Below, piece after piece: positions 1 through 64,000 of a DNA stretch of 64,000 nucleotides; the first letter of the stretch is position 1, and each line of letters opens with the position of its first letter. Made by a program: the position numbers and the translations under genes. The stretch is from positions 12,944,632-13,008,631 of the forward strand of contig NC_087377.1 of NCBI RefSeq assembly GCF_963675165.1. The letters are read 5' to 3'. The notes below the pieces were generated by a model, which was not told the DNA's origin, did no database searches, and worked only from the letters and a program-made list of their open reading frames with translations. The stretch comes from Halichondria panicea (lineage: Eukaryota > Porifera > Demospongiae > Suberitida > Halichondriidae).

Positions 1-1459
1 CAGGTCACTGGGAGGGTAGTCGATGAAGGGGAGAGACAAACGTATCGTATAACTAGAACCAGATGGCCTAACTTCTTGTACGGTAATCATCGTAGCTGGA
101 ACTGAAAGATACAAAATCATGAATTATGCCAGCATATGCAGTTTTACCAGTCACAGTAGTGGAATTGATTGCAGAGCATTCCTTGTTTCTGAACATCACA
201 CACACTGTGTAAGTATCTCCAGGAGATTGGTCTGAGAAATCGATTGCAACTGAACTTCCATTAAATGATGTGGTAGGAACACAATTTTCTCCGCTCGTTA
301 TGTATCCGAACATTCGAATGGGTGCAGTATCAATTGAAATTTCCTGGAATCAAAATTGTTAATTTACCAAGAAAACATCAAAAACTATATAACACTATGT
401 ACCTGGAATTTTATTTTGAGCTTCAGTGCTTCATTTTGGATTAAGAAGGAGGTGGATAATGCTGGAGTCCCCAAGTCTAAATGTGACACCACATTAATGA
501 GCTCCAAGTACGCAGTCACATTACACACATACCTGGATTCATCAACGTGATATTTGAGGTATCTGGCAATAAGAGTCCATTCAGTGTGAGTGGTGTCACA
601 GTCACTGTTGTCTCACAATAAGAGAGGCTCTCTCCAGCTATTGATAGAGATGTGTTGGTGGTATTGTACACTGTTCCATTCAGGTTGACAGTGTAGCCGG
701 TGACACATTTCTGGTAAGGTTGGTCCAGTGGGTCCCACTCCAGAATAGGACATAAACTGTTGGTTCTCAGATTAGCCATCCAGTTAGTTAAAGAAGTCAT
801 ATCTGTACAAAAGAAAATGATCGGTTAGCTATCGTAAAATCTGATCACATTACTTACTTAACACATTGAGAGTGGTGTTACCAACTTGTGGAGAAGACCC
901 ACTGCTACCAGCGAGGCACGTCACCAGAGTACTGTTCAATGTTTCAGTGGCAGGTATCTGAATAGTTGAGCTCAGTGTAGACCCAGAGTTATCACTGATC
1001 ATGGTGATAGTGAATGGACCACAGACGTCTTCTTGCAACCCGGCATCATGGGGAACCAATGCAACGCAAGACATCGGACCGCTGACTTGCCAGCGAGTTA
1101 GCCCACCAGCAACATCGTTATGAGTGCAAGTGAGAGAGACCAACTCTCCAGGACACACTGTCAGTAGATCTTCCTCTTTTGTGATGTCAGCAGCCAGAGC
1201 AACTACATGTATATAGAATGATTAAGATTATTCATCACAAAAATACGGTGAACAATGGTTGTACAACACAACACTATATCTGGTCTATGAATTCTAGCTA
1301 CAAAACTTGCACTTTACTAAATAACTTACAGTAATCTAGATCTAGCTGCAGCAAAAGTGCCCATGACAACAGTACAATCTAGTGATGTTAAAGAAAGTCA
1401 TTAACATTCTATCCAAGTAACTTTTAACTCACAACTTTATTTTTCAGCTTGGTAGACAT
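1..1459 (-). CDS. Ig/FN3 transmembrane receptor copy A (3' end outside window)
   Basis: Exons on the minus strand, all with GT-AG borders and matching phases: 1457-1433 region (1433-1459, start codon at 1459), 1330-1378, 858-1202, 533-802, 403-476, 148-343 and 1-101 (continues beyond the window). The start was chosen because exons 1 and 2 join to MSTKLKNKVIVLLSWALLL, a good signal peptide; the later ATG in exon 2 is out of frame with the Ig exon. Exon 3 is an Ig-like domain (LTC...W...C), exon 4 a first FN3-like domain (LEWDP), exons 5-6 a second (MFGYITSGENC) and exon 7 a third. No break is visible in the part present. The missing 3' end should hold the membrane exon. It belongs to the same subfamily as the copies at 6595-8706 and 26899-29107. 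Confidence 0.8.
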
Positions 1460-2222
1460 GGCTATACCACCAGACTGAGTGCATTTTAGATGGCCTGATA
1501 TGAATATCATTGAGTATCACACTGATTGATTTGAAATTTCAGAAACACAACCTTTACCAACCTGCCCCATGCACTGCATCAAGAAATATGACTTCAGAAG
1601 GTAGCTTGCTGTGCATAATATTTGGGACGATAAATTAGTACCTACCTTGCTCTGTCGCATATCGTGTAGATTAAAGTAATAATGTGAATAATTATGAAAT
1701 TGTGCCCATCCCCCCTCCACACATAGCAGTTCTTGCAGCAGTACCATGCATGTATATATACCAGTCGCTGCTGCAACTGTTCCACATCAATCATCGTTCA
1801 TGATCAACAGAGCTCTCAACTCATCATGTTCATCATTCAAGTAATCATAAGTTTGTACAGTAAATAATAGCAAACCTGTAATAATTATTATCAACTCATA
1901 CTCTACATGCAGCCCCTTATCAAATGCTCGTACATTTCTAGGCCTATATCTATCCGATTTAATCAACATTGTACTTTTGCATGATTATAGCTACACTTTA
2001 GACAAGACAATTTATTGTGGAACACTCCCCTCTGTGTACCTACCCACCTATGCATGTCAAAGACTGTGGTGCATTTATTTAAAGTAATGTTATTGTGCAG
2101 ATGAGATGTGCCACCTCAATACACTAAGAGGGAGACCATTAGTTTTCCAATAATGTTAAATCCCTTTAAGGTCACAAAGGTATGTACTTGTCATGTGAAT
2201 GAAATCTGCAGATTCTAATACT
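1460..2222. other. 5' flank of copy A, no gene seen
   Basis: This holds the presumed promoter of receptor copy A. Bases 1715-1890 contain a segment (CAGTTCTTGCAGCAGTA followed by a CTGCTGCAACTGTTCCA stretch) that recurs near 9490, 24945 and 37790, so it is a shared module of the receptor cluster rather than a gene. No coding signal was recognised. Confidence 0.5.
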
Positions 2223-2430
2223 CCTATATACTGGAGTTTGCAGAATCTTTGAAATAAAAGTGTTGAGCACTGCATGCATGTGGTTCCTTATAATTATGGG
2301 AATGCTCATATACATTATTTTAAGTAGTTAAACAGACCGCAGTGTGTACACAAAATCCATATATAAGGAACGCGTAACGCTCTACGCTTTTACTGGTGTG
2401 TTGCAAAGATTCTGCAAACTCCAGTATAGG
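2223..2430. mobile_element. MITE with about 27-bp terminal inverted repeats
   Basis: The left end (CTGGAGTTTGCAGAATCTTTG) is the inverse of the right end (CAAAGATTCTGCAAACTCCAG). The inside has no coding capacity. A related element with the same inner TIR sequence lies at 52071-52242. The superfamily is not determined. Confidence 0.65.
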
Positions 2431-3740
2431 AAAACCAGAGGCAATATAATTATTTGCTCTTGCATTTATGAGAAATGTTGGTGGACGATCTGATATGTTA
2501 CGACTAATTAAAACAAGATGTGTCTAATTTCACTATTGGAACAAGCTTTTCTGGTCTAATAGAATTCAATGATACACCATCTGGAGTGTACTCTCGTACA
2601 GACACAGCTCAAAGGGGAGAGTTCACTATCATTTAATGCACGGACTAGCGGTCAGCCAGACAAAATTACAGAGTGATCCCAGTGATGATCTCAGTGATAG
2701 ACACAAGGGACTGACCATAATTGCAGATAAAGAGAATGATGAGCTCTCAATAATAATTATATGCTCTTAGCAGTGATATTGATATGACTTCTGTTGATGC
2801 TTTCATGGCTATTAATTGTATCGACTTTTCAACAGCAAGAGATTACCAATAATTATTTCATATTCTCATCAGATGCAACTCTGCAGCTGGCGGAGGATTT
2901 TTTGAGAGTTAGTTTCTCATCACACCATGTCAGAATGACACTAGTATTCAAGTGAGGCCATCACAAACACAGCTTCATCCCTCCTGGGTGAGCCCAAGTG
3001 ACTTCATCACAGGTAGAATTGACCTATAGACAACCTTTCAATCGCTTTGATGCTCTGATGCTTAGCAATTTTTTGATGATTTGACAGGCAGCACCATCAT
3101 TACATCTAACAAGCAATTGTTTGTTTTCAGTGGCCATCAATGTGGAACTCCTACCAATAATGGAACTTGGGATTATCTTGTAGAGCAAATTCCACCACAC
3201 CCAACATACTGTGATATGTTTCTTCTTGTACCATTTGATGTTCGATAAAGTGGTGAAGTATATGTATATATACTGTCAGTGATGACGCCTTTTTACAATT
3301 TAACTGTCCATGCATGCATGAGCCAATCTCTGCGAATGGAAATAGAATCAGTGGCACTGTCTGATTCTGGGGGCTCTTTCACGGCCATTAGAATGTAGAA
3401 CACCACAGTCAACAGTCACACATTTTGCAGCTTCCAGTCGTGTTGTCCAGTTTCAGTCATGAGTTACACTTGGGAATTTAATTGACAATGAGATCGGCAA
3501 TCCCTCTAGTGTACCACCTGTTGATTCCTATCTGACTCGGTATAGTGTCACAAATCTGTCAGATCCTTTTTCTTCGTATCTCAGCTATAATTATTATATA
3601 TACTCTCCAGGAAAGAAACTATGAACTATAAACACTCGAGGATTACATGCTTGTCAATGGAAATGTATTCACACCATCTGATAATTTCACGACAATTGAT
3701 TGCAGTGGGATTTGTATCGAGGGAGCCATTTGCATGCATG
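2431..3740. other. Degenerate stretch with coding-like fragments, no gene assigned
   Basis: Short runs here look like decayed exons, for example around 3131-3240 (a fragment reading GHQCGTPTNNGTWDYLVEQ after a splice-acceptor-like TTTTCAG) and around 3490-3590. They are separated by stops in every frame and I could not match them to a family. Given the Calx-beta and kinase exons downstream on the same strand, they could be remains of the extracellular part of the same lost receptor. That is a guess. Confidence 0.25.
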
Positions 3741-4320
3741 TGGACAAGGAAGTTACTGCATGGATCCTTAGGCAAAAGAAGTTTTGATTTACAATTTTCT
3801 AGTGATGTACCGTGGCATTCTGGGGGTTTGCATTATTATGGTTTTAGAGTCGTTTCATTTTCTTACCATCTATACCGTTTGAGATTGAGACCGATAGGAT
3901 GTAAGTTACTTAAGTAAGTATATAATTATATGTAAGTATTCTTATATTTTACTCCACTTTTTTCCTCCATGCATGCAGTGGCCTGATTGAAACTCGAAAC
4001 ATGGAAACCGTTGGTCAAGTGGAGTTTATGATGATAAGAGTCCAATTCAGTATAAAATATAATTATACAGACAAGAGCTTTTGCTATCACTAAAAATGTT
4101 CTGCATGCAATATAGAAGGTATTGTCAGGTTCTTTATTTATACACATTGTAAAATTCAGGGGCACGATTTTCACATGTGGGCTTTATGTTTTAAAGTGAT
4201 AAATGGTCCAAGAGCCTTTTAGTCTACGTAATGCTCGTGTTCATAATAATGGCCATGCATTCTTCACTTCATGATCAGGAGACGTTCTCAGGTTGTTGTT
4301 CTGTTTACTTGCAGGAGAGG
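3741..4320. repeat. Block duplicated at 9549-10085
   Basis: From GGATCCTTAGGCAAAAGAAG through TTGTTTACTTGCAG this block is collinear with 9549-10085, with many substitutions and small indels. Both copies keep AAACCGTTAGTCAAGTGGA-like and ATAATGGCCATGCATTCTTC landmarks (first copy AAACCGTTGGTCAAGTGGA). The copy here continues into a Calx-beta exon; the other copy does not. It is an old segmental duplication of a gene that is no longer intact. Confidence 0.7.
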
Positions 4321-4369
4321 ACTACATTTCAACTGGTTTGCTCCGAGGTATACTGGCGATAGTAACTTG

Positions 4370-5037
4370 AGATGGAGAGCTGGTAATTCAGCACCCAACA
4401 ATCGATTTATTGTGCCCATAATTGATGATGACATTCCGGAACCAGTTGAAGTATTAGAGATTGTAGTTGAATGTGAAGATAAAGGAAACTGTTATCTACC
4501 ATGCACGACATCTACTTACACCATTATAATATATCATCATTATATAGATGATCAAGGTACGTAAACGGTCATACATGCTTATCCTCTTTGTATAGTGTAT
4601 ATAGGTGATTTGGAAGGGGTCAAACTGCCGTACAAATGGTTGGCAGTGGACAGCCTTGTCTCCCCAATAATACAGTGGTCATATATGGTGTGACCATGTG
4701 GGAGGGTTTCAGTGGCGGCCAGACCCCTAACCCTGGAATGGACCCCATGTCCCTAGTGGTTCTACTCAGAGAAGGCAAGAGATTGGAACCTCTCCAGAAC
4801 ACTGCCTACTCCACAGATAATTATGATTGATAACCTAGCAGGAAAATTTCAATGTGTTTTTCTATATGCCATGGCAACTTTTGGTTGTAACGTATAATTA
4901 TTGCATGTAAGCCGATCGTATTTCTACAGGGCCTTGATAATGGCTAGCTGTTGGCACGCGGAATCTGATGAGAGGCCATCCTTCGATGAGCTAGCAGCCG
5001 AGTTGGAGAACGTTTTGAGCTCCTTGGTGGGCTAGGT
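4370..5037 (+). pseudogene. Relic of a Calx-beta / receptor tyrosine kinase gene
   Basis: Three exon-like pieces lie in order. (1) About 4370-4559 ends a Calx-beta-like repeat (RFIVPIIDDDIPEPVEVLEI...), closed by a splice donor. (2) About 4608-4830 carries kinase subdomains VIII-X: KLPYKWLAVDSL, then YGVTMWEGFSGGQTPNPGMD and LLREGKRLEPLQNTAYSTD. (3) About 4930-5037, after TTTCTACAG, encodes subdomain XI (MASCWHAESDERPSFDELA) and a stop. The CW...RPSF signature and the KWxA/GVTxWE blocks identify an animal tyrosine kinase C-lobe. It is broken: a one-base frame change separates KWLAVDSL from YGVTMWE near 4670, and the whole N-lobe and catalytic HRD/DFG loops are absent, so it cannot be an active kinase. 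The joining of Calx-beta directly to the C-lobe suggests an internal deletion. Confidence 0.7.
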
Positions 5038-5367
5038 GAAACTTAACATGAAGCTAGTTGACGTAGTTGATGAAAAACACAGTATAAGCAATTGAAAGTT
5101 TGGTCCCTCTGACGAATGCTGGTGAAAAACCTTTGCGAATGAGCCAGATCTTGACCTTTTGCAATCTAACTATTGCGTTTTGCTGGGCAAGGATTGTGTG
5201 TTTCTTTTGAAGTTGAAGCTGCGAAACATTCTACTAGTTTAGTATTTCTACAATTTTTATAAGAGTAAATTTAAACAGAACTGTAACGCACAATTTAAAT
5301 TTGTCTTGAATTTATGAAGCGTTATGACAGTTTATTGTGTTTTGGTCAGGTTAGGGTCGTTATTAAT

Positions 5368-5760
5368 AGCATAGAAACGAATTCTGCATATCTAAAAGCC
5401 GAAGGACCATGATCTCATCCACTCGCCCAAAAAACAGATGAAACTTCTTGAGGCCGCTACTGAGGAGATTGCTATGGAAACAAATGCTGCATACCGATTA
5501 AAAGCCAAAGACCATGATCACGTCCACTCGCCCGAAGAACATATAATTGCTGAGGCCGTTTTTGAGAAGGTTACCATGGAAACAAATGCTGCGTACTGGT
5601 TTAGTACTGAAAATCAGTTACAAACACTAGTTGAACAAGTAAACATGGAGTCTATAACGAAATGCGAAGTGAACCATGAGCTACAAGAAAATCCAGCCGA
5701 ACAAGTTACTGATTCAGCTCACCATTTCAACAGTGACCCACAATCTCCATGCATGCACTA
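5368..5760 (+). repeat. Tandem tail repeats encoding METNAAY motifs (kinase-tail relic)
   Basis: About 2.5 diverged units of roughly 105 bases, each reading (M/I)ETN(A/S)AY followed by an acidic, His-rich stretch (KAKDHDHVHSPEEH). The last two units sit in one open stretch from 5438 to 5763; the first is in another frame with stops. Regularly spaced tyrosines just 3' of a kinase C-lobe suggest a duplicated cytoplasmic tail exon of the relic kinase gene. They could alternatively be 3' untranslated after the stop at 5037. Confidence 0.45.
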
Positions 5761-5763
5761 CTA

Positions 5764-6594
5764 GCGTATGAATCTGATCGCATGGATTTCATGGGATTAG
5801 CTATATAGGCCAGTAAACCTGCTCTATAATGTAGATGTAGTACTGCACGGACAATCGTAGCAAACGATTAGTTACTATTAATTTTGTAGTCGACACCTAT
5901 TTTCGATGTCAGTGATGTTAGAATTATTATTTTAATGACCACTTTTTATATTATTATTCGTGGCGTTATAACTGGGGTAGCACGACATAGGGATCGAGGT
6001 AGATACAACCACCAAATAAAGTAGAAAAGGTACGTGTTATGATTAAATTGGCGTACACGTAATACGGTATGTATATACCTGGGCATGCCGTAAGAACCAG
6101 GGGAGGGACAGAACCCACCTGCTTTTCAGACTGTAGCTAATAGCTTTATATGCAGATTATTTCATTTCAACACCGCCTCACCCAGACGCTTCACCCTCAT
6201 TTTATTTTTACCCCCTACCTTAAAACGGCCCTGCTGGGACCACCACCTGTTATATCACATTGCATCATCACTACAAAATGGCTGCCTGTACCTATATAGA
6301 TACCAAAATCTGTTAGGTGTAGGAGGTTGATTATAGGGGTTATAAGATCCATTTTTGTACATGAGGCTACGCCCACGCCGCAACTGCATTTCGATGTTTA
6401 AATAGGTGGTTTGAGGATCAAGCCTCTAATAGACTATTGGAACAGTCGAAATACCCGATTCATCGATTTCCTTCTCATAGAATGGATCCTTATCTAGACT
6501 ACATATACTTGTCAGTTAGAATTTTGACATGAAGAATAAAATGATCTGTTATTAGATCTATAGTGGTTGATCATTACCACTTGGTGGCACAACA
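5764..6594. other. Intergenic, upstream of receptor copy B
   Basis: No gene seen. It should hold the promoter of the receptor starting at 6595. A segment near 5995-6130 (GATCGAGGTAGATAC...CAACCACCAAATAAAGTAGA) recurs near 25895-26040 and 39205-39360, so it is a shared module of the cluster. Confidence 0.5.
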
Positions 6595-8706
6595 ATGTCT
6601 ATCTTAAAAAGCAAAACTGTGAGTTAGATCTATATACTTGTACAGTAACACTATGATTATACCATATAGATTCTCCTCTTCTCATGGGCACTTTTGCAGC
6701 AGCTAGATCTACTAGATCACTGTAAGTTAGTTATTCAAGTTCAGTGAAGTAAATTGCAAATTTTGTGGCTAGAATTCATATAACCAGCTAATCATTATTA
6801 TGCTATACAAATTTGTGCAACTCTGTTTCGTCAATTTCTATATATATAGTTGCTCTCGCTGCTGACATCACAAAAGAGGAACCACTGACAGTGTGTCCTG
6901 GAGAGTTGGTCTCTCTCACTTGCACTCATGACAATCTTGCTGGTGGGCAAACTCGCTGGCAAGTCAGCGGTCCGATGTCTTGCGTTGCATTGGTTTCCTA
7001 TGATGCCAGGTGGCAAGAAGACGTCTGTGGTATATTCACTATCACCATGATCAGTGATAACTCTGGGTCTACACTGAGCTCAACTATTCAGATACCTGCC
7101 ACTAAAACACTGGATACTACTGTTGTGACGTGCCTCGCTGGTGGCAGTGCATCTTCTCCACAAGCTGGCAACACCACGCTCAATGTGATAAGTAAGTAAT
7201 GTGACCAGATTTTACCTTTTGTGCAACATTACTATATACAGATATAACTTCTTTAACTAACTGGATGGCTAATCTGAGAACCAACAGTTTATGTCCTATT
7301 CTGGAGTGGGACCCAGTGGACCAACCTTACAAGAGATGTGTCACCGGCTACACTGTCAACTTGAATGGAACAGTGTACACTACCACAAACACATCTCTAT
7401 CATTAGCTAGAGAGAGCCTCCCTTACCGTGAGACTCAGACAGTGACTGTGACACCACTCACACTCAATGGATTCCTATGGCCAGATACCTCAAATATCAC
7501 TGTGATCAATCCAGGTATGCGTGTATGACTGCATGAGCTCATATGTAGTGTTACGTTTAGACTTGGGGACTCCAGCATTATCCAACTCCTTCATAATCCA
7601 AAATGAAGTACTGAAGCTCCAAATAATATTCCAGGTACAGTTATTGCATTTGATGTTTTCTGGGTAAATTAACGATTTTTGATTTCAGGAAATTTCTATT
7701 GATACTGCACCCATTCGAATGTTCGGGTACATAACAAGCGGAGAAAATTGTGTTCCTACCACATTATTTAATGAAAGTTCAGTTGCAATCGATTTCTCAG
7801 ACCAATCGCCTGGAGATGCTTACACAGTATGTGTGATGTTCAGAAACAAGGAATGCTCTGTGTCTGCAATCAATTCCACTACTGTGACTGGTAAAAATGC
7901 ATAATGCTGGCATGTCATCGAATTCATGATTTCTTATTTTTCAGTTCCAGCTACAATGATTACCATACAAGAAGTCACACCATCTGACACTAGTTACACG
8001 ATCCGTTTGTCCCCCCCCTTCACTGGCTACGCTCCCAGTGACCTGCTCATTGTCTCCACCCTCTCTCCCCCTCACTCTGACCCAATCACCCTCCCCTTCC
8101 CCTCCACAACCAACCAAGTCATGATGACTTTCACTGAACTCACTGCTGGAGTCCTCTACACCTACACCAATAGAGTTGTTTTGGCCAGCAACCAATCAAA
8201 TGATGACGTCGTATCTCCAGTCACTGGAGAATTCATAATATTGGCTCTACATGTATTAGGAGGTATGCTACATGGACGAAAAACTGCATGGTAGATAGTG
8301 AAACAATAATTATCAACAGTATACAGAAAAAGCTAGACGTGTTTACTAGTGGTTAGCCTGCTATGATAATTATACTCACTACACTGTAACTCATGCATTA
8401 ATTCTCAAATGAAAAACATGTATATACACTCATGCAGAATCTGTGCGGTCCCTCTCTACTGGTGAAGCAGTGGCAGTCAGTGTGGCAGCTACATTCACTA
8501 TCTCCATAGCGATTGGACTCTTGCTGGGGATGTCTCTAATGTACTGCATCATGTACTACAGGAATAGGGGACGCTATACAGTAAGACAGCGACAGGAAGA
8601 AAGCATTCAACCCACTGTACCAAGTGGTCCTGTTTATGAAGAAGTTACTCTTATCCAAGAACGAATTGAGCTGAAACTGAATGAAGCATACGGACCGTTA
8701 TCATAG
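6595..8706 (+). CDS. Ig/FN3 transmembrane receptor copy B, complete
   Basis: Eight exons give one continuous frame of 517 residues: 6595-6618, 6670-6721, 6850-7191, 7242-7514, 7561-7634, 7689-7890, 7945-8262, 8438-8706. All introns are GT-AG. Residues 1-30 form a signal peptide (MSILKSKTILLFSWALLQQL). Residues 31-139 are Ig-like, with canonical C50 and C120, W62 and extra C41, C70, C85. Residues 140-230 are FN3-like 1 (LEWDP), 231-322 FN3-like 2 and 323-428 FN3-like 3. The membrane span is about 439-467, then a basic stop (RNRGRY) and a 48-residue tail with Y475 (YTVR), Y495 (YEEV) and Y513 (YGPL). YEEV fits a Src-type SH2 docking site; YEEV plus YGPL 18 residues apart resembles an ITAM with a long spacer. 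Two AATAAA signals follow at 8721 and 8766. The ligand and partners are unknown. Confidence 0.88.
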
Positions 8707-8720
8707 CTTAAACAGTTTGA

Positions 8721-8771
8721 AATAAACTGTAAACTGTTTAGACGCAGTATGTTAATTGTGTGTGCAATAAA
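8721..8771 (+). terminator. Two polyadenylation signals of receptor copy B
   Basis: AATAAA occurs at 8721-8726 and again at 8766-8771, 15 and 60 bases after the stop codon of copy B. Either could direct 3' end formation. Confidence 0.5.
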
Positions 8772-9117
8772 TTTATAGTACAGGTGTACGTAGTTGTAAG
8801 TGAAAATATCCTTAACTCTGCATATATTGAGTATCACTTGATTGCAAGACAGCCCGGTCTGTAGATAATGACATATAGTTGTATAGAATGAAGAGCATGC
8901 ACACATGTAACGTATATACCCGATTTACAATAACCTGTTTCTTTCCATGCAGTGATCAGTTCTTAAAATAGCTCTCAAACCAGAGAGTTTTTGACCTCAA
9001 TATACAAGGTCTTGCTATGTGCATGTAAAGTGAATAATTATTATTTTGTGACTATAAAATTAATAATTAACATCATGCATGCATGGTTGCATAATTAGCT
9101 AAACAAACTCTCTCAAC
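8772..9117. other. 3' flank module of receptor copies
   Basis: No gene. The sequence (TGAGTATCACTTGAT..., then AAGTGAATAATTATTATTTTG) is repeated after the last exons at 24454-24860 and 37312-37720. The duplication units of the cluster therefore extend several hundred bases past the stop codon. Confidence 0.55.
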
Positions 9118-9282
9118 TGGACCCACGTGTGGGACCCTTGTCAAATAAGAGACCCACTTTGGACCTTCTCGCCAACCGTGTACCCACGACGTGTGGGACC
9201 CTTGTCTAACAAGGGACCCACACTTTGGACCTTCTCGTAGACCATGGACCCACGTGTGGGACCCTTGTCAAATAAGGGTCCG
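9118..9282. repeat. Minisatellite, about 3 units of 60 bp
   Basis: Three diverged copies of a unit built on GTGTGGGACCCTTGTC, AANAAGGGACCCAC and TTTGGACCTTCTCG. Each unit contains the small palindrome CCCACGTGTGGG or a variant. It has no coding meaning. Confidence 0.75.
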
Positions 9283-9548
9283 ACACATTACTGCTTTTTG
9301 CTACGTCCCTAAATATTGACAGCAAAAATTATGCTTCCTAATCTGATACCCCAAAAATTCGACAAAAATGCATATTATTTTTTGAAGTAATGCTGATTTT
9401 TTCATTTTTATTAAAATAAGAGTAAGTCAAAATAGTTGAGAGAGTGTTATAGTTGAAAGTAATGATGTTGAAGAATGAATCTCCCCCCACACACACAGTA
9501 GTTTTTCTTGCAGCAGTACCACTCATCCATCTACATGTTGACGAGGAG

Positions 9549-10085
9549 TTACTGGATCCTTAGGCAAAGGAAGTTTGTTTTGATTTACAATTAAATTTCT
9601 GGTGATGTGCCATTCTGGGGGTTTGCATATGGTTTTGCTAGGGTCATTTCATTTACTTACCCTATATCGTTGAGAGATGAGACCGATAGGATGTAAGTTA
9701 CTCAATGTATCCTATTATTATTTTACTCCACTTTTTTCCTCTAGTGGCCTGGATTGAAGCTCGAAACATAACTGTTTTAGAAACCGTTAGTCAAGTGGAT
9801 ATGGAGTTTATGATAATAAGAGGTTCCAAATTCAGTACGGACAAGAGCTTTTGCTGTCACTAAAAATGTGTCTGCAATAGAAGGTATTGTCAGGTTCTTT
9901 ATTAGGGGGCACTTTCGATTTTCGCACGTGTACTCCATGTTTCAAAATGATAAATGGTCCAAAATACTCCTTTAGACTACGTATATGTATAATAATGGCC
10001 ATGCATTCTTCACTTCAATTGTAGGGAGAAAAACACAAAACATTCTCAGGCTGTTGTTTTGTTTACTTGCAGCATAGATAGAGAA
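9549..10085. repeat. Second copy of the 3741-4320 block
   Basis: Collinear with 3741-4320 (GGATCCTTAGGCAAAGGAAG onward to TTGTTTACTTGCAG). It lacks the Calx-beta and kinase exons that follow the first copy. Confidence 0.7.
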
Positions 10086-11618
10086 GAGAGGGATTGAAAA
10101 TGGAAGTACCCTCGATGTACCATCCGTGTATCTCTGCGGTTTTAATCAAGGCTTACTTTTTAACACGAGGGCTAAACATGAATAATTCATGAGAATTGTT
10201 TTGCTCTCTGTAAGAAGTCCACGAGCATCAGATCCAAGCTGTCAACTCCACATAAAACTGCCCGAGGTTGTACAAACAATAGACAGAAAGAAAGGGGGGT
10301 CCCCACCAGGAGGAGGAAGAGTGGGATTGTGGTAAAGAAGGGAGAAAAGAAAGTGACATTGTATATATGCCATGCATGCATGGCAATGAAATACACTTGG
10401 GTATCAATTTTCGGTTTTCCAAAGGTTCCTATAAAACTGTATAGTAGGGCATAATAATTATTGGCATAGATACCTGATAATTTCCCCACATGTTAGGTCC
10501 CAATAGACAGTGGCGGATCCAGGAATGTTGAGAGGGAGTTCCAAAACAGTTCATCACTTTCCTAATCAATTAATGAGCATGCACATTAGAGAGCCCTGCC
10601 CACATGTCAATTGCAGTCAATTTAATTGACTCCTCTAGGCTGATTTCATGCAATTGACAAGCTGATTTTTCACCTGACAATAGGTCTACCCAAGACTTAG
10701 AGTGCATAAGAAGAGAAGAGTGTTAACTACTGATACTTCTACACAACACTTAGTCTTGCGCAGCCAGCCCGGATGTTTTCTATTTGAACACTATAGTCAA
10801 TTTAATTGGGGCTGGTGCGAGACTAACGAACACTGTACACAAAGTAACATGACTCGGACGTGATAGAGTATTGTAAATTTACTAGTAATCTCCTAGTAAA
10901 TGTTAATCGTGATGTTTTTAGGGGTGTGAATGGTAATCAAACAATTCTAGCTACGTATAGTTGTTCGCTTTCAACGTTCAGAGCTTGTAGAGCTGCTCAC
11001 TGCACACTGATAGGAGACGATCTCTTCACAAAAATCATCTAAATAGAGACAATAGTTGAGTTGATCCTCTTCACTTGCACTCTTTACTCACTATTAACAA
11101 CTTCTGTGCGTTGCGTAATTATGCGCAAACGTCATCAATTGCGAGTTGCTCACGTGCAATTGAAGATGTCACATTACTTTGTGCACAGTGTTTGTGTAAA
11201 AGTATCAGTAGTTAGACACTCTTCTCGATCTTCTTATGCACTCTTGGTCTACCTATAAACAACATAATCTCTAAAAATGATAGCCCAATTTAAAAATATG
11301 CATGAAATATACACCAAAATGTGGTCGTGTCTGATAATCAGACAAAATAAACATAATATCAGACACAGGAACCTATGAATCGCTGAAGAGGCAAAGCTAT
11401 AAGATTTAAGGTGTTTTTGGTAGCTAAAAGTCTCCCCTACAACATATAGCAAAACAAAAAAGCTACACGACTGTAGAACATTTGCAAATCTATTGCTAAA
11501 CAACTGACAAGAGTGCATGCATGTACTAGCCATTCACCTACTGAGGCTGACTGTTCCGGCACTCTTAATTGGTGGTGAGTTGGATACCAGACTTGCAGAT
11601 TGTTTCACTTTGACTCCC
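10086..11618. other. No gene recognised
   Basis: Both strands show only short open stretches without domain signatures or convincing splice structure. At 10510 an AGTGGCGGATCCAG motif occurs that recurs at about 23280 and 48325, and inverted at about 26207 and 39518. It is probably the end of a dispersed transposon. Confidence 0.4.
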
Positions 11619-11971
11619 TTAATTTGTGCCCAGACAAAAAACAAGCACAAACACGAGCATTACCAGGATCACTAATAACAGTACTCCAACAATTATAAAC
11701 GCAATAGCCTCGGGTGAGATCTTTATCACATATCCAGGTGGTGGTGGTGGGTTTGGTGGGCCACTGGTAGTGTTAGTCTGTGTGGAGTGTGTGGTTGGTG
11801 GAGGTATGGGTGTGGGGGTTGTGCAGGGAAGAGACGGTGAGATTGGCAATGGTGGTTGGCCAGTCATTCCACTGCGCTTTGTTCTTTGGATACTTGGGCA
11901 GCTGGCTGTGTGGCAAAATGCTTTCATCTTTGAGAGCTGCACTTCAGCTAAACTGAAATTTAACGTCTTCT
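11619..11971 (-). CDS. Last exon of a small proline-rich single-span membrane protein
   Basis: Reading on the minus strand after the acceptor TTCATTGCAG, the exon opens in phase 1 and stops at 11619. It encodes about 117 residues: a Cys-containing start (SKMKAFCHTASCPS), a Pro/Thr-rich stalk of about 45 residues (PLPISPSLPC..., then PPNPPPPPG), and a very hydrophobic C-terminal segment (SPEAIAFIIVGVLLLVILV...) ending only five residues after the membrane at CLGTN. This is a type I membrane or signal-anchored protein with almost no cytoplasmic tail. Upstream exons were not resolved and I do not recognise the family. Confidence 0.55.
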
Positions 11972-22047: not shown

Positions 22048-24453
22048 ATGAGTATGCCAAGTTGCAGCAAGGTAAAAGATATATACTTCTGCATGTATAA
22101 ATATAAATACTCTCATGAATAATAATTGCTTCACCCTGCATTGTAGATTATACAATTGGTCCTGACTTCATGGGTACTGCTAGCAAATCAACTGGGTAAG
22201 TGTTTATAGTATAGTACACCTGCTAGGATGCCCAATTCATAAAGGCTGCTGGTAGATCTATTACTGAGAAAAATATTACTTATCCAGAAGCAGAGCAAAT
22301 CCCTTCGGCTTTCATTGTAATTGTCTATAATAATTGTCCAGATGCCGTAAATGAACATTCTGTTGATGAAAGTGTGCAAACAGTTTGCCCTGGAGAGTTG
22401 GTTTCTCTAATTTGCACTCATGACAATGTTGCTGGTCAACAAACTCACTGGATTGTCAGTGGCTCACAGCCTTGTGATGAATTTGTAAGCCACTTCACTG
22501 ATTCGACTGAAGACATGTGTGGTTCGTTCATTATTACGAGGATAGGTAATACAGTTTCTACATTATATTCAACTATTCAAATACCCGCCACTGAGGCACT
22601 GGACGATACTTTGATTAAATGTTTTTCTGGAGGTCTTACATCGTCCCCACAAGTTGGCAACACCACACTCAATGTGATAAGTCAGTGAAACAACAAGATT
22701 TCATGCTAGCCACACCATATCAACTTTATATATATACTTTCAACTGTTACAGATCTAACTGTGTCTACTGTAACTGACTGGATGGCTAACCTGAGAACCA
22801 ACAGTTTATGTCCTGTTCTGGAGTGGGACCCAGTGGACGCACCATACCAGAGATGTGTCATCGGCTACACTATCAACCTGAATGGAACAGTGTACAATAC
22901 CACAAACACATCTCTATCATTAGCTGGAGAGAGCCTCTCTTACTGTGAGACTCACACAGTGACTGTAACACCACTCACACTCAATGGACTCTTATCGCCA
23001 GATACCTCAAATATCACAGTGATCAATAGAGGTGCCTGTAATGCGACAGCATTATTGTTCAATTTGTGTGTCACATTATTCAGATTTGGGGACTCCAGCA
23101 TTATCTGCCTCCTTCACCATCCATAATGAAGTGCTACTGAAGCTGCAAATAATGGTCCAGGTATGTAGCTATTACATGGCTATGAGTGCCACAAGCTGTT
23201 TATTGGCCCGGTAGAAGATTGTGGTCAAGGGCCTCTAGCCTGAGAGCATTATCTACTACAAGGACCAATACTGCTTGTCAGTGGCGGATCCAGACATGCA
23301 GGTTCCATGGGTTCCATGGAATCAACACACTGGAGATCAACTTACTAGCTATAGCTAGCAACTATAAGCTTGCATGAATGATCGTGATCTGTATAATAGA
23401 GTTACGCAATTTACGTGGGCTGTCTAATACGCATGCTCATTGCTTAGGAAAAGTGATGACCTTTTTTTTACTGAATTTTAGCTGTTTTGTAATCCCCCTC
23501 TCAAATTCTTAGATACATCACAGCTGGTTGCATTTTACGTCTGAGATCAAATAAAACAGGGTGCCAATATCTGCCATAATTATGGCATGCACAGTTCATG
23601 CAGGTGGTGAACTGTGCCAGTAAGGCGCATATGTCAACTACTTGTGGTGCACGAATTGCCATGTAATAACTACTTCGTTGGCTTGAAAACCAGCATAAAA
23701 ACCAACTTGTCGCATATAGATATGACAGATCTCTACTGATTTTGGTGGCTGGAATTACGTAATAACTGCATAGAAACCAGCATATGCTGCATAGCAAACT
23801 TCCCACAGGGACCACAAAAACTTACAAGAGCGTGTCCCTGTATAAAAGTAGTAGTTGACAGTTTGGGTGTGAGGGGGTTCTTCTCTCTCCAGAGGGCGAT
23901 TTTATGCGTCAATAGGCAACATAAATATATGTAATATTAATTTTGTTGCCATATAATTATTATTGTCCTCACAACAGGAAATTTCAATTGATATTGCACC
24001 CATTCGAATGTTCGGATACATAACGAGTGGATAAAATTGTGTTCCTACCAAATCATTTAATATTAAGCTAGACGTGTTTACTCGTAGTTAGCCCGCTATG
24101 ATATATACTCATTACTGTAACTCATGCATTAATTCTCAAATGAAAAACATGTATAATACACTCATGCAGAGTACACTCATGCAGAATCTGTGCGGTCCCT
24201 CTCTATTGGTGAAGCAGTGGCAGTCAGTGTGGCAGCTACATTCATTATTTCCATAGCGGTTGGAATCCTGTTGGGGATGTCTGTAATGTACTGCATTATG
24301 TATTTCAGGAATAGGGGACGCTACGCAGTAAGACAGCGTCAGGAGGAAAGCATTCAACCCACTGTGCCAAGTGGTCCTGTTTATGAAGAAGTTACTCCTA
24401 TCCAAGATGGAATTGAGCTGAAACTGAATGAAGCATACGGACCGTTATCATAG
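22048..24453 (+). pseudogene. Ig/FN3 receptor copy D, truncated
   Basis: Exons 22048-22071, 22147-22195, 22342-22680, 22753-23031 and 23084-23160 are intact and in phase: signal peptide MSMPSCSKIIQLVLTSW..., then an Ig domain with TVCPGELVSLICTH and FN3-like 1. Exon 6 starts at 23978 but has an in-frame TAA at 24032 and is cut near 24060, where it is joined to sequence of the intron before the last exon. The third FN3 exon is deleted. The last exon (24185-24453) is open and encodes the membrane span, YEEV and YGPL. The copy is nearly identical to copy E (31800-34738), so the loss is recent. A secreted or shortened product cannot be excluded. Confidence 0.82.
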
Positions 24454-26898
24454 CTTATTAAACTGAACTGTCTGAAGGCCTCAACTCTTTTATTGCAGTA
24501 TGTTGTGGTGTGCAGTTGTAGTTGTAAGTAATAAAAAGATCTTTATACCTGTGCATATTGAGTATCACTTGATATTGCAAGACAGTAGAGTATGTAGAAT
24601 CTAGTTGTATGTTGTATCATAGATTGAGTAGTTCTATGGTTGTATAGAATGAAGAGCAATATTAACCTGTAAGTCTGTTTCTTTCAGGCAGTCAGTATAA
24701 GTATAATGTGCTATATATTATGCTCTCAAAACAGGGAGCTTGTGTGACCTCAAAAGACAAGGACATAAGTTGCTGCATGTGTAAAAGTGAATAATTATTA
24801 TTTTGTGACTATAAAGCATCATGCAATGGTCGCATAATTAGCTAAATAAATACACTATACTATATAGCTGTATTATTATTAATACAGCTAGTATAATAGT
24901 TGAAAGAAACGATGTTGAAGAATGAAACTCCCCACTCACACACAGCAGTTCTTGCAGCAGTATATCTATCACTTATCCATCTATATATACCAGTCACTGC
25001 TGCAACTGTTCCATATCAACTGTCAACAGAGCTTTCGGCTGGAGGAGCCCATGCATGCATCATGTTCATCAGTAAAGTAATTACGAGTTTGTAGACTGTA
25101 TAATAATAACAAGGCATTATCAACTCTCTTAGTTTTACAAGCCCTGCCCTTGTACAAAATAACCAGCCCTTGTTGCCTTTGACCTCTGAGATCAGAGTGC
25201 AACATGCCAGTATATGGCATGTTGGCTACTTTACACTTTTGGCTACTTTTACCTGCCAGTGCAAGCAGCAACCAGATCATAAACTGACTAAATATTGCTC
25301 AACTACAAATACCCCCCCTCCCCGCTAAGCCTATTAGTATAGTGATTGCTTTTGGATCGAATGTTCCATTATCAAAGTATACCCTCATATTATAACCTTG
25401 GTCCCATGCAGGCCGATTTTTCTTTAAATTGAAAATTCGCCTCGGTATTAATTTTATCTAGGCGTGTTTAAAAAAAAGCAGATCACATTTTGTTAAATCT
25501 AGCAACAGATTTAATTAATATCTAGCTAGTTATAAGTTTAAGTTGTTTAGATTTAACGTGTACATTGTCTTGTTGCTGAAACAAGAAGGCCTCACTCTCA
25601 TTGCAGAAAAGGCCCAAGCTCTCAGACTCCTGCTGTAGTTGGGCGTGGTCCGACCGTCCCTGACGGAAGGTCGGGTTTCAAGCCTATGTCATGCAGGATT
25701 GATCTTGCTGGATTATGTAACACGCTGATAGCAGCTAGTGGGTGTTAACCAATTCTACCTTGCTTGTGGTTGTACAACCGAGCGTGACACCGACCATAAT
25801 TATTAGAAATGCTGCAATCTGATAGGACTGCAACTATAATAATTTGATAATATAATTATAACTGGAGAAACACAATTAACATATATATAGGGATTGATCG
25901 AGGTAGATACAGTGCAACAACCAAATAAAGTAGAGTATGAAGGTATTGAAAATTAAACTATTGGTGCATGTATATAATTATACGTAATACAGTATGTATA
26001 TATAATATGGGGGGGGGGGGCAGAGCCTCCTGGTTTTCAGACTGTAACAGATTATTTGATTTATACAAGCAGATTATGTAATAGTTATTACATGGCTATA
26101 CGAGTGTCACAAGCTGTTTATTATGCCTCGGTGCGCATGCACAAGCGAGATATATGGTAGTGTGTTTGTCTGTGTGTCTGTCTGTATCACCTACCACTTT
26201 TTCTAGATCCGCCACTGGTTACACGTATATATACTGTGCAGAGTTGCAATTATTATCAAAGTGTCATTATAATTTTATTGCTTACCGTATATATAGCAGG
26301 TATATATATTTCTAGGGTATAAATGTTTGCAGAAGACCATAAGGAATTTTGCATATTCAATTTCCTTGGAATAGTCTTTTGACGCGCAAGCATACATGCG
26401 ATATTAATATCTGCGAAAACCGCTAACGTTTATCGCCGAAATATACTTGCTATATAATACGGTATGCGGTACTCAAATTCCTGAACATTTTTATTTTGAG
26501 CTCTCAGCATATCATGCATCTTACAGATACATATTAAATCGATTGCATTAATTGTGAGCTTTCAGAAAGTATCATTGTGAGAATATCGAGTAAAACAGAG
26601 TGGGCAACACAGTATAGGGTCTGTCAGTACTTCTGAGAGTTTGGATGTCTGGAGCCAGCCTGAAAGGGGCATGCAGTCGTTCATAATGCTATTGCTGGTA
26701 AAACGTCGCAGATGTCTGATGCCCCTCTATCTGGTCTTATCGTCATTCATATACAACTTGACCCAATAAGTTAATTTATTTTATTTATAATAATCTACCA
26801 AACAATGCAAATGCATAATTATGTATATATGCTTCTACTTTTTACGCACATAATTATTGTGGTGCACAAATACAAAGAATTTTGGTTTTCACTGTTTT
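24454..26898. other. Receptor 3' flank modules and MITEs, no gene
   Basis: 24454-25120 parallels 37312-37960 (3' flank). 25890-26230 parallels 39195-39540, including a G run at 26011-26020. 26285-26463 is a TACCGTATA-type MITE. 26570-26760 is the inverse of 34870-35050. Coding frames here are short and carry no domain. Confidence 0.6.
26285..26463. mobile_element. TACCGTATA-ended MITE
   Basis: The left end TACCGTATATATAGCAGGTATA and right end TATACTTGCTATATAATACGGTA are imperfect inverses. The inside has GGGTATAAATGTTTGCAGA and CGAAAACCGCTAACG. Relatives lie at about 35168-35362, 39593-39780 and (decayed) 30775-30945. Confidence 0.6.
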
Positions 26899-29107
26899 AT
26901 AATGGTCTGCATGTATGCTTCATTCGGTTTCAGCTCAATTCCATCTTGGATAGGAGTAACTTCTTCATAAACAGGACCACTCGGCACAGTGGGTTGAATG
27001 CTTTCCTCCTGTCGCTGTCTTACTGTGTAGTGTCCCCTATTCCTGTAATACATAATGCAGTATACATTAGAGACATCCCCAACAAGAGTCCAATCGCTAT
27101 GGAAATAGTGAATGTAGCTGCCACACTGACTGCCACTGCTTCACCAGTAGAGAGGGGGGACCGCACAGATTCTGCATGAGTGTTGATTGTACAATCATGT
27201 TTTTCATTTGAGCATGAGTTACAGAATATATCATAGCGGGCTAACTACGAGTAAACACGTAGCTTATTCACTATACTGTTGAAGTAAACAATATTATTTG
27301 CGATTGTTTCACTATCTACCAGTTGTTTGCCTCCATGTATAGCATATACCTCCTAATACATGTAGAGCCAATATGAAATTTCCAGTGACTGGAAAAACGA
27401 CATCATTTGATTGGTTGCTGGCCAGAATAATTCTAATTGTGTAGGTGTAGAAGACTCCAGCAGTGATGTCGATGAAGGTCACTGTGATTTGGTTGGTTGT
27501 GTACGGGAAAGGGAGGGTGATTGGACCCGAGTCAGGGGGAGAGAGGGTGGAAACAATGAGCAGGTCACTGGGAGGGTAGCCGGTGAAGGGGAGGGATAAA
27601 CGGACCATGTAACTAGAGCCAGATGGCCTAACTTCTTGTACGGTGATCATTGTAGCTGGAACTGAAAGATACGAATGAATTTGATGATATGCCAGCATAT
27701 GCATTTTACCAGTCACAGTAGTGGAATTGATTGCAGACACAGAGCATTCCTTGTTTCTGAACACACACGCTGTGTAAGCATCTCCAGGCGATTGGTCTGA
27801 GAAATTGATTGCAACTGAACTTCCATTAAATAATGTGGTAGGAACACAATTTTCTCCACTCGTTATGTATCCGAACATTCGAATGGGTGCAGTATCAATA
27901 GAAATTTCCTGGAATCAAAAATCGTTAATTTAGAATACCCCAAAAACATCAAAAGCAATAACTGTACCTGGAATATTATTTGGAGCTTCAGAGCTTTATT
28001 TTGGATTAAGAAGGAGGTGGACAATGCTGGAGTCCCCAAGTCTAAGCTGACACCACATTAATGAGCTCAAGTATGCAGTCATACACACGTGTACATGCAT
28101 ACCTGGATCGATTGATCACAGTGATATTTGAGGTGTCTGGAGATAAGGGTCCATTGAGTGTGAGTGGTGTCACAGTCACTGTCTGAGTCTCACAGTAAGG
28201 GAGGCTCTCTCCAGCTAATGATAGAGATGTGTTTGTGGTATTGTACACTGTTCCATTCAGGTTGATAGTGTATCCAGTAACACATCTCTGGTATGGTGCG
28301 TCCAGTGGGTCCCACTCCAGAACAGGACATAAACTGTTGGTTCTCAGATCAGCCATCCAGTTAGTTAGAGAAGTCATATCTGTAGTTGCACAAATGAAAA
28401 TGATAGGTATATATATACATAGCTACCGTGACATCTGATCACATTACTTACTTATAACATTGAGTGTGGTATTGCCAACTTGTGGAGAAGATGCATTGCC
28501 ACCAGCGAGGCACGTCACCAGAGTACTGTTCAGTGTTTCAGTGGCAGGTATCTGAATAGTTGAGCTCAATGTAGACCCAGAGTTATCACTGATCATGGTG
28601 ACAGTGAATGGACCACAATCGACGTCTTCTTGCAACTGGGCATCATGGATAATCGCTGCAACACAAGATATCGGACCGCTGACTTGCCAACGACTTAGCC
28701 CATCAGCAACATTGTCATGAATGCAAGTGAGAGAAACCAACTCTCCAGGACACACTGTCATTAGATTTTCCTCTTTTATGATGTCAGCAGCCAGAGCAAC
28801 TATATTTATGTAGAACAATTAAGATTATTCATCACATAAATACAGTGAACAATGGTTGCAGCAATTACAACACAATTCATATATATAGCTGGTCTCTATA
28901 TATGAATTCTAGGTCTAGCTACAAAACTTACACTCGAAATAATAACTTACAGTGATCTAGCTGCAGCAGAACTGCCCATAACAACAGTACAATCTAGTGA
29001 TGTTAAAGAAAGTCATTACTAATGACTTTGGATAGAATGCTAATGACATTAGCATTCTATCTAAGTAAGTTTTAACTCACAACTTTATTTTTCAGCTTTG
29101 TAGACAT
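26899..29107 (-). pseudogene. Ig/FN3 receptor copy F, frame-damaged
   Basis: All eight exons are present on the minus strand: 29081-29107, 28951-28993, 28452-28799, 28103-28379, 27968-28041, 27710-27908, 27350-27661 and about 26899-27171. The signal peptide (MSTKLKNKVIVLLLWAVLL) and Ig exon are like copy A. Lesions: exon 4 ends AATCGATCCAG where intact copies have AATCCAG (four extra bases, changing the phase into exon 5), and the last exon has two extra bases (ATGTATACTGC for ATGTACTGC) in the membrane segment plus four more near the stop. The 51-base intron between exons 6 and 7 has no stop and is a multiple of 3, so retained transcripts would stay open there. It is probably not functional as a full receptor, though a soluble or truncated form is possible. 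Confidence 0.8.
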
Positions 29108-29389
29108 GTTGTACTCATGGTTGTACTGGATTGCAGTGCACTTTTACATGCCTGATACATGAATATCGATGTTCATGCTATAATTACAGAGGAGGCTGGA
29201 ACCACTTGACCTTAGCTAATTAAGGTCACTAATTGGATTTATCCAAACTTCTCTTGCAGACTACTTCAAGCCTAGTTTTTAGTTCTATCAGTTTAAAACG
29301 TTATTTTTCAGGGGGGTCAAATTTTATTTTCGCCAATTCTGCTCAGAAGCAGAGATACAAGTCTCAAAGCCAGCTATATATGCAGTGAG
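29108..29389. other. 5' flank of copy F
   Basis: Presumed promoter region of copy F. No gene seen. Confidence 0.4.
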
Positions 29390-29600
29390 TCGGTATAATT
29401 TTCGGGGGGGCAAAGGTAAAACATCCGTGCATGGTTGAGCGTCACTTTGTGGATAATATTTTCGTGCTTGCTGCTTGCACTGCAGGTAAAGGTAGGCAAG
29501 GTCGCTTCATTCTCGTGGATAAAATATTTGTGCATGGTCAGAGTTCCAACCACGAAAACCAATTATTTCCCGGAAATTACCAGCTTAAATATACGGTACC
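29390..29600. mobile_element. MITE with metazoan-type GTGGATAATATTTTCGTG core
   Basis: CGGTATAATTTTCGGGG at the left and CCCGGAAATTACCAGC...ATACGGTACC at the right are degraded inverted ends. The core (GCACTGCAGGTAAAGGTAGGCAAGG) recurs at about 36230-36300 and, inverted, at 49000-49050. Confidence 0.55.
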
Positions 29601-30165
29601 TCTATGAGGTGAACATTAGGTTTGTTGGTTTCAAGGGCCAATGCATTAATTAATAGCCTAAGGATGAAAATGTACACTGTATACAAGTGGTGCATGCATG
29701 GTTTCTTGCAAATTCTGTTTAATATAATTATAACCAAAAAAACGGTCATCTGAATCTCTATAATTATAGTCACACATTTTGTGTGAAGACCACACAGTGT
29801 TTTTTTATCAAATTGTGACAGGCCTGCGTGCTAAGAACATAGGCATTTAAATATAATGTGATAGCAGAAATCGTTTAATGTATATGAATGTATATAGTTT
29901 AATACCAAGCAGTTGTTGTGGGAAAAAGTGTGAGCGTAATTTAACAATCTGTTGAGAGATTTCAATAGCTACAACACTAACAAATAAAGGCCTGCATGGC
30001 TGCCTATATCGTGGTCACCATATAAACAGAACTTCTTCATTGCAGCCACTGTTATAGTGCATGTGCCCTAGGGTTGCATGGTGGCTGCTAAATTCAAATA
30101 TGACCCCATACAGGCTCACCTGCAGATTGTGAAGCAGGTGCAACGCTGCATGAGAAACACAACTA
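29601..30165. other. Module sequence, no gene
   Basis: About 29850-30165 matches 36640-36792 and 20600-20850 (AGGGTTGCATGGTGGC..., GTGAAGCAGGTGCAACGCTGC). It is part of the duplicated unit around lone membrane exons. Confidence 0.5.
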
Positions 30166-30342
30166 CAGTGGAACACCTGTATAACGGACACCTTTGGGGA
30201 ACAATGTTTTGGCCTTTATACAGAGGTGGCCTTTGTTGAGGGGTTGTTTTGTACACGAACTGTTCATTTGGGACCTGGGTGCCTGGCCGTTATATAGCAG
30301 CTGGCCTTTATTCGGAGGTGGTTGTTAACAGAGGTTCCACTG
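30166..30342. mobile_element. Pogo/mariner-type MITE, copy 2
   Basis: CAGTGGAACACC...GGTTCCACTG flanked by TA. Collinear with 20850-21030. Confidence 0.8.
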
Positions 30343-30407
30343 TATTCATTATGCATTAATTCTCAAATGAAAAACATGTACAATTAATGTATATGCATGT
30401 ACACATG

Positions 30408-30507
30408 CAGAATCTGCATGTGTGGTCCCTCTCTACTGGTGAAGCAGTGGCAGTCAGTGTGACAGCTACATTCACTATCTCCATAGCGATTGGACTTTTG
30501 CTGGGAA
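30408..30507 (+). pseudogene. Lone receptor membrane exon, truncated
   Basis: The sequence after the acceptor (CATGCAG) matches the receptor last exon from GGTCCCTCTCTACTGG to GGACTTTTGCTGGG, then breaks off inside the membrane segment. Extra bases (CATG) occur near 30418. Only the start of the exon remains. Confidence 0.8.
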
Positions 30508-31345
30508 ACTCTCAAAAGTACTAACAGACCCGCCAGGCCCTACTTGGCACACCGATAATTATGTTAGACATGCCGTTTTCTATATGCTTGTTTTGAGTTG
30601 AGCTAGATCGGCAAGTCTATCGTGTACACACCTATAGTAACACTGTGTTTCCCGTTCTGTTTTAGTCATTCTCAATGATATTTTCTGAAAGCTAATAATA
30701 ATGCAATCGATTTGATTCTCATTATAATTATTTGTAAGATGATAATTATGCTGAGCTTAAAATAAGGAATTTTTGTATTCCGTATTTAGTGAGTAAGGGT
30801 AAACGTTCGGGGTTTTCGTTGATTAAGCACATACACCGCGAACATACTAATATCGCATGCATGCATGCACGTCAAAAGGCTATAGTCCAAGGATCTGCAA
30901 ATTAAAGGTCTTTCCGCAAAAGTTTATACCCTCGAAATAATTATCTGTTTTTCATAAAACAGTGAAGCCTGCATGGCTGCCTATCGTGCATGATCGCCAC
31001 ATAAACAGGCCATCCTCAATATGCAGCCAGGTTAATGAGCACTAAAGTCTCCATACAATTATAGTGTGTGTGTTATAGCAGGTCACCAGCAACTGTTGGT
31101 GTGTCCAAGGGTTACATACATGGTGGCTGCTATAACATCATGACACAAATATGACCCCGTGCGGATTCACCTGCGGTTTAAAGCAGGTGCAACACAGTCA
31201 CACTGCATGATGAGAAACATATATAACTGCTTTGCATTGGACATTGTGGTGTTTCTGTAGGAGAAATTGAATACCTGTCAATTGCAAATGAAAGTAGTCA
31301 AAAGAGCTGGAGGAATACAGTTTAAAAAGCTCTTATTATAGGCCC
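30508..31345. other. Module sequence, no gene
   Basis: 30510-30960 resembles 34985-35365 (ATTCTCA...TTTTCTGAAAGCT, GCATGCATGCATG, TTTATACCCTCGAAAT). 30970-31220 is a further copy of the CAGGTGCAAC module. No gene seen. Confidence 0.5.
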
Positions 31346-31799
31346 TGATGTATTATGCTTTTTGTTGCACACATTATTCTCAAACAAAATCCAAAAATGT
31401 GATAATTATAGACGTAGACATAAACACAGCACACACAATACATATGATTCTCAGTGTTGTCTTGCTGACTTTATTAATTTAAATATTCACCTTCACCATT
31501 TTTTTGCCATGATAACGTCGTTATGCAAAACTTAATGTATTCAAAATAGACATTGATACCTTACTATTCCCAATTATGAAAGTATATGGACACACAATGT
31601 ATTATGGGTGTGGTTGTATTTAGTTCAAGCTTTGCACATGTGATTTTTTGTAATCTAGTTCATAGGAGATGAGTATGTACAATACATATGATTCTAAGTG
31701 TTGAAGTATGGACACACAATGCATGGGTGTGGTTGTATTTAGTTTAAGCTTTGCACATGTCATAAAGTCTGTAAATTTAGCTAAAACAGTTCATAGGAG
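31346..31799. promoter_or_regulatory. Shared upstream region of copies D and E, with an internal duplication
   Basis: Nearly identical to 21720-22047. Unlike copy D, it contains a partial tandem duplication: CACACAATG...GGTGTGGTTGTATTTAGTT and TTCATAGGAGATGAGTATG occur at about 31590-31677 and again at 31712-31807. The first copy of the exon-1 sequence lacks the GCCAAGTTGCAGC part. It is called a promoter by position only. Confidence 0.45.
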
Positions 31800-34738
31800 A
31801 TGAGTATGCCAAGTTGCAGCAAGGTAAAAGATATATACTTCTGCATGTATAAATATAAATACTCTCATGAATAATGATTGCTTCACCCTGCATTGTAGAT
31901 TATACAATTGGTCCTGACTTCATGGGTACTGCTAGCAAATCAACTGGGTAAATGTTTATAGTATAGTACACCTGCTAGGATGCCCGATTCATAAAGGCTG
32001 CTGGTAGATCTATTACTGAGAAAAATATTACTTATCCAGAAGCAGAGCAAATCCCTTCGGCTTTCATTGTCTCTTTTTAATTGTCTATAATAATTGTCCA
32101 GATGCCGTAAATGAACATTCTGTTGATGAAGGTGTGCAAACAGTTTGCCCTGGAGAGTTGGTTTCTCTAATTTGCACTCATGACAATGTTGCTGGTCAAC
32201 AAACTCACTGGATTGTCAGTGGCTCTCAGTCTTGTGATGAATTTGTAAGCCACTTCACTGATTCGACTGAAGACATGTGTGGTTCATTCACTGTTACGAG
32301 GATAGGTAATACAGTTTCTACATTATACTCAACTATTCAAATACCCGCCACTGAGGCACTGGACGGTACTCTGATTGAATGCTTTTCTGGTGCTCTTATA
32401 TCGTCTCCACAAGTTGGCAACACCACACTCAATGTGATAAGTCAGTGAAACAACAAGATTTCATGCTAGCCACACCATATCAACTTTATATATTATACTT
32501 TCAACTGTTACAGATCTAACTGTGTCTACTGTAACTGACTGGATGGCTAACCTGAGAACCAACAGTTTATGTCCTGTTCTGGAGTGGGACCCAGTGGACC
32601 AACCTTACCAGAGATGTGTCATCGGCTACACCATCAACCTGAATGGAACAGTGTACAATACCACAAACACATCTCTATCATTAGCTGGAGAGAGCCTCTC
32701 TTACTGTGAGACTCAGACAGTGACTGTGACACCACTCACACTCAATGGACTCTTATCGCCAGATACCTCAAATATCACAGTGATCAATAGAGGTGCCTGT
32801 AATGCGACAGCATTATTGTTCAATTTGTGTGTCACATTATTCAGATTTGGGGACTCCAGCATTATCTGCCTCCTTCACCATCCATAATGAAGTGCTACTG
32901 AAGCTGCAAATAATGGTCCAGGTATGTAGCTATTACATGGCTATGAGTGCCACAAGCTGTTTATTGGCCCGGTAGAAGATTGTGGTCAAGGGCCTCTAGC
33001 CTGAGAGCATTATCTACTACAAGGACCAATACTGCTGGATCCAGACATGCAGGTTCCATGGGTTCCATGGAATCAACACACTGGAGATCAACTTACTAGC
33101 TATAGCTAGCAACTAAGCTTGCATGAATGATCGTGATCTGTATATGATAGAGTTACGCAATTTACGTGGGCTCTCTAATGTGCATGCTCATTGCTTAGGA
33201 AAAGTGATGACCTTTTTTTTTTGTCAATTTTAGCTGTTTTGTAACCCCCCTCTCAAATTCTTAGATACGTCACAGCTGGTTGCATTTTGACCTCTGAGAT
33301 CAAATAAAACAGGGTGCCAATATCTACCATAATTATGGCATGCACAGTTCAGGTGGTGAACTGTGCCAGTAAGGCGCATATGTCACAACTACTTGTGGCA
33401 TGCACGAATTGCCATGTAATAACTACTTCGTTGCCTTGAAAACCAGCATAAAAACCACTTGTTGCATATAGATATGACAGATCTCTACTGATTTTGGTGG
33501 CTGGAATTACGTAATAACTGCATAGAAACCAGCATATGCTGCATAGCAAACTTCCCACAGGGACCACAAAAACTTACAAGAGCGTGTCCCTGTATAAAAG
33601 TAGTAGTTGACAGTTTGGGTGTGAGGGGGTTTTTCTCTCTCCAGAGGGCGATTTTATGCGTCAATAGGCAACATAAATATGTAATATTAATTTTGTTGCC
33701 ATATAATTATTATTGTCGTCCTCACAACAGGAAATTTCAATTGATATTGCACCCATTCGAATATTCGGATACATAACGAGTGGAGAAAATTGTGTTCCTA
33801 CCAAATCATTTAATGGAAGTTCAGTTGCAATCGATTTTTCAGATCAATCTCCTGGAGATGCTTACACAGTGTGTGTGATGTTCAGAAACAAGGAATGCTC
33901 TGTGTCTGCAATCAATTCCATTACTGTGACTGGTAAAATGCATAATGCTGGCATATCATTAAATTTATGATTTCGTATCTTTCAGTTCCAGCTACAATGA
34001 TTACCGTACAAGAAGTTACACCATCGGATACTAACTACACGGTTCGTTTGTCCCTCCCCTTCACCAGCTACCCTCCCGGTGACCTGCTCATTATCTCCAC
34101 CCTCTCTCCCCCTCACTCGGACCCAATCATCCTCCCCTTTCCCTACACAACCAACCAAGTTACCGTGACCTTCACTGAACTCACTGCTGGAGTCCTCTAC
34201 ACCTACACCATTAGAGTTGTTCTGGCCAGCAACAAATCAAATGACGTCGTATCTCCAATCACTGGAGAATTCAGTTTGATAACATTAGGAGATATTACAT
34301 GGAGGCGAATAACTGGTAGATAGTGAAACAATTGCAAATAGTATTGTTTACCTCAACAGTATAGTGAATAAGCTAGAGTTTACTAGTAGTTAGCCTGCTA
34401 TGATAATAATACTCATTACTGTAACTCATGCATTAATTCTCAAATGAAAAACATCTATATACACACATGCAGAACCTGTGCGGTCCCTCTCTACTGGTGA
34501 AGCAGTGGCAGTCAGTGTGGCAGCTACATTCACTATCTCCATAGCGATTGGACTCCTGCTGGGGATGTCTGTAATGTACTGCATTATGTACTACAGGAAT
34601 AAGGGACACTACGCAGTAAGACAGCGACAGGAGGAAAGCATTCAACCCACTGTGCCAAGTGGTCCTGTTTACGAAGAAGTTACTCCTATCCAAGAACGAA
34701 TTGAGCTGAAACCGAATGAAGCATACAGACCAATATAA
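31800..34738 (+). CDS. Ig/FN3 transmembrane receptor copy E, complete
   Basis: Exons 31800-31823, 31899-31947, 32102-32440, 32514-32792, 32845-32921, 33731-33932, 33986-34315 and 34473-34738 join in one frame of 521 residues. Signal peptide 1-24 (MSMPSCSKIIQLVLTSWVLL). The Ig domain 25-137 carries TVCPGELVSLICTH and differs strongly from copy B, while FN3-like 1 (138-230) is almost the same as in copy B. FN3-like 2 and 3 follow, then a span (AVAVSVAATFTISIAIGLLL) and a tail with YAVR, YEEV and YRPI (YGPL in other copies). Intron 5 is long (809 bases). The usual exon-7 donor is changed from GAG/GT to GAGAT; the next GT in phase (ACTG/GTAGAT at 34316) restores the frame, adding a few residues before the membrane. 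The exon 3 and 4 donors are weak (GTCAGT, GTGCCT). Probably functional, but transcript evidence would settle exon 7. Confidence 0.8.
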
Positions 34739-35460
34739 AACTGTACTAGTCTGGAAACCTAAACTCTGTATTTGTGCACCACAATAATTATGTGCATAAA
34801 AAGTAGAAGCACACATAGGAAGTCTGTTTTGCATTGTTTGGTAAAGATCATTAACATCATAATTGACGTATTGGATCAAGTTGAACGATAAGAACAGATA
34901 GGGGGGCATCAGACATCTGCGACGTTTGACCAGCAACAGCATTATGAACAACTGCCCCTTCCAGGCTGGCTCCAGACATCCAAACTCTCAGAAGTACTGA
35001 CAGACCCTATACTGCATGTGCTGCCCGTTCTGTTTTACTCGGTATTCTCACAATGATACTTTCTGAAAGCTCACAATTAATGCAATCGATTTGTGATTTT
35101 TCCCGACATGTATCTGTAAGATGATATGCTGAGAGCTCAAAATAAAAATGTTCAGGAATTTGAGTACCGTATACTGTATTATTATAGCGTGTATATTTCG
35201 GCGGTAAACGTTAGCGGTTTTCGCAGATAGCATGTATCCTACAGACATATAAGTATCGCATGCATGCATGCGCGTTAAAAGGCTATTCCAAGGAAATTGA
35301 ATCTGCAAAATTCCTTATGATTTTCTGCAAAAGTTTATACCCTCGAAATATACCTGCTATACGGTAAGCAGTAAAAATAAAATGACACTTCGATTGTTTA
35401 AACAATTGCAACCCTGCACAGTATACGTGTAACCCCTCATATATATATAGCGGTGTACAA
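34739..35460. other. 3' flank of copy E with TACCGTATA-type MITE
   Basis: 34870-35050 is the inverse of 26570-26760, and about 35168-35362 is an inverted copy of the TACCGTATA-type MITE. No gene seen. Confidence 0.55.
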
Positions 35461-36792
35461 AACAACCATTCAATAAAAGATAACGTTCCACTGTATATAA
35501 GGGGAGAGGGTTGGATACACTATTATAGGATTTTCAATACAAGGTTTTGTTGTATTGCTGATGCAAAGAATAACTAACGCAAAATATGCATTGTAGAGAG
35601 TATTAGAGAGAAACATACGCAGCTGTACAACACAGCTATAAGACTCACCCGACCGCGATGACCTCCTCGGAGTTCCTCTCTGACACAAAAGTTATACATG
35701 CACTATCGCTCGTAGGGTCGGCTGTACATGTAGTATATCTGTAGAGGATGTGAACATTTCAATACACCTGTATATATAATGCTCATAAGAACTGCTGTAC
35801 ATGCATTATGGACTGGGACCAACACTAAAAATAATTTATAAGAGACCCTTCAACTTATATAATTGCTGCTGTTTACTGCATGTTGTCAGTAATAAATACT
35901 ATAACAGTGACACCACAATAAAATGCTCTGTTTATTAATTATGAGCTAGCTATAAGGACTCTCTGCATGTGAATAAGGACACCTCTAGTATAATCAGGAC
36001 ACTTAACGCTTAGAAATAGAAGCACATAGAAATTACTAGAATCAACTTTACCCAAAACTTGTTGCATTTTATGCAGCAACATTACTATTAGACAACAACC
36101 AAGCTACACACAACCTCTCCATTAATTGATACACCCACCGCATTAGGTACGACCGAGTATACCGTATTATAATTATTATAGCTGGTATAATTAGCAAAGG
36201 CAAAACATTCATGGTTGCATGAGCAATATTTAGTCACTTTGTGGATAATATTTTTGTGAGGTTGCTGCTTGCACTGCAGGTAAAGGTAGGCAAGGTCGCT
36301 TCATTCATGGGTAAAAATTAAGAATTATATTCGTGCTGAGTTCCAACCACGAAAACCAAGAATATTTTGTTTCCCGGAAATGACCAGCAAAAATATACGG
36401 TACCTCTCTGAGGTGAACATTAGGTTTATTGGTTTCAAGCGCCAATGCATTGATTATAATAGCCTATAAGGATGAAAAAATGTATACTGTATAGAAGTGG
36501 TGCATGCATAGTTTTCATGCAAATGTCACCAAAAAATGATCATCTGAATCTATAGTCACACATTTTGCAATTGTGTAAAAACTATAGTCATCACTTTTAC
36601 AGTACTTTTTTGCCAAATTGTGACGTGCCTGCGTGCTAAGAACATAATAACAGGTATTTAGTTTTGATGTGATAGCAGAAATCGTTTAATGTATGAATGT
36701 ATAGTGTGCCCTAGGGTTACATGGTGGCCGCTAAATTCATATTGACACAAGGATTGTGAAGCAGGTGCAACGCTGCATGAAAAACACAACTA
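35461..36792. other. No gene; MITE remains and module sequence
   Basis: About 36160-36405 is a relative of the 29390-29600 MITE, and 36410-36710 continues collinear with 29600-29890. The rest shows no recognisable feature. Confidence 0.45.
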
Positions 36793-36972
36793 CAGTGGAG
36801 CCCATCAGGCTATAACGGACACCTTTGGGGAACAATGTTTTGGCCTTATACAGAGGTGGCCTTTGTTGAGGGGTTGTTTTATACACAAATTGTTCATTTG
36901 GGACCTGGGTGCCTGGCCGTTATATAGCAGCTGGCCTTTATTTGGAGGTGGTTGTTAACAAAGGTTCCACTG
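36793..36972. mobile_element. Pogo/mariner-type MITE, copy 3
   Basis: CAGTGGAGCCC...GGTTCCACTG flanked by TA. Collinear with 20850-21030 and 30166-30342. Confidence 0.8.
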
Positions 36973-37042
36973 TATTCATTATGCATTAATTCTCAAATGA
37001 AAAACATGTACAATTAATGTATATGCATGCACACACATGCAG

Positions 37043-37311
37043 AATCTGTGCGGTCCCTCTCTACTGGTGAAGCAATGGCAGTCAGTGTGGCAGCTACATT
37101 CACTATTTCCATAGCGATTGGACTCTTGTTGTGGATGTCTGTAATGTACTGCATTATGTATTACAGGAATAGGGGATGCTACGCAGTAAGACAGCGTCAG
37201 GAGGAAAGCATTCAACCCACTGTGCCAAGTGGTCTTGTTTATGAAGAAGTTACTCCTATCCAAGAACGAATTGAGCTGAAACTGAATGAAGCATACGGAC
37301 CATTATCATAG
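37043..37311 (+). pseudogene. Lone receptor membrane/tail exon with open frame
   Basis: After the acceptor CACACATGCAG the complete last exon is open: STGEAMAVSVAATFTISIAI..., YRNRGCYAVR, YEEV, YGPL and the stop at 37311. There is no signal, Ig or FN3 exon upstream on this strand before copy E's end, so it is orphaned. It could still be used as an alternative last exon by the upstream copy E, since the acceptor and phase are intact. Confidence 0.7.
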
Positions 37312-39592
37312 CTTATTAAACTAAACTGTCTGAAGGCCTCAATTCTTTTATTGCAGTATGTTGTGGTGTGCAGTTGTAGTTGTAAGTGAAAAGATTCTTA
37401 CCTGTGCATATTGAGTATCACTTGATATTGCAAGATAGTATACATATACAGAATTTAGATGATGTTTTGAGTTGTATAGAATGAAGAGCAATAACCTGTA
37501 TGTATGTTTCTTTCTGTGCAGTCAGTATAATTATAATGTTAAATAGCTCTCAAAACAGGGAGCTTTTGACCTCAATATAGAAGAATCTACAAGGATATAT
37601 TATATAAGTTGCTGCATGTGTAAAGTGAATAATTATTATTTTGTGACTATAAATTAGCATCATGCAATAGTCGCATAATTAGCTAATACACTATATTATA
37701 TATATAGCTGTATTATAATACAGCTCTAGTATATAATTATAGTTGAAAGAAACGATGTTGAAGAATGAAACTCCCCACCCACACATGCACAGCAGTCCTT
37801 GCAGCAGTATATCTACCACTTATTCATCTATATACCAGTCGCTGCTGCAACTGTTCCACATCAACCGTCAACAGAGCTTTCGGCTGGAGGAGCCCATGCA
37901 TCATGTTCATCAGTAAAGTAATTACGAGTTTGTAGACTGTATAATAATAACAAGGCATTATCAACTCTCTTAGTTTTTACAAGCCCTGCCCTTTTAAAAA
38001 ATAACCAGCCCTTGTTGCCTTTGACCTCTGAGATCATAGGAATAGCAGTGCCAGTATATAGCATGTTGCACTGGGGCAAAGTGACCTTTTTGAGACCAGA
38101 GCCCACCCTCCACCCAAATTAGTGGAACATGAATGAGACAATTGTGGTTCCTGTGGTAAATGCATGCATGGTTTCAATGCACTAAAAATATTATTGTAAA
38201 TCCAGCCACTAAAACATAGCAAAAACTACCTTTTACCTATTTTTTCACATTTATGCAGCAAGTGGTTTCTATATTAGATTGTGGTCAAGGGCCTAAAAAG
38301 GCCCGAGATCATTACCTAATACAAGGGCCAATATAAACTGCTGGTGGCACGAATTGCCATAATAACTATTACATTGTCACTGATCATTTCCAATCCCTGT
38401 ACTGTAGGACTACCTAGCAATATTAATAGCCTAACTTTACAGCACAACACAATCAATAACACAATCAACATTCAAACTATCACAACAATCACAAAACTCA
38501 ACCAAAACACACCACGAGGCTCTCTTCTATCACCTGACACACAGCCATTAAAAATCACCTGACACACAGCTCTATATACATAACACAAAATAAGCATACA
38601 CATCCTACGCAATAATGTCCATGCAGTCTCTTATACACCCATTACAAGCCTTTACAAGTATACTTTGCAACTATAATACTTTACATATTTTGTAACCTTG
38701 TGAAAGAAGTTAGCAGTAGTTTTCAGGGGGAACTATTCGGCGTGCTTGTCGTTGTTAATTATCAATGTGCATGTGCTGATACCTGCAGCGTTCACATAGC
38801 TCCAACACAGCGTGTACAATGACTTTTAAACTATATCAGTAGCCATGCCGACTATATGGTCGGCTAAAGCTGGGAAAGGATTAAATCCTGCGCACGATTA
38901 TTTTAACACAACAAATGAAACGACCTTGACCACTTTGACCTGCCGGTACAAGCAGCAACCAGATCACAAACTGACTAAATATTGCTCAACTACAAATATC
39001 CCCCCCTCCCCGCTAAGCCTAACTTTAGCCAAGTATAGTGATTGCTTTTGGATCGAATGTTCCATTATCGAAGAAAGCATAATTATACCCTCATATTATA
39101 ACCTTGGTCCCAGGCCAATTTTTCTTTTTGATTTTTCTTTAAATTGAAAAATTTGCCTCAGTATTAAGTATAACTAGGGAAGCACAATTAACATAATAGG
39201 GATTGATCGAGGTAGATACAGTGCAACAACCAAATAAAGTAGAGTATGAAGGTATTGAAAATTAAACTATTGGTGCATGCATATATAATTATACATAATA
39301 CAGTATGTATATATAATATGGGGGGGGGGGACAGAGCCTCCTGTTTTTCAGACTGTAACAGATTATTTGATTTATACAAGCAGATTATGTAATAGTTATT
39401 ACATGGCTATGACTGTCACAATCTGTTTATTATGCCTCGGTGCGCATGCGCAAGCGAGGTATACGGTAGTGTGTTTGTCTGTGTCTGTCTGTATCACCTA
39501 TACCACTTTTTCTAGATCCGCCACTGGTTACACATATATACTGTGCAGGGTTGCAATTATTATCAAAGTGTCATTATAATTTTATTGCTTAC
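37312..39592. other. Receptor 3' flank modules, no gene
   Basis: 37312-38040 parallels 24454-25200, 38280-38350 parallels the long intron of copies D/E, and 39195-39590 parallels 25890-26280 (including the G run at 39321-39330). Open frames at 38344-38562 and 38845-39147 are low-complexity and unsupported. Confidence 0.5.
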
Positions 39593-39780
39593 GTATATAT
39601 AGCAGATATATATTTCTAGGGTATAAATGTTTGCAGAAGACCATAATAATTATATAGCTATAAGGAATTTTGCAGATTCAATAGTCTTTTGACACGCAAG
39701 CATGCATGCGATATTAGTATCTGCGAAAACCGCTAATGTTTATCGCCGAAATATACTCGCTATAATTATAATACGGTGTG
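39593..39780. mobile_element. TACCGTATA-type MITE, second copy
   Basis: Collinear with 26285-26463 (GGGTATAAATGTTTGCAGAAGACCA; GCGAAAACCGCTAATG), with an extra AATAATTATATAGCTAT insert. Confidence 0.55.
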
Positions 39781-39874
39781 CGGTACTCAAATTTTTTATT
39801 TTGAGCTCTCAGCATATCATCTTACAGATACATATCAAATCGATTGCATTAATTGTGAGCTTTCAGTGATTGTG

Positions 39875-40738
39875 AGTGGTGTCACAGTCACTGTCTGAGT
39901 CTCACAGTAAGGGAGGCTCTCTCCAGCTAATGATAGAGATGTGTTGGTGGTATTGTACACTGTTCCATCCAGGTTGATAGTGTATCCAGTAACACATCTC
40001 TGGTATGGTGCATCCAGTGGGTCCCACTCCAGAACAGGACATAAACTATTAGTTCTCAGATTTGCCACCCAGGCAGTTACAGGCAGTGCATTTATATCTG
40101 TATAGCAGTTCACACAAATAGGTAGGCTGCAGCTAGAAATTGTTACTCACCTATCACATTCAGTGTGGTGTTGCCAACTAGTGGCGACGAAAAAAGACCA
40201 CCAGCAAAGCATTCAATCAGAGTACCGTTCAGTACCTCAGTGACAGATATTTGAATAGTTGAGCTCACTGTAGGGCCAGTGTTGTTGCTGACCATGCATG
40301 GTGATGGTGAATTGACCACACGTGTATTCTGCAAAACCAGTAGTGTGGCTCACTAAACCATTGCAAGACATGGCTCCACTAATTTCCCATCGACTTTGTT
40401 CGGCATTAACATTGTCATGGCTACAGGTTAGAGAGACCAACTCTCCAGGACAAACTGTTAGCATTTCTCTTTCATCAGTAATGTTTGACAGAATGCTGAG
40501 TTTCCATACACAGTATCTAGACAATAGTAAACAAAGCAACTCATTGTTCAGTATAATTATGCACCCTATATACTCATTGTCTATATCAACTTACCCAGTT
40601 GATTTGTGGCTAGCAGTATCCATGAAGCTAGGACCAACGGGATAATCTACAGAATTAGAAGAGAAGCATTCTTTTTTGTTACAACATATACAGGTATTCA
40701 TAGATCTTGGATCTTACCTTGCAACTTGACACACTCAT
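39875..40738 (-). pseudogene. Ig/FN3 receptor copy H, 5' half only
   Basis: Minus-strand exons: 40718-40738 (MSVSSCK), 40595-40646 (IIPLVLASWILLATNQLG), Ig exon about 40151-40512, and FN3-like 1 from 40097 to about 39875, where it breaks off inside VTPLT and is followed by unrelated module sequence. The Ig exon has four extra bases (CATGCATGG) near 40300 that shift the frame, and its start is not in phase with exon 2. It belongs to the same subfamily as copies D and E, but its Ig sequence is more diverged (LTCSHDNVNAEQSRWEISG). Confidence 0.78.
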
Positions 40739-42010
40739 GATCTATATAGATCTCACTACAATTATCTCTGTTGTCTTTAAACACTGCCTGCATAATTGGA
40801 CTAGATCTATCTTTGACAATCCGTACCCATTCAACATATTCAGCACATTGAGAGCTTGACTGAGTGACCATTGATCAAAGCATATATAAAAGTGAGAATC
40901 TATAATTATGGTGAGACCAATCACAAATGTCATGTAAACTTGCAGTTACTGCTCTTATAATCCATGTTAATTTCACTCCTGCAAACAGCTGAGTATATAA
41001 GTGTGCGTCTAGACTACATGCTAATTATCTGCATAAAACTGCGTAACAATGATGCAATCTGAGCACACTAGCATGATTTTGAATTCATGCCTGCATGTAT
41101 ATGCCCTAGATGCTCTCCTGATGGAATGGATGGAGAGGCTATAATTATGCTAACATTGTGTCCTATTGGTTTCGCTATACAACCTGCAGCCATGACAATA
41201 GATTGATAGTGAACAACATTGATGGACAATAATTATTAGTGGAAGTGTATTTTACAATCGTTTAGTGAGCCACACTCATTTCTGGGTTTCACAGAAGACA
41301 CATGCATGCAAAATATTATTTGAATGGACGTCTGTCAAGTTGTATATACCCTGTCCATTATAGAACGCTCATTTGCGATAAAAGACGTGTGCATCCATAA
41401 ATTATTGACGATTGCATGTGAATGGATTACACGTGAACAATCTTCAACAATCTGATAATCAATTGATTTTATTATCAGAAAAATTGATTTGATCGATAAT
41501 AAATTTTTTTATGATTTATAAATTGTTGTGGACCAGCTTTGATGCGATTGATGTAATAGCTAAGCCTCAATTACAGGCCATCCTCACAATTATAAGCGGC
41601 CTGGAATCGAGGGTCTTGATTAGCTATCTCATATGATAGGTTGATCAGTCATATGACTATAACGCAGAAGCGAGACACATCAAAAATTAAAGAGAAAGGC
41701 CCATTGTCACACCAAATTGTGGTGTTTTTCAGTGAAAGAATAATTATAGATCTACATGTATATAATTGCCTCGATTCCAGGCCGAGTTTTCGCTTTTATA
41801 ACGGTTAGGTGAATGTTAACAACTAGTTATAAAAACGAAAACTCGGCCTGGGATCGAGGCTATACATGTATAGCTTCTGTGGTAATAATTATGTCTATAC
41901 GATCTCATTAAAATTAAGTCAGGTCCTTCAATTATTTTTTTATATATAGTTATTAGCCTAGCTAAGTTGTCATCGTTTAATCGGCTCCTTAATCTCGTCT
42001 TAATCAATTG
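40739..42010. other. 5' flank of copy H and repeats, no gene
   Basis: Contains two relatives of the TAGCCTCGA MITE (about 41565-41630 and 41768-41860) and an AT-rich ATTGATTTTATTATCAG stretch near 41460. No coding support. Confidence 0.45.
41768..41860. mobile_element. Hairpin MITE of the TAGCCTCGA family
   Basis: GCCTCGATTCCAGGCCGAG and its inverse CTCGGCCTGGGATCGAGGC flank a near-palindromic core (TTTTATAAC / GTTATAAAA). The ends match the 75-bp element at 20746. Confidence 0.75.
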
Positions 42011-42024
42011 ACTGAATGAGCGTT

Positions 42025-42085
42025 TTAAGTTCCTTCACCATCTATAATATATACTGAAGCTGCAAATAATGGTCCATGCAGGTAT
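42025..42085 (+). pseudogene. Remnant of receptor exon 5
   Basis: TCCTTCACCATCTATAATAT...GAAGCTGCAAATAATGGTCCA followed by a GTATGT donor matches exon 5 and the start of intron 5 of copies D/E, with small changes. It implies that another receptor copy (I) once stood here on the + strand. Confidence 0.65.
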
Positions 42086-42334
42086 GTATGTATTAGTTAT
42101 TGCATGCATGCATGGCTATGAGTGCCACAAACTGTTTATTGGCCCGTTAGTATGGTCAAGGGCCTTTAGCCCGAGATTATTATCTATAGCGTTATTTTAG
42201 AGACAAATCGGCCTGGGAACGAGGCTACGTATGCTAAACCATGCATTGTCATTTTTCTAGGCAACATTGTAGGGTATATAATTAACAGAACTGCCAATTA
42301 AAAGTGAAAACTATCTTGTCAATTGTAGGGTATT

Positions 42335-42537
42335 TTGCTCTGACCTGCCTCAAATCGAAATTGAAAATGGTGTCTTGGAATATAATACGGAGGAAGATGC
42401 GTTTAATGCTACCAAGACCGAACGGAACTGTTTCAACATACACATGCATATATATCCCAGTAGATACAGACTGGATGGAAATATATACCACAAGGATTTG
42501 TGACACTGGAAATTGGACGGGCACAGAACCAGCATAA
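42335..42537 (+). pseudogene. Decayed sushi (CCP) domain
   Basis: In shifting frames the strand reads DLPQIEIENGVLEYN, then GTVSTYTCIY and ICDTGNWTGTEPA. These are the consensus features of a sushi domain (ENG.L, G..V.Y.C, C...G.W). The frames do not join, so it is a relic. It sits just upstream of a lone receptor membrane exon. Confidence 0.55.
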
Positions 42538-42607
42538 TATGCATACATTTTATGCTATGTATACATGTATGATTGTATACGTATACATGTACATGTATAG
42601 TTATTAT

Positions 42608-42872
42608 TGCGATCCTTCTGTATACTGGTGAAGCAATGGCAGTCAGTGTGGCAGCTACATTCACTATTTACATAGCGATTGGACTCTTGCTGGGGATATC
42701 TCTAATGTACTGCATTATGTGTTACAGGAATAGGGGACGCTATACAGTAAGACAGCGACAGGAAGAAAGCATTCAACCCACTGTTGTGCCAAGTGGTCCT
42801 GTTTATGAAGAAGTTACTCCTATCCAAGAACAAATTGAGCTGAAACCGAATGAAGCATACGGACCATTATAA
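42608..42872 (+). pseudogene. Lone receptor membrane/tail exon, open
   Basis: TGGTGAAGCAATGGCAGTCAG onward encodes the span (VSVAATFTIYIAIGLLLGIS), YTVR, YEEV and YGPL up to the stop at 42872, with one extra Val codon (PTVVPSG). The usual acceptor region and first residues are replaced by unrelated TACATGTA-rich sequence. Confidence 0.72.
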
Positions 42873-43574
42873 GCAGTACTAGTCTGGAAACCTAAACTCT
42901 TCATTTTCTGCAGTTGTGCACCACAATAATTATGTGCATAAAAAGTAGATGAAGTCTCTTTGGTAAAGATCATTAATATTATAATTGACTAAAATTGGGT
43001 GAGTTGTGGTATATATGGGCATGCAGTTCAAGGACATACTGTATGTATGCAGCACCCAAACCAACAAGCAGTTCACAAGACAAAAATTTAACCCTAACCA
43101 TATCACTATAGTCTTTTTAATTGTTAAATTTGTACAATTTCTGTATAATTATCCGTATCAATTGAACGATGATAAGAGATACAGGGGCATCAGCGACGTG
43201 TTTCACCAGCTAATGAACGACTGCCCCTTCCAGGCTGGCTCCATGCATGCAGACATTCAACCTCTATTTTCCCCCTATGTTTCTTGTTTTGCTGCGGGAG
43301 ATAATGATCTTCCTCATAGCAACGTTAACGGTATAACTCGTCTTACACAGTGTTTCAAACTATACTGAGTGTACATTTTATGTGCACAGTGGATCCCTTC
43401 TTAACGGTCACCCCTGAAGAAAAGCGATTTGCAAAAATGACCATGTCTCAAATAAACAGTTTATGCACATTAACAAACTATAACGGTCAAAACTTTGCTT
43501 CCCAAATGCATGGGTATACAGTTTCCACTGTAACACTCGAAATGAATTATTGCGATAGTGTTCCCCTATATAGC
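42873..43574. other. Receptor 3' flank, no gene
   Basis: CTAGTCTGGAAACCTAAACTCT and CTGCCCCTTCCAGGCTGGCTCC match the flank of copy E (34745-34985). Open frames at 43006-43368 and 43350-43604 have no domain support. Confidence 0.5.
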
Positions 43575-44949
43575 TACACTGCAAAAACACTTTTGTTATT
43601 GTGACACAGTTTGCTACCGGCACAAAATGTTATCTTGACAAAACGTTTGTCAATTTCCTGCAATTATTGTTATAACGACAAATCATAGTTTATTTAACTA
43701 TTAATATAGTTTATCTAACTATTAATATTTGTTATTATAATGGTAGATTGTTATTTGAACACATGTGTTGTCATTTTGTCGAAGCGTTGTTGATCTCACA
43801 TTTAGTGGAAGTTACCGTTCATTGTCAAATTAACATTATGTTGTGACAATAACAAATTATAAAGTTACAGCTAGAACTCTACTAAAAGATACGTGCAAGT
43901 TTGCATCACTGATTTCAACCTACTCAACCTATACTCGATTACCCTAGCTCGTAATAAATTGTCTACACTGAAGCATCTCAGTTGCCCTGATGCTTATATC
44001 TTTGCATGCTCATGTTCAATTGTGTATGTAGCAATTGGAGACTTGTGACTGGGCATGGTAAGTTACAGTGGCAGTGAAGAAGTCAGGAGCCTCCAGAGTC
44101 CTTCAGTGCAGTGCAGTGCAGGCAGCCTTCTCTCTATAGCCGGCCTCCTTCACAAGGCCTGGCCTGAAGAGCGGCCTGGGATCGAGCTTCTCTCTAGCCT
44201 CTAACTCTAGCTAGTCTCGAGGCCAGGAGAGTTTGGCCTCGAGACTATAATTAAGCTGGAACTATAGGTGTGGCATGAGGGGGCGTTCAGGAATAACAGG
44301 GCAAGGCCTCAACATACTTAGCACATGGTGCTTGCAGCTGCACCAGACTGCAGCTGCTCATGCAGCTTTATACCATCACTAGCGCGCACTGACTGCATGC
44401 CTGTACCCCTGGCCCTGGGCTACCATGTTCCATGTACACCAGCTAGGATCTAGGAGTCAAGAGTCACCTGCATCTGCAGCTTGAAAGAAAAGACAATTGC
44501 AAGTTAGTCAGTGCTCATTGCTAAACTCAACTTATTGCCCAATACTCTCTTTCAGATTTTCTTAAAGAGTAGATAGTACCACCATCTCAAAGAAAAAAGT
44601 TAAGTTCCATTGCATGCTGTTGGCGCATGGCATGTACATGATCCCAAAACTCTCTGAATTCACAGTTTACACTGAATCACTGCTATACCGTATCGGCGTA
44701 TAACTCCACCATGTACCAGCTTCAAAGAAAAAGGATTTAAGTTATGTTGCTCATTGCTAAATAAATGTGTTTACGTGTTTCTTCCAGCTGCAGATTTTAC
44801 CGTACCTCGGCCCCACAATGTGTACCAGCTAGGAGTCTACTTAACAACCACCTTCATCGACTTCAAAGAAACGACTTGCAAGTTATGTCAGATTCCATAA
44901 AACTATATAGCTAGCTAGAGGGCAACTGTCCCTGGCCTGATTTCGACCT

Positions 44950-46670
44950 TCATCTGTAGCATACTGATTTACGAGTTTGTGTCTTCATGCACTGGTTTTG
45001 ACTGGTCAACTTCGTCCATGGGGTGATAGCTAGCATACTGATTTACGAGTTTGTGTGTATGTGTCCTCATGTGTCAGTTACACTGGTTTCGACTGGTCAA
45101 CTTCGTCCATGGGGTGATAGCTAGCATACTGATTTACGAGTTTGTGTGTATGTGTCCTTACGTGTCAGTTACACTGGTTTCGACTGGTCAACTTCGTCCA
45201 TGGGGTGATAGCTAGCATTGTAATTTACCAGTTTGTGTGTATGTGTCCTCATGCGTCAGTTACACTGGTTTCGACTGGTCAACTTCGTCCATGGGGTGAT
45301 AGCTAGCATTGTAATTTACCAGTTTGTGTGTATGCGTCCTCATGCGTCAGTTACACTGGTTTCGACTGGTCAACTTCGTCCATGGGGTGATAGCTAGCAT
45401 TGTAATTTACCAGTTTGTGTGTATGTGTCCTCACGCGTCAGTTACACTGGTTTCGACTGGTCAACTTCGTCCATGGGGTGATAGCTAGCATTGTAATTTA
45501 CCAGTTTGTGTGTATGTGTCCTCACGTGTCAGTTACACTGGTTTCGACTGGTCAACTTCGTCCATGGGGTGATAGCTAGCATACTGATTTACGAGTTTGT
45601 GTGTATGTGTCCTCATGCGTCAGTTACACTGGTTTCGACTGGTCAACTTCGTCCATGGGGTGATAGCTAGCATTGTAATTTACTAGTTTGTGTGTATGTG
45701 TCCTCACGTGTCAGTTACACTGGTTTCGACTGGTCAACTTCGTCCATGGGGTGATAGCTAGCATACTGATTTACGAGTTTGTGTGTATGTGTCCTCATGT
45801 GTCAGTTACACTGGTTTCGACTGGTCAACTTCGTCCATGGGATGATAGCTAGCATACTGATTTACGAGTTTGTGTGTATGTGTCCTCATGTGTCAGTTAC
45901 ACTGGTTTCGACTGGTCAACTTCGTCCATGGGGTGATCGATAGCTAGCATACTGATTTACGATTTTGTGTGTATGTGTCCTCACGTGTCAGTTACACTGG
46001 TTTCGACTGGTCAACTTCGTCCATGGGGTGATAGCTATAGCATACTGATTTACGAGTTTGTGTGTATGTGTCCTCATGTGTCAGTTACACTGGTCAACTT
46101 CGTCCATGGGGTGATAGCTAGCATACTGATTTACGAGTTTGTGTGTATGTGTCCTCATGCGTCAGTTACACTGGTTTCGACTGGTCAACTTCGTCCATGG
46201 GGTGATAGCTAGCATTGTAATTTACTAGTTTGTGTGTATGTGTCCTCACGTGTCAGTTACACTGGTTTCGACTGGTCAACTTCGTCCATGGGGTGATAGC
46301 TAGCATACTGATTTACGAGTTTGTGTGTATGTGTCCTCATGTGTCAGTTACACTGGTTTCGACTGGTCAACTTCGTCCATGGGATGATAGCTAGCATACT
46401 GATTTACGAGTTTGTGTGTATGTGTCCTCATGTGTCAGTTACACTGGTTTCGACTGGTCAACTTCGTCCATGGGGTGATCGATAGCTAGCATACTGATTT
46501 ACGATTTTGTGTGTATGTGTCCTCACGTGTCAGTTACACTGGTTTCGACTGGTCAACTTCGTCCATGGGGTGATAGCTATAGCATACTGATTTACGAGTT
46601 TGTGTGTATGTGTCCTCATGTGTCAGTTACACTGGTCAACTTCGTCCATGGGGGTGATAGCTTATACTAT
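44950..46670. repeat. 91-bp minisatellite, about 19 units
   Basis: The unit contains CTAGCATACTGATTTACGAG, TGTGTATGTGTCCTCA and GGTTTCGACTGGTCAACTTC plus GTCCATGGGGTGATAG. Two sequence types alternate (CATACTGATTTACGAG versus CATTGTAATTTACCAG). Units differ by few bases. The last 12 form two copies of a six-unit, roughly 542-bp block. Open frames across it are an artefact of the repeat, since 91 is not a multiple of 3. Confidence 0.95.
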
Positions 46671-46894
46671 TTACATTTTGCACTACATATGTGTTGGTAA
46701 CTATAGTGACTTCAATCTTTTGTTCTGTAGGGGCTTATTGTGACGAAAATGATCTGAGGGATGTAGCGTTCATGAAACCAAACGAAACGCCTGCAGTTCA
46801 CTGTACTGGAATTTCAAGAAACGCTAAGTGATGAACACTAAAAACAATTTACTGACAGAAGAAATTATTCTGCTGCATGTCATATGATCCAGTG

Positions 46895-47064
46895 CACAGT
46901 AAAAACAGATTCGTTATAATAACATAAAACATCTCAAATAAAATGCATCATTTGAAATTTAATGTAGAAATGACATAAATTTCTGTCATTTCTACATTAA
47001 ATTTCAAATGATGCATTTCATTTGAGATGTTTTGTGTTATTATAACGAATCTGTTTTTACTGTG
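46895..47064. mobile_element. Palindromic MITE nested in the CACTG element
   Basis: CACAGTAAAAACAGATTCGT...ATGTAGAAATGACA is mirrored almost perfectly by TGTCATTTCTACAT...ACGAATCTGTTTTTACTGTG, with a 6-base loop (about 80-base arms). No coding content. Confidence 0.9.
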
Positions 47065-47418
47065 TGATCTTATTCTATCATAAACTCATTGTTCTAATAC
47101 TGTTTGACCTTCTGCATGTGCGTACGTGCGCGAGAAAACAACTAATTAAATGACAAAGGTATATTGTTAATTTAACAAAGAAATTCACTTTATAGCAGTG
47201 TTAATTCAGCATTCACTTTGCTATTTTGACATAGAAGTACAATAAATTGGTGAAATTCAGATGACATAATACTTTGTTGTTTTGACATAATTTCTTTGCT
47301 TGAATGACAATAGGTTGTTTTACCTTTGTCATTCTAACAAATATTATTCTGTCATGTGAGATTCATCACCGGGACAAACTTTTGTTTGTTAAATTAACAA
47401 AAGTGTTTTTGCAGTGTA

Positions 47419-48549
47419 TTAGAGAGGGCCGCATGCACAGCTAGTACATGTATAAGTCAGCCCAGACAGCTCTATATATACCGCTACTGCGTGATTATGT
47501 GGGCAGTGAAATAATGCCAGTCACTCAGAAAGAGAGACATTCACAGTTACTGCCAATATTGTTCAAACATTACTAGGGTGTATAGATACCGTGAATACGA
47601 GTATATAACTATACTACATTCAGTATGCACAATTATTATACGACGTAACGTCATGTACTTTAAACCCGTAACGTCATGTACTTTAAATCCCTCCTATACC
47701 CTTACACACCACCCTCCTCACTCACCTCACTGCCACTGGACTCTGCCCACTATAATTCTCCACCTGCTCATCTCCGAAGAGGAAGAATTTGAGAGCATGC
47801 AGTAGAACAAGCAGCCCTGACCACGTACACTGCGTCGCTCCTGTGGATGGTGTGTGGGTGGGGGGAATTAGTACCATGCACAGGAACAGAGAGCTGAAAC
47901 CATCGATATCATGTGGGGGCCGGGGAAAGTCTTCCATTGGGGGATATACGGATATACAGTACAGGAAGTGTGCAGTTGTCCATGCGGAGAGGATAAAAAG
48001 TCCAGAATTTGTGCCGTCTTTGGGATATTTTATATCGAGCCTATATAAGCATAATTATGCACAGTCACAGCAATTAAGGCTGCATGATTGTACACATCAG
48101 ACATATCGTCTCTCACCATAATAATAATTATGTTCTTTTTTTATGTACATTTCCATCATTGCATGTGTCGAGTGACATCCATGTTGCTATGCATGGGACT
48201 GCTGTGCTGTGCAAGCATGCATGCATGTAGTACATGCACATGTATGAACGACTGCATGGATACCCTGCATGCATGCATGTGTGTGTTGAGAGAGAGAGGG
48301 ACAAGCTCCTGCATGTCGGAAGCAGTGGCGGATCCAGAGAATGGAATCTGTCTGTGTAACAAAGCCGAGCGGTATGCCTTGTATTTGGAACGTAATCGCA
48401 ATAGAATGACAATACTTAACCTTCAATATTTAATTGTAACACACTGTATAACAAAAACACACCTACTTATAATACCAACCTAAGTATCTAGAATGATCTA
48501 GAACAAATAAAAGAACAAGAAACAACTAGAAAAGGATTCTGCTATATAA
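47419..48549. other. No gene recognised
   Basis: A direct repeat (CGTAACGTCATGTACTTTAAA, 47645-47690) and CATG-rich low complexity at 48200-48300 are present. An AGTGGCGGATCCAG motif lies at 48325. Open frames here overlap on both strands without domain support. Confidence 0.4.
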
Positions 48550-48669
48550 CGGCCAGTTCCAAATGAACAGTTTGTGTAAAAAATAACCTCTCAACAAGCG
48601 CCACCTCTGTATAAAGGCCAAAACATTGTTCCCCAAATGTGTCTGTTATAGCCTGAGGGGGTTCCACTG
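48550..48669. mobile_element. Pogo/mariner-type MITE, inverted and truncated copy 4
   Basis: CCACCTCTGTATAAAGGCCAAAACATTGTTCCCC...GGTTCCACTG, followed by TA, is the inverse of the elements at 20850, 30166 and 36793. The outer end is lost. Confidence 0.7.
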
Positions 48670-48916
48670 TAACTATATAATTATGCAGAGGAGGTATACG
48701 ACAGGCATGCATGGTGCAGCTCAAGTAATTACTAATAATTATTAGCCTCTGATTACACTCAGCATGTACACATGGGTGGATAATTCAAATTGCTAGAGCA
48801 GTTGCACTGTGCCTGTCATTCCATAATCTGGACAAGGGTGACCATATTTTAGCATCACACACAATTAGATTGCTAAACTAGTGATCCTTACCAAAAGCAT
48901 AAACCCCCAATACATG

Positions 48917-49127
48917 TACCGTATAGAGGGTAATTTTTGTGGGGCAAAATATTCGTGGTTTTTTGAAGGTCTGACCATGATCATGAATATTTTACCCACG
49001 AATGAAGTGACCTTGCTTACCTTTACCTGCAGTGCAAGCTCCAACCACGAAAATATTACCCACGAAATGTCTCAATATTGCTGAACTACGAATATTTTGT
49101 ACCCTGAAAATTATCCGCTATACGGTA
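48917..49127. mobile_element. TACCGTATAG-ended MITE
   Basis: TACCGTATAGAGGGTAATTT and AAATTATCCGCTATACGGTA (right end, 49108-49127) are imperfect inverses. The core (CCACGAATGAAG...CAAGCTCCAACCACGAAAAT) has its own internal inverted symmetry. Relatives lie at 29390 and 36160. Confidence 0.75.
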
Positions 49128-51841
49128 GTTAGCAAAATGAATTTAAGTAATCCAGTTGGAAAGTGGACGTTTTCTTTATGAATCACGAGTTATTCCCTCT
49201 AGCTCTCTCACAGACCAATGTTTATGTACTCGTATATAGTGCATGCTATGTTTATAATGATGTACTCGTATATGATGTGTGCGATACTAAAATAGTCACT
49301 TTTCCATCACATTATTATGCTTAATTGTAGAACCATGCTTATAGCAGATGGAATTTCAGTTTGAATGGCCATAATTGTTTGGGAGGGTCCAGCCAATATC
49401 TGTGATCCAACATTTTGAGCTCAGCATACTATCCTAAAGATGGACCTCATTGTGAGCTTTCAGAAAATATTATCAGTGCATGAGATGGTAAACAGAATTA
49501 AGGCAACACAGTTTGTCGGATCTCTAGTACACGAGAATGAGATAATAATACCTGTAATTCAATGTACGTGTAGTTACCATGCAGTGGGAAATTGTACAAT
49601 TAATCATCGAGCAATTCCCTAGTATAGCTACATGCATGCAGGCAGGTTATACTAATAGTGATGTGAAAATTTGCTTACTCTATATTCTTGTTTCGTTCGC
49701 ATTTGCAATAAAAGCACACTCCACTAGTATACATGCAGTGGTGCACGCATTTAACAATAAGCATAATTATTGCACATGCAATGCAAAACTATGAACACCC
49801 TCAAAGCCCAGTCACAATGAATTTGTCATTACAGCAATCATTTCCTACAATCTGGACAAGGGTGACCACATCTCAGCATCACACACAATTACTTTGCTAA
49901 ACTAGTGATCCTTACCAAAAGCATAAAACCACACTTAGCCCAAAGGCATTCATAGCAATTAGTTGAAGGCGGAAAGATTGACTTTTTCTCTTATGAATGT
50001 CATTATACTAATTTACTCCCCCTTTTACGGGTCAATGAATACGTTTAAAGTGTTTACAGCTGCACCCATTAGTTGAAATGTTATTATAGAAACCGTTATC
50101 ATTGAAAGATAAACTTACTTAAGTATACCACAAACAGGCGATCCATTCTCCTGAACTAACATACAGAGAAATGAAAACAAAAATGCGCGGTTGTGTATAC
50201 AATGCCTTCAATGTACCAGTGAACACTTACATGTATCCATCAATACCATCAATGTATTAGTAGTGCACACATAATTATACATGTACAGCAATACCTTTGT
50301 ACTAATTGCACACATGTATACAGCTGTTGCTGTCATCACATGTTAAAGTCAACAGAGTTGGACTTTATAACCTTACATGGTCAAAACGGAGGGCAGGAAA
50401 ACTCATCATGCGTTTTGTGTACCTATACAGAGATCGACACATACCAAACAGTAGCTACAGCTATGTATTGGGTAATGGGGGTGCAGCTGTGGGTTGCTGA
50501 CTAAGTGTGTTGGTACAGCTGCACTAGATTGCAACACAGTTGCCAGGCACTACAATACCACAATTAACCAGAAGCTTTCAGCCTAGTGATAATGAGATTT
50601 CATTCTGTTTGGCAATTCTCAGCTGGGCAGTAGCAGTATATACTAGTTGTACTGTGGTTTGCAGTTCACATTGAAGCTTAATTTTGGGGAGATTAGAGAG
50701 CTACTTGAGATAAGTGTACCAGCTAGTGTATACACAAGCACACCACAGTCCACAGCACACTCTAATCTAAGGTCTTATGCAAACAGTTTGTACCTCAAGC
50801 ATTTTACTATTTGCCCAAAATAAAGTGAGCATCAACACCAGGTCAGCCATGGCCATCTAGAATATTGGACAGCCATGTCAGGCCCTAAAAGTCTCTGTTT
50901 CAGGATTTTTAACTAAACCACATCTATAATACAGACACTGTGATAATGTATTGGTGTAATGCAATAGCAGGTGTTACTATAGGTGTCAAATGAAAAATAT
51001 GCAGGTGCTAAATACAAAGTATGATTGTGTTTATAGCCCATGGCTATAAATATTGAATAATCATTGGTCTGGCTAAGCTTTCACTGCACAAATCTACAGC
51101 TAGGTAGGAAGTGGGTCAACAGTTGGATGCTGACCTAAGTCACCTACATGTAACACATAATAATGGGAACAATACTAAAGACAGCTGGCATCTTGCAAAG
51201 TGTATTGACAGTCATGTGTCTGGAAGCTTTGTCATGAATGTGTACATAATAAGCCATAAAGTACAATCACAGACTATAAATAGTATTTCTATTCTTATCT
51301 TACGATTTTGGGTGTTTGTAATTCATTGATGCATTACAGCAGCACTACAAGTACAACCATTATACATCAACAACATTCCATTCAACTTCCATTCCACATA
51401 CACAACTTTCCAGCCCAGGTTCAAAAGCTTAGTTCAGATACACAAAGGATATTCATGATTTGATGATGTCAAACTTTGCTATGGAAACACCAATCAGCTT
51501 GCTCCAAGGATTCTTGGGTGAATTCCAGACACACCCAAAAATAAGAGGAAATGACATAGGCAGAGGGGAAATGACAAGCCAATCTCAATGGGTGTTTTCT
51601 ACTGTTAAACTACTAGGATTGGCCAAGCACACAAAACCATAGAAACAAGGGGATAGATATGCCAATGATAAGTCACACATGTGGTACATAAGTGGTGTAT
51701 TACTAGTGGTCAATCCAGGGGCTATACAAACACACTAACCACCTACACAATGTGCTTGGGCCTGAGGGTCAGTGAGGGAACAATCAACATAATAATAATT
51801 ATGTGCTAACCACATCCTACGTACTGATAGAGTATGCCTAC
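49128..51841. other. No gene recognised
   Basis: A direct repeat (ATCTGGACAAGGGTGACCA and CTAAACTAGTGATCCTTACC) occurs at 48825-48905 and again at 49852-49930. Otherwise I see no coding, RNA or repeat feature that I can support. Confidence 0.4.
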
Positions 51842-52066
51842 CAGGGTGTCATAAGGGATTTTGAAGTAGAGGGGGGAAATAAGGCATGCTTTTGAAAAAT
51901 TAATAACTTGCTAAAAAAAGTCAATTGTTATTTCGATTACCTACAGGTGTTAGCATATGTAACACTGCCAGCTATGGGCATCAGTCATATAACTTGTACC
52001 TGAATGTAAAATTTTAGGAGGGGGGAAATTGGAGACAGAGGGGGGATATCCCCCCTGTATGACCCT
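51842..52066. mobile_element. CAGGGT-ended MITE, copy 1
   Basis: Starts CAGGGTGTCATAAGG and ends CCTGTATGACCCTG. The inside has GTAGAGGGGGGAAAT and GCCAGCTATGGGCATC. A second copy lies at 58200-58416 and a 5'-truncated third at about 63110-63240. Confidence 0.75.
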
Positions 52067-52070
52067 GCTT

Positions 52071-52242
52071 ACAGGATCTTTGCAACGTCAACAGAAGGCG
52101 TTGAGGATTGAGCGTTGAGCGTTCCTTAATTATAATGGAAGACTAGTGGTGCAAAGTGTTCCATACATAAAGGAACGCTCATGCAACCCTCAACGCTCAA
52201 TGCTTATTGTTGATGTTGCAAAGATTCTGCAAAACCCTGTAG
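52071..52242. mobile_element. MITE related to 2223-2430
   Basis: CAGGATCTTTGCAACGTCAACAG and CTGTTGATGTTGCAAAGATTCTG-type ends are inverses. Inner arms (GAGCGTTCCTTA / AAGGAACGCTC) are also inverted. Confidence 0.65.
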
Positions 52243-52351
52243 GGGCATACACATGTAGATACATTTAGGATCAGGATAATATGGTATAGGCCTAATGATG
52301 TGATCGAGGTGTGCTCTACATAATAGCATAATGTTATAACCACATCCTTAC

Positions 52352-52854
52352 GTAAGGGTACACAGAGCATTGGGGCTGTAACTGTATTAATGTAAGGTGT
52401 CCAAACAGTGAGAGACAGACCATGAGAGAGCTAGTGATTGTACAATAAAGAGCTGTAATTATGTAAGGGTACACAGAGCATTGGGGCTTAGGTGTCCAAA
52501 CAGTGAGAGACAGACTATGAGAGAGCTAGTGATTGTACAATCTAGAGCTGTAATTATGTAAGGGTACACAGAGCATTGGGGCTGTAACTAGGTGTCCAAA
52601 CAGTGGGAGACAGACACGAGAGAGCTAGTGATTGTACAATAGAGAGCTGTACTTATGTAAGGGTACACAGAGCATTGAGGCTGTAACTAGGTGTCCAAAC
52701 AGTGAGAGACAGACTATGAGAGAGCTAGTGGTTGTACAATAGAGAGCTGTAATTATGTAAGGGTACACAGAGCATTGAGGCTGTAACTAGGTGTCCAAAC
52801 AGTGGGAGACAGATATGAGAGAGCTAGTGATTGTACAATAGAGAGCTGTAATTA
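52352..52854. repeat. Tandem array, five units of about 100 bp
   Basis: Units carry GTAAGGGTACACAGAGCATTG, GTGTCCAAACAGTGAGAGAC and GAGAGAGCTAGTGATTGTAC. Starts are near 52352, 52463, 52558, 52656 and 52756. Units differ by small indels (presence of CTGTAACTA) and a few substitutions. Confidence 0.9.
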
Positions 52855-53286
52855 AAGCATGTGAACATCCTACTAACTATAAAGGTGTTAGGGGAAGCAC
52901 AGACCAACTGTTGGGCCTCTATATCCTGTTCAGTGTTTGTGTTTGCAATCAACACTACCAGGTGATACATAGCAATTCCCAATGGCCTATCCGAAAATTC
53001 TTGGCAAGAAAACAATGTGATCAACACAATATAAAATAAACAGCAAAAGTTAACAATAAACATATATAGAAGTTTCCCATCAAAATAAACATGTAAATTG
53101 ACACCTAAAACAACCCGTTACAGAGAAACAGGGACACACAAAACACCGACTGTGCACGCACAGGAAAATAAAACTAAAATCATGTACTGAGTCAATACTC
53201 TCAAACAAATTAATTACATAACGTGCAAAATAAACCACTCTTAGACTAATAGTAAATTAATGATAGTTCCATACCACCGCGGCGTC

Positions 53287-55148
53287 CTAATGCTTGGCGT
53301 AGTGTTTAGGAGGCCGTGGTGGTAACGGGGACTCGTCCTTAGGGATTGGTTTGGGGGGGCGGACTGGAGTCATCTCACTGTGAGGGGAGATAGATAAAGG
53401 ATTGTTAATGCATTTAGGTGCATGTACGTATGCACTGTGTGTAGAATTAAGAGTGTTTAGCACATAGCATGTATAGCACGAATTGTGTAATGCAATTGGT
53501 CATTAAAGACTATACGTTATAATTATGGAGAAAGATAGCGAGAGAGATCAAAAATGACGGTCCTGTCATTGTCTGAGCCATAAGCTTGAGCATGACTAAG
53601 CGCTAGACAAACGTCTACACAGATGGAGAGTACGTTCAATATAGACTTACGCTTTAGGAGGACGTGACGGAGGCAGCGTCTTTGACTGTCCTGGACTGTC
53701 GTCCGTCATGGTGGGTGATCGAGAGGGGAGTGGAGGGGGAGGGGCTCGGTCGTACTTGTACACGGTACTTGGAACAGCCTTCATGTTCAATTCGACTGGG
53801 AGACGACCTGTGAGTGTGAGTGTGTAGTATTGAGTCATTGTATTGTACATATTTTATACTGGTGGATTTGAGCACTCAAAAAAGCACAGAAGGAATACTC
53901 TGGAGCCATTGTCAAGCTGTACACATTATGCATGGCTGCATCTTCTCAGAGTGATAAGAGTGAACTGATTACACACATGTTAGTCCCTATTTAGTGAGCT
54001 GGGCCCCCATTGTGTTCAGTATGTGAACCACATTGTCAGCCTATACACACACACACACAGTACACTGGGTGAGGTGACTACCTGAGCTTTAAGCGTGTGT
54101 CAGTATCTCCATGAACACACAGTGGACAGGTGTACACACTAATAACATGGTAATGTATACCATAACTACTTGGAGTTAACAGCTGTTAAACATACAAAGA
54201 GTCTCATTTTGGTAAACAGGGAAGCATGTTATATATACCACAGTTCTCAATGAATCAGAGAGAAAAGCAAGAATGTGGTTTGTTGTAAAGTGAAGCAGTA
54301 TTGTGTCTAGTAGTTGGGTAGTTAGGACACAACACAATACTGCCCACACAATCAAAGGAAGCCAGGTGTGGGCCCTTGGGATAAGTGGATGCATGTGTAC
54401 GTACATGATGTACATGTACAAGTACATGATTATAATGATAATGACCTTTTGTGATGGCAGTTTAGAGATCGAGCTAAGGTAATTTGAGTACAAAATTGTG
54501 ACTGTCAATTAGAAAGGATATTAGGGTTGCTTAAACATAGGTATAGCAATAACAACAACATGCTTTTCCAACAACATACAGTCGATTGTGAGTATTAAAC
54601 ATGTGTACGGACACAATGACAGGCCACTATTACAGCAACACACATGAAACCACTACTCACCAGTATTATAGATATTCAGGAGTTCTTGCGACAGTTGCTC
54701 TTCCCCGATATTATGGAGATGACCAGCCAGCTCCCTCCAGGTTGGTCGCCCAGAACAGTTTCTCATCCACTGGTCGATCACCTCCGTTAGACATCCACTA
54801 TTGTTGATTCCACATGAGTCCTCGATCTAAAATGAGATATTTGAGTGAGTTACACCAACAATAGATTGGCACTTCTATTTGTACATTAAGGTGTGACCAG
54901 ACAATGGTTAATTATAGACTCTAAGAAAGTTATTGTTATCAACTTTCATCATTAAAAAAACAACATTCCTTCACACCACGTACAGAACAATGATTGACCC
55001 TTGATAGATTTAAGATTAGTAAGTACCTGCTCAATCATTGTTTCAGGCAGCCTCATAGCCTCTGCTAGCTCCCTCCATTTGTGGTCCATTGACCTGATCT
55101 GCACCAAGGCCTGGTCAATGTCCAAGAGCTTGTCCACATCAGGTAGGG

Positions 55149-55212
<64 letters not shown>

Positions 55213-58200
55213 AAACTGACCTCGCTAATGCAAAGAGGCCACGTACCTAAAACATATTTCAGTAGGCTATGCTTCAGGGCAGCACTAATAATTAGGCCAC
55301 CTGTCACTGGAGGAAGCAATGAATGCTATACACTTTCTAACACTCAAGATGAATACTATTGAGGGGAGTCTACAGCAGCTATATCTTGCTCCCCAACTCA
55401 TGACCAGTGTGTGAATCCACATAACAAGGTTAGCTCCAAATTACCCACTGCCTTAAAAGGTAAGGGTAAAACCAGAAGCTGTAAACTTGACAGCTTATCA
55501 AATTAAAGAACCACTGGTTCCTAATCAGCTAGTCAGGTGATGGGATTCTGCCATTTCGGCTGATTAAGAAGAAGTGTGCTGTAATGTTGTCTGTTCCTGG
55601 TAGTAGGATGCTTCTATCTTGTCTTTCCAAGTGTTGTTTTGCCTGTCTACCAGGAACACACAACAACACTATATACAGCTTAATCATACGGAATGGGGAT
55701 CTCGCTAGATATCTCTAACTACTAGGAACGGATGCACTATGGTACATTCTAACATATCTGGTACACCTATCAAAATCATTGACAATGACTCAAAGCCTAT
55801 CACATAAACAGGCTCACCTGTTGGGCTGGAGGGGAGGGTGGCTGCTTTGGCCTGTTTCCTGCTGGTGGCAGCAACATCCACAGTGGCATAGGTCACATGG
55901 TGCTGGTCCACTGTGGCAGTCGTATTTTTGCCTTTCTTGTGGGGCTGGCTGGAGCTAAGGGCAGCATAGACCACTGGCTCCACTGTAGCCTGAGGTGTCG
56001 GGAAACAAACAGAGTTAAGAATATCTTTCAGTTACAGATCTGTACAATAATTATGTGAAGCAGGATATTGCGGTAAAGCATTGTATTGGTGTACCATGCA
56101 CCACAGGACACATCTACACAAACAAACAGATTCTTTATGAACCAAAGATGATTTGTTTAACTTTAAATTAGTAGTTATAATGCCAACCAAAACAAACACC
56201 CATTAGTCACATTGACTGCCACTGAACACACTCACCACATTGCCAAGCTGGCCATAGCCGGGTAGTCTCTGAGTCTGCAGGAAAATAGAGTGCAATGAAC
56301 AATTGTGTCTAGATGATATTACCTGTCCAGTGTTCATTGTACTGTAGCCTTCCGCGTTGACTCCTATCTTCTGTAAGGAGGAAAAAATCAAAAATCAATG
56401 CTTTGTTCAATAGCTCTAGGTAGTGTTTACGTACATTGTCTGAGTTGAGGACCACCTCATCGTAAGTTAGTGTCCCAGCATCCTGTACATGAATATATAG
56501 AAAGTATGTGCACTGCACATTTTTTGAAGAGTTCATAATGCCTTTTTTGCTGAATGTGAGGTACCACTGGTCTGTATAGTGTAAACTGACTAAGCTCTTC
56601 TCACCGGGCTACGATTAACTCTGCTGTAACCCTCGGAGTCAGGAGGAGGAGGTTGGGCCTGACAGAGAGAGAGAGAGAACAAGAACAAGAGAGTGGGGGG
56701 GGGGGAGGAGACAGATTATTTAAGGCTCTTACCTTACAGCATCATACGTACGACAGCAAAAAAAGAATCAACTCACTTTCTTTGATTCCTTCCTCGGGCC
56801 GTCATGCCTCAGCTCACTGTAGTCTCCCTGAACAGTGAAGCATAGGTACACACTCATACACTGGGGTTATGGTCTTACTTGAAGTCCCGACATCTCCACC
56901 ATCACATCTTCATTGAGCTCATCTGATTTGTGTCTCCTCAGTAAGAGCAGGGCGATCACCACAATGACTATGAGACACACCAGCACCAGTATACTACCAA
57001 CAACACCGCCTACTATAGGTCCTGGAGCACCTGATAAAGGGGCATAAACTGAATTCAAAAATGAAGCACACTTTTGTCATTAAAGATATGCGCAGCGTAA
57101 TTATCTAGTAAGTATTAACTCTCACCTCTAGGACTTACAAGTACACACACGATTGCCTCAGGGTTAGCACTCCAGGCTCCAGCATTAGTACAAGTGATGG
57201 TGTTGGGTTCAGTCAATGAGAATCCATTGTCACACTGGTAAGTCAGCACTGTTCCCTCCGACACTGTCTCATTCAACCTCTCATAGTTCACTATAGTTCC
57301 GTTGGATGGCTCAGCAGGAAGAGAGCAGTTGACTGAAAGAAGGATTGACAATTTAATGGTTGACCTTGTTCTGTCACTGTACTGTATTACCTGGACTCAC
57401 TCTGCACACCAAGCTCCCAGGATTCTCTACCCACTCTCCGCTACCCCCCACATCAGTGCATGTGCTGGTCCTCACATCAGGGGGGAACAGTCCCTCATCA
57501 CAGCGATAGATGACCTGTGAACCCAGTGAGAAGGGTGGTGTTTCCACACCATTGATGTCCACAGTGCCATTGTACGGTACTGTTGGAGAGTCACAGGTGA
57601 CCGAGGGATCTAATAATGTCACCATAGAAACATGTACACATTCAATCTGTTATGTATGATATATATACCTGTAACTGGACTGCTGCAGTCGAAGGTCCCA
57701 GGGTCAGGAGACCACCCACTACTGCCACAGGTTGAGGTTATCACTTCATTGTCTCTGCAAGTGAAGGTGAGCATGGATCCACCAATAGTGACAGGAGGTG
57801 TGTTGGTGATAGTCACATCAGCAGCAGTAGACGGTGTGGGGCACACAACTGCATTAAGGAGGAGGAATTATATAGTATTAGCTATATAAATCATGACTGA
57901 CTTAGATCCATAATTAAACTCTCTTGGCTCATTCCTGCACAGTTGTCAGCTCTGATAGTCACATTGTAGAGAGTGTTGTAGGAGACAGTTATCTGTGCCG
58001 AGATGGCCTCCACGGTGACTGGTGACCCGGACAAAGGTGTTGGGGAGATAGTAACGACATAGTTGACAGACACACTGCCAGTAGAGGAGGGAGGGCCCCA
58101 CTCCAGGGTAGTATTAGAGTAGCTGGGTTGGTTTAGAGTGAAGGAGACTCTTGGACTCAAGGGAGGGGAGGGTGGATCTGTGTGTGTGTGTGCATTATAC

Positions 58201-58952
58201 AGGGTGTTATACAGGATTTTGAAGTAGAGGGGGGAAGTAACAAAAGTAACCAGAAAATTTTGCTACCCTGTTAGTATGTAAAATTGCCAGCTATGGACAC
58301 TCAGTCATATACAACTAGTACAACTAGTACATGAATGCACATTTTAGGGGGGGGGGGGGGGGGAGAAATTGGATCTAGGGGGGGATATCTCCCCTTCCCC
58401 CCTGTACAAAACCCTGGCACATCATACACTGCATGCACTGTATTATTCGTTTCACAGAAACCAGGCAACGCCCAAACTCTGTCATTCTCATTCATCAACC
58501 ACTCACCAGCAACAGTAATGGGAAGAGGACCTTCTCGTGAGCTAGCCCCAATACACTCCACCATAAAACCCTCCACAATGGAGGCCTCGGACAGTGAAGT
58601 GAGAGTGGCAGTGACATTATCTTTACTCGTGTCATTGCGAACACCACGGAATGCTGGAATACCTTCTGTGGCATCATCATTGTTAGAAAGTAAAGATATG
58701 CTGAACCGGGCCCCTTGCAGTGGAGTGATATCCCATTGTATAAAGCTACCAGGCAGAGTGCAGGTGAAGGTGACAGTGTCATCAGGACAAGCCACAGTGG
58801 GGGTTATTGTCAAATAAGCTGCTTTGTGTAACATTGTTTTAATAATAATAATTTATTATTTACATCTACCTACCTTCCCCTCGGCATGACCAACTTAAAA
58901 TAAGCAACGCTAGAGTGACACCAATCTGTAGATCTGATGATCTTGCATTCAT
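53287..58952 (-). CDS. Ig-FN3-sushi transmembrane receptor with ITIM motifs and a Death domain
   Basis: Seventeen minus-strand exons join in one frame of 797 residues: 58874-58952, 58507-58821, 57902-58177, 57669-57848, 57391-57609, 57126-57332, 56879-57048, 56777-56827, 56605-56658, 56435-56482, 56323-56370, 56236-56274, 55818-55989, 55027-55148, 54661-54826, 53651-53807, 53287-53377. All borders are GT-AG and phases agree. Domains: signal peptide 1-25 (IGVTLALLILSW); Ig 27-131 (VTFTCTLPG); FN3 132-223 (LEWGPPSSTG); three sushi-like modules 224-283, 284-356, 357-425; membrane span about 437-460; YxxPhi motifs at Y485, Y510, Y524, Y542, Y556; ITIM-type VVYAAL (Y570) and VTYATV (Y596); Death domain about 622-712 (KWRELAEAMRLPE; RPTWRELAGHL); Pro-rich end with SH3-type PPLPSRSP and LPPRPPK. 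Phosphatase recruitment and death-fold signalling are inferred from the motifs. Confidence 0.9.
54661..55148 (-). other. Death domain encoded by two exons
   Basis: Exon 14 (55027-55148) gives helices 1-3 (VDKLLDIDQALVQIRS, KWRELAEAMRLPETMIEQ), and exon 15 (54661-54826) gives helices 4-6 (CLTEVIDQWM, RPTWRELAGHL, EEQLSQELLNIY). The W-x-x-L pattern in both halves and the TWRELxxxL block near the end are typical of animal Death domains. Its position after ITIM motifs in the same tail is unusual. Confidence 0.82.
55151..55203. repeat. (GT)n microsatellite abutting a splice acceptor
   Basis: About 26 GT units on the + strand. On the coding (minus) strand the run CACACACACAG forms the acceptor of exon 14, which starts immediately after it at 55148. 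Confidence 0.95.
56236..56827 (-). other. Cassette of five phase-0 mini-exons, one YxxPhi motif each
   Basis: Exons of 51, 54, 48, 48 and 39 bases, all phase 0 at both ends, each carry exactly one tyrosine motif: YSEL, YSRV, YDEV, YSTM, YGQL. Any of them can be skipped or duplicated without changing the frame. Confidence 0.85.
58200..58416. mobile_element. CAGGGT-ended MITE, copy 2, in an intron of the Death-domain receptor
   Basis: Starts CAGGGTGTTATACAGG, ends CCCTGTACAAAACCCTG, and has a G run at 58348-58362. It lies between exons 2 and 3 of the receptor gene. Confidence 0.75.
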
Positions 58953-59263
58953 CTCTGCTACTCTCTCTCTCGATCTATATTAGGTCTGCACAAAAACCAT
59001 TCGCTACTCTCTCTCTATATTATTTAGATTGCACAAAAAAGAATGGTTTCCATATGCTGACTTGGCACTTTCGAATTATGATCGCCCTCTATATCTTTTC
59101 TTGGAGCACCGCAGGATCTAGGAGTGTGCTCATGGTGTAACCTCGATCCCAGGCCGCACTTCTCACTTCACTTAGGAAGGCCGGTGAAGGAGGTTAGGAG
59201 TGGGTCTAGAGGCACTTGTCCAGAAAGATAGGTATGTTTTTTGCATCAAAATAAGAATGTAGT
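58953..59263. other. Upstream region of the Death-domain receptor
   Basis: Presumed promoter region: a duplicated TCGCTACTCTCTCTC-like stretch (58955-59020) and a CCTCGATCCCAGGCCG patch of the dispersed MITE family at 59141. No core promoter element was identified. Confidence 0.4.
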
Positions 59264-59559
59264 AGATGGGCGTGGCCCGCCTCCGGAGAGGGATTGCAGC
59301 CCTATCGTTCTGCTGCGTACTAACTATGAATATCATTAATATTAGCCGCGCCTTTAACCACAAAGCTCAGCTTACTGCAGAGAGGGGAGGGGCTGGGAAG
59401 CCAACAAAAATGCATTACGTAAGAGTTATACAATCTGATTGGTGCAGTAATGTAGGCAGTCTGCAATCTGATTGGTGCTGCATATTTTTCTGCAGCAAGA
59501 ACGAATGCTAGATAGGGCTGCAACCCGTCTCCCCTTTGGGAGGCGGGCCACGCCCATCT
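59264..59559. mobile_element. MITE with about 45-bp terminal inverted repeats
   Basis: AGATGGGCGTGGCCCGCCTC and its inverse GAGGCGGGCCACGCCCATCT at the ends, followed inward by GGGATTGCAGCCCTATC-type sequence and its inverse. Inside are two copies of CAATCTGATTGGTGC. Confidence 0.8.
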
Positions 59560-61519
59560 AGGAGTACGGCACCGGATGTGGAAACGCCCTAATTTTTGTT
59601 ATTTTCCTTAGCTAACCCGAACCCCTCCCCCTTCAAAATTACATCCGGTGCCGTATATGCCACCTGGTTCGTACGATTAACCTTCGCTAGTGGAGAGTAA
59701 AAGTGACCTTCGCTAGTGGGCAGTACGATTAACCTTCGCTAGTAGAGAGTATGATTAACCCTAGCCTCCTTCCCAGCCTCTCCTTTTTCTGTTCTTTGTC
59801 ACACGGTCAATAAGATAAAATACGGTAAGAATTGGAGGAACAAAGAAAGAAAGAACGAACCGTCCAAGAAAAAGGAGAGAGCCTGACAGGCAACAAAGCC
59901 ACAGGATGCCTAGTCTCGTGCGAGCCGATATATTATCGTCTGGCAAATTACACATTAGCTACTTGTGCAGCGGTCTAAGTGGCTGTTTGCATTGATAAGT
60001 GGTTAGTGGGTGGAGGACGGATGTGTGAAACCACATAATTAGATTTGCCAAACTACTTTAGCTAGCAGTGCAGCTGTGCGGTTTCACAACTTACAAACAC
60101 TTATCAGCCACTTAGAGCGCCACGATATTTGTGGCGCGGTCAACACAACTCTGTACGGTGAAATTGGCCAGACCCTTATTCAGGGTCTGGGTCCGCGAGA
60201 CTACAGGATGCCTACGCATTGCAGACTTACTTCATATGCAAGTCTGGAGATATTATCATAAACGATGGCTTTAAATACCTGGCATAGTGAAGTCTGAAGA
60301 CTAAAGGTCTATCTTTGAGCCTATATGCTTTGCAGGGCCGTAAGAAGATTTTTTAAGTGGGGGGGGCAGAAAAAAGGAATGGACCCTCTCCTTGCGACGC
60401 AGGGGGTGGGTCCCTCCCGTCCCGCCGGAGGCGAACTTTTTACATTTTGAGAGATAAACAGCTAGGAGAAAGATACATAAATGAAATAATCTGCATGTGA
60501 GCTGAGAGCTATACAGCAAAATAGTTTATTCGACGTGTGTTAGTGGAAGCAAAGTCACGAGCAACTGCTTCAAAGTCAAGCGAATCAGTTAGCTACTTGT
60601 GTATATAAAGTAAGAATAGACGCTGGGGATTCATCGAGCTTCGTAAGACCATAGATAAAAGAGAGAAATGGATTGGAAATGGATCACGTGTTCCCATAAG
60701 CTGCATATAAAATACGTACACTGAGCTAAGATACAGCCGTGTTTCGCTCCCTACCCCCAGGAAAACTACTTCTACGGCTGTTTTGGAAAATTCAAACCTT
60801 TCCAAGTCTCCTTACAGCTTCAATTTAATGTCCCTTTATACTAGGTATCATTTGGAAATAACAGGAAATTTTTTTGGGATTGCTAAGAAGCAGCTAGAGG
60901 TACAGAAACATTGCTTTCACTACTTAGGATGTTTCTGTACCAATAACACCTATAATACAGCTAGAACAACCTAAAAATAAAAAAGTAGTGTACTGTGTGT
61001 CATATAGCTTCAAGTATTAAACAGAAGTAAAAGTTCAGCAGCAGGATTCTCACACTGACAGTAAGACAATAATTTGTCTCTTTTTTGTGTTTTGGCCATT
61101 TTTTTCCATGTACAGTAGGCGGCCTCGATTAAACCCCGGGCAAAACGCGGATAGTTTTCGAGGAGCTAAATGTTTCCTTCTCTCTTTTATCTATGGTAAG
61201 ATGGGAGGGACGGTCGGGCTCCTCCCAACTAGCATGAGTATATTTATTGTCGCGATAGCGTGGTTGGACTCCGCCCAACTATTTCGGTACGTGAATGTGA
61301 ACTCAACTATCTATTTACTGCACTGCACTTGTACTATTATACCACAATGCTTCATTCCCCACCTAGTACCTATGGATTAATTATGATGTGCAAAACCAAG
61401 ATGACATTTGTAGCAACATTAGCGGTAAGTTGCTGTAGGTACATGTATTATAATATATTTTATATTTTTAGTTATTGAGTTGCATCTATCGATGTCAGTC
61501 CCACTACCCCCCCCCGCGT
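59560..61519. other. No gene recognised
   Basis: Three short direct repeats of ACCTTCGCTAGTNGAGAGTA lie at 59680-59755. Open frames at 59761-59955, 60593-60805 and 61087-61380 have no domain, splice or start support. Confidence 0.4.
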
Positions 61520-61926
61520 TAGTCTCGCGAGCAGACGTGGGAGGGAGGGAACGTCTGGTCACTATTGCAGCAATTCCGTGAACCCCTGCCAGAATGTTGG
61601 CAGTGCCAATCAGATTTGTCCACGTCATAGTGGGCAGGTAACACCCCGTATATTTTCCTATTATAGCATAAAATGAACGTGAAAAGAAGGATTATTGACT
61701 CTAGCAAAGGCTAATTTTAGTGTTGAACCATACCTGGCTGCGAAGGAACTCGGTACAAGGAGCTCAGACCAAGCAAGAGCTAGCTAGCTGCGAATGAAAA
61801 TATTTGTCTGCATGTGAATTTGGTTAATTAATAAATATCTTGCACGTGACTACATTCCTCAGTGCCATGGAATTGCTGCAATAGTTACCAGACGTTCCCT
61901 CTAGGACAAGTCTGCTCGTGAGACTA
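61520..61926. mobile_element. Mutator-like MITE with about 60-bp TIRs and 9-bp target duplication
   Basis: TAGTCTCGCGAGCAGACG...GGGAACGTCTGGT...TATTGCAGCAATTCC at the left is mirrored by GGAATTGCTGCAATAG...ACCAGACGTTCCC...GTCTGCTCGTGAGACTA at the right. CCCCCGCGT flanks both ends (61511-61519 and 61927-61935). Long TIRs with a 9-base duplication fit Mutator-like elements. No transposase. Confidence 0.78.
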
Positions 61927-61952
61927 CCCCCGCGTGGCATAGTGGGGACATA

Positions 61953-62101
61953 CCGTAAAACCTCTATTTAAGGCAAATCTCTAAATATGCGACACTTGGA
62001 CATTTCGCCCATATAGCACCTCATTTTTTTGTGTACATTAAAACTCTACTTTCGCAAAACGTAATTATATAAAAGTGTCGCCTTAAATCGAGGTTTTACG
62101 G
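61953..62101. mobile_element. Mariner-type MITE with TA duplication
   Basis: CCGTAAAACCTCTATTTAAGGC and its near-inverse GCCTTAAATCGAGGTTTTACGG, flanked by TA. 149 bases, no coding. Confidence 0.8.
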
Positions 62102-62103
62102 TA

Positions 62104-64000
62104 GTTAAGTTAGAATTTGATTCAGCAAGTAATCCCGAGGTGCGGGATAGGGTGGGGAATTTGACTTCCTCAATATACAAACTTTCAACAGTAATATCTA
62201 GCCGCGTGTAGTCAAATCCCGGTGTTGTTAAGTGGGCCTGGGGGTATGGGAGGGGAAGTGGGGATTTTATTTCAACCAGGCTCCCAGAAGTGGGGCAGTT
62301 GATATTGATGTAAATCTGGAATGACAGCTTATCGGAAGCCACGCCTTTAATCTTTGCATGTTATAGCAGATACTTCTAATTAAAGAACAATTGTCGTGGA
62401 CTTAATTTTCGTGTAGGATACGAAACCAGCACCCCTTGAAAATTTCGCGCTATACTCATATTATACAGTATATTATAGTATGAACTAAATGTACAACGCG
62501 AGCGTGCATTGTTTATTGATGGCAAGAGTTGTTTGTTAATTCTTAAGGCCACCACCATACACCAGGCAACTTTCAGACAATTCATTGCCTACATGTACAA
62601 TGGTTGTAGGCAATTCATTGCCTCGTGTATGTTACACAATCTATTGTATGCAACTTGTTGCCTGAAGTTGATCCATGGTTAACTTCAGTCAACAGATTGC
62701 CTGAGTGATCAAATTTGTTATATTACTAAACCACACTACCTATGCCGTCATAATTATCTGAACACGTATCAAAGTGGCCATTTGTGAGTGGCAGAGATTA
62801 GTGAACTGATCAAGTTGTATGTAGTTTAAGGTAGTTAAACGTAGTTAACGAGGGAGCGGCCTTACCTCGAGGTAAGGGGCACACAGACATACGGGCGTAC
62901 CCCTCCTTGCTAAGCTACCGCGCATGCGTAGCCTACACATGCAAGTACAGGAACTGTCTCACGAGCACACTGGCTGCTGCTCAATTTTCAAGCCTTCCCC
63001 CCCTCCCCCCCCCCCCCTCAGTCGGTTACCACCTATCACCTATTTCCATCTGATGATGTGATTACCGGGATGGGGCTGAATGAGGGCTCCTCAAAAATAA
63101 CTGTTATTTCAATACCCTGTTATAGTATGTAAAATTGCCAGCTATGGACACTCAGTCCTACAACTAGTACCTGAATGCAAAAAAGGGGGGGAAATTGGAG
63201 CTAGGAGGGGGATATTCCCCCTTTCCCCCCTGTATGACACTCTCTCAGGACTCCCCCAAAACCTAACCACAGCCATGTGACCTTCGACTTCTAGGGCGAC
63301 AGAATCCACGGGACACGTGACTCCAGCTTAGACCCGGTACTGCCAAAATGTTAATAATATCCGCGCACCAGATATGACACTCTAGTTATTGCAACACTCT
63401 TGCGACCGTAGTTAAATGAAGAGAGACCCTGCTTTTACTATACCGTATAGCGGCAAATTTTTGCGTGTGCACATTTTCGCTATTTCGTTCCAGAGCCCTC
63501 AGCAGATATTTTCGTGGGTTTTGCTTTTCAATGCTAGGAAATCATCAATGCTAGGAAATCACACCATAGATATAAGAAGGGAGAGGGATGGGAAACGCTA
63601 CATAAATAGCATTGACGATCCGCGTTTCAGTCAATGTTTTCTTCTTTATTTCCTCCAGCCCATGCTTTTAGCTAGTACTAGGCTATAAACTAGCTACTGA
63701 GCTCCATGTATTAGCAATGGCTAGTGGAACAGTCACAACAAGGTAGCAGCAATAGTTGTGAGACCCCTCCAAGCAGTAAAAAGCAGCTTGGACAGGCAAA
63801 TTCTTGAGAGGAGCTCTGTCTGTATACTGTTGAGTATAGTCACAGACATGATAGGAAATGTAGCAAAGTTCTGTCGTAAATTACTGTGCCGATACGATGA
63901 ACCAACTATCAATGAATACAAAAAGACATTTACCTACATTCAATCATTGATATAACTTGGGTACACAAAAAGTCTGCTTGTCAAAACCAGAATATTACTC
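62104..64000. other. No gene recognised
   Basis: Contains GC-richer sequence, a C run at 62998-63017, the truncated CAGGGT MITE at about 63110-63240 and a TACCGTATAGCGGCAAATTT MITE end near 63440. Open frames at 63416-63688 and 63733-63955 on both strands are unsupported. Confidence 0.4.

Follow-up and report, generated by a model that had tools for sequence, protein, structure and literature searches.

The gene at positions 58952-53287 (minus strand) of the analyzed window, a stretch of 64,000 nt from chromosome C1 of Halichondria panicea (assembly GCF_963675165.1, NC_087377.1, positions 12,944,632 to 13,008,631 of the forward strand), is best explained, as far as its sequence allows, as encoding a type I membrane receptor that belongs to a paired-receptor-like cluster of genes in this sponge, the long-tail members of which would couple phosphatase recruitment to a death-fold platform; we put the probability of this reading at about 0.6. 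The first-pass annotation had described a single receptor. The gene proved to be one of a multigene family with alternative tails.

The 17 exons of the gene, all with GT-AG borders, join in phase and with no internal stop to encode 791 amino acids, in agreement with the earlier claim that they can be joined free of frame error (the earlier model had 797 residues). From the N to the C terminus, the product comprises a signal peptide, an Ig domain, an FN3 domain, sushi-type modules, a transmembrane segment, seven YxxPhi tyrosines, a Death domain, and SH3-type proline motifs. Exons 2 to 7 and exon 14 start in phase 1, and the tail exons 8 to 13 start in phase 0. The gene itself is absent from the public protein models found in our tail and ectodomain searches, while the beginning of its exon 1 (58874-58952; start codon and signal peptide, MNARSSDLQIGVTLALLILSWSCRGE) recurs, with one residue altered, in the public models P0011 to P0013.

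Exon 2 (58507-58821) encodes an Ig-like domain and exon 3 (57902-58177) an FN3 domain, for which the Pfam fn3 match (E = 0.0013) falls below the cut-off. Among the domains proposed by the first-pass annotation, Pfam recovered Sushi and, in the isolated segment, Death, and Pfam scans of the gene returned no match for the Ig-like domain. The predicted fold of the paralogue P0001 (mean pLDDT 53.1) matches the Ig-FN3 portion of NCAM in a structure comparison, a match that speaks for Ig-FN3 only, as the matches listed were filled by Ig-FN3 and included no Death row. Exon 4 (57669-57848) encodes a short sushi-like module, recognized solely through alignments to solved structures (best match from residue 249). 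It is followed by sushi/CCP module 2 in exon 5 (57391-57609), where Pfam shows two Sushi stretches, and sushi/CCP module 3 in exon 6 (57126-57332), with Pfam Sushi at residues 359-414, both modules also being aligned to solved structures. Exon 7 (56879-57030) contributes the transmembrane helix, with a hydropathy of 3.48 at residue 435, and the juxtamembrane stretch.

The first part of the cytoplasmic tail consists of tyrosine cassettes, with a single YxxPhi site in each of the exons 8 (56777-56827; YSEL, Y479), 9 (56605-56658; YSRV, Y504), 10 (56435-56482; YDEV, Y518), 11 (56323-56370; YSTM, Y536), and 12 (56236-56274; YGQL, Y550). Exon 13 (55818-55989) carries the two remaining sites, the ITIM-type motifs VVYAAL and VTYATV noticed in the first pass, which are numbered Y564 and Y590 in our model; the motif LTYDEV of exon 10 adds a third, so that 3 of the 7 tail tyrosines match the ITIM consensus [ILVS]xYxx[LVI]. 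When the 335-residue tail was shuffled, it contained an average of 0.46 such motifs, and three or more were seen in 0.9% of the shuffles; this test and the invariance of the motif columns described below led us to reject chance occurrence of the ITIMs. Exons 14 (55027-55148) and 15 (54661-54826) encode the first and second halves of the Death domain. The Death segment scores 23.4 bits against the Pfam cut-off of 22.6, which bears out the earlier assignment of a Death domain to the same tail, and its nearest solved relative is FADD, with a weak E value of 0.0076. The proline-rich end comprises exon 16 (53651-53807; PPLPSR, PSRPPK) and exon 17 (53287-53377; PVRPPK, PPRPPK, stop codon), and these four class-II SH3 motifs agree with the proline motifs reported at first.

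A whole-genome search with the tail located exons 13, 14, and 15 in this order and on the same strand at 15 places on C1, between 11.4 and 13.8 Mb. Not counted among these are one locus with an in-frame stop in exon 13 (L042), one with no exon 13 and a 5-kb N stretch between exons 8 and 16 (L040), and three partial or relic loci (L039, L041, and L043). The exon-by-exon comparison covered 14 of the 15 loci and left out L029/L030, where exon 13 lies about 6 kb from exon 14. A search of about 5.8 billion proteins returned 10 public models that match the tail, all of them from H. panicea; these are predictions that map to paralogous loci, and each has the ITIMs joined to the Death domain, inside which P0010 breaks off. 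Pfam Death was found in all seven long-tail models scanned (of the 10) at E values of 0.013 or less, above the cut-off in two of the seven, and in neither of the two short-tail models. The tail and ectodomain protein searches, which need shared five-residue words and include one tail search in which the best 8,000 candidates were scored, returned no relatives outside H. panicea, which does not amount to absence from other species. Some pairs of places on C1 have equal scores and identities in the ectodomain search (e.g., 11693474/12411034 and 12351506/13671114); these are either segments duplicated recently or stretches present twice in the assembly.

Each of the 14 loci compared has a match to the ITIM pair, to the Death domain, and to exon 16, the first proline exon. 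Every one of them has V[VI]YA[AV]L as ITIM 1 and VTYATV as ITIM 2, and both exon-13 tyrosine codons specify tyrosine in each case, with silent TAT/TAC variation at ITIM 2. All 14 loci show an AG acceptor for exon 13, and the 13 whose match extends to the exon end also show a GT donor. The invariant columns of exon 13 are concentrated in the motifs (10 of 12, versus 10 of 45 elsewhere; Fisher P = 0.00018), and while exon 13 taken whole (dN/dS of 0.32, 91 pairs) is under no stronger constraint than the sushi exons (0.31 to 0.41), its motif columns are. The dN/dS ratios are 0.18 for the Death exons (91 pairs) and 0.14 for the tyrosine cassettes (55 pairs). For the ectodomain, they come to 0.49 (Ig) and 0.46 (FN3); all ectodomain values, including those of the sushi exons, are approximate because saturated pairs were omitted from the means. 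Among six near-identical ectodomains, we counted 31.5 replacement versus 6.5 silent changes in the Ig exon (ratio of 1.64) and 5 versus 1 in the FN3 exon (ratio of 1.69), counts from which we do not claim positive selection. The combination of ITIMs and a Death domain in one tail, as proposed at first, is therefore real, conserved at 14 of 14 loci, and, with a Death dN/dS of 0.18, under purifying selection. The one-tyrosine cassettes, in contrast, could not be matched significantly at L034 or L035 and are missing in the corresponding public models (P0010 and P0008, respectively), and so the functional core of the tail likely consists of the three parts matched throughout, namely the ITIM pair, Death domain, and exon 16.

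At the locus L012 (C1:14427113-14430394), a more distant relative outside the recent array, one Death domain is 54% and another 46% identical to that of the window gene. One of them (30.4 bits), with the Death domain on a single exon, is adjoined by a divergent tyrosine exon (VYSEV, VDYTTV). This adjacency suggests, from sequence arrangement, that the association of ITIM-type motifs with a Death domain is older than the recent C1 array.

Ectodomains like that of the window gene are also found on a short tail with two tyrosines (VYEEV...AYGPL) that has neither ITIMs nor a Death domain. Its Ig-FN3 region is 95% identical to that of a short-tail gene, and two short-tail public models are 96% (P0011) and 92% identical to it over residues 26-285. 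P0011 has a tail of 52 residues, and the exon for this tail is in L044, at a distance of about 42 kb from the window gene. Short-tail models end about 52 residues past the membrane with ...GPVYEEVSPKEEIELNTNQAYGP[LV]GL, and by inspection 14 of 16 follow the pattern YxxV, 13 residues, and YxxL or YxxV, the exceptions being P0016 and P0020, which likewise have no canonical ITAM. The short-tail exon has at least 150 genome matches (150 of 309 candidates scored), and among the matches listed one is on C7 and the rest are on C1 at 11.25 to 14.93 Mb; set against 15 long-tail loci, these numbers are unlike a one-to-one pairing. The window holds six short-tail exons. Four short-tail receptor genes with Ig-like and FN3-like exons lie at 6888-8700 (plus strand; VYEEV...AYGPL tail), 22374-24447 (plus strand; VYEEV...AY tail), 26913-28764 (minus strand; tail exon matched in two pieces), and 32134-34735 (plus strand; VYEEV...AY tail), and for a fifth Ig-like/FN3-like receptor gene (1-1161, minus strand) the window ends before the tail is reached. 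Isolated short-tail exons or pieces occur at 21103-21355, 30426-30521, 37054-37305, and 42618-42869.

While its ectodomain has these short-tail twins, the tail of the window gene is closest to those of genes that have a very different Ig domain. Silent divergence from L024 is about 2.0 in the Ig exon and 0.05 to 0.19 in exons 8 to 15, whereas that from the ectodomain twins L040 and L044 is 0.01 to 0.02 in the Ig exon. In an Ig-FN3 tree of 24 of the 27 available models (P0003, P0009, and P0013 were omitted as having incomplete Ig-FN3), the window gene groups with the short-tail P0011 and P0012 (100/100), P0001 with the short-tail P0026 (100/100), and P0002 with the short-tail P0021 (88/88, not starred). 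Placing the nine long-tail genes in one ectodomain clade is rejected (p-AU = 4.5e-10), and the starred branches require at least three tail changes. As the short-tail rows were picked by their similarity to the window gene, the tree contains no short-tail member of the second ectodomain class. At L043 (C1:12540000-12549000), an ectodomain of this second class (Ig 74% and FN3 83% identical to P0004) lies beside a short tail 89% identical to that of P0011, and a Death/proline relic with little intron remaining is found on the opposite strand. The silent-divergence contrast and the tree together indicate more than one round of recombination between tails and ectodomains; judged from sequence comparison, this repeated reassortment gives the family the anatomy of paired receptors, in that one ectodomain is found on different tails within a cluster. 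Inspection of the 16 short-tail models revealed neither a canonical ITAM nor a charged transmembrane residue for an ITAM adaptor, so that calling the short-tail receptors activating partners is a guess.

The genome encodes candidate partners for both halves of the tail, although their presence does not demonstrate binding. On C3, matches to SH2, SH2, and PTP domains follow each other in this order on the same strand, as in an SHP1/2-type gene, and its C-SH2 (E = 1.7e-55) and N-SH2 (E = 1.2e-33) pieces match SHP-2. On C7, a DED match and a Death match separated by about 0.4 kb indicate a FADD-type gene; joined as one query, they match FADD with an E value of 2.3e-10. Separately, tyrosine phosphatase domains that may come from receptor phosphatases form a large array at C4:0.3-2.6 Mb, and many Death-domain exons (at least 148 matches, with 150 of 503 candidates scored) are found at C12:1.0-2.1 Mb and in clusters on C15, C14, and C8. 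In the mechanism that we consider most likely, ligand clustering would lead to tyrosine phosphorylation of the long tail, and the ITIM pair would recruit a tandem-SH2 phosphatase of the SHP1/2 type, which could damp co-engaged short-tail receptors of the same ligand specificity. The Death domain next to the ITIMs might build or gate a FADD-type death-fold complex. Phosphorylation, the binding of SHP and FADD, the sign of the signal, and the ligand are what we infer here.

ITIM-consensus tyrosines may also dock activating SH2 proteins or AP-2. It is possible, if somewhat doubtful, that the receptor is activating, its tyrosines being general SH2/AP-2 docking sites for kinases and adaptors and its Death domain feeding an NF-kB or caspase route, with no inhibitory function. 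The tail could be read in this way, as only three of the seven YxxPhi sites are of the ITIM type, four class-II SH3 motifs are present, and each of the five cassettes occupies its own phase-0 exon, as expected of an adaptor-docking tail. What is retained at 14 of 14 loci, however, is the ITIM pair together with the Death domain and the first proline exon, and not the cassettes, which are unmatched at L034 and L035, and the ITIM columns are the most constrained ones in their exon. We find it rather improbable that the gene encodes a guidance or adhesion receptor in the manner of UNC5, with tyrosine phosphorylation upon ligand binding, feedback through SHP2, and a Death domain but no part in immune recognition. 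UNC5 does join Ig domains, SHP2 recruitment, and a Death domain (accessible text of the review PMC6080411), and the Ig-FN3 fold predicted for P0001 resembles NCAM, but the Pfam scan shows no ZU5 or thrombospondin domain, and it would be unusual for a guidance receptor to form a large tandem array that swaps tails and whose ectodomains have diverged almost to saturation.

That the Death exons come from a neighboring gene, or that open frames were joined in the model by chance, is very hard to credit. The intron preceding exon 14 does contain a long CA repeat, at the end of which the acceptor lies, and in the scan of the whole model the Pfam Death score stays below the cut-off. Against this, CA-repeat acceptors are common to 7 of 13 paralogues, and the Death exons have the low dN/dS given above; the collinearity of 15 loci, the joining in 10 of 10 public models, and the conserved splice sites reject a separate gene for the Death exons. 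We retain the paired-receptor-like system, with a long tail that would couple phosphatase recruitment to a death-fold platform, as the best explanation.

This reading would suggest a testable rule, i.e., one tail that controls both phosphatase recruitment and death-fold assembly. A more speculative extension, which we consider unlikely but worth stating, is that the C1 cluster (11.2 to 14.9 Mb) represents a sponge recognition complex, that is, an allorecognition or polymorphic self/non-self locus of paired receptors, whose long-tail members would respond to a shared ligand by braking through SHP and, should the brake fail, by signaling death or rejection through the Death domain. The link of the cluster to allorecognition is offered as a hypothesis drawn from its sequence; if true, it would mean that ITIM and death-fold logic were fused in one tail at the base of animals. 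As described in the accessible part of the review PMC12065747, the candidate proteins in sponges, cnidarians, and ascidians show no conservation, aggregation-factor genes are cited for sponges, and receptors with ITIM and hemITAM motifs are found in the allorecognition loci of a tunicate and a cnidarian. A sponge cluster of similar logic would extend ITIM-based recognition to sponges and provide receptor candidates for self/non-self recognition. Neither sponge receptors with ITIMs and a Death domain nor sponge paired receptors are named in the titles and abstract openings of the papers listed in our literature searches; the H. panicea immune-repertoire paper (PMC8242945) does not use the term ITIM in its main text, and the accessible portions of PMC11999971 and PMC9505182 report no such receptor.

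TNF-family death receptors have a cysteine-rich ectodomain, and we know of no ITIM pair beside the Death domain of UNC5. The window gene has a conserved ITIM consensus in its cytoplasmic tail, as in ITIM-bearing receptors, along with the Death domain of death-domain receptors. The statement of the first-pass annotation that no well-described family has both in one tail was too strong, as UNC5, CD95, and TRAIL-R are partial precedents; by architecture, the window gene belongs to neither UNC5 nor the TNF-family death receptors. According to the available text of the respective papers, UNC5 netrin receptors combine Ig domains and a Death domain with phosphorylation-dependent SHP2 recruitment and also carry thrombospondin and ZU5 domains (PMC6080411), CD95 has an ITAM/ITIM-like motif at Tyr291 within its Death domain (PMC4572867), and TRAIL-R binds SHP-1 through its Death domain, though it has no ITIM (PMC10967194). 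On these descriptions, UNC5 and the TNF-family death receptors indicate that a Death domain and an SH2 phosphatase can meet in one receptor. The sponge receptor shares the Ig ectodomain and the Death domain with UNC5, its SHP binding being a prediction, and the Death domain with CD95 and TRAIL-R; its ITIMs occupy a separate exon and are not part of the Death domain, unlike the motif of CD95. Neither thrombospondin and ZU5 domains nor cysteine-rich TNFR repeats gave a Pfam hit at E <= 1 in the window gene and the public models scanned.

Paired receptors with ITIMs are mainly known in vertebrates, where ITIM tails are found in LILRB, SIRP, KIR, and FcR-like receptors. The sponge family shares with them a clustered multigene organization, near-identical ectodomains on different tails, and tandem ITIMs, with VTYATV presumably resembling the ITIMs of LILRB. 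It differs in the Death domain and SH3 ligands of its long tail, in the sushi modules of the ectodomain, and in its short tail, which has no canonical ITAM or charged transmembrane residue; no homology is claimed. The accessible text of PMC12065747 on invertebrate loci with ITIM or hemITAM/YxxPhi tails does not use the term "death domain". These comprise the Fester co-receptors (FcoR) of Botryllus, with Ig and sushi domains, a long tail, and an ITIM or hemITAM, encoded in the allorecognition locus, and the alr genes of Hydractinia, which carry ITIM or hemITAM/YxxPhi motifs (PMC12065747). Likened by description only, the sponge family, which shares Ig and sushi domains with FcoR, would on paper resemble Botryllus FcoR and Hydractinia alr in its way of working.
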